A DNA stretch of 64,000 nt from Clavaria fumosa. Lineage: Eukaryota; Basidiomycota; Agaricomycetes; Agaricales; Clavariaceae. The stretch is taken from the NCBI GenBank assembly GCA_951802425.1, contig OX637803.1:1922001-1986000 (forward strand). Direction: 5' to 3'. Within the stretch, counting starts at the first letter, position 1. Every line of letters begins with the position of its first letter. The notes below the pieces were generated by a model, which saw only the letters and a list, made by a program, of their open reading frames with translations, did not search any database and was not told where the DNA came from. Position numbers and translations under genes: made by a program. Shown here in pieces: positions 1 to 64,000 of this stretch.

Positions 1-45
1 TTGAGTGAGAATTTAAGATGCTTGTCAGCAGTACCAGTGAGTCAT

Positions 46-112
46 TGTTATGGATCTGGTACTGGACATGGATCACCAGGAGTCAGAATGACTCAGACCA
101 TTCCTCAATTAT
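46..112 (-). repeat. LTR end fragment (copia family with TGTTAGGG...CATAACA LTR)
   Basis: The stretch starting TGTTATGGATCTGGTACTGG is the same as the start of the 2-kb LTR at 58010. The similarity resumes around the GAGTCA-AATGACTCAGAC motif and the following CCTCAATT. It is therefore the outer (3' on the minus strand) end of a related LTR, cut short near 112 where the NLR-like remnant begins. Only about 67 bp remain. Confidence 0.6.
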
Positions 113-187
113 ATCTAGAGTTCAGCCTACAGTGTATCCCTGCTCTACCAAAAAGGAGACATGTGAGATTGATCCTGCTGCCCGCAA

Positions 188-975
188 TCAAATAACACTC
201 TGTGTTCCATCTTCGTCCCATTTGTGCACAGAGCCGTCCCTCGAGCCGGACAAGAAAGATGTGCCGTCCGGCGCGCTCACAGCAGGAAGGATGCTGTGAC
301 CAGAATGGCCCTCGTAGCGTGTCACTGGCACGCCAGTCAGCGCGTTGTACACCTCCACGGTCCCGTCTTGGTGCCCAGAGACAATGTGTTTGTCGCGCAG
401 CCAAGACACAGAAGTCACGCCTGACAAGGCGGAGATAGTCCGCAAGCCTGTGTTCCATTCTTCCTCAATGCCACTCAGCACCATCACCCCGTTGGGAAAG
501 CGGTACGTCCCGCAGACCAGCGACTTCCTTGGAGTGGAAGGCAGTACTGTAGCCGGGAATCACGAATGAACTCGAAGGCATTCGAGATAAATTGCTCTGC
601 ATCGATGAACATGCGAACGAGCCAGTTATCGCTGTGGGCCTAGACCTTCTGCAAAGCAAGCCCCGTATAAGTATTCACGAACGAGAGTCGTAGGAGAATA
701 CTCACTTCAAGCCACTCCGTCGCTTTGTGCAGCAGAGGGATTGCACAATCCAAGTGACCAAGAAGGCGCAGCGCCTCTACCCAGAAGATCAGGCCTTCTC
801 GTGCAAAGCGTCGCAGCTCGACCACGAGTGGGTCATCGGGTCTCGTTTCCAAGGTTCGTCGTAAATGTCACGCCCAAAAAGTGCATGCATACTCTAACGC
901 GCCGCCTTTCTTAGGACCGCGCACCTCGTATCCAAGGATGGATTCGTCGAGCCACAGGAAATTCTTGAGTTTCAC
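188..975 (-). pseudogene. NLR-like (NACHT/WD40) gene remnant, 3' part
   Basis: Read on the minus strand, the upstream part holds YACTFWA, HLRRTLETRP and LIFWVEALRLLG. This is the helical stretch that follows the NACHT ATPase in many basidiomycete STAND/NLR proteins. Next comes SRLQYCLPLQ, then two WD40-like blades (HIVSGHQDGTVEVYNALTG and FLSGSRDGSVHKWDEDG) and a stop at 188. The frame is broken by a TGA at 868-870, exactly between FWA and HLRRT where the family has a sense codon. At least one frame change lies near 490-560 between the linker and the blades. The NACHT ATPase itself is not in the window. The gene is probably dead; family assignment rests on recalled motif patterns, not on a search. 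Confidence 0.6.
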
Positions 976-996
976 TAATGATCAACCAACTATCAA

Positions 997-3128
997 TCAC
1001 GGGCTATGATGCAACCGTTGACATACGCACCTTCTTTCTATATCGGCGCGAGTGAGACTAGCGTTGCGAGATATCTCGATAACAGCCAATGAGTCACCCA
1101 CCAAAACGTCAAACCGCATTTTATGATCGTTGAAGCTAGTCTTAACGTAGAAGAAGTGGTCCCTCAAGTCATGAACCCAGAATGAGAGTATATGTGACCT
1201 ACCCGATAACGCTCGACGATGTGTTGGATTTGCTGTACATAATTCTTTATCTGGTCCTGATCTTGGGCAACAACTCGGTGGTGGGGGAGGGATAATAAGG
1301 GTTGGGGGTGGTGCTGGTGCTGGTGTTGGTGGTGGCGGCGGCTGCTTGGTAGGAGACGCCGTCGTCGTCGAGGTCGCCGTCGTCACCCCAGTCGTCCCTG
1401 TCGTGTGTTCGCCCAGCTCACCCGATGCGTAACCGGAGGGCTTGCGACTGTGGCGCTTGCCGCCCTGCCCGTACGCATGATTACCATTAATACTGATATT
1501 GTTGTTGCCGTTGGGGTGCGCAAGCGATGTCGCCGGCTGCTGTGGGTGCTTGGGGTCTACGTCTGGCACGCGCTTGTACACGCGGACCTCGTAGCCCAGT
1601 TCCTCGGCGCTCTCGATGGGCTGATACAGCGGCGACGACGTCACGAGGACGCGTCGGCTGATGCGCCGCCCGCGCTCGAGGATGAGCGCAACGGCAGCGT
1701 GGGACATGTGCCTCTGCTTGTTGTGGTGAGTGTGTAGCGGATGCTTTCGCAGGTAATTAAGGAAACCGATAATAATATTAGAGCTGGAGTGGCCGTGGTT
1801 GGTCAGCCACAGACAAGTGCAGGAGCACTAGAGAGGAAAAAAAACGTACTGATCGATGAAGACGTGGATCAAGGGGTCCGGCGGCTGCGGCGCCGGGGGG
1901 CTAGCGTCGACTTTGGCAGAGCTTACGGGAGAGTTGTCGGCTAGGACGGCAGCAAGAGACGCCGCGTCCTCCGGGAACAGCAAGCGCAACTTGTGCGCGA
2001 GAGTGCGAAGCTGGAGAGTCTGGGGCTCGGCGGGGATCGTGAGTGGTATACGGAGCGATGGCGTGGACCGGCTGCGATGCAGGCCGGAGTCGTCCTCGAC
2101 AGCGGAGGCCGCGGCGCGTTGGCTCTGCTTGTATGCGTGATTGCGCGGGGGTGTCCCCGGGGTCGACTTGTAGGGCATGGCTGAGGGGTTATCGGACGAC
2201 GAAGAGTCGACATCACGGCCCGCGCTGGCTTCTGCGGGTGCGTCCGCCAGCTGGCCACGCACGGTCGAGCGGGGGTGTTGTGGATCGTCGACGACGCAGG
2301 ATGCGCGGCGTCTTGCTCTTCTTCCGGCGGCGCATGCAGCGCGGCTGGACGACGTACCGCCAGGCACTCCCCACGCCCACGGTCCCGCTCTGAGCAGGTA
2401 CGATGGCCGCCGCCGCCGCAGCAGCAGCAGCAGCAGCGGTGGCGTGGGAGGAGGTGGACCGGCCGGTGCGCTGAATGGCGGACTGGGCGCGCTGCGTTGC
2501 GAGGGCGCGCTCGGCGGCGATGAAGTTTAGTGCCTCGTCAAGATAGCCTAGCGACGGCGCCGAGTCGAGCGAGTCGAGCGAGCCAAACGTCGGGTGTGCA
2601 GCGGCGGCATGAGCGTCGGCGTCGGCATCGGCGTCAGGGGGTCCAGACGGCCGGTCGCCAGGGTCGCCCTCCGTGTCCGAGCCCGAGACGGACGACTCCT
2701 CGTCGGACGCGGTGGCGGGTGGGGACGGGGAGTCAGGTGCGGGGTGCGAGTCGGCGGTGTCGTGCGACGAGGTGGAGAGGTTCGCCTGGCGGGACCAGAG
2801 CGAGTCGCAGGAAGGGGCGTGGCTGAATTCAGTGGACGATGGGGAGAGCGGCTCGGACGTGGTGTTCACGAGGGGGACGCCGATGGCCCGCGGAGGCTGG
2901 AGGTAGTTGAGGGTGCGGAAGACTGATGTCCATGAGCCGAGATCAGGCTGTTCTGGGTGAAGAAAAGGATAAGCGATGGCGTGCAACGGAAGAAGCGAGC
3001 TCACCGTCGGAGGTAGGGTCGCTGATAACAGAATAAGAAGAGAAAGGACTGAGGGGAGTTGGGGTAGTGGCGGTTGGACTTGGTGGAGTGGGCTGAACCG
3101 CTGAACTTGGAGAATGAAGCATAATCAT
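997..3128 (-). CDS. NYN (PIN-like nuclease) domain protein, low-complexity, possibly 3'-truncated
   Basis: The ATG is at 3126-3128. A first exon rich in Pro/Ser/Thr ends at a GT near 3003 and joins through CACCCAG to an acidic Ser-rich exon carrying a run of 11 alanines (near 2410-2440, GCN/CAG repeats) and a basic RRRKKSKTPR patch. The domain is visible only after splicing an intron near 1780-1850: FIDHSNIIIGF, then SHAAVALILERGR, RVLVTSSPLYQP and LGYEVRVYKRVPD. These are the first strand with its metal-binding Asp and the middle of a NYN fold. NYN domains are RNases of the PIN superfamily. A Pro-rich stretch follows (about 1260-1330). The second acidic cluster expected downstream (usually around LATGDG) is not seen; instead the frame runs into an unassigned tail (RFDVLVGDSLAVIEISRN) that abuts the NLR remnant. 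The 3' end may be lost or rearranged. Confidence 0.6.
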
Positions 3129-4719
3129 ACAGGTTTGAGATGAATGGCTATTATGAGAGAGGAATTAAAGGGAAAGATTGACGAGCGAGGAGGGAACGTG
3201 TTCGAGGCGTGGACAGCAAGCGAGAACGGAAAGACACCTCTATAACACCCAAAAGCGCCCCCTTGTGCATCACCAGCGGCAGCCGGGCCCTACCCAGGAT
3301 TTAAAGGCGTGGCGAACTGAATGCTGAGACCTGAAGCTGTTGGAATAGGAAAGACGCGTCTGTCGGGATCTGGGAGCCTAGGAATAAACGCTACTATAGA
3401 ATCGACACGAGTATCTGCAATGGATTTGTGCCCTTTCTGAAGGCAGGAAGGGGCCAGGAGAAGGTCGCCATGAGAGTTAATTAAACTCGCTTGCTGATGG
3501 CAGCAAGGGACTAGGACAAGGTGGGCATGGGCATCTCCTGTCATTGCATAAATTTACACACTTGGGGGCGAAGGCAAAGGTGGTCGCTAGGGACCTCGTC
3601 GGTAGCAAGGGCCGCAGCGGGGCAGCGGATCTCCTCGGCACAAGCTTGCATGTGCCAGCATCGTGCGCGAGTTCGCCAAGGCGGTTCGCCTGCACTACAC
3701 GTCTGCTGGTGCTGCCAGGAGGCGGTCACGATCGTCGTTGCCCAAACGGAGCTCGCCGTCTGACTTGCCCACGTCGTCGTCTATTTCACTGCGGTCGTCG
3801 CCATACACCGTCGCTGTCGTTAGAGAACGAAAAATCGCTGGCCGCGTCGATTTACCTGAATATAGGGTTTCCAGCCCTGATGGGAGACTAGGAAGGGGTG
3901 TTCATGCAAGGGAACGCACAGACGTTCGTTGAGCACACACCGTCCGGGGCATGACTTGACGCGGGAAGTGCGAGGAAAAAGAGGCGCGAGGAAGAGGCGC
4001 GAGGAGGGAGAGGGCATATATTCTCTGCCAACGGCTCAAAGAGAAGCAGCGTCGTAAGCGACAGTCCAATTGACGCCGCAAAGCAACGCAAGAGGACGTC
4101 CATCACCCCCGCCAAGGTAGATAGATGAACGCTCTCCGCCGACAATGACAATGACAGCGACCTGGACTTCACCTGAGCATTGCGACCAGTAATCGAAGTT
4201 GAGGTTGAAGTGTAAGCTTTGAGAGGCGCAGTATTGTCGAAAATATCGATTTAGTCGGACGAATGTCGACTCTGGATATGGAGCCCCGCGGGCTTGCCAC
4301 TGTCCCCGCACGCACATTCGCGACGCATTCGCGAATGGTTCTAGCGCTCAAGGGACTCTTCTCAGGTGACGAGCAGGAACCCGGGAATTTGTCGCGCCCG
4401 TGCCCTTTCTGGGTAAAGATCAGGGAAACTGCCTGTCCATCCAGGGGTCAGATGAGAACTGGAGTTGGACGTCTATTGCATCACAGGCAAAGAAATATAT
4501 GTGAGCGTCTAGATACCTTGGCATCCCGTGGCCTATACCTGGCGTCTATGTCTTGTCTGACCCATGGCAGCTTTGCGTAAATTTCTTATCCCCGGAAGCT
4601 GGCGGCCTTCAGACGTGCACGATATATCTCCATGCGTCCTCTCATTGAGTACTCAATTCGCTCAGGGAGCACTATAAACGTCACGGAAAAAGATCTCCCC
4701 ATGTACCTGTATACTCACC
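3129..4719. other. Divergent intergenic region, no gene seen
   Basis: This lies between the NYN gene (-) and the EF-hand gene (+). It holds only short overlapping open frames in all six phases, with no domain and no consistent splice sites. It presumably carries both promoters. A purine-rich GCGAGGAAGAGGCGCGAGGA tract is near 3980-4010. Confidence 0.5.
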
Positions 4720-7700
4720 ATGGGCCCATCGCAAGCCGAACGGCTCACCCAAGCCATCGACTTCAAGGCTATTGAGGCCAAGATAAGCGAGAATACAAGC
4801 AGCGATCGCTCAAAACTCGGTACGTATCCTTTTATCCTGTTGCTAATCGTGCACGTCCTCCGTTGAAGTCATGTGCATCAGACAAACTCATCGCTAGCGG
4901 TCAGGAGAAGCTCGACATAGCTAAATCCGTGATCGACCAAGCGACAGCCAGTGGGTTTTCATCTCGCCTCTCATCCACACCCTATGATGTACATGCATCG
5001 CCAGACGAGGCCTTCAAGGCTGGGAAAGCGCTCATCGAGCCCCTGCTCGCCCCAATAAGGGATGTCCTTGATATCCTTGATATCCTGGCTGAAATACATC
5101 CGGCTATCAAGGTCTGTGACACCTCCTCCATTGCCAGCGAATAGTCCCCGTCATCGCTCTCCAGGTCGTCGCCGGTATCCTGAAAGTAGGCAAGCTCCTC
5201 TGCTCAATCAGCGCACCCGCCGAGACTGCTTTCACCTCAGGTTCTCATCGACCTGGAGTTGACCAGCCAGGACAATGACAAGCGCATCGCCGTTCTGTGG
5301 CACACCATGGTTACACTATGCTCCCCCTCTCCTGAAAGTCGCTGGTGCTGACATGACGCTCGCCAGACGGACCTTCTGTTCGTCCTGTCCTACCTCGACC
5401 CTGTGTTCGCGCAGGACGACAAGCTGAAGGGCATGCTCACGAAACAACTGGAGGCCATTACGGAGACAATGAAGGATTTTGGCAAGTCGAATCTGACTCC
5501 TGTCGAACCTCGCTCACCCAACAAATGACACAGGTAGTTTCTGCAAGTACGTTCGTCGCTTCCTCTTAGTCACGATGAATTCTGAGAGTCAAGGCCAGGC
5601 TGTACTATAGGCACGGAGGCATTGGTAACGCTTGTCCCATCTATGTGCTTCCAAAGCTGACAAATTGGCCCACGCACCCAGTGCGCATGGTCATGTCCTA
5701 CCACTACAAAGAACAGGTCACCCACTTCGCCACGACGTTCACGGACCAGAAGACCGAGCTCAAGTACCTCACGTCGCAGAAGACAGCAGTCACTGTCGTG
5801 GAGATGTCCAGCAAATTTGCGGGCGTCGCCGACGAGGTGCACCAGATCTTCGCGTTCCTTGAGATTAGATCGGAGGGCGAAAAGACGGTGGACGCCCTCG
5901 TTGCCAGGAACGGCGGGCCGGACGTCGTCATGAATGTGCGGAGCCCCCGCTTATTGATGCTTGGCGTGCTGATGTCTATGGCTTACCCCACTCGTGCGCT
6001 TTGCAGAATGAGGCGTTGCTCAAAGAAGTTGCGACGATTGTCGGCGAGGAAGTGACCGGCGCTGTCAAGGCTTCCCTACACACCTTTGAGGCCCAACTTG
6101 CAAAAAATCGGTACAAATTCCCGCTCACACATGTTTCCTTCTTGCAAGTCCTCAATCTGCGTCATCTAGCGCTCAGTACGATCTCGTGATCCAGGCCGCT
6201 GAGGCTCGATTGAAGGCCGAGACGGAGAAATCAACAGGGATGATCCTTGTGAAAGTATGCGGCCTGTTTTTTCCCGCACTTTTGGTTAGTCGCCTGTTCA
6301 GACGCTCGCCTGCAGCTCGACGCTGGCCCACACGATTTGATCGAAGACCCTGACGTCAGGGAGGTATGGAAACGTGAGCAATTTATTACCTATATTGTTG
6401 ATGTTACCCACGAGGTGACTTCCAGAAATGGTACGTCCAACACGGCTTACGCGAGAGGCCAAGCAGGTCTGAGTATCAACATGGCAGGCTTGGAGAGTGA
6501 GCTGTAAACCGCGCCACTTCGTGGATGGTGAGCTCCCATCTCGTATGTGCATAACAAAGGGCGGTTTATTGACTCTTCTCTATTCAGCCATCAACCACCA
6601 TTTTGCGCAAGCCTTTGCGCGACACAAGGTCTTGACACAGGAACAGCACCCAGACAAGTGGACCCTCAAATACCTCACCAAGTTCATATGTGATTCCACC
6701 TTCATTGTGCATTTTGTGCCATGAAAGTGATTTCCATTTGTCCAGTCTACCCTTCTTTGGCGGACGCCATCGATCAAGACGGTAGTGGGTACCTCAGCAT
6801 TCATGAGGTGAACCATTTTACGCGGAGCATGCCTGCTGGATGGACGCTTCCGCAATGGCTGGTCTAGTGAGTAGCTGGTCGATGTCTATATTTGCAATAC
6901 TGAACGTGTGTGCAGTTGGGCCGTCGGGTGGTACCACGATGCCCTGGGGTGAATTGTCGATGCGGACTCATTTAGGTGGACCTCTCGCTGACGGGGGATT
7001 GTTCAGGTTCCAGATCTGGTGTGAGAGTTTCCTTTTGCAAACCCTTCGCCTCGCCAAGTCTGTGCATCCGGAGAACCAGCGCTACGTCAAGCGTTATCGA
7101 CAACAACACCTGCGGAATACGTATCGGATCGTGAATGGCGTACAACGGGCTTGGCTGATTCACTACGGGCTCGACACTGGTTACGAGGCCGAACAGCTCC
7201 GCAAGCTCTGCAGGGAGCGCAGGCGGGACATCATCAAATCCATCAGGGCGAGCCTGGCGCCTTTTAAGTTCGCTATCGAGGACCCGGACGCTGTCGTGGG
7301 TGTAATCGGCACAGAGAAGGTCGAAGTTGTAAGTCTTACTGCGACATAAGGCTGTCAAAATTGACCAACCACCTTAATATTTGGCGCTCTAGTACATCAT
7401 CCCTCTGATCTGCACAATCTTGGAACATCAAAAGAAGGTCCTCACGCTTGCACAGACACAACCCCTTAACGCTGCGGAGTTTGCCGTAATGGACTCCGCA
7501 TTGATGACTGTTCAGTCCTCCTTGGAGGCGCGGTACACCAACATGGTGTTCTCCTGGAGACAGCAGCGTCTCGACCCCGACATCCAGATCGGGACATATT
7601 GCGGTGGAATCATGACGTCGATCATGGCCGATACAAAGGCAGTGCGTGACGCACACTTTTATTCTTTTGATCGTGTTCCCAGGCTGCATTTGACGGCGGG

Positions 7701-8083
7701 ACTCAGTTGGACAAGGATTGGGCGGAGGGTGAGGCGACCGGCGCTGCGGAGGAAGACGATCCCGTATTCTCAGATGACGAGGATGTGGACTTGTGGCGCT
7801 GCGACGAGTCCGCGCTCGATTCGTCCAAAGTCCTCGTGTTTGCACCTCAGCTGGACGAGGATTCTGCGGCTCTTGCCGAGACATTAATGGCTCAGGAAGG
7901 TGTCGTCGATGAAGGACCGGTAGGCAATCACTCGATTGATAATTGTTGCTGTTAATTTCCTGTTCATTCTAGGTTCCAGCTGATGCTGAATCAAATCTAG
8001 ATGACAGAGTCGCGATGATTGAAAAACGCCTCGAGAGCATGGAAGCCCTGTTGCAGGAGCTCCTGGTGCTAGCGAAAAAGTGA
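4720..8083 (+). CDS. EF-hand protein with long helical N-terminal region
   Basis: The start ATG is at 4720 (MGPSQAERLTQAIDFK). About a dozen short GT-AG introns are needed; the last exon ends ELLVLAKK-stop at 8081-8083. The N-terminal two thirds are helical, with segments such as LIEPLLAPIRDVLDILDILA and YHYKEQVTHFATTFTDQKTE, resembling N-terminal regions of fungal STAND-type proteins. A single canonical calcium loop, DQDGSGYLSIHE, is encoded at about 6771-6806, with Asp, Asp, Ser, Tyr, Ser and Glu at positions 1, 3, 5, 7, 9 and 12. A conserved-looking block follows (RFQIWCESFLLQTLRLAKS, YGLDTGYEAEQL), then an acidic stretch (EEDDPVFSDDEDVDLW) and a C-terminal coiled coil (MIEKRLESMEALLQEL). 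It fits a basidiomycete family of EF-hand proteins of unknown role. Exact exon borders are not fixed here. Confidence 0.7.
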
Positions 8084-9107
8084 GATGTGGAGTGAAGCCG
8101 GATGCCTTGTACCTACTTTTGACATCTTCAGGGTATTTTGCATCCTACTTTTGCATGTATGTCTCCGTGGTCAATTTGCTTTTCGCAGAATTTTGCGGTC
8201 CCATCACCAGAGAATAGGGAAAGGGAGAACTACAGGCAAGTCACACTGTCTGGAAAGCCGGTGTTGGGTTGCAAGTCAATCAACCAATAATAATGGGTGG
8301 GCAAGTTTGGTTGTGATCAAATATTCAAGGAGTGGACTGCAAGCCTCCCCCAACCCCGCCTTTGCTGTTGCCTGCCTGCTCTCGTTGCTCCGCCCTCGCC
8401 GTCTCCTCGCCCTTTGATCATTTCTCTACATGCAATCACCTCGATTTAACCATGTGGGCACTGGATCACCCGTCGCTGATTGCAGTCGCCGTGGAGGTGG
8501 AGGCCTTTGAAAAGTGGGAGACGACATGAACCTTCCTCGTGATCTCGCTTCATCCTCCAGATGGCCGTATCCTTATATCGTCGTTCATTCAGTTTGACAA
8601 ACCTCAACACACTGGTCGCCTTCCCAGCATTTTCTCCCCATCGTCAATGGCGTGACAAGCTGGAGTGCAGACCCTATCCGGAAATTCTACGAGACATGGT
8701 CCGACCACGCTCTGTCTTCTCTCACGACATTGGTGGAGTTATGCCGAATAGACGAGCATGTCGAAAATTCTGAGTTCCATATCACACAACTTTCCCAAAG
8801 TCATCGGCCTCTTCGTGCGTGATGACAAAATTGACCTCGTGAATGATGCCTATGCCCTCTCGGATTTTCGCCGACATCTGTCGATAGCACTCACCGCTCT
8901 AACCAGTCTAGAGATCCATTTCAGCATATTGGAAAGGAGCAGATTACTTGGAGTTTATTTAACTCAACAAAAAAGACTAGCCGATCTCTGGGCTAAAGGG
9001 TCCATCAACCTGGTCTTCGCTGCTTTTCCAGATGGAACCTCGCAACAATGAGTGAGACGAGTTTAGGATGAGTGAGCCAAGGTACCTATAGGGAGCACGT
9101 TGTTCAT
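8084..9107 (+). other. Gene-poor stretch, possible small hypothetical gene
   Basis: No recognisable domain is present. Around 8640-8840 a plus-strand frame reads WSADPIRKFYETWSDHALSS and LVELCRIDEHVENSEFHI, which looks protein-like. Neighbouring frames are also open (a 97-codon frame at 8758-9051), and I could not join them into one convincing model. It could be a short hypothetical gene or a gene relic beside the following transposon. Confidence 0.25.
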
Positions 9108-9680
9108 ATTACAGTTGAACATGGCATAACGTATCACGGGTAAACGTATATTTCGGATAACGTATTGATTTTGGGCCCTAACCAAGTTGGTTTGCGGTAA
9201 ATTATACGAAAACTGGCATAACGAATAACGTATGGGGCTGGGCCCCAAAATATACGTTCTTGCGGGCACCCAGGTCCAATTATCATGCGTGATTTGAAAT
9301 GAAAATACTTTTTTTCGGCCTTCCCTTGCAGCGGGCCAGCACCAGATCCCTATGTCTAACAGCTACGATAGACTATCCAGAAAAAATTTGCCAAAAGACA
9401 CTCCTGCAGCTGTGCAGAAGACTAGAAGGGGCATGCTTGGACAGACTTGGTGAGGTAGACAATGCACGGATATTGTCACAAGAGGCCCGACGCCTTCGTG
9501 GGCATTTGCGAAGACGGCAGGTGGCGAAGGCGCAGCAGACGACACTGGACCATTTTTGGAAACCGTCACACATCACACATGTCACGTAATATGTGACACA
9601 TAGGTTACCGTATACCCACGATACCGTATTAGTTTTAGGGTCTGACCGTCGTTATACGTTATGCCATGTTCAACTGTACA
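9108..9680 (+). mobile_element. Short pogo/mariner-like element with 25-bp TIRs
   Basis: Perfect 25-bp inverted ends lie at 9110-9134 and 9654-9678. Both outer ends read TACAGTTGAACATGGCATAA inward, so TA may be the duplicated target and CAGTTGAAC the true terminus. The sequence ATAACGTAT recurs several times inside, mostly near the ends, a subterminal repeat pattern. At 569 bp it is too short for a full transposase and holds one frame of 97 codons, so it is a deletion derivative or MITE-like element. The TA target and CAG start fit the Tc1/mariner-pogo group. Confidence 0.75.
9299..9589 (+). pseudogene. Transposase C-terminal remnant with PCNA-box-like end
   Basis: This frame inside the short inverted-repeat element encodes a basic helical stretch (EARRLRGHLRRRQVAKA) ending QTTLDHFW, close to the C-terminus. 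QTTLDHFW fits the PIP-box consensus Q-x-x-[LIM]-x-x-[FY]-[FYW]. Pogo-type transposases are known to end in a PCNA-binding motif, so this is read as the last exon of a lost pogo-like transposase. It may not be expressed. No DDE residues are present. Confidence 0.5.
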
Positions 9681-9924
9681 ACTAACTACCGTCCGTAACC
9701 TCGGACTCGACGATGCAAAGTCCTGATCTAAACTCTGGATAAGCCCTTTATTTGAAACTCTGAACGTGGTGTTTAGAGAAAGTTCTTGAGTGGGCCGTTT
9801 GTCTGCATTCCGGACGATTAGAAATGTTTGAAGCTCTCTCGAAATTTAACTGTTCTCTGGTTCTAGCCATCATCATTGTGGTACCGCAGGCCGCGGCGGA
9901 CCGTTCAGCTCAACCACAACTATA

Positions 9925-10275
9925 ATGAACGAGCAGCGAACAACGGAGAACGACGACAACGACGGCAGACACACGGTCGAAATCACCATGCTTTACTTTG
10001 CACAAGCCTCCACCGCCACGGGTATAACCTGCGAGACGCTCGCCCTCCCATCCGATCCTGAGTCCCAGGGCTGCGGCGGAGACGGTGCCGGGTTTCCGCT
10101 CTCGTCTCTGCGGGAGGTGCTTGAGCGCCGCTACGCGGACACTGGCTTGAGCGAGGTGCTTGACGCTAGTTCATGGAGCGTCAATGCCGAGATGGTGGAC
10201 GAGGAGGACGTTCGCGAGTTCTGGCTAAGAGGCGGGGACGAGGTTGCTGTGATATGTCCCGTGGCTGGAGGTTGA
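9925..10275 (+). CDS. MOCS2A: Molybdopterin synthase small (sulfur carrier) subunit
   Basis: This is a single-exon frame of 116 residues with the ubiquitin-like MoaD/ThiS pattern: strand VEITMLYFAQAS, helix PLSSLREVLERRYAD, strand WSVNAEMV, strand GGDEVAVICPVAGG. It ends in the diagnostic double glycine, directly before the TGA. In this family the terminal Gly is adenylylated by the MOCS3/Uba4 enzyme, converted to a thiocarboxylate, and donates sulfur to precursor Z while bound to the large subunit, making molybdopterin for nitrate reductase and other molybdoenzymes in the cytosol. An N-terminal extension of about 17 polar residues precedes the core. The large subunit is not in the window. 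Confidence 0.88.
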   Translation: MNEQRTTENDDNDGRHTVEITMLYFAQASTATGITCETLALPSDPESQGCGGDGAGFPLSSLREVLERRYADTGLSEVLDASSWSVNAEMVDEEDVREFWLRGGDEVAVICPVAGG

Positions 10276-10697
10276 TAGCGGGTGAAAGAAAAAATAGTGG
10301 TCTTGTGGGTAAGTTTACTGGAAAACTGGTTTGTGAACCACTGCGCCATCATTATTCATTGCAGACTAGCTAGTTGAGCAGGCGATAACATTATTGGCGT
10401 TTCCTGCCACTCCTCTGGTAACGTCGACGACAAGCAAGGGTGCTTCCTTTAAATCTTACACGCAGTTCCCAATCTTAGTCCTATTCCTGAATTGACTTGG
10501 ACAAGGCTAGGCTTTGATCAAAAGTCTCTATTTCGTGGAAACAGTTCTGTGTATGAATGTTCATCCAATATGTTTCCTATTATAATCTCTCATCACTGAA
10601 TTTACAAAAAGTGGACAGGGAACACCAACCCTTTTCCTAGGTCCGTTCATATATTCGACGGCAGAGTCGGCAAATGAGTCAAAATGATCAAGAGCGC

Positions 10698-11316
10698 CTA
10701 CGCATTGACGTAGAACTCGTATTCCTTGATCATCCAGATTAAAGACGTAGCTGACAAGGTATTAAATCAGAACAGAGGAGTCGAAACGAAGGATCTTACT
10801 GGCCACGATCATAGGCGCCAAAGTTCCACCGCGGAGGTTAGCGGTGCGAAAGATGAAAACTTCGGACGTAAAATGGCTGAACGCGATCAGATACGTGAAC
10901 AACGCCATGTCGTAGACCCTATGTAAAAGATAAGCTTTACGCGTTCATGGAAAGGAAAGAGAGACGCACAGCTTTTCGTTGATATGGTATGCCGCGTAAA
11001 AACGGACGACTGCCGAGGTCAGTGTCCATGTCGCGAACGTCCGTGCTTGCAAAGGTGTCACTGGTGAATTGCAACTAAACATCGCGTCAATTCAGCGATC
11101 AACATGGCACGCGCACCGGATGATGCTGGCACGGCGTTGTATAACTTTCGCGTCAGACGAAGCGTGACAAAGTTCTGCAGCGCGTTAAACACCGCGAACC
11201 CTGTAACGAGTAGCTGCCATTTGGGAAGCCACCCATTTGACTGAGGGAGGTCTGATCACCACCACCACCATACATGAGCAACCAAGGAAGCAGTTTAACA
11301 GCGACGACACGCACAT
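10698..11316 (-). CDS. ERG28: Ergosterol biosynthesis protein 28 (Erg28)
   Basis: Four coding pieces join cleanly on the minus strand: GWLPKWQLLVTGFAVFNALQ plus VTLRLTRKLYNAVPASS; TPLQARTFATWTLTSAVVRF plus YAAYHINEK; YDMALFTYLIAFSHFTSEVF plus RTANLRGG; and SLIWMIKEYEFYVNA-stop at 10698-10700. These match the Erg28 family from first to last. The product is a small ER membrane protein with four membrane segments that tethers the C-4 demethylation enzymes (Erg25, Erg26, Erg27) and Erg6 in sterol synthesis. Length is about 130-140 residues, as usual. Introns have GT-AG ends with phases that preserve the frame. The first exon is uncertain: the ATG at 11314-11316 is one option, joining through CCCTCAG to SNGWLPKW. 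Confidence 0.88.
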
Positions 11317-11585
11317 TGTAACAAGGACTGTAAAGAGAGGAGCATGTCTACAAGCGATGCCACGGTCACCCGAATAAAGCAATCATTGTATTAGTCATCC
11401 ATCCATCACGACCTTCGCACGACCGTCGTGTAGAACGCCGCCGCTGACTGCCGCCGCCGTCTGTCCGCTTTTTTTTTTCTTAGCGGAAAATCTGGGGCAG
11501 CGCGTCGACAACCCTCTAAAATTGTACCGTCCAACTTTTACATTGTTGAGCTCTGGAGCTGCCTCGTTCTCTCGTCGTCAGGGCA

Positions 11586-14500
11586 ATGGCCCTGCCCATG
11601 GGCGGGCCACCTTCTCCCATTTCTCCTTCCTCAAACGAAGAATTTGCCACGGCCCCGTCACGTTCCAATTCAAGGACGAGCACGAACAGCAGCGCCAGTG
11701 GCGTCAGCCTCACGAGAAAACCGAGGACACGGACTCGTGCCAAGACACTCACAGGTGGGCGCCCCGAAAATATTCGCATCCCCCCCGTGAACGCGTCAGC
11801 GACCACGACCATGACGTGCGACGGTGATAGCGACGGTGTTAAGAGTGCTCCAGCTCATGTTAATCGCGCCGTGACGTCCGTCAACGACCCCGAAGTGATC
11901 TCATCACCCCCTCCTGCTGGAGATCACGTCGTCACTCCAACGCAAGCCAGCTTCGACTTGGCTCCGCCAGAGCGCCCTCTGCGGTCCGTGCAGAGGAGAT
12001 CAATGACCTCTCTTCCTTTCGGGGTACAAAACTCGTTTTCGGCCTTCCAGGATACACGACCGCCTCAGGCCCGACATAACAGTGAGTCTCACGACCCACA
12101 CAGGATCAGCCGCGCCTGGTCCGCCGGCGAAATTGTAAGCTGCTTCCTTATCTTGAAGAGTTTAATTTTTATTCTACACGGCAGTCTGGGGCCGCCCGTG
12201 AGAGCTGGAGGATTCCTCCCGATAGCCCATCCACTCAAGGCTCTTTCCACTTCCCAACTGAGCGTATCAGACCCCAAGTTCGAGACTCGGTCCTCTCTCA
12301 TACGACATCATCCTCTGTTTTCCCTCCTTCAACTTCTAGCGCATCTGGCGTTCGTTCTCCTTCCACTCCACGTTCATTACCAGCTTTTACCAACCACGAG
12401 GATGCATCGCCGAGCCGCTTGAAGTTCGATGGTGATGACGTCTCGTATCGGCTTCAATTACTGGTCAAGAACAACTACTTTCTGCCACCTGCGCATTCCA
12501 AGCCCTCCCCTCAGGACTTCGCTTCTTCCCCCCCGAAATCCCGACGACCGACGCCGACGTTCTTAGACATATTCCGAGTGGGCAGAACGAGGCCAAGGCC
12601 ACCGTTGACGCCGGACCCCTCAATCGAGTATGTGGGGCCTGTATTACGCACGACGTCGGATTCAACGACAGCCTCGGGCCACTTCCCACGCCCACCTCAA
12701 ACTGCGCCCGCGCGGTCCCAACACGACGCCGCGGCTGCCACAGCCGCCCAAGAGCCCGTCGCACGGGTCGTCGTCGTGCGCGAGAAGGTGGCCGACCTCG
12801 CGAGCGCGGCCAAGCAAGCGGAGCTCGACTTGAAGACAAGACGGGAGCGAGAGCAAGTCCTGTCGAGAGGCCGGCCTGCAGCGGCGCAGCAGACCGACCA
12901 CGTCCGAGACGAGCTGGAAGTGATTGACCCGACGGAGTTCGTGGACATTCCCCCTCCCTCAAAGGAGTATCCGTTCGCGATGCAGCCGTCGGCGCTGCAT
13001 GCCGTAACAGCCAAGGATGCGGTGGGCGCGGCGGACCTGGCGGAACATCTGCCGCCGCCGCATAGTCCTGGTATGTCATCAAGCTTTGAGATGGAGGAGG
13101 TGGCGTGGCGTAAGGCGTTGCTGCAGGAGGCAGTCAACCTGTCACTGCATAGTCCGGACTCGTCGTTTGCGGGCTCTTCATCGACTACCACGACGACGTC
13201 GGGTAAGAGCTCGAGCTCTCGCGCACCGCAGGCCAGCACTAGCGTGTCGGGCCAGCCTTCAGCGGGCAGCCGTACTGAGAACTCGCGCACGCCGAGTGTA
13301 AAGAGAATGTTAGGCCAGCGGATTATCCAGCAGTTGGTAGCAGAGGATATCGTGTTCGGATCATCCGTAGACGAGTCACTGTCTGGGTTCCCCACAACGT
13401 CCACGCCGCTGAGCGGACGGCTCGCAGCCCCACTGTCTGCCGGCGCCACCATTGACGGCGAAGTCGGGCCGTCAGCCATTCGACAGTCGTACCTCCCGAC
13501 CCGGGCCGAGACGCCCTCCACACTGTACCCGCTCGCGCCGGCTCCTCCTCGGAAGATGAGTAACCCAAACGTTTCCCTTATTTTACCAGGTAATGGAGGA
13601 GATGGTGGTATGCACACCCGCAACCGGAGTGCGACGCCTACGAAGCTGCTTCGCAAGTCGGTGTCGTCCCCCGGCTTGTCTGATTTGTACGGTTCGGATA
13701 GGGGAGAAGTAGCGATGCCTCGACCACCGCCTGTGCCAGTCCCGGTACTGCAGGTCAGTGCCACCCAATCACAATTGCAGTCGGTGGCGGTGGCAGCGTC
13801 CTCGGACACACATATGTCTTCCTCTATGGACTCTCATCGGTGGGTGGAGAGTATAGTGTCTTCGTCGTCTTGCTACACGTACGATCAAGAAGAGCCGGAA
13901 GAAGTCCCTCCTAGACCGTCACTGACTCTTTCTGTTGACCAACCGTCCCTGTCGGAGTACTCTCAGCCATCTCCTCAGGGCTCTGCGTTCCGAGACGCGT
14001 TCCGGGATCCTTTCTCACAAGACGGTGACGACAGCGGTAGTATTACTAATCCCGTCGGGCAGCGACCGAGAACGACGACGCCCGCGAACCCTCCGCCTCC
14101 ACAACGCTTTTCGACCGTCTCGCCGCCGCCACGTAGAGTATCCTCCTCTTCCTCCTCGGCATCGCATCACATGGCGCTCTCTCCGCCCCCGCGGTCCTCA
14201 TCGCTAAACTATCCCGCCGCCGGCAGGTATCTCATCACAGTTTCCTCGCCAAATTCGGCTTTGCCGCCGCCCCTGCCTCCACCGCCGCTGCTAGCGTCGC
14301 TTCCACCATCCTCAGCGTCAGATCCCGGACACGATTGGCGGCCCAGCATCGAAGAGGAGGAAAGGGTGGAGGTGGAGGCGGAACGTCATCCGCAGACGGC
14401 CGTGCAACCCTCGCCTCCCGAACCTACAAGCCCGACGACGATCGCGGAACGGAGACGATCTGCGACAATTCCGTCGTCGTTGCACATTCCGTCAGGAGGC

Positions 14501-15256
14501 CCTTTCATACCGGCGTCGGTGCACTCGGCGCCGCCGTCGTCGCCAATCTCGTTCTTTGACGAGATTGAGTCGAATGCGGTGAACGAGATGGCCTCTTCGG
14601 ACAGCGATAGTGACAGCGAGGATAGTGATGTGGAGAATGGAGACGGGTATCGGACGGCGAACCAGAGTATGGCGCGGCTCACTCCGGGACCGCCACCGCC
14701 CGTGCCCCCGCTGCCGTCGTTTCTGCATGACACACGACTCCCGCCGCTCCCTGCTGAGTTGGCACATCCGCTGAGAGAGCTGAGCGCAGAGGAACGACGA
14801 CGACTGACCTCGGGAAAACGCTCTTTCATGCGCCTTGGGAATCACTCGACGCCGTATGTCTCTCGGACTGCGGGTACCGAGGGTGGGGTTGGGAGCGGGA
14901 TGGGCTCGCCTGTGTCGTACACCTTCTTCGGTGACCGCAAGAGCACGCTCACGGTGGTGCCCCGTCGTCTACCTTACTTTTCGCGAAGCAGCAAGAGGCA
15001 CCTTGCTGGGGCAGGCGAGTACCATGGGAGCCCGCTTTCCAATGCGAACTACTTTTTCATGCCACAACCACCATCATCGCTGCGCGAGCCGGACAGGGAG
15101 CAACGCCGCTCTGTGTCGACCGAAAACGACGTGGTAGCGTACAGTCACAAGCATCGGGAGTCTTTGAGGAGGTTAGATGGAATGCTTATACAACATATGG
15201 AACGGGAGAGGGACACTATTCGGAGGATTGCATCAAGTACGGTTTCCAAGACATAG
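11586..15256 (+). CDS. Large Ser/Pro-rich protein of unknown function
   Basis: Two exons: 11586-12134 and 12185-15256, with one 50-bp intron (GTAAGC...CGGCAG) that keeps the frame (AGEI|SGAARE). The product is about 1,200 residues. Most is low-complexity Ser, Pro and Thr with poly-Pro runs (near 14260-14290, 14690-14720) and an acidic Ser/Asp stretch near 14600-14640. Ordered-looking islands are DDVSYRLQLLVKNNYFLPP (about 12430-12490), FLDIFRVGRTRPRPPLTPD (about 12560-12620), a charged helix REKVADLASAAKQAELDLKT, and a C-terminal YSHKHRESLRRLDGMLIQHM. I know no function for it. A poly-T tract lies just upstream (11469-11478). Confidence 0.75.
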
Positions 15257-15269
15257 AACACTGAACACT

Positions 15270-15350
15270 TTCTCTATTCAGTTTTCTTCTACACTCTTTC
15301 TCTATTCAGTTTTCTACAATCTTTTTCTTCTCTGTTCAGTTTTCTATGAG
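15270..15350. repeat. Three short direct repeats in a 3' region
   Basis: The motif TCT(A/G)TTCAGTTTTCT occurs three times in tandem with pyrimidine-rich spacers, within the first 100 bp after the stop of the Ser/Pro-rich gene. It may be a simple 3'UTR repeat. Confidence 0.5.
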
Positions 15351-15408
15351 CTTTACATGGAAAATACATATCTTCCTCAATAGCTTTGCGAGGGAGAAAT
15401 GACTCTAG

Positions 15409-17385
15409 ATGGATGACTCCGTTGTACGTGTACCTGCCATTTGTAGACGTGTTTACGTCCACGAAAGTGCGCGCTAAGGTCAACATGCCGCAGCACTGCG
15501 GCCAGAGACCACTTTCTCGGGACCGCGATCTTCTACTTTTGTCGATACCAACCACCTCATTTGCGTCTTACCTCGTCGAGGAAAAATGGACAGATCTAGC
15601 GGCGCTTCCCTGTATTCGTATTCGTGGCATCAGGTAAAGCCCTTTTGCTTGGAATCTGGCCGCTGTGGGCTCATTCTTGGTCTTCAAAGTCTCATGATCA
15701 GGTGAAGATTCAAACTTCGTATCATCAAAGAGTCTAGCATCCGATTAATGGTTCTCGTCGGGCTAGGCTACTGTATTACTTCTAGTCCCGTATGGCGCCC
15801 ATGATGAGGATGTTGAGGTGTGCCACATTGCCTTGATGCTTATTACCCAGCACAGACGGGATGATTTTGTGGGGTAGGTCGTGTTTGAACGCGATTTTGT
15901 CGTCGCAGGTGTGCGTGGGCAGCCACCCATTGTAAAAGTACGTCGTAGGCTCTCTCCACTCTGGGATATCTCAATATCGAGTCGCCCCTCGTGCAGGGCC
16001 GGCTGTACGGGAACATCGACGTCAACAACTGCCTCTGGCAGCTAGAGCCGCGCCCATCGTCGCGATCCCGTGTGCGGACTATCTCCACAACGTCTTCGGC
16101 TTCGACACCTTCGTCGTACGCGTTCGTATCGGACCCGGACATCTCCAGCAGTTTCGCCGCGTCGCTCGAGAATGCGCAAACCTCCGACTCGGATGACGTA
16201 GCCGCCAACGCGTCGCCTATCCTTTCCTCTCCGCCCTCCCCAAGATCGGACGAGCGTATACCGGCGGCGACACACGATCATCGCCGCCACACGGCCAGTC
16301 GCGCCTCGTCGTCTCGCGCCGTATCTCCTGGGCACGTGTCGCAAAGCCTGGCGTCGTCTTTCTCTTCTCTCGAGTCCTTGCACAACTCAAGCCGCCTCTT
16401 GACTCTTCATCTCGAGAAGGAACAACCCGTCATTTGGCCGTCATTGATTGTGGGACCTGTATCGGAGTCCATATCGCCCTATCCACTCGGCCCCTTGCCC
16501 AATTTTGACGGAAAATACAACATGGACCCTACCAGCATGGTGTTGATTGCCTTTGAGCTTTACGACGTCCGAAGGGCTAAGGAAGATGCATTCGAATATT
16601 TCATGTACGTGACCCTTCCGCCAGCTACTTGAAGCTTTACTTATTTTGGCAATTGGCGTAGACGTGCTTGGCACCAGGCCCGAACACCAGCAGCGACCGT
16701 CAGACTAGTGACCTACTATGTTCCCGTGCATCTCACCCTGGATCTGCCATCATCGAGTGCGGCGGAAGCAACCCGTGGCACTATCGCGTACTACATGCAA
16801 TCTCTTGGTGGCCCTTGGGGTCTGGCTCAGCTCTATTTCGACGCCGGGCTGCTACATCTCGAAGGCGCAGCAGCCGCCCTCCTCGGCTCGTCTTCCGCTT
16901 CGCTGTCTTCGATCCGCATTCCGCTCCAGCCCCTCGGCGAGTGGAAGCGCGATCGCGACGCGGCAAGCAGGTACTTCGAGCGCGCGCATGCGCTCGATCC
17001 GGACCTGGAGCCACCACTGCTCCCGCCCGAGGGCGACGCCCACCCGTCGTCCCGCGTAGGCGTGGAGCTCGAGATGCCGGCACCTGATGCGCCTCACCAC
17101 CACCACCGCCCGCGTGGAACCCCTTCAGCGTCCGCCGCCGCGGGCAGCAGTATGCGCTCCGGCAGCCCCGTGCAGAGCGAGCTCCACACACCGGTAGTGG
17201 TGCGCCGGCGTCGGAGGCAAGGGGAGACGCCTGTCATAGACGAGCACAAGGTGGCGGAGGACGCACCGGACCACACATGGTACCTCTACATCCCTGGCCT
17301 CGTCGGGGCCGGCACGGCCTTGCTAGTTGTCGGAGTGGTAGGGGCGCTTAGCTTCTCGAGCTGGCGGCGTAGCCAAGGCTCTTGA
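15409..17385 (+). CDS. Tail-anchored-type membrane protein with TPR/Sel1-like region, unknown role
   Basis: The body is clear: an exon from about 15950 to 16605 (ALSTLGYLNIES, GRLYGNIDVNNCLWQ, a Ser-rich linker, then NMDPTSMVLIAFELYDVRRA), a short intron, and an exon to the stop at 17385 (AWHQARTPAATVRLVTYYVP, MQSLGGPWGLAQLYFDAGLL, SRYFERAHALDPD). The helix pairs resemble Sel1/TPR units. Close to the C-terminus, YIPGLVGAGTALLVVGVVGA followed by SSWRR is one membrane span with a short basic tail, suggesting a tail-anchored or single-pass protein. Upstream exons are less sure: 15409 ATG (MDDSVVRVPAICRRVYVHE) joined to LRPETTFSGPRSSTFVDTNH, and a piece near 15795-15870. Function unknown. Confidence 0.55.
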
Positions 17386-19676
17386 TACCTTTTCTTATGT
17401 TATGCGTTCCATGCGGACTGTGTGTGTTATAGAGCGTCCTGTAGGCCAAAAGTCATCTTGGCCTCCTTTTCTGTGACGGTTCCGATTCTACGTGGAGGAA
17501 AACAGGAAGCCTCGAGGTTATGCTGAGACCAGGGACAGCCAAGTCTAGTAAAGCAAGCAGGCAGCGTCACTACTGCATTTTTTGTGCACTGATTACTGGT
17601 CCAATGGTGATCAAAGCTACAGTGCCTTGCACCCCGTGGCACCCAACCTGTCCCTAAATTTCTTTTGTGTTGACATGTTCCGCTGCTGCTAATTCGGAGA
17701 CTAGTCCTAAACGGTAGCAGATTCCGTTGTCGCGATTTTCAATTTAAAATCAATTTACCACAGTCATGCAGTCAAAGCATGATGAAAATGCTCAAAGGCC
17801 TCGAAATGTAGAAGCTCTATATGAACAAACAAAATAAATTGGAGGTCTAAGGAGACGAGATTTCCCCTGAAGCAATGCCTTCTTCCGCAGCCGAGGGCAT
17901 TAAGACGGGATTGCAAAAGGAAACCTAGACAAGTGATATTGACGATGAGCGAATGACTGACGGCACGCGGGTCCGAATTGCGCGCAGGCTTCCCCCACGC
18001 TCCGATATGAGATAACTGCTCCGAGAGAAGGAGCCGTCTTGTGACTGCTTTTCTTTTCTTCCAACTTCCTTGATCATACGGTGAAATTTTCAGGAGTCAA
18101 CGTCGGGCACATATTTAGAGCCTCACCGAGCCCGGGCTTCTGCGCTTCTGGTTGCCAAGGGGTCAGAGGCAGTAAGGCACCTCCCGAGCATGGGTGCACA
18201 CTTCCAGTTTGGTTTATTGACGTATCGTGTCTGCAGTGTCAAAATAGTTGCTCGTAGTGCACGGTTAATTGCGTGCAGTTCGGTGAAAGAGTCGTTACTA
18301 TTGTCATAACCCGGATCGCTGGCAAATAGTCAAGGCCCGTCGTGATGAAGAGGACGGGTAAATGGTTGCCAATGTAATTAGCAGTCCTTTCTCCAGGAAT
18401 ACCAAATAAACGTTTCCCTGACTTTCGTGTACTCAGCAGACACAGGAAATGAAGTCACTGGGACGCGGCATTCAAGAAGTTCCGGAACGGAGTCCCTCCC
18501 AGCAATTGAGCTCAAACCGTTGCGGGAGCGTCGTTAAAGGCACAGGCCATCGAAGCTTTAGGAAGGGCTCGGCCAGAAGATCGAATGCGGAGGTCCTTTT
18601 CGATCCACTGACTTGAGAGAGAGGGGTGATCCGAATCCACACGTTTTCCAAGGGATTACAGCCATGAACCAGAAGAAGCGGCACAGGTTGCTGATGACCG
18701 CGCAGCGCGGGAACGAATCCCTATATAGGCGTCCCCGACGTCAGGTTGAGTCCCGGGACAGGTGAATGGAGTTTCTAATCTGGTGCTTTGGCATCATCAA
18801 CGAGGCCCGGTTGGTCACAAGCGATAGGCGACAAGATTCATCTTCGACAGGATCAAAATGTTCTCAGCCCACAACCGGCGGCCCGACATGAGCCACATTT
18901 TCTGTGAATAGCTCCCGTGTTACAAAGACAAGGCGATGGAGCACAACAGCATCCCATATCGTGTCCTGGAGTAAGTGTATAGCTTTCGGGAGCAGGATAT
19001 GAAGCACTCTCCGATGGCACAACGAGTTCAATACCGACACCAATTACGTCGCTGTCATTTGAATAAGAAACAAAACGGCGGATGAGATCGCTTGTTGCGG
19101 AGTGGTTCCCTGCCCCGGGCTGAGTTGCTTTGTCAACCCTTTCTAATGGAAACTGATGGTTTAACTAACCTGTATGACGGTAGCTAACCAAAAGTCCCAC
19201 GATTTTTAAAGACGTTTAATCCCGAGCAAACTGCACCCTGGCTCTCAGCTGAGCGGAAACGGTGGGTCCGGGAAGGTGTACGTCACGCGGTCGGTTAGAG
19301 ATGTTGCTCTGATCTGTGCAAACTGGGTTAACTCTTTTTAGTGGATAAAAGGCGTGAGTACTAAACACACGTTGGCAGTAAGCATTAGTTGATGCCAGAG
19401 TCGCAGGACCTTGCACCGCTGAGGCCGCAAGCTGATCACGAGGTGGGGGTTACCCCACAAGCCAGACCGGTGATACCCGAAACGGCAAACTTGTCACTGT
19501 CACTGTCACTATCACACCCCACCCGATCGATCATGACCGATCAACCGTCCAATTTTTTTTTGAAAATTCACTGCAGCCGGGGCCAACGCCGTGCTCGCGA
19601 TCTACCATTATAAAAACATGACCTCTTCGAACTCGCGAATGGGCAATTTCGTATCTTTCTCTTCGTCTGCTCAGCC
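17386..19676. other. Long intergenic region
   Basis: Nearly 2.3 kb without a frame above 75 codons. I see no RNA gene or transposon ends. A short CTGTCA/CTATCA repeat lies at about 19495-19517, and a TATA-like ATTATAAAAA at about 19608-19617 stands about 60 bp before the F-box gene's ATG. Confidence 0.5.
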
Positions 19677-22020
19677 ATGGTCAAAGGAATCCATTACCCA
19701 CCTGAACTCATCCTCGCCATTTGCGCGTTCGTGTATTCCTCAGGCTTGCCAGCTCCGACTCCTTCCCTCGACCCACTCGTACTCAGCAATGAGAACGGCG
19801 TGCCAACGGCTTTACCTTCCTCCGTACCTCCAGGCAGCTGGTCTGAACCTGTCGCTCGACACACGCTTGCTAACCTCTGCCTCGTGAACCATGCATGGTA
19901 CGCAGGCGCGAAGCCTTGGCTTTGGCGCAAAATAGAGGTCAGGTTACCCAGGAGCTGGCTCAGTATAGTCGACGAAATCATTGGATGTTTCGATGATGAC
20001 GCTTCGGTCGAACAAAACGCGCTCAACGTTGGTGACTCAATCAAGGCTGCCGCTGGTGCAGCCTTGGCTTCGACTGCCATCACTATTCCAACCCGCAATC
20101 AGGTTGCTAAAGAGCTGGAGGAGCGTATTTTGGAGAGGCTCAGTGCCCCCGATAGCCCTATTCCACCAGAGCTTCTTTCACCCCCTGCTTCTCGCGATCC
20201 CAGTCCCAAACGTGCGAGAGCCAGCAGCCAGAGCCGAGATCATTGGAAGATCATGAAAACTATTCGGGACGCCGTACAAAAACTCATTCAAGACGAGGAA
20301 CCCGGCGCTTATGGCACGTCTCTGCTCCCACTGTTTCGCCCTTCCAAACGCTTACTCGTACTTTACAGTATGCAGCCCACATGATCCTCGTCCTGGCCGC
20401 TTCGTACGACATTTGGATTTTAATCATTTTCGTACTATCGGCATGTTCCGCCCATTGGACGAGTGCAACCCCAGCAGATACGTAACTGGTGATCGCATTG
20501 AGGCCATGTTGAAGGTTTGTACATACTATCTGGCAGCGTCGAGCGATGTCTGAATTATTCGTATCTTAGGAAACCACTAATCTAGTTTCATTTGGCGCAA
20601 CTGAATACATGGACACTGCGCTTACTCTCCCGGTTCTCAAAGAGCTTTTCCTCCGTGGCACACCATCACAACTGCGTGGCCGGTGCTTCGACAAAATGCA
20701 CGTCTGCAATGCGGAAGATGAAGATCGAAGCAGGCGCGCCGAGTCCAAGGATCTCGAGGCTGTAGATTTTACTGGCTGTGTCAGCGCCGTCTTCGTCAAA
20801 GCTTTCACTGAATTCGTGACCACGTACCTTATGCCGGCATACCACGATGTTGCTTCTGGAGAGTCAAGGACATCGGCCAATCGTCCCTATCGCACCGAAG
20901 ACCCGCTAAAGTTTTTGGGCCTACAACGACTTGGCTTTCGTGGTCTCAAATCTGTACCTTCACATATCCTCACCCCCTTTGTCCTTGCCTGTCCTTCGCT
21001 CACTCATCTCGATTTATCTGGGACGCGGGCCTCCTCAGATCTACTTGTTGCTCTCGGGCAATCCACCACCATGCGGCTGCACTCTTTGTCCTTGGCGCGA
21101 TGTGTCATGCTAAGCGGAGAAAGTATCAAGAACTTCCTGATACAATGCCCCGCTGCGAGTCGCATCAAAGAGTTGTCCCTCTATGGCGATACGTCGTATC
21201 CATCCCCTCTCTCCGAAGACGACCTCTTCTACATATTTACCTCTGCACCATGCTTCACGAGCGGCCACCTCGTGTATCTCGATCTCTCAAGCACTCCATT
21301 GACCAAAGCCCTCCTGATGAACGCCTGCGCGCCTCAACCAAGACTGCGCTCGCTTGGCCTGTCCTACATCCCACAACTTGCACTCTCCGCCATCGCGAAC
21401 TTCCTGCTGCTTAAGGCGCCCAACGTCGAGGTCCTGACGCTCATCTGTACGTCGCCCGAGCTCGACTGCCGCACGAGGACCACCGGGGTCCGCGGCGAGA
21501 CGCCGCAAAAGCTCGCGCGGCGCGCGGCGCTCGCGCTCCACTCGCACCTAATCCGGCCGCTGTGTGTTCCGCCCTTCTCCTTCAGCGTATTCCCTACGGC
21601 GCCTGCCGCGCCGCCGCTGACACGCGTGCGCGTAGTCGAGCTCAGTATCCCCTTGCTCACGGGCATCGGGGACGGGGCCTCCTCGTGGCGCGTGGTGCGC
21701 AGCAAAGGCGGGAGAGGATGGTACGTCGACACCGGCAGCGGCTGGGTCGCGGACGGCAAGGAGGGCAGCATTCTCAAGCGGGATTTGCCAAAGTCGCATG
21801 TGCTGAGGAAGGAGCTCAACAGAATCGCTGACGCCAACGGCAACGTGAGCAGCGGGATCGGGTGGCACGCTAGGAAAATGGAGGTCAGTACCTTCCACGC
21901 CTCGTCACATGAATGAGGTTTGTGCTGACAAGCGTCATTCTGAAGGTCTTACACGGCCACGGTTTGCTTGGACGAGAGGATGGCCTCTACGGTGCCGTGT
22001 CTTTCGCGTATCAGGGTTAG
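19677..22020 (+). CDS. F-box-like protein with leucine-rich repeats
   Basis: Starts MVKGIHYPPELILAICAFVY, an F-box-type N-terminus (ALP-x-EI-x-x-x-I), followed by LANLCLVNHAWYAGAKPWLW, the second F-box helix. LRR units follow, e.g. LKFLGLQRLGFRGLKSVPSH, LTHLDLSGTRASSDLLVALG, LHSLSLARCVMLSGESIKNF and LVYLDLSSTPLTKALL. Such proteins usually pick substrates for SCF ubiquitin ligases. Exons: from 19677; a middle piece with PRPGRFVRHLDFNHFRTIGM; a long exon from about 20575; and a last exon after a GT at about 21883 ending LYGAVSFAYQG-stop at 22018-22020. The join between the first and second segments (about 20300-20385) needs a frame change that I could not explain with a normal GT-AG intron. Confidence 0.75.
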
Positions 22021-22325
22021 ACACCTATCATATCGAACTTTGATTCGCTTTATTGTGAATTTGCATTATTTCCTCATTATTTCTACACACGTACATATGT
22101 ACTACCAACCCACTCAACACACGATTAGCATCACGCAATATCTATCTCATTGTTTTTCAAACGACATTGGCACGTTGTGCAAAAAAAAAACAGCCTGCTT
22201 TGACCATCTTCCTCTGAGTGTGGCGGTCTTCAGAGAAAACCAAGTTTGAAAATACTACACATACACAGAGATACGATACATCTGATGTACACGGTATGCT
22301 CCAAGTCAAGCAAGGAGACAGGTAA

Positions 22326-23712
22326 TTACAGTTTAGCTTTCTGGTTTGACTCTGCCAAGGTTACGGCGGCTGAAGTAAGGACAACCGAGTTGCGCTCTTT
22401 GACTTTTGTCTCTGTGACACATTGAGTCTGATTGTCTTTATGGCTTTACGAATGACGGATTCACCAAATATGACCTTCGGTCCCTCACGCCACATAGAAG
22501 TGACGAGGGTTTCTCCCGGATAAACAACGCCGGCGAACCTAGAATCACAAAGCATATCAAGAGAGTGGGCGATGAATACAGACGGGCAACGCACCGAGTT
22601 TTGATATCTTTATATTCCCCGTACGTCTTGAGGACATGTTTCCCGGAAATGCCCAGAAAACAAAGACCTTGTGCAAAATGCCGTCAACCTCCTGAACCCA
22701 TCAGAACTAGCCTCAAGTACCATGCAAGATCGGCCTATCGAATCCACCAATCGCGGCAAAGTCGGGGAGGATCTATCAACGTCGGTTAGCACCACTGACA
22801 AAATGCAAACTAACTGGTTGTAAATACGTGAAGAGGGTTAAAGTCTCCACTTAACCTGCGGGGGGAGGGACATTAAATATTCTTCGCGTATTAGTGAAGG
22901 GAAAACGAACCGATATAACGCAGCTTGCGATGGCGATGTCTGCTCTTCCACGACAGCATCTGGTCGGCGAGCCGGAGGAGTATTGGCTGCCGTGGCTGCT
23001 CCACGATCTAATAGCAGACCGTCGGCCTAGCGGCGCACGCCTTGGAGGATACGACACGTACCCTGTCCTCTACGCCGTCCCCCGAAGCCTCCAGCACCAC
23101 GGATGAAAACCGTCGACTGACATTCGGTAATGAGCTGGCCCGTATGCTTGTCACGCGTTTCCACGATGGAAGACACCGCCGCAGCCTTTCCCTTGTCCAG
23201 GACTTCCAAAATCCTGCGAAGGTAACAATTGAGGGCCAATGGCGCTGAAGGAGGGCACGCGTGTCTCTCCGGACGGTCTCTCACCTTGCTTGGCTTACAA
23301 GTTGGCCGCTGGTAGGGATAGGAGCTTTGATGGCTAAATATTGCTCGCCATGTAGCAGTTTCGCCTGCGAAGGGAAAGAGAGTTGAACGGTTCACTCCTC
23401 GGCATGTCATGATACAGGAGAAAGCCGAAGACTGACGGGGTTGAAGTTCGGCAGCCAATCGAGCGGGATACCCGAGCTCGCAGGGAACTGCGGGACGACA
23501 CCAAACGTGGGCAGCGCTGCAAAGTCATCATCTGACTCAAAGGTCCAGCGCAGCTCCTCGGCGGTCGCGCCGATGCCTAGGTTGTAGAGGATGACGTCGC
23601 GCTCAGTATAGTCATACGTCGCGGGCTCGGGGACGACTCTTTTGGCGTCTGCGACGAGTTTGGAGTCCTCGGGATCTGCGAACGCGTTCGGGTCTTGCAG
23701 GTTGGGCGACAT
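22326..23712 (-). CDS. Peroxisomal enoyl-CoA hydratase 2 (MaoC/hotdog), stand-alone
   Basis: Start ATG at 23710-23712 (MSPNLQDPNAFADPEDSKLV). Exons then give YTERDVILYNLGIGAT and DDFAALPTFGVVPQFP; RILEVLDKGKAAAVSSIVET; ALYR joined to LSGDFNPLH; DFAAIGGFDRPILHG; LCFLGISGKHVLKTYG; RFAGVVYPGETLVTSMWREG; and KVKERNSVVLTSAAVTLAES ending QKAKL-stop at 22326-22328. This is the complete double-hotdog hydratase normally found as the C-terminal third of fungal Fox2, with the hydratase-2 signature YR-LSGDFNPLH. It hydrates trans-2-enoyl-CoA to (3R)-hydroxyacyl-CoA. The C-terminal AKL is a type-1 peroxisomal signal. The signature appears only after splicing the intron at about 22863-22912. It follows the dehydrogenase gene at a distance of 185 bp on the same strand. 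Confidence 0.85.
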
Positions 23713-23897
23713 GACGGAAGCTGGGAGCTGAACGGCAGTGACCACGACAAACTGACCACGGAGCTATTTTGCCAATCACATGGCGACTTTTCGAAAGGGG
23801 GTAACTGGCAGTCAAGTTACCCGGCTCAAAGCGAAGACCAATTCGCTGTTATATGAAACGCATTGCGTACACAGCGATACATGTATGACGAATAAAT

Positions 23898-26765
23898 TTA
23901 CAGCTTCGCCTTGGCAGGTGGGTCCTCCTCTTCGCTGAAATGGGCCAGCATCTGCGGAAGATGATTGACGAGCTGAGAAAGGTCAGGGAAGGAGGTAATA
24001 TGGCTCACGAACCTGTTGGGTAGACTCCAATGCCGATGAGGGGTTCGTCGCGCGACCGTCCTCTGTATTCTAGCCATGAGTGGGAGATGACACACCGGTA
24101 GAGGGTAAGGAACGAACCGAAGTTGGTGTACACCGCGTATTTCTCCGCGTAATCCTCTGGAGTGGGGATTGATTTAGCGGGGAATGCGTAGCCCCCTGCA
24201 CGCTGCCATCTGTACTGCCCAACCCAGCCTGCCCAGCTCTCGAAAACCCCGCCCGTCTGTTTCTGGTTTTCTGAACTTGAGAGGAAGCAGACCAATGGCG
24301 CAAGGTAATCAGGCTGAAATGGATAGGATGTAAACGGGCGAATAGATAGCAAAATGGGTCTCCACATCGACATACCTTGAACTTGTCGACCATCTCTTGC
24401 GGCCTGATGGGGCCACAAAAAGTCATAACGGTTTTCATCGAGTTGAGTTGCGGACTTACCAAACAGTTTTTGTCATAGCAGTGCCCGCCGTCGGAACGAG
24501 CACGTTAGCCAAGATGCCATGCTTGGCACCCTCGATAGCAAGGGTCTTTGTCAAGCCGATAATTGCAGCCTTCGCGGTTGAATACTGCAACGTCTTAATT
24601 AAGTCGAGTGCAAACACTCTGAAAAATCCAGTTACGCACGTTGGCTTGTCCAAAATTACCATCTAGCCCACACTGGTGAACGAGACAGCGACAAAAGAAA
24701 GACAGTGCTACTTACGTATGCCTACGGGCGAGCTAGTTGTCACGATGCGGCCATACTTGTGCTTCAAAAAGATGGGCCAGACAGCCTTGGCACACTGCGC
24801 GCCATGGCATCAGGGGCAGGTCATGTCGCACGAAGAGAGCGTATTTACCTTGTAGGTACCTCTGTTATGTTACTTGATGAGCCAAAGCGCACTCATAGAC
24901 AATAATAACAACTTGCCTGAGGTGGACAGCAACGACTTGGTCCCACTCCTGGTCCGTCATCGTGGCGAACGACTTATCCCGCAAAATGCCTGCGTTAGCG
25001 ATAAGCGCATGGACGATCCCGAACTTCTCAAGTGCCGCTTTCACAATCGCGTCTCCATCTTCAGCGGAGCATACCGCCACGGTCGCCTTGCCTCCGACTA
25101 GAAAGAAGGAAGTCAATTAGGAGGTAATTGGATCACGGGGCCAGCAGCCAAACACGAACCTTGTTCAACCTCCTGCGCGACAGCCTTCGCGCCTGCCTCG
25201 CTGACGTCGTTAATGACGACGTTCGCGCCCAGCTTGCCGAATAGGATTGCGTACGCGCGGCCTAGACCGGCCCCCGCGCCGGTGACGATGATTGTCTGTC
25301 CGTCGAAGCGCAGCGGCGTAGACTGCTTATTTGGGGGTAATATCGTAGCCTTGGAGAGGACAGCCTAGGGAGGTGACGAACGTCAGTCTACAAGAAGACT
25401 CTGAAGAGAAAAGCGAGGGTTCTGGACCTCCATGTCTACGTCAGTTGCAGACTTGGGACTTAAACATAAAGCAATTAGTTCTCCCTGCTAGGACGAAAGT
25501 GAGTCTGCACTCACTAGCTGCGGACGCTGAAATCTGTGATTTCCTTCCATCTTGCCTTGACCTGGCACCAAGACTAAGGGTGAGCTCACATAGAATCTCG
25601 AGATGATGATATTCGCGTACGGCGGACGGAGTGAAGGTCCCGTCAGGCTTGAAGACGACACCTTGATTGCGCTCCCAACGGACTTCGCTGATATAACCAG
25701 CTCCGAGCTCAAACACTCTTCCATTCCCATCTAGCCCTTTCGGGTGAGTGAGAGCAACGACGAAGGACGCAACGTATTCAGGCTATTGGCAAGTCAGTCA
25801 GAACACGTGTATACATTCGACAGGTGCAGAAACTTGCCTTAAATCTGGCAAAAATCTCTGGTGGCATGAGACTCTCCGTCATGGCAGAGGCTGCAATCTG
25901 TCCAAGTTTCGTTGCTTCAGCAAATGGAAGCATCTTGTATGAGAGGGGAAAGGGACAGCTCACAGGTGCTATCGCAGCGGCGTGGATGTTATATTTCTCC
26001 CCTTCCCTCGCGAGGGTCTTCGTGAACGCGATGAGGCCCATCTTGGCAGCACTGTAATTTCCCTGACCAAAATTGCCTGTACAAATCACGCTTCCGTGAG
26101 ACGACCAAGGTCAGAGGCCGCCGCTTCACTAAAGTGCGCACCGTATATTCCTGCGGCGCTAGCCGTGTTAATTATCCTTCCATACTTCTGTTTGCGAAAG
26201 ATGGGCCATACGGCCTTGGTGCATGCGTAAGAGCCCTTCAGGTGCACGGCAATGACCTGATCGAATTCTGCGTCTGTCATATTCTTAAACCTATTGCGCC
26301 GTCAATGCTCGCAATTGAGTACACGCGGGTACAGGCGGTGATCCACGATAGAATGGAACGCACCCCTTGTCGCGCAAGATGCCAGCGTTGTTGACTAAGA
26401 TGGTCACGCCGCCGAAGGCGTCCAGCGCAGACTTGATGACCGCGTTGCCGTCGGTGACGTTGGCGGTGTTGACGACGGCCTTGCCGCCAGCTGCACGGAG
26501 AACGGGTTACCCCAGACGCTGACGTCACCTGGGCGGAGAACGTGCCTTTCACAATCTCGTCGACGACCTGCTGCGCAGCGGCGCCATTGAAGTCGTTCAC
26601 CACGACGTTAGCCCCGCGAGACGCATAAAGTAGCGAGTAACTACCCCGAACGGAGCTTCGGAGTGAGAGACCGACAAGCTAAGTCGGATGCATGACTCAC
26701 GCCTTGCCCAAGCCTCCGCCTGCGCCTGTGACGATGACCGTCTGTCCCTTGAACGAGTATACCAT
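23898..26765 (-). CDS. Peroxisomal (3R)-hydroxyacyl-CoA dehydrogenase, two SDR domains
   Basis: The ATG at 26763-26765 opens [20 protein letters not shown]. The first SDR domain shows TGAGGGLG (NAD-binding), [10 protein letters not shown] and the catalytic pair in YSAAK. A linker with [20 protein letters not shown] leads to a second SDR domain with [18 protein letters not shown] and YSTAK. It ends with [10 protein letters not shown] and a TAA at 23898-23900. This is the tandem dehydrogenase half of fungal Fox2, which oxidises (3R)-hydroxyacyl-CoA to 3-ketoacyl-CoA in peroxisomes; the two domains usually differ in chain-length preference. In most fungi a hydratase domain continues in the same protein; here the frame stops with its own peroxisomal signal AKL. 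Many introns, all inferred by eye. Confidence 0.85.
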
Positions 26766-27293
26766 GATTCCAGGAGTAAAAAGTTAAGCCGGCAAGGACC
26801 AGCTGTGATACTCCCCTAATATGAGTTATGGGTGATGATGGTTATCACATGACGCGGCACCGGCTCTTGTGTGGTCAATGCCCGAATCACCGACCAACCC
26901 CCTTGTAGGAAGGAGAGGAGAGCGAAAGCGAACAGACAGACGATAATTATACAGAACAGTACAACGACAGAACACCAGGGGCCGAGGACAAAGCAATGTA
27001 CTGTACACTCTAGAGACGAGGGATAAAATACGTGTGCGAGCGGCCAACCTCACCAGTCGCGTGTCTGGCAAGAAAAGAACCTTGCCAGCCATTGACAACG
27101 ACGACGCCGGAAGTGAATGTCACTTGAGGTAGAGGAGAAAGGCGAGAGCGGAGACAGGGAACTGGAGGACAACAAGGGGGAGGAAACCCGAGAATATTTA
27201 TAATCGTTGGGATAAATGGCACAGATGAGTGATGATGCAAAGATCTGTGAATCGTAAAAAAAGATGATGCGAGCGTCGAATAAGACGCGCTCC
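26766..27293. other. Intergenic region between cyclin 3' end and dehydrogenase promoter
   Basis: 528 bp holding only antisense or short frames. It must carry the promoter of the dehydrogenase gene and the 3'UTR of the cyclin gene, which lie head to tail on the minus strand. No further element seen. Confidence 0.5.
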
Positions 27294-29156
27294 TCATTCC
27301 TCGGACATCAGCTCCTCTAAAGCAGCTGGGTCCAGTTCACTTTCGACGTGCATCTTGGCCCATTCGATAGCGAACACGCTCGCCTTGAGGAATTTCTTGC
27401 TCGCGTACTTGATACAGACGTGTTGTTTGCAGAAGCCTCGCTCCACAAGCTTTTCCAAGAGCAGCTGGTATCCGGGCTGTAGTTGTTCTTCCGTGTATCC
27501 AGAGTAGAACATGAACGCGTTGTTCTGTTGGGTCAAGTTTAGTCACGTGAAACGAGCGAAGCGCATGGGTTCTTACCCAATCCCCTCCCAACATCGTCCT
27601 GGCAGTGTACATACCGATGGCTGCTACCAGACTTGGCTTGACTCGTAGGAACCGCCAATCCAAAAGCGTCACCTCTGTCAGGAACTTGCTCAGGGTCCTC
27701 GTTTGGATATCGTAATCATCTGCTCTGCTGATGCGCCTCATCCAGCTGTACGGCGAACAATAGTGCGAGATCTTAAAGTCCAGCGTCTGCAGCATGATCC
27801 GTTCTCCTTTCAGGATTTCCTCCCGAGTGTATCCGTTCTCCGTCATGAAAACAAATTCGTCTACGGAGGGCGCGAGGATCTCCTCGAATTTGGCTGCAAT
27901 GAACATAGCGGTGACACCAACGAGTTGAAGCTTGACGAGCGAAACCACACGGCGGCTCAGGAAACGATCAACTATGTTGATAGTTATCCATAACGTCTCG
28001 GGCAACATGTGATAGCGTAGGTGGACTTGAAGAAGCCAGTCGACCAGCGTTTGGCGCATTCCCCAAGTGATCTCGGTTTGTCCGTCCATGTAAGTGGCGC
28101 TAGGCATCACGCTCTCCTGTCACAGGTATCCAATAGATCAGACAGACGCCACCGGTGTATAGACAAGCCATACCTCAAGCTCAGACATGTACTCAAAGAT
28201 TTCCTCTGCATATTCTGACACCATCGCCAGGTCCTCCTCGTCGGCCTCTTCCTCAAAAGTCTCCCGAACTTCGTCGATCTTCTTCCGGTACTTGGCAGCG
28301 CACTCTGTATCCACGTCGGGCCATACCCTTGGCGGTTTCGGTGCGGGAGTGACTTTGGCGGTTTCCTCCTCTTCCTCGTGGGCTTCGACGCGAACGATTG
28401 CTTCCACCTCCTTCTCTCCTCTCAGCAGACTGGACTCGTCCTCCACATAGCTGTCCCGAGGGCCACTCTCTTCGATTTGCATGCCATCGCTGTCCAGGCT
28501 GGGGAGCAGTTCTTCTTCCTGCACGACAACTTCTACAGGCGCAGGATCCGGAGGAGGAACGCGAGATATCCGGCGGGCGGCTTGAAGGCGGGAGACGACG
28601 CTGTTGTATGTACGTGAAGGGGCGGGAGCGGTGACGGCAGGCGCGGGGGGGCGGATGGGTTGTCGAGCGGGCGCGGGCGCCACGCGCTGGGCGACATTTG
28701 AGGGCGGTTTGAAAAAGGTGGCAGAGCGGGTTCGTTTATGTGTTGGTTCGGCGGCGTCCTTCAATTTGCTGCCGGACAGCCTGTTCGCCTCCTGGACCTA
28801 CGGAAGAGAAATCCAGCAACGCAGTGAGCTAATTCCGCCGAGACGGGTCAAAGGCCAGCGCTGTGCGACTCGCCTTGCGGTTGTTGGCCGCGGTGGTGAC
28901 CTCGTTCAACACGGGCCTCGACAGGCCCGCCCTGATGCCGTTGACCACGGCGTTTGTGAAGGATGTGCGGCCCACTTTCTCGGCCTGGCGGTTGTCTGCT
29001 GATGTATGGCGGACATGTCTGCTGGCGGCATTCTCGTCAACCTTGTTGTTGCGCTGTGCGGCGAGGCGGGGGCGGACGGGGACCTAGGGCCAACTTCCAT
29101 TGCATGCTCGATGAACAGGTATGGAGGCGACTTACACGGACGATGCTGCTGGACAT
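27294..29156 (-). CDS. B-type mitotic cyclin
   Basis: Exon 1 is tiny: ATG at 29154-29156, MSSSIVR, then GTAAGT. Exon 2 opens VPVRPRLAAQRNN, giving a destruction box R-x-x-L-x-x-x-x-N (RPRLAAQRN) for APC/C-driven degradation. Exon 2 ends NNRK with a GC donor (AAG|GCGAGT). A Pro/acidic region follows, then the cyclin box: MRQTLVDWLLQVHLRYHMLP, LWITINIVDRFLSRRVVSLV, KLQLVGVTAMFIAAKFEEIL, and the C-terminal fold with DDYDIQTRTLSKFLTEVTLL. The stop is at 27294-27296 after EELMSEE. The product should bind and activate Cdk1 at G2/M. About 450 residues, a usual size. Confidence 0.9.
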
Positions 29157-29755
29157 TTTTGAGGAAACAGGGAATTTGGTGTGTAGCCTGCGGTGGTCGT
29201 GCAGGAGGGGATCGACGTCGGTCAGCCCAACGGCGGTGATCAAAGAGTGCGAAACCAGTCACGTGAACGTTCGAACCGTTCCAAACAACGCGTAAACAAA
29301 GCGTGACCACTTTGTCACAGATGGCAAAAACCGCGAATGCGCATGCCGCACTGGGAGGCCTTAAACATCATCGTTATAATATTACTGGGAACATTGCCTG
29401 AATCGAAGGCCAATTCTAGTTTGCTGGAACCTATATTTATGGACAACTACTGTTACAGTAATTGTAGCGACAGGATAAATAAATTGCGGCCATAGCGTTG
29501 GCCAACGTCATCGAGTATTAAATCAAACTTGGAACCATGGTACAACATATCATGTTGACACAATCACCTCACGTGGTATGCTATATAAATATTCATGCCT
29601 GACTTTCAGCACCAGACTATGCAAATAGGTGCATGCGATGGAAACCTCATGGAGTCGATGACCTACATTGTTGGCTTGTGCAGCGGTCCAGAGGGGCCAG
29701 ACATGATGTCGGCTGTACAGAGCAGCGGAAGGGTTGGCCGTGAAAATCCAGAGCA
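29157..29755. other. Intergenic region
   Basis: This holds the promoter of the cyclin gene and the 3' flank of the FHA/G-patch gene. An AT-rich part lies at 29370-29600. No gene or repeat recognised. Confidence 0.5.
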
Positions 29756-31066
29756 TCAGTATTTGTCTTCTTCCATTGTGCGGTCCCAGCGCTTCCTCTT
29801 CGCGTCTTCCTTCCAATCATCATGACAGTCGGTAGGCTGAACGGCTTGCGCCCCAAGCCCCGCACGGCTTCTCAATTGGATTACTTTCAACGGCTCAACT
29901 AGACCTGAGGAACCGTCCTGTTCGTCATTCGCAAGGCCGAGTGGGGTGCCGGGTTGCCATCCCTGTAGCCTGAGCAACTTATGACCAACGTTCGCATCCG
30001 AAATCGGAGAAGTGGGTTCAGGGGTAGTCGGCGGGCCTTGGGGTGGCAATGCCACGGCAGGGGTTGGCGAAACACTTCGCGAGAATAGCGGTAACGGTCT
30101 CCGCACGCCAGGCGATTCTGCAGGGGAGACGGGATATAGCGCTCGTCTTCGAGCAGAACGATCTACATAGTCTGTTGAAGTACAGTCGGATCCGAGGTGC
30201 GGAAGAGCTTGCGTGTGCCGAGTAAGCAGAGCACGCTTTAGCATGGTGAGCGCTCTCTTCGGGTCTTGAGAAAGACCCGATTCGGAATCCAACTGAGCTT
30301 GCGCAAGCTCCAGGGGTCGTTTCTGGGAGGTAGGTGGAAACAGGGCTACCTCAGCGTTGCTCTCAGAAGAACATTGCTGACAAGGAAGACCGTCTTGATG
30401 AATGTGTGCGGAAAATGTCGTACTTCCAATGGTGATCACATCCAGATGTCGCAGAGTGTGCGGCAGGCTGGCAGTCTTGGGGGCAGATAACCTTGTCCCG
30501 ATGGAGTGGGTATGTTTGCTCGACTGGGGATCTAAGGCAGACTTGACAAATGTCCCGTGCTTCGACCCCATATCCACCAACCCCCATCGAGGACTCCCGT
30601 AGCGCGCGTCTTCCTCCAGGTAGAGGCAAGCATGCACTTTCGACACCGCCATTTCCTTGAGTCGAATGCGAGGCTCAGCGGACCCATGCGGAGCATGGTC
30701 ACGCCCAACCTGGACTTGGGTGTAGCCGTCGAGGACGATCAGATTTCGGCGTGGTGGGAGAACAGAAGACGCCGTGACTAAGAGACGCAACGTAGGGGTG
30801 ATCTTGCGTTTCGAGGTCGGAGAGGAATGCGATTCGGGGGGAGGCGAGTTCGGCTCTTTCGTCGATGTAATCCAATGTGAATCCACGCTATCCTCTCCCG
30901 GCCACTCATATTCTGGATCGTATTCTTCGGGGGTCACAATCTCACCGTCTTCAAGCTCCATGGGCGAGGAGCGTAAACGTGTGTCACAGCCAGTCACCGA
31001 ACACGTGATCATTGGCGCAGCCGAATTCCGACTCATATCCATTGGAGTGACCTCGTACGGGCGCAT
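29756..31066 (-). CDS. FHA and G-patch domain protein (AGGF1-like)
   Basis: A single exon of 436 residues starting MRPYEVTPMDMS. An acidic N-terminus (ELEDGEIVTPEEYDPEYEWP) is followed by an FHA domain: VQVGRDHAP, then RIRLKEMAVSKVHACLYLEE with the Ser and His used for phosphothreonine binding, and WGLVDMGSKHGTFVKS. Near the C-terminus is a G-patch: VGHKLLRLQGWQPGTPLG and GLVEPLKVIQLRSRAGLGA. The order FHA then G-patch is that of AGGF1, a nuclear protein linked to splicing; G-patches typically activate DEAH RNA helicases. It shares a very short divergent promoter with the XLF gene. Confidence 0.85.
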   Translation of the reverse strand: MRPYEVTPMDMSRNSAAPMITCSVTGCDTRLRSSPMELEDGEIVTPEEYDPEYEWPGEDSVDSHWITSTKEPNSPPPESHSSPTSKRKITPTLRLLVTASSVLPPRRNLIVLDGYTQVQVGRDHAPHGSAEPRIRLKEMAVSKVHACLYLEEDARYGSPRWGLVDMGSKHGTFVKSALDPQSSKHTHSIGTRLSAPKTASLPHTLRHLDVITIGSTTFSAHIHQDGLPCQQCSSESNAEVALFPPTSQKRPLELAQAQLDSESGLSQDPKRALTMLKRALLTRHTQALPHLGSDCTSTDYVDRSARRRALYPVSPAESPGVRRPLPLFSRSVSPTPAVALPPQGPPTTPEPTSPISDANVGHKLLRLQGWQPGTPLGLANDEQDGSSGLVEPLKVIQLRSRAGLGAQAVQPTDCHDDWKEDAKRKRWDRTMEEDKY

Positions 31067-31114
31067 TTGTGCACCTTGGCTCTCAACAATCTCCTCATTG
31101 TCAGCACTTTCAGG
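31067..31114. promoter_or_regulatory. 48-bp divergent promoter between FHA/G-patch and XLF genes
   Basis: The two start codons face away from each other with only 48 bp between them (ATG of FHA gene at 31064-31066 on minus; ATG of XLF at 31115-31117 on plus). The 5'UTRs must overlap the partner gene or be extremely short. No clear TATA box is in the gap. The XLF start is supported by the joined exon reading MEEFTE-EHSTHLLNKEWLVK. Confidence 0.55.
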
Positions 31115-32802
31115 ATGGAGGAATTTACAGAGGTAGCTCTATAGATGCCTGGATGTCTTCTGCTTATCCTTTTACGAGTTCCTTAGGAGCACTCCACACA
31201 TCTCCTGAACAAAGAATGGTTGGTAAAGGTCGACGGTCAGGCGTCCAAGCCCTATCTCCTCGTTTGTATTATTTGTATGGTATCTCCACGTTCTGATTGC
31301 TAAACCGCGCTCCTTCCAACGGTCAGAAATTTTACACATCTATTGCGGATCTATGGTGCTGCATTCTCGTCACGGACACGAAGACGACCTGGACTGAAGG
31401 TGCGTAAACGCTCTCACGGTCTAGCTTCTGGAGGAACCCGCGATGTGATACTCTCAAATCACCAGTGCTCTCAACCAACCAATTTGCGCGTCGCTGGCGT
31501 CTCTGCAACCGCCTTAACCCTGCAGACGTGTCCGAGGACCAAGAAGACGAGTGGAGGTCGCGCCACCTCCAGCTCTTGTCTCAGGCGCACACCCTCGGCG
31601 GTATAGCAGATTTGAGCTTCGAGGTCACGGAGTCCCACTACTCCGTGAGTTATGCTCAAATGCGAGCACAACCCATTTTTTTGTCCGCGTAAGGACAAAC
31701 CCCGACATTTGTCAGGATGTCGCATTTGAATTCGAGTGCGAGACTTTCCGCTGGCGGTGGGAGGCGAACGTCTCGCCCCCCAAGCTCGCCGCCGACCTTA
31801 TCTCGAGACACCTTATCATGCCTCTCATCAGCCTCACCCATCTCGCCTTCAACTCCGCCGAATCTGTCAGCGAGTTGTCAGAGGCTGACCTCCAGAATGT
31901 GTGTCGTTTTCATCGCTTTCGACGTCATTGTTCACTGCTGACTCGAATGTCACTCTTCCTATGCACGTCCGAGATAGGCAGTCGATAAAGCAGGTCGAAC
32001 GGCTCGGCGCAGCGTAGACACGCACGTGAAACACGCAATGTCCAAACCCCGAGTTGCAACCACTCTAAGGCGCATGTCAGCTCTTTTAGGCTTCATATCT
32101 GATCTTGGTATGTGTAAATCAGACGCAAATTGTCAGTAGCTCTCACGACCGGCGCCAAATCTCACAGCGGCAATTGAGACTGAAGTGACCAAGCCAAGTT
32201 TTCAGCTGCCATCCCTTCCATCCCTGCCGGTAAATCCGAGGACAAAGACGCCACTGGTGGAGCCCGAGATGCTACAGGCAGATTTGCCAGTTCCGCCTGT
32301 GAGCTTCTAGACCATCGTTACATTAGCGTGTTTGACCAAACGAACGTTGGCTTTCAAGATGGATCTTGATGTCCTAGAGAGATCGACTCCTCAAGATACC
32401 AGGCACCACATTCCTCCCGTGGTCTCAGGCACAGGAGGCCGCGTGCCTCCTGCCCCTGATGGCTCCGAAACAGAGTCTTCTTCAGATGACGCTGCGCCTG
32501 TCCCTCCGCAGGACATGAAAGCCGGACCTTCCCTGTCATCGAACATTCGCAAAGACACGCCACCGAAACGATCTGCCAGCCCCGCTCATCGCGCCGCTAC
32601 CCCAGACGGCAAAGATGGCGGACCGTCCCCTGATGAGTCACCCGAACCCGCTGCACATCGCCCGCCTGCGAAGAAAATTAAGGCTGTAGTTGTAGATTCG
32701 AGCGACAGTGATGGCGATCGGCAACGCGCCACGAAATCTGGGCGATCCGAACCGAAGAGAGGCACGAGACAGCCTGTTAGACGCGGAATCAAACGATTTT
32801 GA
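31115..32802 (+). CDS. XLF/Nej1-family non-homologous end-joining factor
   Basis: About seven short introns. In order: MEEFTE; EHSTHLLNKEWLVKVDGQAS + KPYLL; KFYTSIADLWCCILVTDTKT + TWTE; VLSTNQFARRWRLCNRLNPA with DLSFEVTESHYS; DVAFEFECETFRWRWEANVS + PPKLAADLISRHLIMPLISL; AVDKAGRTARRSVDTHVKHA; FQLPSLPSLPVNPRTK; and, after a 60-bp intron at 32299-32358, a Ser/Pro-rich acidic tail ending RRGIKRF-stop. The head fold (LLNKEWLVK, LWCCILVTD, FRWRWEAN) is that of XLF/Cernunnos. XLF bridges broken ends with XRCC4/Lif1 and stimulates DNA ligase IV. The basic end GIKRF resembles the Ku-binding motif at XLF C-termini. These proteins are poorly conserved, so the call rests on the whole pattern. Confidence 0.75.
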
Positions 32803-33221
32803 GTTGAGCTACTGTATACGATTTAATCGGTCGTCATGAATATCGCACGTCTAGGAGAGGATAATTAATGCCGTTTTCTGACATGTCGGCCCGCTCTTGT
32901 CAGGCTTGATGAAGCAAGCACTTTGACAATGAACAACAACGAATCAACATTCTTCGATGTCAAAATATAGCACCGCTGAGGTATACAAGACTTGCAGGAA
33001 AGGAAGTAGGTTGCTTCAACGATTCTGGACACCTCTACGCGCGCATTCTAAACATTGCATGCAAGCAGTCTAAAGAGGGTAAGGGAAATTGTGTTAAACA
33101 TTTGTGGCAACTACTGTGGGAGAGACAAAAGCCAAACCTGGAACATATTGACGACCCGTCGCTCATCTGTAGGAGTCTGTTCGTTGCGCTTAGCCTTGAG
33201 TGATATTTACATAGGGTGGGT
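32803..33221. other. Convergent intergenic region
   Basis: About 420 bp between the 3' ends of the XLF gene (+) and the unknown Cys-rich gene (-). No gene or repeat seen. Confidence 0.5.
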
Positions 33222-36180
33222 CTAGTACCGTACCCGAATACATGGGCAGTTCCGTGCGGTTTTATGCATGTGTGCCGCAGAAAGTGCACAGTTGGGTTGG
33301 TCGCAGTCAATGCGCACCCCAGTATAATATGACCGCACGTAATGCTGGACATCGCTTCCATCAGACGCATGTGCCTGGCGTTGGACTAACCATGCACTTA
33401 CCTGGCATCCTCTGTAGTAGTCACCGAAGCTTGAAGAGACAATGCGGATGGTAAGGGCAGGATTTAGCGGGAGGGCAGAACCCGATTGAACATACCACTC
33501 GTCCTTGCACATATCTAACAAGGTTGACAGTTGGAGGGTGTTATTGCGCGCGGAAGGTCTTGGCCAAACAACCCAGGGCGAAACGCGGAGTGAAACGAGG
33601 GTATCTGTCCTAGCGGTAAGCCATATTTATAGTCCCTGTCAGGTTACTGTAAATCAGATGAGAGGTGTTATGACTCCTGGCGTAACTTACCGTAGAAAAG
33701 CGAGTGACAAGCGGCAATGACATTGAAACCGTATTACCCCACAAGAAGCTCCACGTGTCTGCCACGAAATCCTTGCCGCGAAGCAAATAAGGTTCAGTTG
33801 AGTACAAATTACGAGATAGGTCGTCAGGACTTCGCTATCCAATGTGCCCTTCGGATCTATCACCTAGAAGACTGAGATAGCAAAGTGACCAAAGGGACTT
33901 GCGGACTCCGGTCTAGGGCGAAACACAGACAGACGAACTTCGTCTGTAAATTTGCCGGAACGAAGCACATAGCCGTGCCGGTCAAAGCTAAAGGGTTGCA
34001 GGTTCATCTGTAAAGAAGACAACACGACACTGTAGCCGAGTGACAGGAGGTAGAAGGAGTGTTTCCGTGGACGACGCCTGAATGCTTGAAGCCCGCAGTC
34101 CCCAGGCAAACTGTGATGCAAGACGTAAAGGGGCGAGTTGTGATACAAATATGACACCCTGGCTTACGTGAACCCCTGCTTCAGGAGCGACGATCCGGGA
34201 CATTGCATTATCGCAGCTGTGTCGAGGACGAGAGCCAACCAATGACCCCTTGATGCCTCCGGCGAGTCCACGGCAAGCTGAGCGCTGCTAAGGATACTGT
34301 CGAAGGAATAGAGAAAAGTGAGATTTCTGTGCTATAGACCGCTGGCAGTAAACAGTGGATGTTGCCGTCATTTGCGACACAGGCCAACGCTACGATAGTG
34401 TGAGCGCAACGCTTCTTGTCGCAATCAATGTAGTTGATAGTGATCCAGGCCTGCGACCGCTGAAGTGCTAGCTAGCGGGCGGATCATTGGTCGCAGGAAA
34501 TGAGAGGAAAGGGCTGGGGACGGCATCTGATTGACCAGGACCGCCATTGATTCAAACCAATGAGTATCTGCCCGCCCACTTGCAGGGTAGAAAAGGGATC
34601 AGAAGAAAAGAATTTTCTTTCAGGAACAACAGACGAGTGGGAGCAGAAGCTTGATTGTGGTGCTGATACAAGCAAGGTAAAGGACGTGATTCTGCCTCGT
34701 TGGCGGTGGAAAATGTGTCGAATATGGAATATCCCAACTGATTGAGATTCAGAGGCCGACGGTATGCATTTCGAGTGGAGGAGATGTCGTGATATTTTGT
34801 GTGCACAAGTTTAATTTCTGCACCCAGAGGAAAGATTTGCGTCGAAACGGGCTTCTTATTGCACAACAAGCGTGTCTTGGACCTTTGGCGGTGATTCGTG
34901 TTGCGTAGATTTCCAGTCTCTCATGTGGACCCCAAATTGGCAAATGCACTTACATAACTAAGCTGGTCTGAGCGGGAACGGCGTTGTGATGCGCAACAGG
35001 AAGTTGCGAAGAGATTGTATCCAGGACTTTGTATAGGTCCAGTATACCGTATGATGCAAAGACCGTATCCGCTGGTGATACGGTTGAGAGAATACGTTCC
35101 GCTCCAAGGCATGGACCAGGCGCTGAGGTGCCATTGAGCCGCTCTAGGGACCCTTGTACTGTCTGTCTTTAGCTCACCCAATCCCGCTTGCAGAAAACTC
35201 GAAAGACCGTTACGCTTGAATCCCCGAGGTTTCCGCGGTGCTGCGACGACATTGAGCAATCGAAAGATCGAGCTTGCTTCTGTCTCTTGAGATGAGAAGG
35301 GAATGCATGCCTATCTGCGCACTTCGTGGGTATGTCGAGCCGCACCGTTAGACACCTGGAGACGCACCAAATTGGATATTCTTTGATGATTGGCTAGCAA
35401 ATGAACGCGTGTACGCTAGGCTCACCATATCAATCCAGGGAAAAGATGTCCAAAACTTCGCAAGGGCTGACGGAGATCAACAATAGAAGTCCTTGAACAG
35501 TCGTGTGGGTAATCCGAAGCGAGGAAGCGAGCCCGAAGACAAGTCCTGCCAAACATTCTCTCCAGCAATTCGTATTGACATGGGTAGCATCGTTGCTCAT
35601 TTAGGAAGGACGGGACCTAAAGTCCCAGCGAGTCTGGGGCCTTGCGTGGCAAATCCAAACCTCTGGCGCGGGGTCATTGCAAAGCATCCCCAAGGGTCCA
35701 ATCCGCATGCAAAAAGATAACGAGTCTTTGAGCCAGTTCCTTCTTTCCATCACACAGAACATCCCTGACAGGGATCATGCGATAAGCTAAAACGTGCTCT
35801 CGACCCAGAACGTCTTGCTGCGGCCTGGGACTATGTTGGTTCTGGAAAAAATAGCGTTGGCGGAGATAGATGTTGCAGGGATCGAGACTGTTCAAAACGT
35901 CCGAGTCGTGGGCAGCCGTGGCGGCATCGTCCCTGGATGTGCATTCAGCATCGACCCATGTTATACGCCAAGCCAAAGTGACTGACTGGGTAAACCAAAG
36001 CACCAGTACTGAAAATTCTCTCCAATCCTGCGCTGTTGCAGGCAGCGATCCGTACCTGAAGCCTGGGATCAACAAATTGACAACAATGCTCGTTCCTCTC
36101 CATCAAGTCCGAGTCCCTGGATAAACAGCTAAATCTATGTTATACGGACTATTGGAGCTCACCGGGTATGCCTTAGCACA
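33222..36180 (-). CDS. Intron-rich protein of unknown function with Cys-rich C-terminus
   Basis: I do not recognise this gene, but consistent coding pieces with good splice sites exist on the minus strand: SVTLAWRITWVDAECTSRDD (about 35935-35990), GSLERLNGTSAPGPCLGAER with YGILDLYKVLDTISSQL (about 35000-35150), AWITINYIDCDKKRCAHTIV (about 34400-34460), SPEASRGHWLALVLDTAAIM (about 34200-34265), GDCGLQAFRRRPRKHSFYLL, GYVLRSGKFTDEVRLSVFRP (about 33900-33970), DFVADTWSFLWGNTVSMSLP, TLVSLRVSPWVVWPRPSARN, and a last part CKDECFGDYYRGCQHYVRSY plus IDCDQPNCALSAAH ending at 33222. The last exon joins through a GTAAGT donor. Cysteines cluster at the end, which could suggest a secreted or extracytoplasmic domain. 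The start and several joins are not resolved. Confidence 0.45.
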
Positions 36181-36359
36181 GAACTCTTGAAATTTTCTTA
36201 CCCTCCCCGCAATGCAAGCAAGCAACGGCTTGGGTTCGTTCTAGGAACCCCCGAAATGGGAAACCCAACAAACAAACGCATACACATGAGGGAGGCCGTT
36301 TTGGCGTGTGAGCCCGAGGACGGGGCAAGCGACGGGCAGTGTACCGCGTACATCCAGTT

Positions 36360-37493
36360 ATGACAGACAACTCACGTTCAGGCGCAGACGTCGGCGACGG
36401 TAGCGGCGACTTGCTAGCAGTAAGTTCCTTCTCTACCCTGCACCGACTTCTCTTAACTGTTTCGCACACGTCTCGCAGTCTGCTCTGTCCACGGCCTTCA
36501 CCCCCGCCGATGTCTTCCGTCCGTCCGTCGTAGCTGCAGCGACGCTAACCGAGGCGCCACCGCCTGTCACCGTCGTCGACAATGTCGCCGCCGCAGTCGA
36601 GTCTGCAGTGCCCAGTTACTGGAAGGCCGAGTACGAGTCGCATGTCCAGAAGTGGCGCGCACAATCGGCGCATGCGCGGGAGAAGGCGGAGCGCGAGCGT
36701 GCGCGCTGGGAGGACATTCGTGCCTCTGAGCATGCGCAAGCGGCGACCGCTGCAGCTGCAAACACTGCCTCTGTTCAACTTGGCCCTCATTCCTCCGCCC
36801 CATCCCCGCAGGATGTTGGCAGCAACGGCACCGCCGTGAGCGAATCTGAGGGAGCCCCGTCATCAGTGCGCATGCTACGGGTCTTCCTTCCAGTATTATT
36901 CTCACATTTCGCCTCCACTCTTGTTTCAGGACAACAGACCGGTGTCTGCCATACGCTTGCCCTTCGAGCGGCGCGATACCTCGATTACGACCAAGACCGC
37001 AACCACGGACGGCGGCGGCCTCACGCAAGACGGCTCCCAAAAATGGGAAGAAGTGCCCTCTATCATCACTTCCTCCCCGCCGTCGCTCTCCTTCCCCTCT
37101 CGCTCCCCCCCAACATCGCCGCCCGCGCACAGCGCCTCCGGGAACCACCGCAACCGCGCAACAGGCACCGACCCACACTCTGCACCCTCTCACGCTCAAG
37201 CTCACGCACACCCGCACACACACCCGCACCCACCGGTCCCCGTCCCCGCCAATACTACTGCCCTGTCCGCCACTCGCGCTATCTTCGACAGCTCCCTGCC
37301 GGCCCGCGCGCGCACCGGCGCGCTCCTCTCCGCCCTCGCCATTAACCTGCTCCTCCCGTTCGTGAACGGCGTAATGCTCGGCTTTGGCGAGATCTTCGCC
37401 AAAAACGTCTTGCTGAAGTGGTTTGGTTGGAGACGCCCCGGAGGTGTCGTTGCCGACGTCGGGATCAATAAGGCCGCGTTCTCGCGCAGGTAA
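36360..37493 (+). CDS. MIM1: Mitochondrial outer membrane import protein Mim1, with long N-terminal extension
   Basis: The start ATG at 36360 begins MTDNSRSGADVGDGSGDLL; an intron follows at about 36421-36478, and another at about 36871-36930. The last exon ends at 37493. The C-terminal part is the Mim1/Tom13 core: ALLSALAINLLLPFVNGVML then GFGEIFAKNVLLKWFGW, one membrane helix with conserved Asn, Pro and Gly. Mim1 forms the MIM complex with Mim2 and inserts alpha-helical outer-membrane proteins. Yeast Mim1 has about 113 residues; here about 300 residues precede the core, with a charged helix (KWRAQSAHAREKAERERARW), Ser/Pro-rich linkers and a His/Pro-rich repeat (AHAHPHTHPHPPVP). Confidence 0.85.
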
Positions 37494-37749
37494 CCTTGGC
37501 TAGTAGTACTTACACTGGGGGGACTGTTACATTCTCTGTGCTTTTACACCAATGCGTTTGATGCTGGCATAGCGGGCTCAGAGGACCTACTCTATAACTC
37601 CCCACTTGTTTTGTCGATCTAGCTCAGCTCTGGGAACAAAGATCCTTATTTTGCAGAACATGTCCGTGTTTCCGGAGTTCTTGAGTACGAGAGGAGGTCC
37701 CAATATATTACTATCTTGCGCCGCCGTGCTTACAGTAAAGTATTGCATA

Positions 37750-40537
37750 TCACAACCTTGCACCCTTCGGCATCTTCCGTATCGCTTGCCTGACGCCAAA
37801 GTCGCCTAGGACATCCTCGGCTGCGGGAGTAATGAGATGAAAAACAACCGTCAGCGACATGATGCGAGGGAGGGTAAGGGCAATTGGAAACCGGAGGAAA
37901 TATTCACCCCCGCCCAGAATAGAATCAAACGTCACGGTCCGATGAAACTAACAATCGATTCAGCAGCATGAACAAGGAAGGACAGAAAAGGAACACACGC
38001 ACCCCTTCAATCAAGAAGCCCATACCAGTCTTAGTTATCCCCCGCCCACCAAAAATCTGCACAGCGTCCGCAGCGGTCTCCTGCGCGCTTCTAGTGCAGA
38101 ACATCTTCAACAGGGCTATTTGCCTGGCGGGAAAGAACAGAGATCAGGCTCATCCAGAACCGAACAGGCAGGTGGGTTGAATGGACGACAACTTGCCCTG
38201 CAAGTTTATCAGACTGTTCCTTGTAGCTCTGGAAAGCCCATGCATGATCAGCTTTCCCGCGGGGGCGCCCAAGAAGGTAGTTGCCTGACCATGTGGTTCA
38301 TCTGATGCGTGATATTCTCCAACCAACTCTGCAGGGCCTCCGTGCGCGCTATCATTGCCGCCAGCTTCGAACGGATGATGGGCTGCGAATGCAGCGGTTT
38401 TCCAAACGCTTTTCTCTGGTTCGCCCATCTAACAAGGGTTGAGGGAAAAAAAGAAAAAAGGGTACAAGTTTGGCAGCGGTACACCGGGTTGGCGAAGAGA
38501 ACTGACTTGAGACATTCTTCGACGATTCCACGCTGCACCTGCACGTTCTGCGCGCACATGACCCATCGCTCGTGATTAAAATTGCTGGCAAACCCCCTAC
38601 TCAGACAGGATTCGGGAAAGATTCAAGCGGCACACCTCAATATGACGAAGATCCCACCACCCTCCTCCCCGAGCGTGTTCTCGACCGGCACCTTGACATT
38701 CTCAAAAGCCACAAAGGACGTGCCTGCCGTCGGTGAGTATGACGTCGGGATCGGTTTCGTCTCGACCCCTGCCTGCCGCTCAACCAGGATGACAGTGTGT
38801 CCTTTCTGGATGCGAATTGGATGCAAATTGGATGCCAATCGATCAATGCTGGCTGTAGATCTTTTATTGGCATCGCATAAAAGGAACTCACCTGGGACTT
38901 GCATGCAACAGTGAAGCTAAATTTTTGTCCAAATTTCCATCAACACGAAGAGAGGGCATACGTCGGGAAAACAAAAACGCACTAATGTGAAAACATCCCA
39001 TTGGTAATCCACTAAGCGTTAAATTCAGCATCCGAATATAAATATATAAAATAAAACCCAGAAAGAGGGGGGAGAAGCATGAGCACCTTCTTGGTCCCAT
39101 TGATCACCCAATGCTTCCCATCGGGCGTCTTGACAGCGGTAGTCTTGATGCCTGCGACATCACTCCCGGCGAACGCCTCCGAGACGGCGAGGCAGATGAG
39201 CCGTCGGCCGGACAGCACGTCCGCCACGACCCGGTCCCGCACTTCCGGACGCCCGAAGTTGAGCACGGGGGGAAGCCCGATGACGCAACCGCTCAGCAGT
39301 GCTATTGTGAAGAAAGCAGAAAGGGTGGTCAACCGTAGAGAAGAGAGGGTGGTAGATTCGTGACGTGCCGTCACTGTAGCCACGTTGTAAGACACGGCAG
39401 AGCTCCTGTGTGCATACGAGCTTGTGAAGGGCAGATCATAGACGTCATGAGACTTGCTTGGTTGGCGTCCGATGGAGCATTCGTACCTCGTGAAATGCGT
39501 CGAACTGAAATGGATAATGTAGAAGTTAGATGCACCTAACCCGGGGTGGAAATGAAGAAACGTGCTTCTTCGGGGGTGACGATGCCGCCTAACAATTTCC
39601 GGCCTTGCAGATGCTTTCCTTGAATTAGATGAGCTTGCTGGAAATAGGCTTTTTCGCTAATATGTATGTCATACCACGTCCCATACGCATGGCAATGATA
39701 TTATAATCGCTGTGATTTGGCAAATATGAGCAAAAAGAAATGACACAGGATTCCGCGCGGCTACTCACGCCATGGCCTGTACAATTTCTGGGGAAGGATA
39801 TTTTCCATCCACTTCACGAGCCTGCTCGAACGCTCACGTCCTGTGTCCAAGTATAGTTCTCTCAACGCACGTACTCGACCATCAGGCACAAGGAACTCGT
39901 CCACCCATTTGCGCAACGCATTTTGGAACTTTTTGTGCGACTGGACGCGGCCTTTGAGAATACCAGGGGAGGAGAAAAGGGAACGGAAAGAGTGCAAACC
40001 TCGTCGTAATACGGAGAATAGTATCCCTCTGACAACCATGTCGGTTCCGCATACGGAACTTTGCTCAGCTCGCCCGCCACAGCCTCTGAAATAATGCTCG
40101 ACTCTCCGTCAATGATGCCGATTTGGAAGCGGGCATACTGAGGTCTGAGAAGGACCTCATGACGATGGAGACCGTAGAAAGCTTCCGTTGCATCCTTTCC
40201 GGCTACAGATTAAGAGACCATCAATGATCATAAGCGAATTAGAAAACGGTGATGTTAGTACGCACCTACTGTGCTGTCCAAGAGGATGGAGGCACCGCCT
40301 GGATGCAGATTCTGGAAGCGGGAGATGTCGTACACTTTCGAGTCGATGACAATCCACTTGGGCACACGCGTGAGGAGATGAACAGCGAGTCTAAGCCGGA
40401 ACTCTGTACCAAATCACCATCTTTGTTGTGCTGCAACAGAAATGAACTCAATGGTTACACTGGGTGACGGCATGAGCATTTACCTGTGCTACTTGCTCTC
40501 TGGTGAACGCCTTGAGCACCCTTGCAGTAGTAGTCAT
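37750..40537 (-). CDS. Peroxisomal cytochrome b5/acyl-CoA dehydrogenase fusion
   Basis: ATG at 40535-40537 (MTTTARVLKAFTREQVAQ), intron, then a cytochrome b5 domain with the haem ligands in FQNLHPGGASIL and FYGLHRHEV. A linker (WVDEFLVPDGRVRALRELYL) leads to an acyl-CoA dehydrogenase: LICLAVSEAFAGSDVAGIKT, HWVINGTKK, GTSFVAFENVKVPVENTLGE, NQRKAFGKPLHSQPIIRSKL, and QIFGGRGITKTGMG near the C-terminus. It ends IRKMPKGARL-stop at 37750-37752; ARL is an accepted variant of the type-1 peroxisomal signal. Fungi commonly have such fusions; the b5 part probably passes electrons. It opens fatty acyl-CoA beta-oxidation, upstream of the hydratase and dehydrogenase at 22-27 kb. Roughly ten introns. A 247-bp inverted-repeat element begins 21 bp upstream of the ATG. 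Confidence 0.88.
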
Positions 40538-40558
40538 TGAGGAGGGAAAGGAGAAGAG

Positions 40559-40805
40559 ATTACTGTATTATAAATGTACATGTGATCTATGGTGTACCAT
40601 ACTGGATGAAGTATAATACAGTAGACTTTATCATAACATAACATATGGTATGAGGATGTACTACTGTATAAGGTGTCATATTGTATACATCTTCAGCAGT
40701 CCCAATGTGCCAGTGGGACCATGCCAAATGGCCCTATTTTTTGTATATCATATATTGTACAGTTGAATTGTTCATAATACATATAACTGTAATAAATACA
40801 GTAAT
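40559..40805. mobile_element. AT-rich MITE-like element
   Basis: The ends ATTACTGTATT at 40559-40569 and its reverse complement at 40795-40805 are perfect over 11 bp, with weaker matching further in (TAAATGTACATG against TATTACAGTTATATG). The 247 bp are strongly AT-rich, unlike both neighbours, and contain no frame. It fills most of the interval between the starts of the acyl-CoA dehydrogenase (-) and the next gene (+). A target duplication is not certain (possibly TA inside the ends). Confidence 0.5.
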
Positions 40806-40889
40806 AATTGTCTTAATGAAAAGTTAAACTCTGCATAAGGCAGATTCAGTAATTTCCCCTTTTCCTGATGCTATATATCGCGAACATTC

Positions 40890-41486
40890 ATGGCACATAG
40901 AATGCCCTTCTCCACTGACACCAACTGGCCTCAGGGCCTGCACACCATCTTCGACATCTGTCGCCAGCAGCGCGAGCCATTGGGAAATCGCTATTATGGG
41001 CCTTACGACAAGCTACTAAATTACTGTTTCGGCGACTCTTTCCAGTACTTCGTTGCGCCGCAAAGCCCTCCCAGTGACCTCGCCCCGCGCGACGCGGTCG
41101 ACTTCGTCGTATTCCTGGTTGTGTTTGATGCGTCTCGTCGTCCAGTGCTCATTGCCGAAATCAAGGATGATGCATGGGCCCACAAGGCTGATCTTCGCTA
41201 TAGTGCGGATGACCAGATTCGTCGTCGGTATGACGCAATGCTTGGCGACTGTCCTCTTCCTCGCTTGTGGGGCTTGAGCTTACTCGGCACGTCCCTTCGC
41301 GTTTATTGTGGAACCGTCGCCACAGAGACCATTGAACCCGACTTCGAGCCTCGCCCCAACCCCAGCCGCACCCTACCACGGCGTTTTTTAGAAGGTGCAT
41401 GGAATGTCGACATTCTATCGCAGGAAGGATTTGACAAGATGAAGGAGATTGTCGCGGATGTTCTCGTCGCTGCCGCTGCATTGTAG
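40890..41486 (+). CDS. PD-(D/E)XK-like small protein, unknown role
   Basis: A single exon of 198 residues starting MAHRMPFSTDTNWPQGLHTI. A central DFVVFLVVFD and PVLIAEIKDD give the D...E-x-K arrangement of PD-(D/E)XK nuclease-like folds, followed by DQIRRRYDAMLGDCPLPRLW and LSLLGTSLRVYCGTVATETI. Similar short orphan proteins occur in expanded families in Agaricomycetes. Whether it cuts DNA is unknown. It lies between a MITE-like element and the start of the large transposon pile. Confidence 0.5.
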   Translation: MAHRMPFSTDTNWPQGLHTIFDICRQQREPLGNRYYGPYDKLLNYCFGDSFQYFVAPQSPPSDLAPRDAVDFVVFLVVFDASRRPVLIAEIKDDAWAHKADLRYSADDQIRRRYDAMLGDCPLPRLWGLSLLGTSLRVYCGTVATETIEPDFEPRPNPSRTLPRRFLEGAWNVDILSQEGFDKMKEIVADVLVAAAAL

Positions 41487-42332
41487 AGAGCGTTTCTGTC
41501 GTTGTCACGGTGCCTGTATATTCTCATAGTTCAGCAACTGACGGCCTGTACAAGTACTAATCCCGAATGTGCTCAAGGCCTTTATTATGAGATTTGAAAT
41601 GAAAGAGAATAATGTTGAATGACAGAGTGCATTCGAGAGGCCCCACAGGCTCACAGGCTGGTAAGATTGGACGTTATAGAGAAAGAAACAAGTGTCCATA
41701 CAAATGATTCTGTCTTCCTGCCTGTCAGCTCACAAATACGCATGGAAACGGAGCAGGGTAGTGGCGGATGGAGCTAAGGAGCCAAGGACGAGTGCGAGGG
41801 TGGTTCCGTCTTGGTGCCAGTGTCACCCAATTGACCCAAACTCTCAGCCATGCTCTCATCGCAGCTGAACACAGACGCTTCCATAACGCTGCCACTCCCG
41901 GACCCTGCCATCGAAACCAGCCTCGCTCAGCCCATCTCTCACCGCTCTGTACAAGGCTATCCCCTCGCACGCGCCACTCCGCCACACATCATCCGCCATG
42001 CCGGCGTCATATTCGAGGGCGAGGGCGCACAGGGTAAAAGATGCGCTCACGCCGTCATACGCATCGTTGAGGGTGTCTAAGGTGGCCTCGCAGAGATCGC
42101 GGGAGGCAAGGAAAGGCTGGGGACGGAAGCGCGATCAGCGATGGTTCCGGAAATGATGAGGTGAGTCGTCTGCAGCGCCGCTGGCATCCTGCATGTCCCC
42201 CCCTATAGATCGTTCCCTTTCCCCGTCCCCTGTTAGGACGAGGTTAATTTTATCAGGGATCATGATCTCTCCGAGTGAGGAACATGAAGCCCATCTCTTT
42301 TTATCATCCTCAATGTTTTTTCGCGGCAGATG
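41487..42332. other. Intergenic region before the transposon pile
   Basis: Short frames exist on both strands (for example a plus frame with TDASITLPLPDPAIETSLAQ at 41850-42080), but I could not make a gene from them. The stretch ends with AGATG at 42328-42332, the presumed target site of the oldest copia element. Confidence 0.35.
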
Positions 42333-42386
42333 TGTCGGTTTTGCTGTGCTAGTGGTAATGCAACCGCTTACTCAAGCGGACATTTA
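42333..42386 (+). mobile_element. Copia-C: start of 5' LTR (first fragment)
   Basis: TGTCGGTTTTGCTGTGC...GCAACCGCTTACTCAAGCGG...CATTTA matches, over its whole length, the reverse complement of the last part of the copia-B LTRs (54537-54786, 61036-61278). It is therefore the beginning of a plus-strand LTR. It breaks off at a TA (42385-42386) where the RPN2-carrying element is inserted, and resumes at 54385. Confidence 0.75.
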
Positions 42387-42648
42387 CAGCTGTTTGCGAA
42401 ATTATTGGCGGCGCGTCGATTACATAAGTTTTTTTTTCCGTTTGTGCAGCAGAAAACGTCGCACAAATTATAGCTCATTCAATTCTTCATCAATTTGAGT
42501 GATTTAGATTGGGTTAGATGCAGAAAAATTTTGCGCAGGGCCTGGTATAATTTTCATTTTCATGCGTGTATTGTTGCGCCCAAGAAAATTCAAATATTAG
42601 TTTTGATGACATCAGCCACAACTCAGATGCATCCTGATACTCAACCGT

Positions 42649-43570
42649 GTGCTACGTTGCTGCCCCGACCTTGGCTGTCTATTCTATTCCACAGTCAGAT
42701 GTATTCAATGTCTGGTCAGGTGCCAGCATCCCTTGCTCCACCGTTTGTGCCCCAACAACACTTTCCGATGGATGATCGCAACAGCTAGTGCCCACCCTCC
42801 TCCAGGTTCCTGCACATTCTACCTCACCTCTGCAATACCCGGGCTGCATGCGCACATCCGCCAATTCATACCGAATACATTCAAGTCAGTCTTCTCTTGC
42901 CCATCGCCCTGGCCGCATCTTCACACACACTCAGACAGTCGCAGCGATCGCCGCTGTGCCTCCTTCTACCCTTCCAACTCACCTTCCTCAACTTCAAGTA
43001 GCCCAACGCTCACCGTCTCTTTGCTGAAATCCCTGGTACCACACAAGAAACTCCTAGCGTATCAGCTCACCTTCGATGTCGCAGAAGATGGTAGCCAGGA
43101 TTTCTTGGAAAGTCTTCGCAACGAGTTGCCTCAGGGCGACGCTGCGTGTCTCCAGCGTTTTCTCATTCCTGTTACTCATCCTGATACATGCAAGTTCTAG
43201 GTATTTGATGACTTCTCACTGGATAAGAGTCGATCAGATTATGCTTCGAATTCCTCAGACACAACAACAAGATCGATATGCACATATGAAGGTGAGTCAC
43301 TATTTATCGGATAGCGAATGACCGAAGAGTTGAGCTCTATGCACAGGACATTCTGGAGCTTCGGTTCTCTATCTACCACAATGCTCTCGTGCTATGAAGT
43401 GCTTTCATGCACACTGGGACCACATCAGACACATTCTTATGCAACCATCTCGAGTGGCTGGGTATAGCCTCCGATTGGGCCATTTTTTCGGCGACGGCAG
43501 CTTTGGGAGTGATACACAAGGGCTTAGAAGAAGGTACGACTATCCTCGGTCCCTACCTCCCGTTGTTTGC
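42649..43570 (+). pseudogene. RPN2: Captured RPN2 (26S proteasome subunit) fragment, left arm
   Basis: The plus strand encodes HKKLLAYQLTFDVAEDGSQD then FLESLRNELPQGD (43039-43143), and [20 protein letters not shown] then [20 protein letters not shown] plus [15 protein letters not shown] (about 43400-43560). These are consecutive parts of proteasome subunit Rpn2/PSMD1, up to its first PC repeats. A TGA stands at 43396-43398 where the right-arm copy has CGA (NALVL-R-SAFM). The intervening segments do not form a full-length gene. It is a transduplicated host fragment, not a working subunit. Confidence 0.78.
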
Positions 43571-43601
43571 TGGCGAAAGCTGACTACAAGGTGCTGCTTA
43601 T

Positions 43602-44088
43602 TCAGAAGGCACCCATTCCTGCAATACCAAGGCCGAGCGCCGCGCTGTGCTGCATGACTTCTCCTTGCGCAGATTTTAGGCTGTCCTGTAAGTAACCCTC
43701 CACCATCCATCCACTTCCACATCCTGCATTGATCAGTCCGAGAGTATACAGAGCACCGGACGAAATAACGAAGCGTATGACGACCTCAAGCAAACCCTAT
43801 TTACGGACTCGGCTCTCACTGGCGAGGCAGCTGGATATGCCATGGGCCTCATCATGTTGCACACAGGGTGATCATCACCACTTCTGGGCGCACCCATCAT
43901 TGTCGGGGCCGGCGCTCAGCGATGACCATGCTGCATTGTGCTGCAGGACTTCTCCTTGCACAGACTTGAGACTGTCCTGTAAGTAACCCTCCACCATCCA
44001 TCCGCTTCCACATCCTGCATTGATCAGCCTGAGAGTATAGAGAGCACCGGAAGATATAACAAAGCGTATGACAACCTCTCCACTCCAA
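43602..44088 (-). pseudogene. RPN2: Inverted, duplicated RPN2 PC-repeat pieces, left arm
   Basis: The minus strand at 43602-43793 encodes SGALYTLGLINAGCGSGWM and SLKSAQGEVMQHSAALGLGI + AGMGAF, the part of Rpn2 that should follow ILGPYLP on the plus strand. A second diverged copy is at about 43897-44080 (minus). Between them, on the plus strand at about 43776-43870, lies YDDLKQTLFTDSALTGEAAG + YAMGLIMLHTG, the next Rpn2 segment in its original orientation. So within the arm one segment is inverted and doubled relative to the native gene order. Confidence 0.7.
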
Positions 44089-44365
44089 TTTCGACTATGA
44101 GCTGCAGCTCGCTAAAGAAGGGGACATCCATGCCGCTGCAGAACTTCGTCAAAAAGCTGCATCTTCAGTATGTCCACCTAATCACTTGTGCCCCATGATA
44201 GAGGCCTCTGACAGACAATAACTACCAGGAACCATCTACTCGTACTCCGGAGCATGCATTGGAGGAAGCTGAGATTCTAGTTCATCACTGCTGGCTCTGT
44301 GTGCACCTTGTGGGATGCCATGGTAGCACAGAGAAAGAGATCACGTCTATCATCTCAGTTATGCG

Positions 44366-44595
44366 TATTGAAAAACTAGGGATAGTCCGTTAGCCCAGTC
44401 AAATGTAAGACTGTCATATTGCAGTAGTACCTAGGGATAGTCCGTTCTACCCTAGGGCATCAGAAAAGTACTAGTGCGAAGTTAAAAAGGAAATTACTCA
44501 CAGCCCAGTCAAATGTAAGACTGAGCTGTGGCAGAGTTCCGGTCGCTCCCAAATAGGGCGCATCATTATGTAATCTGTCCGGGTGATTACCAACA
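44366..44595 (-). repeat. Copia-A 3' LTR
   Basis: 230 bp; ends CCAACA on the plus strand next to the polypurine tract. It contains the internal repeats CTAGGGATAGTCCGTT and GCCCAGTCAAATGTAAGACT, each present twice. Confidence 0.92.
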
Positions 44596-44602
44596 CTCCC
44601 TC

Positions 44603-47600
44603 TCAAACGGGCAGGAGCGCGAGTTCCCTAACGAACGCCTCAAAAGCGGGACGCGGAAGCGGCTTTGTCAGGCCGTCGGCAACATTCTCTCCCGTCGGCA
44701 CATACTCCACGCCTATCGTTCCGCTCTCGACCGCCTCGCGAATGAAGTGGTGCCGGATGTCGATATGTTTGGTGCGTGCGTGGAACTTGTTATTCTTTGT
44801 TATCGCGATCGTTGACATGTTGTCAAGCCACAGCCTCGTCGCCCCTGGTTCGCTGACTCCCACCTCGGCGAGGAACGTCCTCAACCAGAAGATCTCCCTC
44901 GCAGCCGTCGCGGCTGCGATGTACTCTGCTTCCGTACTTGATTGTGCAACCAAGGTTTGCCTCTTGGACGACCAACTGACTGTGCCGCGCCCAATTCGAA
45001 CGACGAAACCCGATATCGAGTGTCGATCTGGCTGCGATGCCCAATCGGCGTCAGAGAAAACTTCCGTGATGGTCCCGGCGCCTCCTAAGGTAAGCCAGAG
45101 GTCTTTGGTGGTACTCAGGTATTTAATTAACCGCTTCAACGCTTCCCAGTGAGCACGCGCAGGGTTCATTGTGAATTGCGACAGGATCCCGATCGCCAAC
45201 TGGATATCGGGCCGTGTGATTACCGCTGGCCAGAGCGCACCACCGCAGGCTTCCTGGTAAGGTACGTTAATCGGCTCCGCGGGGCATTGATCCTTCGAGA
45301 GGACCTCGCCAGCGTCCATAGGGGTGTAGACCGGGTGTCCAGCCTGCAAACCGAAGCGTTTCGCAAGGACCTCCAGGTAAGCACGTTGGTTCAAAGCTAT
45401 CGTTCTCGCCGCTCGGTCTCGCTTCACCTCGAATCCCAACAGCCACGACAACTCGCCCTGGTCTGTTATCTCGAACGACTTCCGTAATTCCGCCTTCACT
45501 CGGTCGACAGCTGTCCGCGTGTTTCCCATCACAACCATGTCATCCGTGGAAACAGTGACGTGTACATTCTGATCTCCTTTTGTCCTAATAAACGCTGATT
45601 GGTCGAGTTTGGACACGTCAAAACCGAGCGATATAAAGGTCGCGGCGAGCATGCGGTACCACATGCGACCGGCTTGTTTCAGTCCGTACAGGCCCTTTCG
45701 TAGCCTGCACACCTTCCCCCTGTCGTTGTAGTCAGTACCCTTCGTTTGTTTGTGACCACCTGCGACGACGCGTGCTTTGTACTTTAGGATTTCGCCCTTC
45801 GGTCCCAGTTTCACCCTGAAGACGTATCCACAAGGGATGACAGGCTTGATTGCGGGGCGTTGGACGATGTCCCAGGTGTGTACCCGATTCAATTGATCCA
45901 GCTCGGCCTGATAAGCTTCTTTCCAGTGGGCAGCGTCTGGGCCTGCGAGAGCTTGCGCGATTGTGCGTGGCTCAATGCCGATGAGTCCTGCGTGGAGAGC
46001 AAATAAGGGTGAGTGGTTATCGTTTTCTGCATGGGTGACGTTAGCGGCAGTTCCGCGCGGTGGGTAACCTGCAAGAATTTTGTAAAAGCCCGGTTGAGGA
46101 CGGATGCGGCCGCGGGGAGGATCGTCGGGGGGGGTGAATCCAGGAGAGTGGTCGTCGTGAGGTTCGTGCTCATCATTTTCGTGCTGCTGATTTTCAATCA
46201 GCTGATCATCGACAGTGTCGAGATTGATAGGCGGTTCAGCTTCGACGGTGGGGTGCCGGATGTTGTTAGTCATCCTCCCCTCAGACGGTACTTCACCGGT
46301 CCATGCGATGGGGTCAGTCGTCTCATCCAAGTTGAAGACGACTTCACGCTCAATCCTAATTTGTTTTTTGTCAGGAAAATAAATCCTGTACCCAGTGCTA
46401 GTCGAGTCGATGCCGATGAAGTGGCCCTTGCGGGCTCGGCGTTCGAGTTTGCCGGCGTCGACAACCTTTACCCATGCTTGCGTGCCGAAGGGGACAAGTT
46501 TCGAGAGGTCGGGGTGTCTAGCATAGCGGGCGTTGAACGGAGTTTGACCCTCGAGCGCGCGGGTGGGTGATCGATTCTTTATCCATGCCGCGTGGTTCAT
46601 CGCTTCGCCCCATAGAAACTTTGGCAGTTTTGAATCAATAAGCATGGCTCTTGCGAGCTCCGCTTTCGTTCGATTCCACCTCTCGACGACTCCTACCTGT
46701 TCGTGTGTGTCGTGAGTCGTGAGCTCTCGCTTCGTCCCTTTTGCAGCTAAATGATCTGAGAACAGATCACTGTTGAATTCGCCGCCTCGGTCTGACCGTA
46801 GGAACTTTATCTTTACTTTTTCGTGAGTGTTTATTTGGGCTTCAAGGGCTTTGTAGGCAGCGAATGCGTCTGACTTCTTGTGCAAGGGGAAGATCTCGGT
46901 CCAACGGGTTGCGTCGTCGACAAAGTCGACAGTGTAGCGGCTGCCGCCTAGAGTTGCGGTAGATGCCGGACCCCAGACGTCTGCGTGGATCCGTTCGCCG
47001 TACGTCGCTGCTCGGTTTGTTGCTTTCTCAGGGAATGGTAGGCGGTGGGGTTTCGCTTGCGCGCATGCCTCGCAAAATACTTCTTCGGAAGTGTTGTCAA
47101 GCTCAATCCCGTGCACCTTACCAGTCGTTATAGCATGTTTGACTGCGGCGTAGTTTATGTGGCCGAGGAGACGGTGGGCTTCGAACAAAGTAAGTGTTCT
47201 AATCTTCTTCGTTAAGTGGGCTTCGAGGGGTAACGCCTCTATGCGGTAGAGCCCGTTAACCTTCGGGATCTGAGCCAGGGTGTTGCCCTGTTTGTCCTTT
47301 ACCAGACATAGATTGTCGGTGAACTCAGCGGTGTACCCGGCGTCATCGAGTTTGCCGACCAACACCAAGGTGAAAGCCATACTAGGTGCGTGCGCAACGT
47401 TTTTCAGTCGCAGCGTGCTTACGCGGTCACCGTTGGGAGTTTGTAGGACGACGTCACCACGCCCGATGGCGTTCAGCTCGCGTCCGTCGGCAGCAGTTAC
47501 TGCGGTTGGGCTTGTAGGTGAGTAGTTGACGAACATAGACTTATCTGGACAGAAATGCGCCGTCGCGCCGCTGTCAAGTATTATGTCGCGGTTTTTACCC

Positions 47601-48595
47601 GGAAACATGGCCGCCGCATGGTCGTACTGATCCCCTAGGCAAGTAAAAGCGAGGTACTCCTCGTTTTTCTCTTTCTCCTTGGTCAACGCAGTAGCCGCGT
47701 TGGCTTTGTCTCTTTCCTTTTTCTTTTGCCAAGGGGCTTGGCCTTGTTTTGCTCTGCCATCGGCATAGCAGCTATCGGTCTTGTGGTTAGTACGTTTGCA
47801 ATTTGCGCATGGTGTTTTCGTGACCGAATCGTCTGAATTGCCTTTGCGGTTTCGGCCCTTTTTAACGAGAAGGGCTGCGTCTCCTGACTTCGAAGCCTGG
47901 TTGGCGATCTCGCGTTGTCTCGCTTCTTCGAGAACAATGCGCATGAGGTCGTTCGGGGATATGTCCGTTCCAGAGAGGCTCGCGGCGTGCGTTATCGAGT
48001 GGAGGAGAGATCGGTAGCTCGGTGGCAGCGAGGTAAGAAGCATAGTTGCAAAGTCCTCGTCGGCGACTGACGCGCCTATACCGTCCAGCTCCTCTCGGAT
48101 TTTCAACATTGCGTTCAGGTGGGCCTTTACATCTCCGTCCTCGCTGCAGAGCATGGACTGCAGCCTGCGACGCGTGTCAACTTTGTGTAGTTGACTTTTC
48201 TTCGTAGCGTCAAGGCGGATAGCGGTCCACATCTGTACACCTGTCATGGACTTGATGATCGTAGCAAGACGTGGGGATACTGTGGTAAGCAAGATATGTT
48301 GCACACTGTATTCCTTCTGTTCGTATTCATCAAATTTACATTCTTTTTCTTCCAGATCTTCGTCGGTTGCTTTAACTCCCGGAGCCTTCATCGGGATTCC
48401 TTCAAGTTCAGGGTAAGCAACCGGTTTTCGCGCAGTGCCGTCACGATGCCTGATCAGTCCTCTAGCACCCATAGCAGTTCGAGCTTTTGACTCGTAATCG
48501 GCCCAGTTTGCTCCGTTGTTGCGGAGTCGGGGCACGGCCATGGCGTTGGTAGAGGTGTTGGCAGTCATGTTGTCGGTTTGTGCAACGAATCTCAT
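44603..48595 (-). CDS. Copia-A gag-pol polyprotein, reverse transcriptase internally deleted
   Basis: One open frame of 1,330 residues. Order: gag with Zn knuckle CANCKRTNHKTDSC (about residue 265); protease DSGATAHFC (about 340); integrase with VWGPAS, RSDRGGEF and VVERWNRT giving D, D, E (about 537-638); reverse transcriptase; RNase H with SDADWA and SSTEAEYIAAA (about 1185-1222). In the reverse transcriptase the text runs TDYND directly into RGKVCRLRKGLYG. The related copia-B has about 55 further residues at this point, including DQIDVVSAYLN with the first catalytic Asp. The later motif VSTDDM (about 1017) is present. The deletion is in frame, so the protein is translated but should lack polymerase activity. 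The ATG sits 5 bp inside the LTR border, within the presumed primer site. Confidence 0.92.
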   Translation of the reverse strand: MRFVAQTDNMTANTSTNAMAVPRLRNNGANWADYESKARTAMGARGLIRHRDGTARKPVAYPELEGIPMKAPGVKATDEDLEEKECKFDEYEQKEYSVQHILLTTVSPRLATIIKSMTGVQMWTAIRLDATKKSQLHKVDTRRRLQSMLCSEDGDVKAHLNAMLKIREELDGIGASVADEDFATMLLTSLPPSYRSLLHSITHAASLSGTDISPNDLMRIVLEEARQREIANQASKSGDAALLVKKGRNRKGNSDDSVTKTPCANCKRTNHKTDSCYADGRAKQGQAPWQKKKERDKANAATALTKEKEKNEEYLAFTCLGDQYDHAAAMFPGKNRDIILDSGATAHFCPDKSMFVNYSPTSPTAVTAADGRELNAIGRGDVVLQTPNGDRVSTLRLKNVAHAPSMAFTLVLVGKLDDAGYTAEFTDNLCLVKDKQGNTLAQIPKVNGLYRIEALPLEAHLTKKIRTLTLFEAHRLLGHINYAAVKHAITTGKVHGIELDNTSEEVFCEACAQAKPHRLPFPEKATNRAATYGERIHADVWGPASTATLGGSRYTVDFVDDATRWTEIFPLHKKSDAFAAYKALEAQINTHEKVKIKFLRSDRGGEFNSDLFSDHLAAKGTKRELTTHDTHEQVGVVERWNRTKAELARAMLIDSKLPKFLWGEAMNHAAWIKNRSPTRALEGQTPFNARYARHPDLSKLVPFGTQAWVKVVDAGKLERRARKGHFIGIDSTSTGYRIYFPDKKQIRIEREVVFNLDETTDPIAWTGEVPSEGRMTNNIRHPTVEAEPPINLDTVDDQLIENQQHENDEHEPHDDHSPGFTPPDDPPRGRIRPQPGFYKILAGYPPRGTAANVTHAENDNHSPLFALHAGLIGIEPRTIAQALAGPDAAHWKEAYQAELDQLNRVHTWDIVQRPAIKPVIPCGYVFRVKLGPKGEILKYKARVVAGGHKQTKGTDYNDRGKVCRLRKGLYGLKQAGRMWYRMLAATFISLGFDVSKLDQSAFIRTKGDQNVHVTVSTDDMVVMGNTRTAVDRVKAELRKSFEITDQGELSWLLGFEVKRDRAARTIALNQRAYLEVLAKRFGLQAGHPVYTPMDAGEVLSKDQCPAEPINVPYQEACGGALWPAVITRPDIQLAIGILSQFTMNPARAHWEALKRLIKYLSTTKDLWLTLGGAGTITEVFSDADWASQPDRHSISGFVVRIGRGTVSWSSKRQTLVAQSSTEAEYIAAATAAREIFWLRTFLAEVGVSEPGATRLWLDNMSTIAITKNNKFHARTKHIDIRHHFIREAVESGTIGVEYVPTGENVADGLTKPLPRPAFEAFVRELALLPV

Positions 48596-48599
48596 AATC

Positions 48600-48831
48600 T
48601 ATTGAAAAAAACTAGGGATAGTCCGTTAGCCCAGTCAAATGTAAGACTGTCATATTGCAGTAGTACCTAGGGATAGTCCGTTCTACCCTAGGGCATCAGA
48701 AAAGTACTAGTGCGAAGTTAAAAAGGAAATTACTCACAGCCCAGTCAAATGTAAGACTGAGCTGTGGCAGAGTTCCGGTCGCTCCCAAATAGGGCGCATC
48801 ATTATGTAATCTGTCCGGGTGATTACCAACA
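48600..48831 (-). repeat. Copia-A 5' LTR
   Basis: 232 bp, same as the 3' LTR apart from two extra A near its inner end (TATTGAAAAAAACTAGGG). The gag ATG follows after 4 bp (GATT on the minus strand). Confidence 0.92.
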
Positions 48832-48836
48832 ATGCG

Positions 48837-49103
48837 GGCGAGTCCCACTGCGTCGGCCATCAGAAGGTCTTCACCAACCCTGCATAGAGAAAACAGGGTT
48901 GCGCAGAATGCCTAGTTAGGTACCACTAATGTAGCTTGTAACGAGGAAATGCTCATGTATGCGCAGGAGACACAGCACAAGAAGATCATGTATGTAGTCT
49001 TGCAATTTGCAGTAAACCCATCTGATTTGTGTGCCCGTGCTTTCAACACGTGACCCTGCATCTGCTCGACATCCTACCTCGTGTTGCTCATTGTCCTGCT
49101 TGT
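48837..49103 (+). repeat. Left inverted arm, inner part
   Basis: Continues the left arm after the copia-A insertion and matches 52635-52897 in reverse. It includes a 25-bp hairpin, AACCCTG...CAGGGTT, at 48876-48900, which the right arm repeats at 52836-52860. Confidence 0.8.
48876..48900. other. Hairpin in left arm
   Basis: AACCCTGCATAGAGAAAACAGGGTT folds into a 7-bp stem (AACCCTG/CAGGGTT). The mirror copy at 52836-52860 keeps the stem though the loop differs (AACCCTGTGTAGCGAAAACAGGGTT when read inward), so the pairing is preserved against sequence change. It may mark the ends of an older inner element (48876-52860) or be a functional subterminal site. Confidence 0.6.
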
Positions 49104-49148
49104 TGTCTTGCTCATCTGGCCTGAGTTGTGTCTTTGCCTTGATTGTCA

Positions 49149-51101
49149 ATGGGCAATCAGAGAAATGGCCAATCACGTCTGAAAACTACTGCTCAAGTTT
49201 CCGCAAAACCATCCAAAACGGTTGGGCGACCGAAGAAAAATGCTCCGCACAGTATATCTGGAGAAGCAACACAGGTATTTTTTTATTTCTTCACTAATTA
49301 CATGTCTTACCCATCACCCTTTCTCATATCAGCACAAACGAGTCAAGAAACCGAGTGCGAAGATGTCAGCTATACTTGAGGTTGAAGAGGCAGATGACGA
49401 TGAGAATGACGATGAAGAAGCAGAGGCTAGCTTCTACGACGTTGCTCATAGCACACTTAGAGTACTCGAGAAGGATCATGGTGAAGATCAAGACATCTCT
49501 ACTGGTACGTGTGGTCCCTCCTTTACTGAGAACCTTTATTTATCTTGACAAGAATTTCCTGAAGCTGCCGGCCTTGCTGATGAGTTACCAGATGAGGAGA
49601 TCACACTGCCTCCTGATCTTCCCCCGTATCAGATTACATTCGAAGTCCCCTGTGGTAAATACTCTCGAGACTTGTCTGCCAAGAGTATTTGGACCTGGTC
49701 GCTTTTTGTTGATAATGTCACTCGTATTATGGATTGTCACTCCTCGTCTCTTGTGCTTGGCTACGTTTTACCATGGAAAGTCAAATCCAACCAAAAGGCT
49801 ACCCCGAAAATCCTCGATGATGCTGATGCATTTGAAAAGTTGAAGGCGGACACTCAGATATGGCGCACCAAGCAAATAGCAAAGAAAAAGGCGAAGGATA
49901 TCTCTATTCAGCTTTTTGATCTTCGCTCTGATAAAGACAGTGTCCCAAAGGTAACAGATTCATTTCTTGTCTCTGTTCCGTGCTTGTCTTGATTTTTACT
50001 CCTCCCCAATAGCCTTCAAAGAAGTCTGGGCCAGCAACTTCCGCGCGCACAGAAAATCGAGATGTGGTAGCAGCTGCAGCACGTGATGCAAAGTTGAACT
50101 CAATCGTTCAAGAGATCAATAGTCGTCACCGTTGCAACGAGCACAAGATTGCTGATTATGTACGAAGTGATGGCACACATGAACCATTCACCATAGCTCA
50201 GATTGCACAATGGGCTGAGCTTATTGTGAGCTTTTCTTGTTCTTGTTGTTTATTTGCACAGCTGACACCATTCAGACTAGGAATTTTGAAGGGGTGGGCA
50301 TAGAGAAACCCCCTGCGCAACTGAAGCTGTATGACCATGTGCCGAAACGCAAGCGTACAAATAGCCTGTCTTCGGAACCTGTGATGGCAACCCCAAATCC
50401 GCCCCTCCCAACACCGATGCCAGCTCCACCCACTCCTGTTATCGCAACGCAGACACAGGTAAACTCCACCTTTAGGCCGTTTGTTCAATGTCTAATTCTG
50501 CTGCTAGGTGGCAGGCGCTTCCGTACCAGTTCAAGCCATGCCCCAGACAGTCGGACTACCACAGGCTACCATGGCGATGCAACCGAATATGGCCGTCTCC
50601 GGCCTGCCCCTCCCTTTGCAACAGACCATGCCCAATCTCAACTTCAATCCCTTCATGCTGCCACAATTGGGAGCGTTCGGCTTTCCCTCTCCTTACATGC
50701 CTTTCCAAATTCCTCCAGGATACCAACTGCTGCCATTGAACCAAAGTGCCCCCCCACAGACTCGGGACACAGATGGCTTTCGTTACCGCCCATTTTCCAA
50801 TGACCAACTTGTGGCCAATCCAGCAGGTAATGAATTGCTGGTGCTTTATCCTGATTTGAAGGCTTGGCTCGAATTTTGTGATAGAGATTTTGTCCGTGGA
50901 CGTGATGGTGAGAATTATGCGCAGTATGCAGATGCGCTGATCGGGAAGCGGCTCCTTCGGCTGGATGATTTTGTAGAGTTGCAGGCTGCCGATCTCCTGC
51001 AGATTTGCACCGGAATGGAGATTGGGACGGGACGTAGGATACTGCGCTTTGCTCATGAAGACATTCAAAAGCTCAAGAAAGGCCAGAAGTTGCATATCTA
51101 G
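49149..51101 (+). CDS. SAM-domain companion protein of the transposon, AT-hook-like N-terminus
   Basis: Starts MGNQRNGQSRLKTTAQVSAK and soon has GRPKKN, an AT-hook-like DNA-binding patch. An intron (GTATTTTT...ATATCAG) joins to HKRVKKPSAK and an acidic run EVEEADDDENDDEEAEA. Middle parts include YQITFEVPCGKYSRDLSAKS, LGYVLPWKVKSNQKATPK and SRHRCNEHKIADYVRSDGTH. A Pro/Met-rich linker (MPAPPTPVIAT; LPLPLQQTMPNLNFNPFMLP) leads to a C-terminal SAM-like domain: YPDLKAWLEFCDRDFVRGRD, RLLRLDDFVELQAADLLQI and IGTGRRILRFAHEDIQKLK. About five introns; no breaks seen. It converges on the transposase gene. I infer a DNA- or partner-binding role in transposition or its control; no function is known to me. 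Confidence 0.7.
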
Positions 51102-51194
51102 GAGACCAGTTCCTTCGTTCATCCATTCAAGTATCTCTTTGTTCATTGTGAATAGTAATGCAATGAAAACAAATTTGTGATTTCAAGCTATGTG

Positions 51195-52386
51195 CTACAC
51201 ATATCGACAATGATGGAAGAAACCATGCGCTGCTTGAGAGGAGATAGAGTATACAGTTTTGAAGAGATGAGCATACACGTTTGTATCATTTGCCTGTCTC
51301 CAAAGTCCTTCAACATGCCTTTTGTCATGTTGAAGCCATTTCTTGATGACCGAAAAGGCAAGTTCGATGGGGTTGAAGTCTGGCGAATAAGGAGGGAGGA
51401 ATTCCACACGCATTCCACTGCAAAAGATGTCAGCAATGGTGAAAGGGGATCCTCGCAACCTTACCACGCATAAATCATCTCAATGACTTCAGGGGATTTG
51501 TGGATACGGCAATTGTCCATAATAATCACAGACTTCTTGCCCGGAAAAGCCCACATGCAGTTAAGTAGTTCTGAAATGAAGCACAAGAAGAGCTGCGCAT
51601 CAAAAGACCCTTCAACAATCTTGCAATGAAGCATCCCATCCAACGTTAGTGCCGGAAGGATAGAATATCTGGCCGGTATCATTTTCAGTTCACAGGAATT
51701 TGAATAAATGTGCTCTCACCGTTTTCCTCGAACAAAAAAAACCTTCCTGGATGCTCGCTGTCCCTCCAATGCCCAAGCCTGACCTCTAACATATGTTCGT
51801 CGGTCACAGGCGCTCTCATCGACAAATACCAGCTGTTCCGGTTCATATTTGAGGCCAATGCGTGTACAGTACGCCGTCCTCAGCTCTTCACTTCGTTCTG
51901 CAGCCTCCCTTGAGATCTGGGGGAGGATATTCAAGTAATCTCAGTGCGTTCTTAGAGTACTAAAGGCATACCTTTTTCATCCGAAATCCTGACCGACGCA
52001 AGGAGTGCCATACCGTCGTTTCACTCACAGTCTTACCAGACATCTCTGAAAGATATTCCTTCAACTCAGAAAGGTATAAGTCATTGCGATGCAGCAGGAG
52101 ACCTCGAAGGAACTGCCAGATACATATCAGTTAGGCTGCAAAGGGAAACTGGCAGAGAACGCACAGCAAGATCATCGTAGTCCAATGCCCTCCTGCGACC
52201 ACAGAGCTGCACAGAACTTCTGGGTGGGACTTGTTGGCCTTGCCGGTGTGTCGATAGTATGCGTTCGATAGTCCGACAAGGAATGAGGGTGAGCTTGTTG
52301 ATAGCATCGACGTTGCAAGGGAGAGCAGTTGCCATATGGATGACGACGCGGCGGAGATCCTCTGACACACGGCGTCCACGAGTCAT
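51195..52386 (-). CDS. IS630/Tc1-mariner-type DDE transposase
   Basis: ATG at 52384-52386 (MTRGRRVSEDLRRVVIHMAT), then a helix-turn-helix: NVDAINKLTLIPCRTIERIL. A second helical part follows (YLSELKEYLSEMSGKTVSET + TVWHSLRRSGFRMKK), then the DDE_3 catalytic domain: QLVFVDESACDRRTYVRG (first D), KSVIIMDNCRIHKSPEV (second D), and FLPPYSPDFNPIELAFSVIK (E), followed by a short C-terminal tail ending at 51195. All three acidic residues are present. Introns restore the frame (e.g. the one between IYAC and GMRVEF, near 51422-51464). I see no stop or frameshift, so the element may be able to move. It converges with the SAM-domain gene. Confidence 0.85.
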
Positions 52387-53176
52387 CTGAAGGGGAGCAG
52401 GATAGTAAAGCACGAAGAACTTGTGTTGGTTGGCCTGGCATGAGCATACGCCCACGCACGTTGAGGCCTGAGGAACGAACGAGAAGTGACCTCACGTGCC
52501 ATCACGAGCATGGATGAACTGGTCCACACATCAGCTTGCAATAAATCTACTAGTAGCAATACTTCTAGCCACTGACTGGCCTACACATGACAATGGCAAG
52601 TCCTCGAATGAGCTACTTGTGCTGTGTCAAAGATACAAGGCAGGACAATGAGCAATGCGAGGTAGGATGTCGAGCAGATGCAGGGTCACGTGTTGAAAGC
52701 ACGGGCACACAAAAAAGAGTCGACTGCAAATTGCAAAACTACATACATGATCTTCTCGTGCTGTGTCTCCTGCGCATACATGAGCATTTCCTCGTCACAA
52801 GCTACGTTAGTGGTACCTAACTAGGCATTCTGCGCAACCCTGTTTTCGCTACACAGGGTTAGTGAAGACCTTCTGATGGCCGACACAGTGGGACTCGTCC
52901 ATGTAACTGAGACGATAGATGCAATCCATTTCTCTGTGCTACCACGGCATCCCACGAGGTGCACGCAGAGCCAGCGGTGATGAACTAGAATCTCAGCTTC
53001 CTCCAATGCGTGCTCCGGAGTACGAGTAGATGGTTCCTGGTAGTTATTGTCTGTCAGAGGCCTCTATCATGGGGCACAAGTGATTAGGTGGACATACTGA
53101 AGATGCGGCTTTTTAACGAAGTTCTGCAGCGGCATGGATGTCCCCTTCTTTAGCAAGCTGCAGCTCATAGTCGAAA

Positions 53177-53663
53177 TTGGAGTGGAGAGGTCGTCATATG
53201 CTTTGTTATATCTTCCGGTGCTCTCTATACTCTCAGGCTGATCAATGCAGGATGTGGAAACGGATGGATGGTGGAGGGTTACTTACAGGACAGTCTCAAG
53301 TCTGTGCAAGGAGAAGTCCTGCAGCACGACGCAGCATGGTCATCGCTGAGCGCCGGCCCAGACAATGATGGGTGCGCCCAGAAGTGGTGATGATCGCCCT
53401 GTGTGCAACGTGATGAGGCCCATGGCATATCCAGCTGCCTCGCCAGCGAGAGCCGAGTCTGTAAATAGGGTTTGCTTGAGGTCGTCATACGCTTCGTTAT
53501 TTCGTCCAGTGCTCTGTATACTCTCGGGCTGATCAATGCAGGATGTGGAAGTGTATCGATGGCGGAGGGTAACTTACAGGACAGCCTAAAATCTGCGCAA
53601 GGAGAAGTCATGCAGCACAGCGCGGCACTCGGCCTTGGTATTGCAGGAATGGGTGCCTTCTGA
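53177..53663 (+). pseudogene. RPN2: Inverted, duplicated RPN2 PC-repeat pieces, right arm
   Basis: Mirror of the left-arm pieces. The plus strand at 53472-53663 encodes SSALYTLGLINAGCGS and SLKSAQGEVMQHSAALGLGI + AGMGAF-stop; a diverged second copy lies at 53177-53368. The minus strand between them carries the YDDLKQTLFTDSAL segment. Confidence 0.7.
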
Positions 53664-54125
53664 ATAAGCAGCACATTGTAGTCGGCTTTTGCCAGCAAAC
53701 GATGGGAGGTAGGGACCGAGGATAGTCGTACCTTCTTCTAAGCCCTTGTGTATCACTCCCAAAGCCACCGTCGCCGAAAAATTGACCCAATCGGAGGCTA
53801 TACCCAGCCACTCGAGATGGTCGCATAAGAATGTGTCTGACGTGGTCCCGGTGTGCATGAAAGCACTTCGTAGCACGAGAGCATTGTGGTAGATAGAGAA
53901 CTGAAGCTCCAGAATGTCCTGTGCATAGAGCTCAACTCTTTGGTCATTTGCTATCCGATAAATAACCTGGAGGAGGGTGGGCACTAGCTGTTGCGATTGT
54001 CCATCGGAAAGTGTTGTTGGGGTGCAGACGGTGGAGCAAGGGATGCTGGCACCTGACCAGACATCGAATACATCTGACTGTGAAATAGAATAGACAGCCA
54101 AGGTTGGGGCAGCAGCGTAGCGCAC
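53586..54125 (-). pseudogene. RPN2: Captured RPN2 fragment, right arm (open frame, 179 codons)
   Basis: One uninterrupted frame starts MRYAAAPTLAVYSISQSDVF, passes [60 protein letters not shown] and TTILGPYLP, and ends in unrelated residues where the next RPN2 segment is inverted. The start of the frame is arm sequence fused to RPN2 by the ~500-bp deletion at CCTCCAGG. It keeps CGA where the left arm has a stop. Whether it is translated is unknown; it lacks most of the subunit. Confidence 0.72.
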
Positions 54126-54384
54126 AGTTGAGTATCAGGATGCATCTGAGTTGTGGCTGATGTCATCAAAACTAATATTTGAATTTTCTTGGGTGCAACA
54201 ATACACGCATGAAAATGAAAATTATACCAGGCCCTGCGCAAAATTCTTCTGCATCTAACCCAATCTAAATCACTCAAATCGATGAAGAATTGAACGAGCT
54301 ATAATTTGTGCGACGTTTTCTGCTGCACAAATGGAAAAAAAACTTACGTAATCGATGTGCCGCCAATAATTTCGCAAACAGCTG

Positions 54385-54536
54385 TAATTACTCTTTTTAG
54401 CTGTACAACTTTCTTTTGCCACAGCTCAGTCCTTACTATGACTGAGCTAATACAGATCTCTTTAGACTTTCTACAGATTATGAGACTTGTTATGCAAAAT
54501 CAACCTCTACAGAGCAATGCTATTGCTGTCCCACAT
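54385..54536 (+). mobile_element. Copia-C: rest of 5' LTR, primer site and gag start (second fragment)
   Basis: After the TA the LTR continues (ATTACTCTTTTTAGCTG; CACAGCTCAGTCCTTACTAT) in shortened form, ends CTACA, and is followed by GATTATGAGAC, the primer site and gag ATG (54480-54482, MRLVMQNQPLQSNAIAVPH). The orientation is opposite to copia-A and -B. It stops at CACAT (54532-54536), the target duplication of copia-B, and resumes at 61279. Confidence 0.75.
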
Positions 54537-54786
54537 TGTAGAAAAACTAATATGATCTGTATTAGCTCAGTCATAGTAAGGACTGAGCTATAGTGATACC
54601 TAATATGATCTGTATTCTACTCCATGTGATCAGAGATGTGAAATACGGAATAAAAGATCAGGTTACTCACAGCTCAGTCATAGTAAGGACTGAGCTGTGG
54701 AAGAAGAAAAATGTATGGCTAAAAACAGTAATTAAATGTCCGCTTGAGTAAGCGGTTGCATGGCCACAGGCACAGCATTACCAACA
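54537..54786 (-). repeat. Copia-B 3' LTR
   Basis: 250 bp. It contains the palindromic CTCAGTCATAGTAAGGACTGAGCT-like unit twice, as in the 5' LTR. Confidence 0.88.
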
Positions 54787-54793
54787 CTCCCCC

Positions 54794-57700
54794 TCAAGCG
54801 GGCAGGAGTGTGAGTTCGCACAGAAAAATGGTGAAGGCGGGGCGTGCAAGTGGTTTTGTAAGTCTGTCGGCAATGTTCTCACTGGTCGGGACATACTCGA
54901 TGGCAATAGTGCCTTGTTCCACAGCTTCGCACACTAGATGGTGCCGAATATCTATGTGTTTCGTCCGCGCGTGAAACTTGTTGTCCTTCGCTATGGCAAT
55001 AGTCAACATGTTGTCGACCCACAGCTTCGTCGCCCCTTCTTCATGCGCTCCCACCTCTGTCAAAAAACTTCGCAACCAGTAGATTTCCCTCGCTGCGTGC
55101 GCCGCAGCTACATACTCTGCTTTGGTACTCAACTGCACAACCAATGTTTGCCTTTTCGACGACCAAGTCACGGCGCCATGTCCAAGTCTCATCACGAAGC
55201 CCGAGATTGAATGCCTGTCAGCTTGTGAGGCCCAATCCGCATCCGAGAAGACTTCGGGACGGATTGCAGCGCCGCCTAAGGTGAGCCAGAGGTGCCTGGT
55301 CATGTGTAAGTATCGGATCACCCTTTTTAGCGCTTCCCGGTGCTCCTGTACAGGGTTTTGGGTGAACTGTGACAGAATCCCAATCGCTAGTTGGACGTCA
55401 GGGTGGGTAATGACATGAATGACAGCCAGCCAGAGAACTCCGCCGCAGGCCTCTTGATAGGGTACATCTATCGGGTGGTTGGGCACTGATCCTTTGACAG
55501 TGGGACACTCGGATCCATCGCAATATGGACCTTGCGTCCTTTCTCAAGGTCAAAACATTTCGCAAGCGCCTCAATGTATGCTTGTTGGCTCAGCGAGAGC
55601 GTTCTCGCCGTCCTGTCTCTCTTGACCTCAAAACCGAGCAGCCAGGTGAGTTCCCCTTGGTCCATGATCTCGAATGACACTTTCAGCTCCCCTTTTACAC
55701 GGTCAACCACAGCCCTGGAATTTCCCATGATGATCATGTCATCCGTTGACACTGGTACGTGAATGGCTTCGTCTCCTTTTGTTCTTATGAAGACTGATTG
55801 ATCTAGTTTTGACACCTTGAATTCCAGGAGTGCGAATGTGCATGCCATTCGGTCATACCACTTTCTGCCCACTTGTTTCAGCCCATAAAGGCCCTTTAGC
55901 AGCCAGCAAACCTTTCCTTTCTCCTTATCCCCCAAAATCCCACTTGGAGCCTCCATGTAGACCTCGTCTTCGAGGTCGGCGTTCAGGTAAGCGCTCACCA
56001 CGTCTATTTGGTCGATTTCCCAGTTCCACTGGGCTGCCAGAGTCAATAGAACCCTTATTGATCCAATTTTCGCAGCTGCAGCGAAGGTTTCGTCATAGTT
56101 TACACCTTTTGTTTGACGATGTCCGCCAGCAATGACTCGTGCCTTGTACTTGACAATCTCGCTGTTGGGTCCAAGCTTCACCTTGAAGACATATCCACAG
56201 GGGATAACAGGCTTGTTGAGTGGATGGTCAACAATGTCCCAGGTGCATAGTCATTTCAGAACATCGAGCTCGGCCTGATAGGCCTGTTTCCATTGGCTAG
56301 CATTGGGGCTTGCTAGCGCCTGAGCAAGAGTGCGGGGCTCGCTACCGACTGCACCAGTGTGTAGGGCGATCAAAGGTATGTTGCCAGTGTATTCTTGAGC
56401 GGTATCTGCATTGCTGACATTAGCTCTTTCTGGAGGGTAGCCTGCTAGGGTCCGGCAGTACCCTTGCTGCGGGCGTGTGCGGCGGGGACGTTCCTCCTGG
56501 TCTGCAGGTGGGTCAGAGGGTGCGGGCGGCACCGTGTCTGCGCCGTTAGTGTCAAGGGTGTCAGGCTCGTCGTCATTGAGAGGTGAGTGAGGACGCAGTA
56601 TGGTTTTATGTCTCTCCCCCTCATGCTGCATCTCACCAGGCCAAATTAGTGTGTCGGGATTCTCATCTCGATTGAAGATGACCTCGCGTTCGATTCTGAC
56701 CTGTCTCTTATCAGGGAAGTAGATGCAGTAGCCAGTACTAGTTGAGTCAAAACCAATGAAATGACCCATCCACACTCGAGACTCGAGTTTCCCAGCTTTA
56801 GCGAGCTTTACCCAGGCCGTGGTGCCAAAAGTGACTGCACGAGAGAGGTCGGGGTGTTTCCCATAGCAGGCTCGGAATGGGGTGTGACCGTTGAGTGTGC
56901 ATGTGGGTGCTCTGTTCTTTATCCATGCTGAGTGGCTCATTGCTTCACCCCAAAGATACCTCGGGAGCTTTGAGTCGATGAGCATGGCTCTTGCCAGCTC
57001 GACCTTGGTCCTATTCCATCATTCTGCAACACCAGCTTGCTCATGCGTGTCATGCACAGTGAGTTCTCATTTAGTTCCTTTGGCAGCTAAGTGGTCTGAA
57101 AAGTCTTTGGAGGTGAACTCTGCACTGCAGTCAGAGCATAGGTACTTCACTTTCGCATTGTTTTGGGTTTCTAGGGCTGCCTCAATCCTTTTATAGGTGT
57201 TGAGAGCCTCGGATTTATTGCGTAGGGGATAGAGCTCCATCCATCATGTCGCATCGTCGATAAAATCAATCGTGTAGCGGTTTCCTCCCAGGGATTGGAC
57301 AGATGTGGGCCCCCAAAGGTCTGTATGGATGCACTCGCCGAATCGTTTGGCGATGTTGGTTGCCTTCTCCGGGAATGGTTGATGGTGGGGCTTGGCCCGT
57401 GCACAGGTGTCACAGAAATGTGCATCTGTCATGTCGTCTACTTCAATTCCTAAAACCTTGCCTGATGAAATAGCATGTTTTACTGCAGCATAATGGATGT
57501 GTCCAAGTATGTGATGTGCCTCAGACATCATGAGTTTTTGCGTCTTCACGGCCACGTGGACTTTGTCTGATGGAGGCAAAAGCCTTGGTATTCTGTACAG
57601 ACCATTTGTCTTTGGAACCTTAGCTAGGAGTTTTCCTTGTGCACTCTTTACGAGACACAGGTTCTCTGCAAATTCCATGATATAGCCAGCTTCAGAGAGT

Positions 57701-60700
57701 TTACCGATGGAGATGAGGGTGTAGGCCATCGTAGGTGTGTGCGCGATGTCCTTGAGCCTAAATGTACTGATATTCTTTCCATTTGGCACCTGTAGGATTA
57801 TGTCGCCTCGACCTATGGTGCTCATTTCCCTTCCATTGGTGGCTGTGATGGGCTGTTTGTTTGTAGCTGAATAACTAATGAACATAGCTCTGTCTGGGCA
57901 AAAATGCGCCATGGTGCCACTGTCCAAGATGATTTTGGACAGCCTAGGGAGGGTTGCCACTCCGGCAATGTCCTTGGGTGAACCTTCAAGGGAGGTGAAA
58001 GCCAGGTACTGTTATGGATCTGGTACTGGGTGCAGTCAGAAATGAGTCACTGAGAGTCATAATGACTCAGACAGGTCCTCAATTCCTCATGCAGTTGGTC
58101 TACAGGACTAGTAGATCCTCCAGTTCCATACCTTCCTGCTAACAGTATTGGAACCAACACTGCTAGCAAGGCATTGCTTTGGGCAGATATTATTATTATT
58201 AGTAACCTAAGTCACAACATCCCATGGGCTTAGCCATTGATCCCCATAGTCTGCCTCAACCTGGTATCACTCCACAGGCTGACACTATGGCTCAATGACT
58301 GACCACTCCATAGGTATTGTACACTTAAGCCAAATCAACATAGATAGGTCAAAAATCGAATGGTGAATAACTAGCTAACCAGTGAAGGGAGAATTAAGCT
58401 AAAGAGTTCATGAGATTCTCCTGGCTTTGTAGACCATTCTAGCTCTATAAACCTTCTCTCAATTCTCAATACTTGGCTAGTTATTCACTACTTACTCTGA
58501 TGAATACATTGATACATTGTACAGTAGAGTACCTTGTACCCTATACCAAAATATTCATATCTCGTTCAATACTTACCGCGCCGAGGGGAGCCGGCACAGG
58601 GCGGCTCGTCCGAAGCCTGGGTACCTTTGGGTACCCAGATCATTTGACTAGACTAAGTCCTTAGTTGGTAGATACTACATTTAGCTTAACTAGACCCTGT
58701 CCTTAGTTTAGCTAAATATGTCTTTAGCTCCATGGGGAGCTAGACTCAGACTTAGTCCTCTTAGAGGATAGTGTAATCGATGTATGGGTAAGTAATGATG
58801 CCTAGAATGCGAGGTTCTGTCGGCTATTTATACTCAAATTCGCATATCTACTACATTTGGAAAGATTCAACATAGCTCCTTAACTAGTAATCCTAACATA
58901 CCGTTTAAGGACTCTAAATTAAGGAAAATTCACTGGCTTTACATATCAGGCAAAATCATAATTATATCTCATGTCTTCATTGAGATATTCCTTCTCGAAG
59001 GTTCTACATATAATCAAAATGAGTCATGATGACTCATTTCTTGGGTTCCGGTCATCGGGGATTGTGGGGAAGGACCCCACGATCACCCCCGATCGCTTCT
59101 ACGACGTTCCGCGACTCTCCGCGACTTTCTGCAACGTTCCTGGCCTTGATCGCATCGTTATCTCATCTATACTTCCTCTGTTTCCTCTTATCTCCCCCAG
59201 ACTAGTCATAATTAAGCGTACTAACCCTATTTAGCATGTGCTTCAGCTGTATTCTATGCCAAATACATGCTAGTAACACCCTAGTACAAAGGGAGACAAG
59301 GGGAGGGCCGAGGGACTGTGCACAAAGGTCGCGAGTGCACAGTCTGCTTGTGAGGATGACTAGTCCATATCTGGAAGAGCGGCAGTGTCGGCCATCACTG
59401 CTGATCGCTGCCCTCACCACCGTGAGAACTGGGCCGAACTGTTGGTCCTCGATCACTCAATCGAGGTCCGATCATGATCGGGACTGCCCCACAATGCCAG
59501 AGTGGTGCCAAACTCGCACCAGCGAGTTCGCGACCCTGTAGCTCAGCCGCAAGTGCTCCACGTCTCTCGTAAACTCGCGGGTATGACCTTACAGACTTTC
59601 CCGACATTTCTGTCTGTTCAGACCTTCCATTTAAAACCTCCCTTTAGCGCTATTTTAGTAATACTAGAGTATGGCCTAAACAGCAGTAGAACCAGCCTGA
59701 GTGAGTGAATAACAGTTACTTCCTTTTGCTTTTATGCATATAGGGGTAAACGAGCAGTGAGAATTCAATGGTAAAAACCGTTTGTTTGTGCGGTTCTTCG
59801 TCCCTGCTGTAGAACCATTTCTTTCCGTCCTAGTACCACTTTCCATAGCTTATGTCATATTGGGAGTAAGTTTACATGGGTGAGTAGTACAGTATGGGTA
59901 AAGGACCTAGAAAGAGCATAGGAATGTATTGAAGAGACGCATAATTGCCTGGATCATCTGTTCAAGAGGCTAAGTACTATAGGCACTCAAGTACCCTAAC
60001 ACTTCCCCCCCTGTGTCGATTTAATCACTCCAAATCGTCAGTGGATGCCCTCACCGGCATTCCTACGACATCTGTGAGCCCCAGATGGTCTAGCAGCTTC
60101 GTCGCAGTCATTGTTCTTCTGACTGACCATAGCTGCGGTGTTCACGGCTTCGGCTTTCTTTTGCCATGGGGCTTGTCTCTCCTTGGCACCTCCTTTCTGG
60201 AAACAGTTTGCGGTCTTGTGATTAGTATGTTGACAGTTTCCACAAGGGGTTTTGTTTTCTGATGAGTTAGTCTTTTCTTGTCGGCCTCTGCCCTTTTTCG
60301 CGTTGAGCGCAGTGTTGCCAGACTTCGATGATTGGTTGACAACCTCGCACTGCCTTGCCTCCTCAAGGATAATTCGCATCAGATCGTTTGGGTTCAATAC
60401 GTTTCTGGAGAGGTTGGCACTGTGCATAATTGAGTGGAGTAATGTGCGGTAGCTCTGAGGGATTGATGTGAGTATGATTGTCACAAAATCATTGTTGTTA
60501 ACTGAAGATCCCATCGCATCTAGGTCTTCTCGGACTTTGGTCATCAAGTTTAGGTGGGCTTTTAAGTCTCCATCCTCGTCGCAGTGCATTGTTTAAAGCC
60601 TGCGGCGGGTATCCACCTTATGGAGCTGACTTTTCATTGTAGCATCCTTTTGGATTGTGCTCCACATGTCAATGACGGACATGTTCTTGATGAGTGTCAC

Positions 60701-61031
60701 CAGGCGGGGCGAAACCATGGTGAGCATTATGTGTTGCGCACTGTAATCTTTTTGCTTGTAGTCATCAAGTTTCTTGTCTTTTTTTTTCTAGATCCTCATC
60801 AGTCGCTTGGGCACCTGGGGCTTTCATCGGGATACCGTCCACTAGGGGCTAAGCGACCGGTTTTCGCGCAGTTCCGTCAACATGTCTAATCAAACCTCGG
60901 GCTCCCATAGCTGTCTGGACCTTCGACTGGTAGTCGGGCCAGTTTGCTCCATCATTGCGGAGACGTGGGACAGCAATGGCATTGCTCATCGAGTTTGTAG
61001 AGGTTGATTTGGGGTGCGTGACAAGTCTCAT
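54794..61031 (-). pseudogene. Copia-B gag-pol, broken
   Basis: Recognisable in order on the minus strand: gag start MRLVTHPKSTSTNSMSNAIA (61031), gag with Zn knuckle CGNCQHTNHKTANC (about 60200-60240), then after the nested insertion a protease (DSGTMAHFC), integrase (LWGPTS; EH-CSDCSAEF region), a reverse transcriptase with DQIDVVSAYLN and VSTDDM (55468-56181), and RNase H with SDADWA and LSTKAEYVAAA (54794-55486). Stops interrupt it, e.g. in QTMH (60590), DATRW-like (57245), VAERW-like (57018) and KGTKRE-like (57070) positions; most can be explained by a single C-to-T change in CGA or CAA. The second RNase H acidic residue is Lys (STKAEY instead of STEAEY). Confidence 0.85.
58010..60112 (-). 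mobile_element. 3' end of another copia element (2-kb LTR plus polyprotein tail) nested in copia-B
   Basis: On the minus strand: a polyprotein tail LLDHLGLTDVVGMPVRASTD then DLE-stop (stop 60025-60027), a polypurine tract CAGGGGGGGAAG (60002-60013), and an LTR starting TGTTAGGGTACTTGAG (60001) and ending ATCCATAACA (58010), 1,992 bp. Upstream parts of this element are absent: it joins copia-B gag (SQKNND) directly near 60112. Downstream, copia-B resumes at TACCTGGCTTTCACC (YLAFTS). The same LTR end occurs at 46 in this window. No target duplication is evident, so it is a truncated copy or the product of a deletion. Confidence 0.7.
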
Positions 61032-61035
61032 AATC

Positions 61036-61278
61036 TGTAGAAAAACTAATATGATCTGTATTAGCTCAGTCGTAGTAAGGACTGAGCTATAGTGATACCT
61101 AATATGATCTGTATTCTACTCCATGTGATCAGAGATGTGAAATATGGAATAAAAGATCAGGTTGCTCACAGCTCAGTCATAGTAAGGACTGAGCTGTGGA
61201 AGAAGAAAAACGTACAGCTAAAAACAAATGTCCGCTTGAGTAAGCGGTTGCATGGCCGCAGGCACAGCATTACCAACA
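61036..61278 (-). repeat. Copia-B 5' LTR
   Basis: 243 bp, homologous to 54537-54786; the gag ATG follows within 5 bp (GATTATGAGAC on the minus strand). Confidence 0.88.
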
Positions 61279-61380
61279 CGCATCTCCATGATGATGGAGC
61301 AAACTGGCCTGACTACCAGTCGAAGGTCTGGAAAGCTATGGGAGCCTGAGGTTTGATTAGACATGTTGATGGAACTGCTG
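61279..61380 (+). mobile_element. Copia-C: gag continuation (third fragment)
   Basis: The plus strand reads LHDDGANWPDYQSKVWKAMG, a TGA, then GLIRHVDGTA, continuing from NAIAVPH at 54536 and matching the gag of copia-A and -B (ANWPDYQSK, GLIRHVDGTA). Similarity fades near 61380, shortly before the gypsy LTR. The rest of copia-C is missing from the window. Confidence 0.72.
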
Positions 61381-62198
61381 TTAGGATCACTTATGTAAGC
61401 CATCCCAAAGTGCAGTTGTGGAGAAACTGGGGAGGGTTGTTGGAAGGTCACATGACCTGTGGCTGTGGTCAGATTACATAATTGTAAGATCACATGACCT
61501 GGGCCTGGGCGCATCACATGATCTGAGGGTCCAAGCATGGGAAAGTCGGCAAGTCCCGGGGCTCTCGCTATATATACTGTGTCCTTTCCATTTTTGTACT
61601 CTTTTCCCCTTATCTTAGTATTGTCGTCATGACCTTATGCTTAAGTTGTGTGAGACCCAGTCTGATATAATACTAAGATCCGCCTGTCCGCCCTAGCCCC
61701 GTGTCCTAACCCAGCTAGCCTGGACCCTTAATTTCAAACTGTGACACATTGTCACAGCTCAGCCCCTATCATCCTCTTCTCCTTTACCCTGCCCGCAGTG
61801 TGTAACAGAACCACACGAAATTTTTACTGTGTGTAGATACACATGACCAGACCAGGAGGAAGTCAACTGTGACCCTCCCCAAGTGATACCAAGTGCCCAA
61901 GGCCCGGAACTTTGTTTTACAGCTATGTACCAGTGAATCGTGTAGTGTACAGGGCAAGGAAAGGCCCTCTACATAGTCTTTCTGTAGTTTCCTGGTCCAG
62001 TGGACAGGGCCCTTGCTCTGTGACCATTGTCAAAAGGGTGCATGGGCAACTCATTAGGAGTTGTGGAGCGACCACCTGGGACACCATTTGGGCCCCACAC
62101 TACCAATAGTTTCATAGAATAAGAGTTCTATAGGTACATAAGTACCTAGAAGAGCAGCCTGAGAGGACAGGACTGTTAAGAGATCGAAGAAATCCTGA

Positions 62199-62660
62199 GT
62201 GCCAAAGGCCCGGAATTTTATTTTACAGTGCTACAGAATGCTGGACCTAGCTGTTGCCCCCTTTGATGGGCAGAAAAGGAACTTCCGTACGTTCCTCCAA
62301 TCCCTTCGCCTCCTGTTTATGGCAAACCCGACTGTCTATGCTGTGGACCTGGTGAAGGTCCTTTTTGCTCTGAGCAAAATTACTGGAGAAGGATTTGCTG
62401 CAGAGTGGGCGAATATGAAGGCGGAAGAGATCCTGGGTAGTGGCGAGGCCAGAACCTGGGCAGAGTTTGTGGAGGAGATGAAGTGTGCATTCGATGACCC
62501 AAATGACTGTGCGACTGCCCTTGCCAATATTGCCAGGCTGAAACAGGGTGCCATGACAGCACTGGAGTTCTTCGCGAAATTTGAGACACTGTTCCGATGG
62601 GCGAAGTTGAGTGCAGAGAAGGACTCAGGAATCCTAGTCCATGGAGTTGAACCTGAGTAG
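62199..62660 (+). pseudogene. Gypsy gag, broken
   Basis: LDLAVAPFDGQKRNFRTFLQ, AEWANMKAEEILGSGEARTW and MTALEFFAKFETLFRWAKLS match the retrotransposon gag fold. A frame change near 62640 leads into LSRRLVERIYGVSLMPETYG + EWKVLAERLD, and further on a CCHC-like knuckle (RCCF-stop-CHQTGH, about 62924-62960) holds a TGA. Not translatable as one protein. Confidence 0.75.
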
Positions 62661-63164
62661 GAGGTTGGTGGAGAGAATCTATGGTGTCTCCCTGATGCCA
62701 GAGACATATGGAGAATGGAAGGTGCTGGCTGAGAGGCTTGATGCCCAGCAAAGGCAACTGGATGGGATACTCACGGAACAGACACTGCGACCCACCATGA
62801 CCCCCACGCGACCCACCACGACCCTACTGCGACCTGCCGTGACCATTTTGCGACCTCTTGTGACCCCTCTGCTGTGTACTCCGGATGTGGCCATGGCCCA
62901 AGGATGGGCCCCTGCTGATGAGAGATGTTGTTTCTGATGCCACCAGACTGGCCATGCTGTCCGTTTCTGACCCCTGCCTGATACATGTCTGCAGGTCCCA
63001 AGGGCCCAAACCTGGGCAGCACCATGTGCCCCCCAAATGGTGGAGGGATATGAGAAAGAGATTGCATGGCTCCAAGCCTGCATAGAGCTGTGTGAGAGAG
63101 AGAGGAGGACTCCCGCTGGGGAGAAGAAGTGTGCCAGCCCCCTTTCCGTCCCTGTGCCTGCTGC

Positions 63165-64000
63165 AAGTATACCCCAATATACTATCTTGCAGTGGAGACA
63201 TACCCGAATTGGGGCTGAGGTGAAGGAGGAAGTGAGACTGGCAGAGCGCCTAACCAGAGTGCGGCCAGAAGTGCGGAAACATGTGCCACGAGAGCTAGCC
63301 ATCCAGGTGCACTTGGAGGCTTTCAGCACTGGCAAAGGGACCACAATGAAGGCCCTTGTCGACTCAGGGTGCATTAACTGCTTCATGGATTTGGAGTGGG
63401 TGAAAGGAGTGGGACTGGAGCCATCTCTCCTGCTGAACCAAATCACCATGTATAATGTGGATGGGATGCAGAACAGGAATGGAAAGGTCCGGTATGGGAT
63501 AGAGGTGCTGGTGAGAGTTGGTGACCACCAGGAGCGGATCCACTTTCTGCTGGGAAAGACCCAGTCCCACAAGGTCATCCTTGGGCATGACTGGCTCAAG
63601 CGGCATAACCCGGATATCGACTGGCAGAAGGCAGAGCTGAGCCTTACCCGCTGCCCCCCACAGTGTTCCCCATCCCCTCGAGCCTCTGCACCCCTGAAAA
63701 CGAGTACCCTCGCATCCATGAGTGTTCTGGACACCCGTTTTCCCAACTCTGGCCCTACCCCTGATTGGCCCAGCTGCTACCCTTTGGTGTTTAGTGAAGC
63801 GAAGTGGGATGAACTTCCCTGCTCCCAACCAGACTTTGATATTAAGATCAAGTTTAAAAAGGACCCTGAGCACCTCTCTTCCAAGCTGTATTCTTTGACA
63901 CAGCAGGAGATGGTGGAGATGAACCGTTGGGTGGATGAGCAGCTTGCGTCTGGACGAATCTGGCCCTCGAAATCCCCGTATGCCAGCCCCTTCTTCTTCA
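63165..64000 (+). CDS. Gypsy pol: protease and start of reverse transcriptase (runs off window)
   Basis: An open frame from about 63165: TMKALVDSGCINCFMDLEWV contains the protease D-S-G; HKVILGHDWLKRHNPDIDW is the typical end of the protease domain; FKKDPEHLSSKLYSLTQQEM and DEQLASGRIWPSKSPYASPF are the N-terminal part of a gypsy reverse transcriptase. The catalytic core lies beyond 64000. No stop in this stretch, though the upstream gag is broken. Confidence 0.8.

Follow-up and report, generated by a model that had tools for sequence, protein, structure and literature searches.

Host-gene pieces in the long inverted arms of a two-gene Tc1/mariner-type transposon of Clavaria fumosa

The window, a 64,000-nucleotide stretch of Clavaria fumosa contig OX637803.1, harbours at 42387-54384 a DNA transposon that is inserted at TA and bounded by perfect 20-bp inverted ends, reading CAGCTGTTTGCGAAATTATT at 42387 (+) and at 54384 (-). 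Two genes occupy its centre, and a younger copia retrotransposon, with identical LTR stretches of 225 bp, is nested in its left arm.

42387..54384, no strand: whole transposon, 11998 bp including the nested copia and 7527 bp once the copia and one of its target-site duplications (TSDs) are subtracted
42385..42386, +: left TSD, TA (context TTA)
54385..54386, +: right TSD, TA (context TAA)
42387..44365, +: left inverted arm, outer part
42387..42642, +: family-specific terminal region of the left arm, wholly or partly common to MITE-like and other relatives (about 71-85%)
44366..48831, -: younger copia, TSD ATGCG at 44361-44365 and 48832-48836
48837..49109, +: left inverted arm, inner part on the far side of the copia
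49149..51101, +: second gene, 561 aa, six exons (49149-49274, 49333-49504, 49553-49950, 50013-50225, 50276-50458, 50508-51101)
51195..52386, -: transposase, 328 aa, five exons with predicted introns (52386-52165, 52112-51972, 51916-51720, 51668-51465, 51417-51195)
52630..54384, -: right inverted arm, without the equivalent of 42809-43300

When one TA is dropped, the rejoined flanks align without gaps over 117 bp to 54671-54787, the inverted counterpart of the copia LTR into which the element is inserted; as a reference, this is not an independent empty allele. Thus, exactly TA was duplicated, within TTAA, and the identical ends, the TA on both sides and the rejoining LTR of the original prediction are all borne out. 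Searched as an exact string across all 48.76 Mb of the genome, CAGCTGTTTGCGAAATTATT occurs at 4 sites, namely both ends of the element, the second copy on contig C3 and C5:3147601, and the reversed-pattern control at 0. The element is present in two copies, on C10 (in the window) and C3; apart from two 78-bp matches, the central region is found only in these, in both cases with arms. The match to the C3 copy stops at 1466412, leaving it without one outer end, and its transposase contains 5 inserted bp, so that only the copy in the window is complete and the TSD is seen at one copy only. The second gene of the C3 copy has 3 inserted bp.

Both central genes are open under the proposed splicing. 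The transposase, as originally predicted of the DDE type, matches Pfam DDE_3 (PF13358, E=5.8e-28, model positions 1-138 of 146) and exhibits a DD34E catalytic spacing, counted on the 328-aa product. Its N terminus contains a helix-turn-helix, the match to HTH_33 (E=4.2e-6) passing its cut-off and that to HTH_Tnp_Tc3_2 (E=8e-4) lying below its own. Together with the TA duplication, the DDE_3/DD34E transposase places the element in the Tc1/mariner (IS630-Tc1-mariner) group; terminal inverted repeats (TIRs), which the transposase would recognize, are present.

The introns of the second gene were assigned from GT-AG boundaries and an open frame, and the motif GRPKK near the N terminus of its 561-aa product is presumably AT-hook-like. 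The original prediction had called this a SAM-domain gene; the gene is indeed open, but Pfam SAM models give no match up to E=1, and the label derives from structure modelling, which suggests a SAM-like fold at the C terminus. A VHS match (E=0.013) lies below its cut-off, the first structure model (197 aa, pLDDT 51) had no PDB match, and among PDB sequences a profile built on the domain found only NusA (E=0.42). No match to the 561-aa protein was found in a set of 5.8 billion proteins, in which scoring covered the 7,992 candidates with the most shared words, and the third exon has 5 matches, all in the two copies of the element and in three copies of a related type (L057). The protein is likely to be an accessory that binds DNA or forms oligomers.

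The left arm measures 2.25 kb (minus the nested copia) and the right 1.76 kb, with 91-96% identity by stretch:

42430-42808 / 53964-54342: 96%
43301-44361 / 52904-53964: 96%
48836-49013 / 52723-52900: 94%
49021-49109 / 52630-52718: 91%

The predicted inverted arms are thereby established, with the correction that their inner boundary lies at about 49109/52630. A segment of 492 bp (42809-43300) of the left arm is absent from the right, and the internal junctions are common to both arms across a 1061-bp gap-free match at 96%. The arms of the two copies correspond, down to the 492 bp lacking from the right-type arm of each, so that the arms formed before the copies separated. Divergence is 3.4% between left arms, 4.0-4.3% between right arms and 3.9-5.3% between left and right, the three sets of values overlapping, and 2.6% in the centre; site patterns count 4 for grouping left with left and right with right, versus 1 and 0 for the alternatives. 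The inner hairpins were rejected as true ends, since the hairpin at 48876 sits in a piece derived from an acetyltransferase-like gene, and no armless copy ending there was found, both copies of the centre being armed.

As predicted, both arms carry pieces of host RPN2. An ORF of the right arm matches Rpn2/PSMD1 chains with a best E of 7.8e-19, and the host gene on C3 aligns piece by piece:

42930..43004, +: 75-bp match (81%) to a host 1277-aa ORF at C10:1614553-1614629, which we take to be FG-nucleoporin-like
42991..43610, +: RPN2 piece A, host C3:3162262-3162897, 83%, putative intron sequence retained
43610..43758, -: RPN2 piece B, inverted in place, host C3:3163045-3162897, 88%
43758..43859, +: RPN2 piece C, host C3:3163045-3163146, 94%
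43930..44078, no strand: second copy (89%) of 43639-43787, that is, a stretch of pieces B and C that spans the inversion junction
44076..44365, +: acetyltransferase-like gene, first part, host C3:3850285-3849999, 78%
48839..48923, +: acetyltransferase-like gene, second part, resuming across the copia, 83%
48915..48989, +: RPN2 piece F, resuming where piece C ends, host C3:3163143-3163217, 87%

The RPN2 cargo is thus rearranged, with introns retained, 149 bp inverted and part duplicated. The putative intron sequence in RPN2 suggests copying from DNA and not from mRNA, and the acetyltransferase-like piece, by our reading, also appears to keep intron sequence; the name of the latter gene rests on matches below Pfam cut-offs. 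In the host, piece C runs directly into piece F (3163146/3163143), yet in the arm the duplication and the acetyltransferase-like piece sit between them, which points to nested capture. A source was found neither for 43860-43929 nor for much of 42643-42929 of the left arm.

We consider it probable that host pieces were captured by template switching into a two-gene Tc1/mariner (DDE_3, DD34E) transposon, copied to both of its ends and moved with it as a unit. The fetched relatives, which have 120-430 bp of the outer arm in common with the element and no RPN2, point to an ancestor whose ends were of ordinary length (about 0.25-0.43 kb). A break or gap in this ancestor would have been repaired by copying from RPN2, the repair switching to other templates and leaving the 149-bp inversion, the 149-bp duplication and the nested acetyltransferase-like insert, with joins at 1-3 shared bases. 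The captured block could then have reached the other end by copying that started from the homologous inverted repeats of both ends, to yield the 2-kb inverted repeat, and the enlarged element, mobilized by the transposase, would have given rise to the C10 and C3 copies. As neither an element with cargo in one arm only nor an RPN2-free sister with the same centre was found among possible intermediates, we infer the order of capture and arm copying.

The near-complete inverted copies that make up the arms could also be read as two smaller, non-autonomous RPN2-carrying elements that lie in opposite orientation around the transposase region and now move together, and solo MITE-like relatives of the outer ends do exist. 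However, even with up to 5 mismatches allowed, the terminal sequence occurs in the element only at 42387 and 54384 and at neither inner arm boundary, and the 9 genome matches of 43300-44365 all fall in the two elements, host RPN2 or the host acetyltransferase-like gene, with no solo arm, and hence no arm without the element, among them. Moreover, 2 of the 3 other SAM+DDE_3 types in the genome have ordinary ends of 215-316 bp around the same two genes, no ends being found for the third. We therefore reject this composite origin, on the inner terminal sequences and solo arms that were not found, and regard it as improbable. A segmental inverted duplication of host DNA that merely surrounds a transposon might be suggested by another SAM/DDE_3 pair (L059), which is flanked by inverted RasGEF pieces and at which terminal repeats were not found. 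Here, by contrast, the arms stop exactly at the TA-flanked, perfect 20-bp inverted termini inside the LTR, and a second copy with the same arms lies on another contig; the second copy and the TSD refute such a duplication for the element in the window, and its chances are close to nil.

RPN2 is an essential proteasome gene. The inverted layout, and the runs of 21-47 bases of the left arm that are identical to host RPN2, raise the idea that the arms are functional, a read-through hairpin RNA silencing RPN2 or shielding the transposon, and a 182-aa chimeric frame is open in the right arm and in the C3 copy. Silencing of an essential gene should, however, be costly, and the left-type arms hold two stops in the 182-aa frame, so that we give such a function very little credence. 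Rather, the host pieces are probably passengers and not working genes.

Pack-MULE carriers are not known to have a transposase gene, and Helitrons, as rolling-circle elements, are not known to have TIRs or a TSD. The element resembles Pack-TIRs and Pack-MULEs, for which the authors' models invoke template switching (PMC8277862), in that a TIR transposon has captured host DNA with a source elsewhere in the genome (RPN2 and the acetyltransferase-like gene, both on C3). It differs in encoding its own open 328-aa transposase and in carrying a mosaic of at least two genes not between the TIRs but inside both inverted arms themselves. Thus, it works like a Pack-TIR without being a typical one. With Tc1 and the ciliate Tec/TBE elements (DD34E) it shares the TA target, the DDE_3 transposase and the DD34E spacing; a typical Tc1 has about 1.3 kb, TIRs of about 30 bp and a single ORF, and Tec has TIRs of about 700 bp and three ORFs, whereas the present element has 2-kb arms largely of host genes and a SAM-like partner gene (PMC7325037). 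Drosophila foldback FB4 likewise combines long TIRs (about 700 bp) and capture of the host gene Ssk, but has 9-10 bp TSDs and is non-autonomous (PMC8277862).

Capture of genes by DNA transposons has precedents, some of them fungal, and one of these is reported for a Tc1/mariner element: in Pyrenophora tritici-repentis, transduplication is described for a hAT (histone H3) and for a Tc1/mariner with an extra ORF (PMC3538342), so that the original statement of no described example in fungi was too wide. In animals, 115 TcMariner Pack-TIRs are reported (PMC8277862). In P. tritici-repentis and in the hAT of Pseudocercospora fijiensis, host-like sequence likewise lies inside a fungal DNA transposon and is amplified with it, but the cargo is described as flanked by the TIRs (of 20 bp in P. 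fijiensis), and the P. fijiensis H3 copies are called retrocopies (PMC3538342, PMC6710886), whereas here the cargo sits in the arms and retains intron sequence. Helitrons of Pleurotus and other fungi are also reported to have captured gene fragments in basidiomycetes (PMC4289320). Among the papers listed in searches on gene capture and long TIRs, none concerned a fungal element whose inverted arms contain captured genes. What is new is the presence of captured genes in both arms, and of nested mosaics in a SAM-partnered lineage. The element shows that a cut-and-paste transposon can absorb exons and introns of its host into its terminal repeats, which thereby lengthen and are nevertheless moved to another site. 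The element further provides a fungal system for dating the nested capture of essential-gene pieces (RPN2, RPB1) by Tc1/mariner-type elements, is a candidate source, open to testing, of hairpin RNA directed at an essential gene, and draws attention to a partner protein of a transposon with a SAM-like domain in that protein, of which the searches made found no description.

The original prediction was right in the mariner group, the TA insertion, the very long inverted ends and the RPN2 cargo, but overlooked the other captured gene, the copy on C3 and the capture of genes by a related element. Other host genes have been taken up by at least one relative within this genome: the L057-type element carries RPB1 pieces (90-93% to the host) between two pieces of a TPR gene (79% and 74%), and this cargo is 100% identical (rounded) in three copies. 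In a further type (L058), reading of the element disclosed no nameable host gene, and a Zn(2)-Cys(6) match falls just under its cut-off. At L059, a fungalysin fragment lies between the two genes, the flanking inverted RasGEF pieces measure 781 bp and then 1.46 kb, and the host pieces may lie outside the transposon; it was rejected as a second case of gene-built arms, as no terminal repeats were found and the right RasGEF copy continues as a fuller gene. We tentatively suggest, at somewhat less than even confidence, a distinct Tc1/mariner-type lineage, with an AT-hook/SAM-like partner and insertion at TTAA with TA duplication, that repeatedly takes up host pieces by nested template switching, the captured genes here being built into both ends as part of the moving TIRs. 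Seven of 12 SAM loci in the genome lie within 6 kb of a DDE_3 match, versus 2.6% for random points, an expectation computed on nine contigs.

The element resides inside a copia LTR and is itself interrupted by a younger copia, which splits its left arm (window positions; the window is C10:1922001-1986000 of the genome searched, which comprises 48.76 Mb in 17 contigs, designated C2, C3 and so forth):

42387-54384: whole element, inside the copia LTR
44366-48831: younger copia nested in the left arm, TSD ATGCG

Without the nested copia, the element spans 7527 bp, with a left arm of 2252 bp, a right arm of 1755 bp and a centre of ~3.5 kb. Its termini form a perfect 20-bp inverted match that extends to 53 bp at 94%. 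With one TA removed, the joined flanks align without gaps over 117 bp to their inverted partner in the same copia LTR, and thus the target duplication, checked by empty site at the window's element only, is exactly TA, within TTAA. The 20-bp ends and the joined alignment bear out the original prediction of a TA insertion with identical inverted ends and flanks that rejoin into an LTR. Remnants of another copia polyprotein (54794-56250, minus strand) adjoin the LTR that houses the element.

The arms were also predicted to carry Rpn2 coding pieces, and indeed the right-arm frame matches solved Rpn2/PSMD1 chains with E=7.8e-19. The source is the following host gene:

C3, within locus L027: host RPN2, Proteasome/cyclosome repeat E=3.2e-21; captured block C3:3162262-3163217

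Within the arm, RPN2 piece A is forward, piece B (149 bp) is inverted in place and piece C is forward, followed by 70 bp for which no source was found, a repeat of part of pieces B and C, a piece of an acetyltransferase-like gene and finally piece F, which resumes RPN2 where piece C stopped. The RPN2 pieces are 83–94% identical to the host gene, varying by piece, and retain host stretches read as introns (GT-AG, frame breaks); thus DNA was copied, and the block was captured at the DNA level with its intron sequence. The acetyltransferase-like piece, from a second gene inserted nested in this block, maps to host C3:3850285-3849911 (78% and 83%), where the exon downstream gives weak GNAT matches under Pfam cut-offs. 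Directly before RPN2, the arm contains a 75-bp match (81%) to a host 1277-aa ORF, which we take to be an FG nucleoporin. At each of the four junctions with both sources known, 1–3 bases are shared, as read by eye. A chimeric 182-aa right-arm frame of element sequence and RPN2 (53586-54134, minus strand) is open here and in the C3 copy described below, and its left-arm equivalent has stops.

A second copy of the element is present in the genome:

C3:1454468-1466412: second copy, oriented the other way, carrying a separate insertion between 1455345 and 1460096

This copy is without one outer end, the match ending at 1466412, and its transposase has a 5-bp insertion. Its arms match those in the window, and the 492 bp at 42809-43300 are missing from its right-type arm too. 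The shared gap is the strongest indication that both arms had formed, with their inequality, by the time the copies parted. The divergences (left–left 3.4%, right–right 4.0–4.3%, left–right 3.9–5.3%, centre 2.6%) accord only loosely with arms predating the separation. Two-by-two site patterns over ~310 bp group left with left and right with right at four sites, the other two groupings at one and none. The internal junctions are identical in both arms, and the arms are carried in two separate copies. We suggest that the host block was captured by template switching while a break or fork was being repaired, that homology between the inverted ends may then have let the cargo be copied from one end to the other, and that the element would have been moved by its transposase; the SAM-like second protein of the element (561 aa) may also have a role.

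Genome searches with the arm stretch 43300-44365 found no solo arm, and those with the centre no copy of it without arms, in keeping with the original view of the arms as part of the element. Every one of the nine matches to the arm stretch falls in one of the two elements or in a host source gene, either RPN2 or the acetyltransferase-like gene, and the centre has two copies plus two 78-bp matches. The first arm section has 30 matches; at the fetched loci, terminal-region matches end between ~42515 and 42812, with no continuation into RPN2.

A typical Tc1 element measures ~1.3 kb, has TIRs of ~30 bp and contains one ORF, and ciliate Tec elements have three ORFs and ~700-bp TIRs (PMC7325037). 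Among animal Pack-TIRs, 115 of 370 are TcMariner (PMC8277862). The original prediction knew of no fungal precedent for gene capture, which is too strong, since fungal cases are published: in P. tritici-repentis a hAT carries histone H3 and an extra ORF has multiplied along with the Tc1/mariner element that contains it (PMC3538342), H3 in a hAT occurs in P. fijiensis and relatives (PMC6710886), and Pleurotus Helitrons contain captured genes (PMC4289320). In P. ostreatus, DDE_3 and Tc3 domains occur in a Tc1-mariner family (PMC4905642). The passages of the literature cited here describe neither gene capture in the two inverted arms nor any SAM partner, and the arm structure and nested mosaics stand as what is new.

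The last exon of the SAM-like gene has 12 genome matches, seven of which lie within 6 kb of a DDE_3 stretch (the other five at 12, 61, 131, 155 and 399 kb), compared with 2.6% of random points on nine contigs; DDE_3 itself gives 128 matching stretches at E 0.001, in places several per gene. Two of the seven paired loci are the copies of the window's element and three are near-identical copies of a second one, so that the seven represent four element types, and one representative of each was read. The other three are:

C5:1383250-1389969 (L057): TIRs 316 bp, 94%, TTA-flanked
C12:953448-959191 (L058): TIR 215 bp, 97.7%
C2:4389500-4398500 (L059): SAM/DDE_3 pair

Of these, L057 certainly carries host genes. 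Its RPB1 pieces (Pfam Rpb1_4 4.4e-30, Rpb1_6 1.1e-37; PDB E=8.5e-61; host C9 90–93%) are flanked on both sides by parts of a TPR gene (host C3 79% and 74%), presumably CYC8-like, the searches returning TPR only. The cargo is 100% identical (rounded) across three copies, the others being at C3 ~1447.4-1454.2 kb and C6:1893-1898 kb; computed from cargo position, the C3 one has the window element's own C3 copy ~300 bp away. L059 is probably a second carrier, its two genes being separated by a fungalysin fragment (M36, E=1.6e-56; host C7 91–97%) and the pair bracketed by RasGEF pieces of 1.46 kb in inverted orientation (RasGEF_N E=2.9e-10). A search for terminal repeats of the pair found none, so its host pieces may lie outside the transposon. 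Between the L058 genes lies repeated DNA with 16 matches, where no nameable host gene was found and a Zn(2)-Cys(6) match falls just under cut-off.

Across the 19 fetched loci with terminal-region matches, 11 end-like sequences with at most five mismatches were found, 10 of them preceded by TTA and one (L029) shifted. At C5:3147601 (minus strand, L041), a TTA-flanked perfect 20-bp match to the element end has a different interior and is another family with a common terminus. A near-palindromic 716-bp MITE, flanked by TTA and with related ends (CAGCTGTTTGCAAAA), occupies C6:179226-179941 (L034). A diverged family end (71%) has six equal-scoring copies (C10:16826, locus G000; C9:138489; C7:297519; C4:4114362; C3:145681; C2:4615518), and equal-scoring SAM homologues lie at C2:4712094, C3:226550, C4:4023374 and C7:218795, 79–97 kb from the diverged ends there. 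Their joint occurrence on four contigs points to a giant element or to a large segment of chromosome that is repeated.
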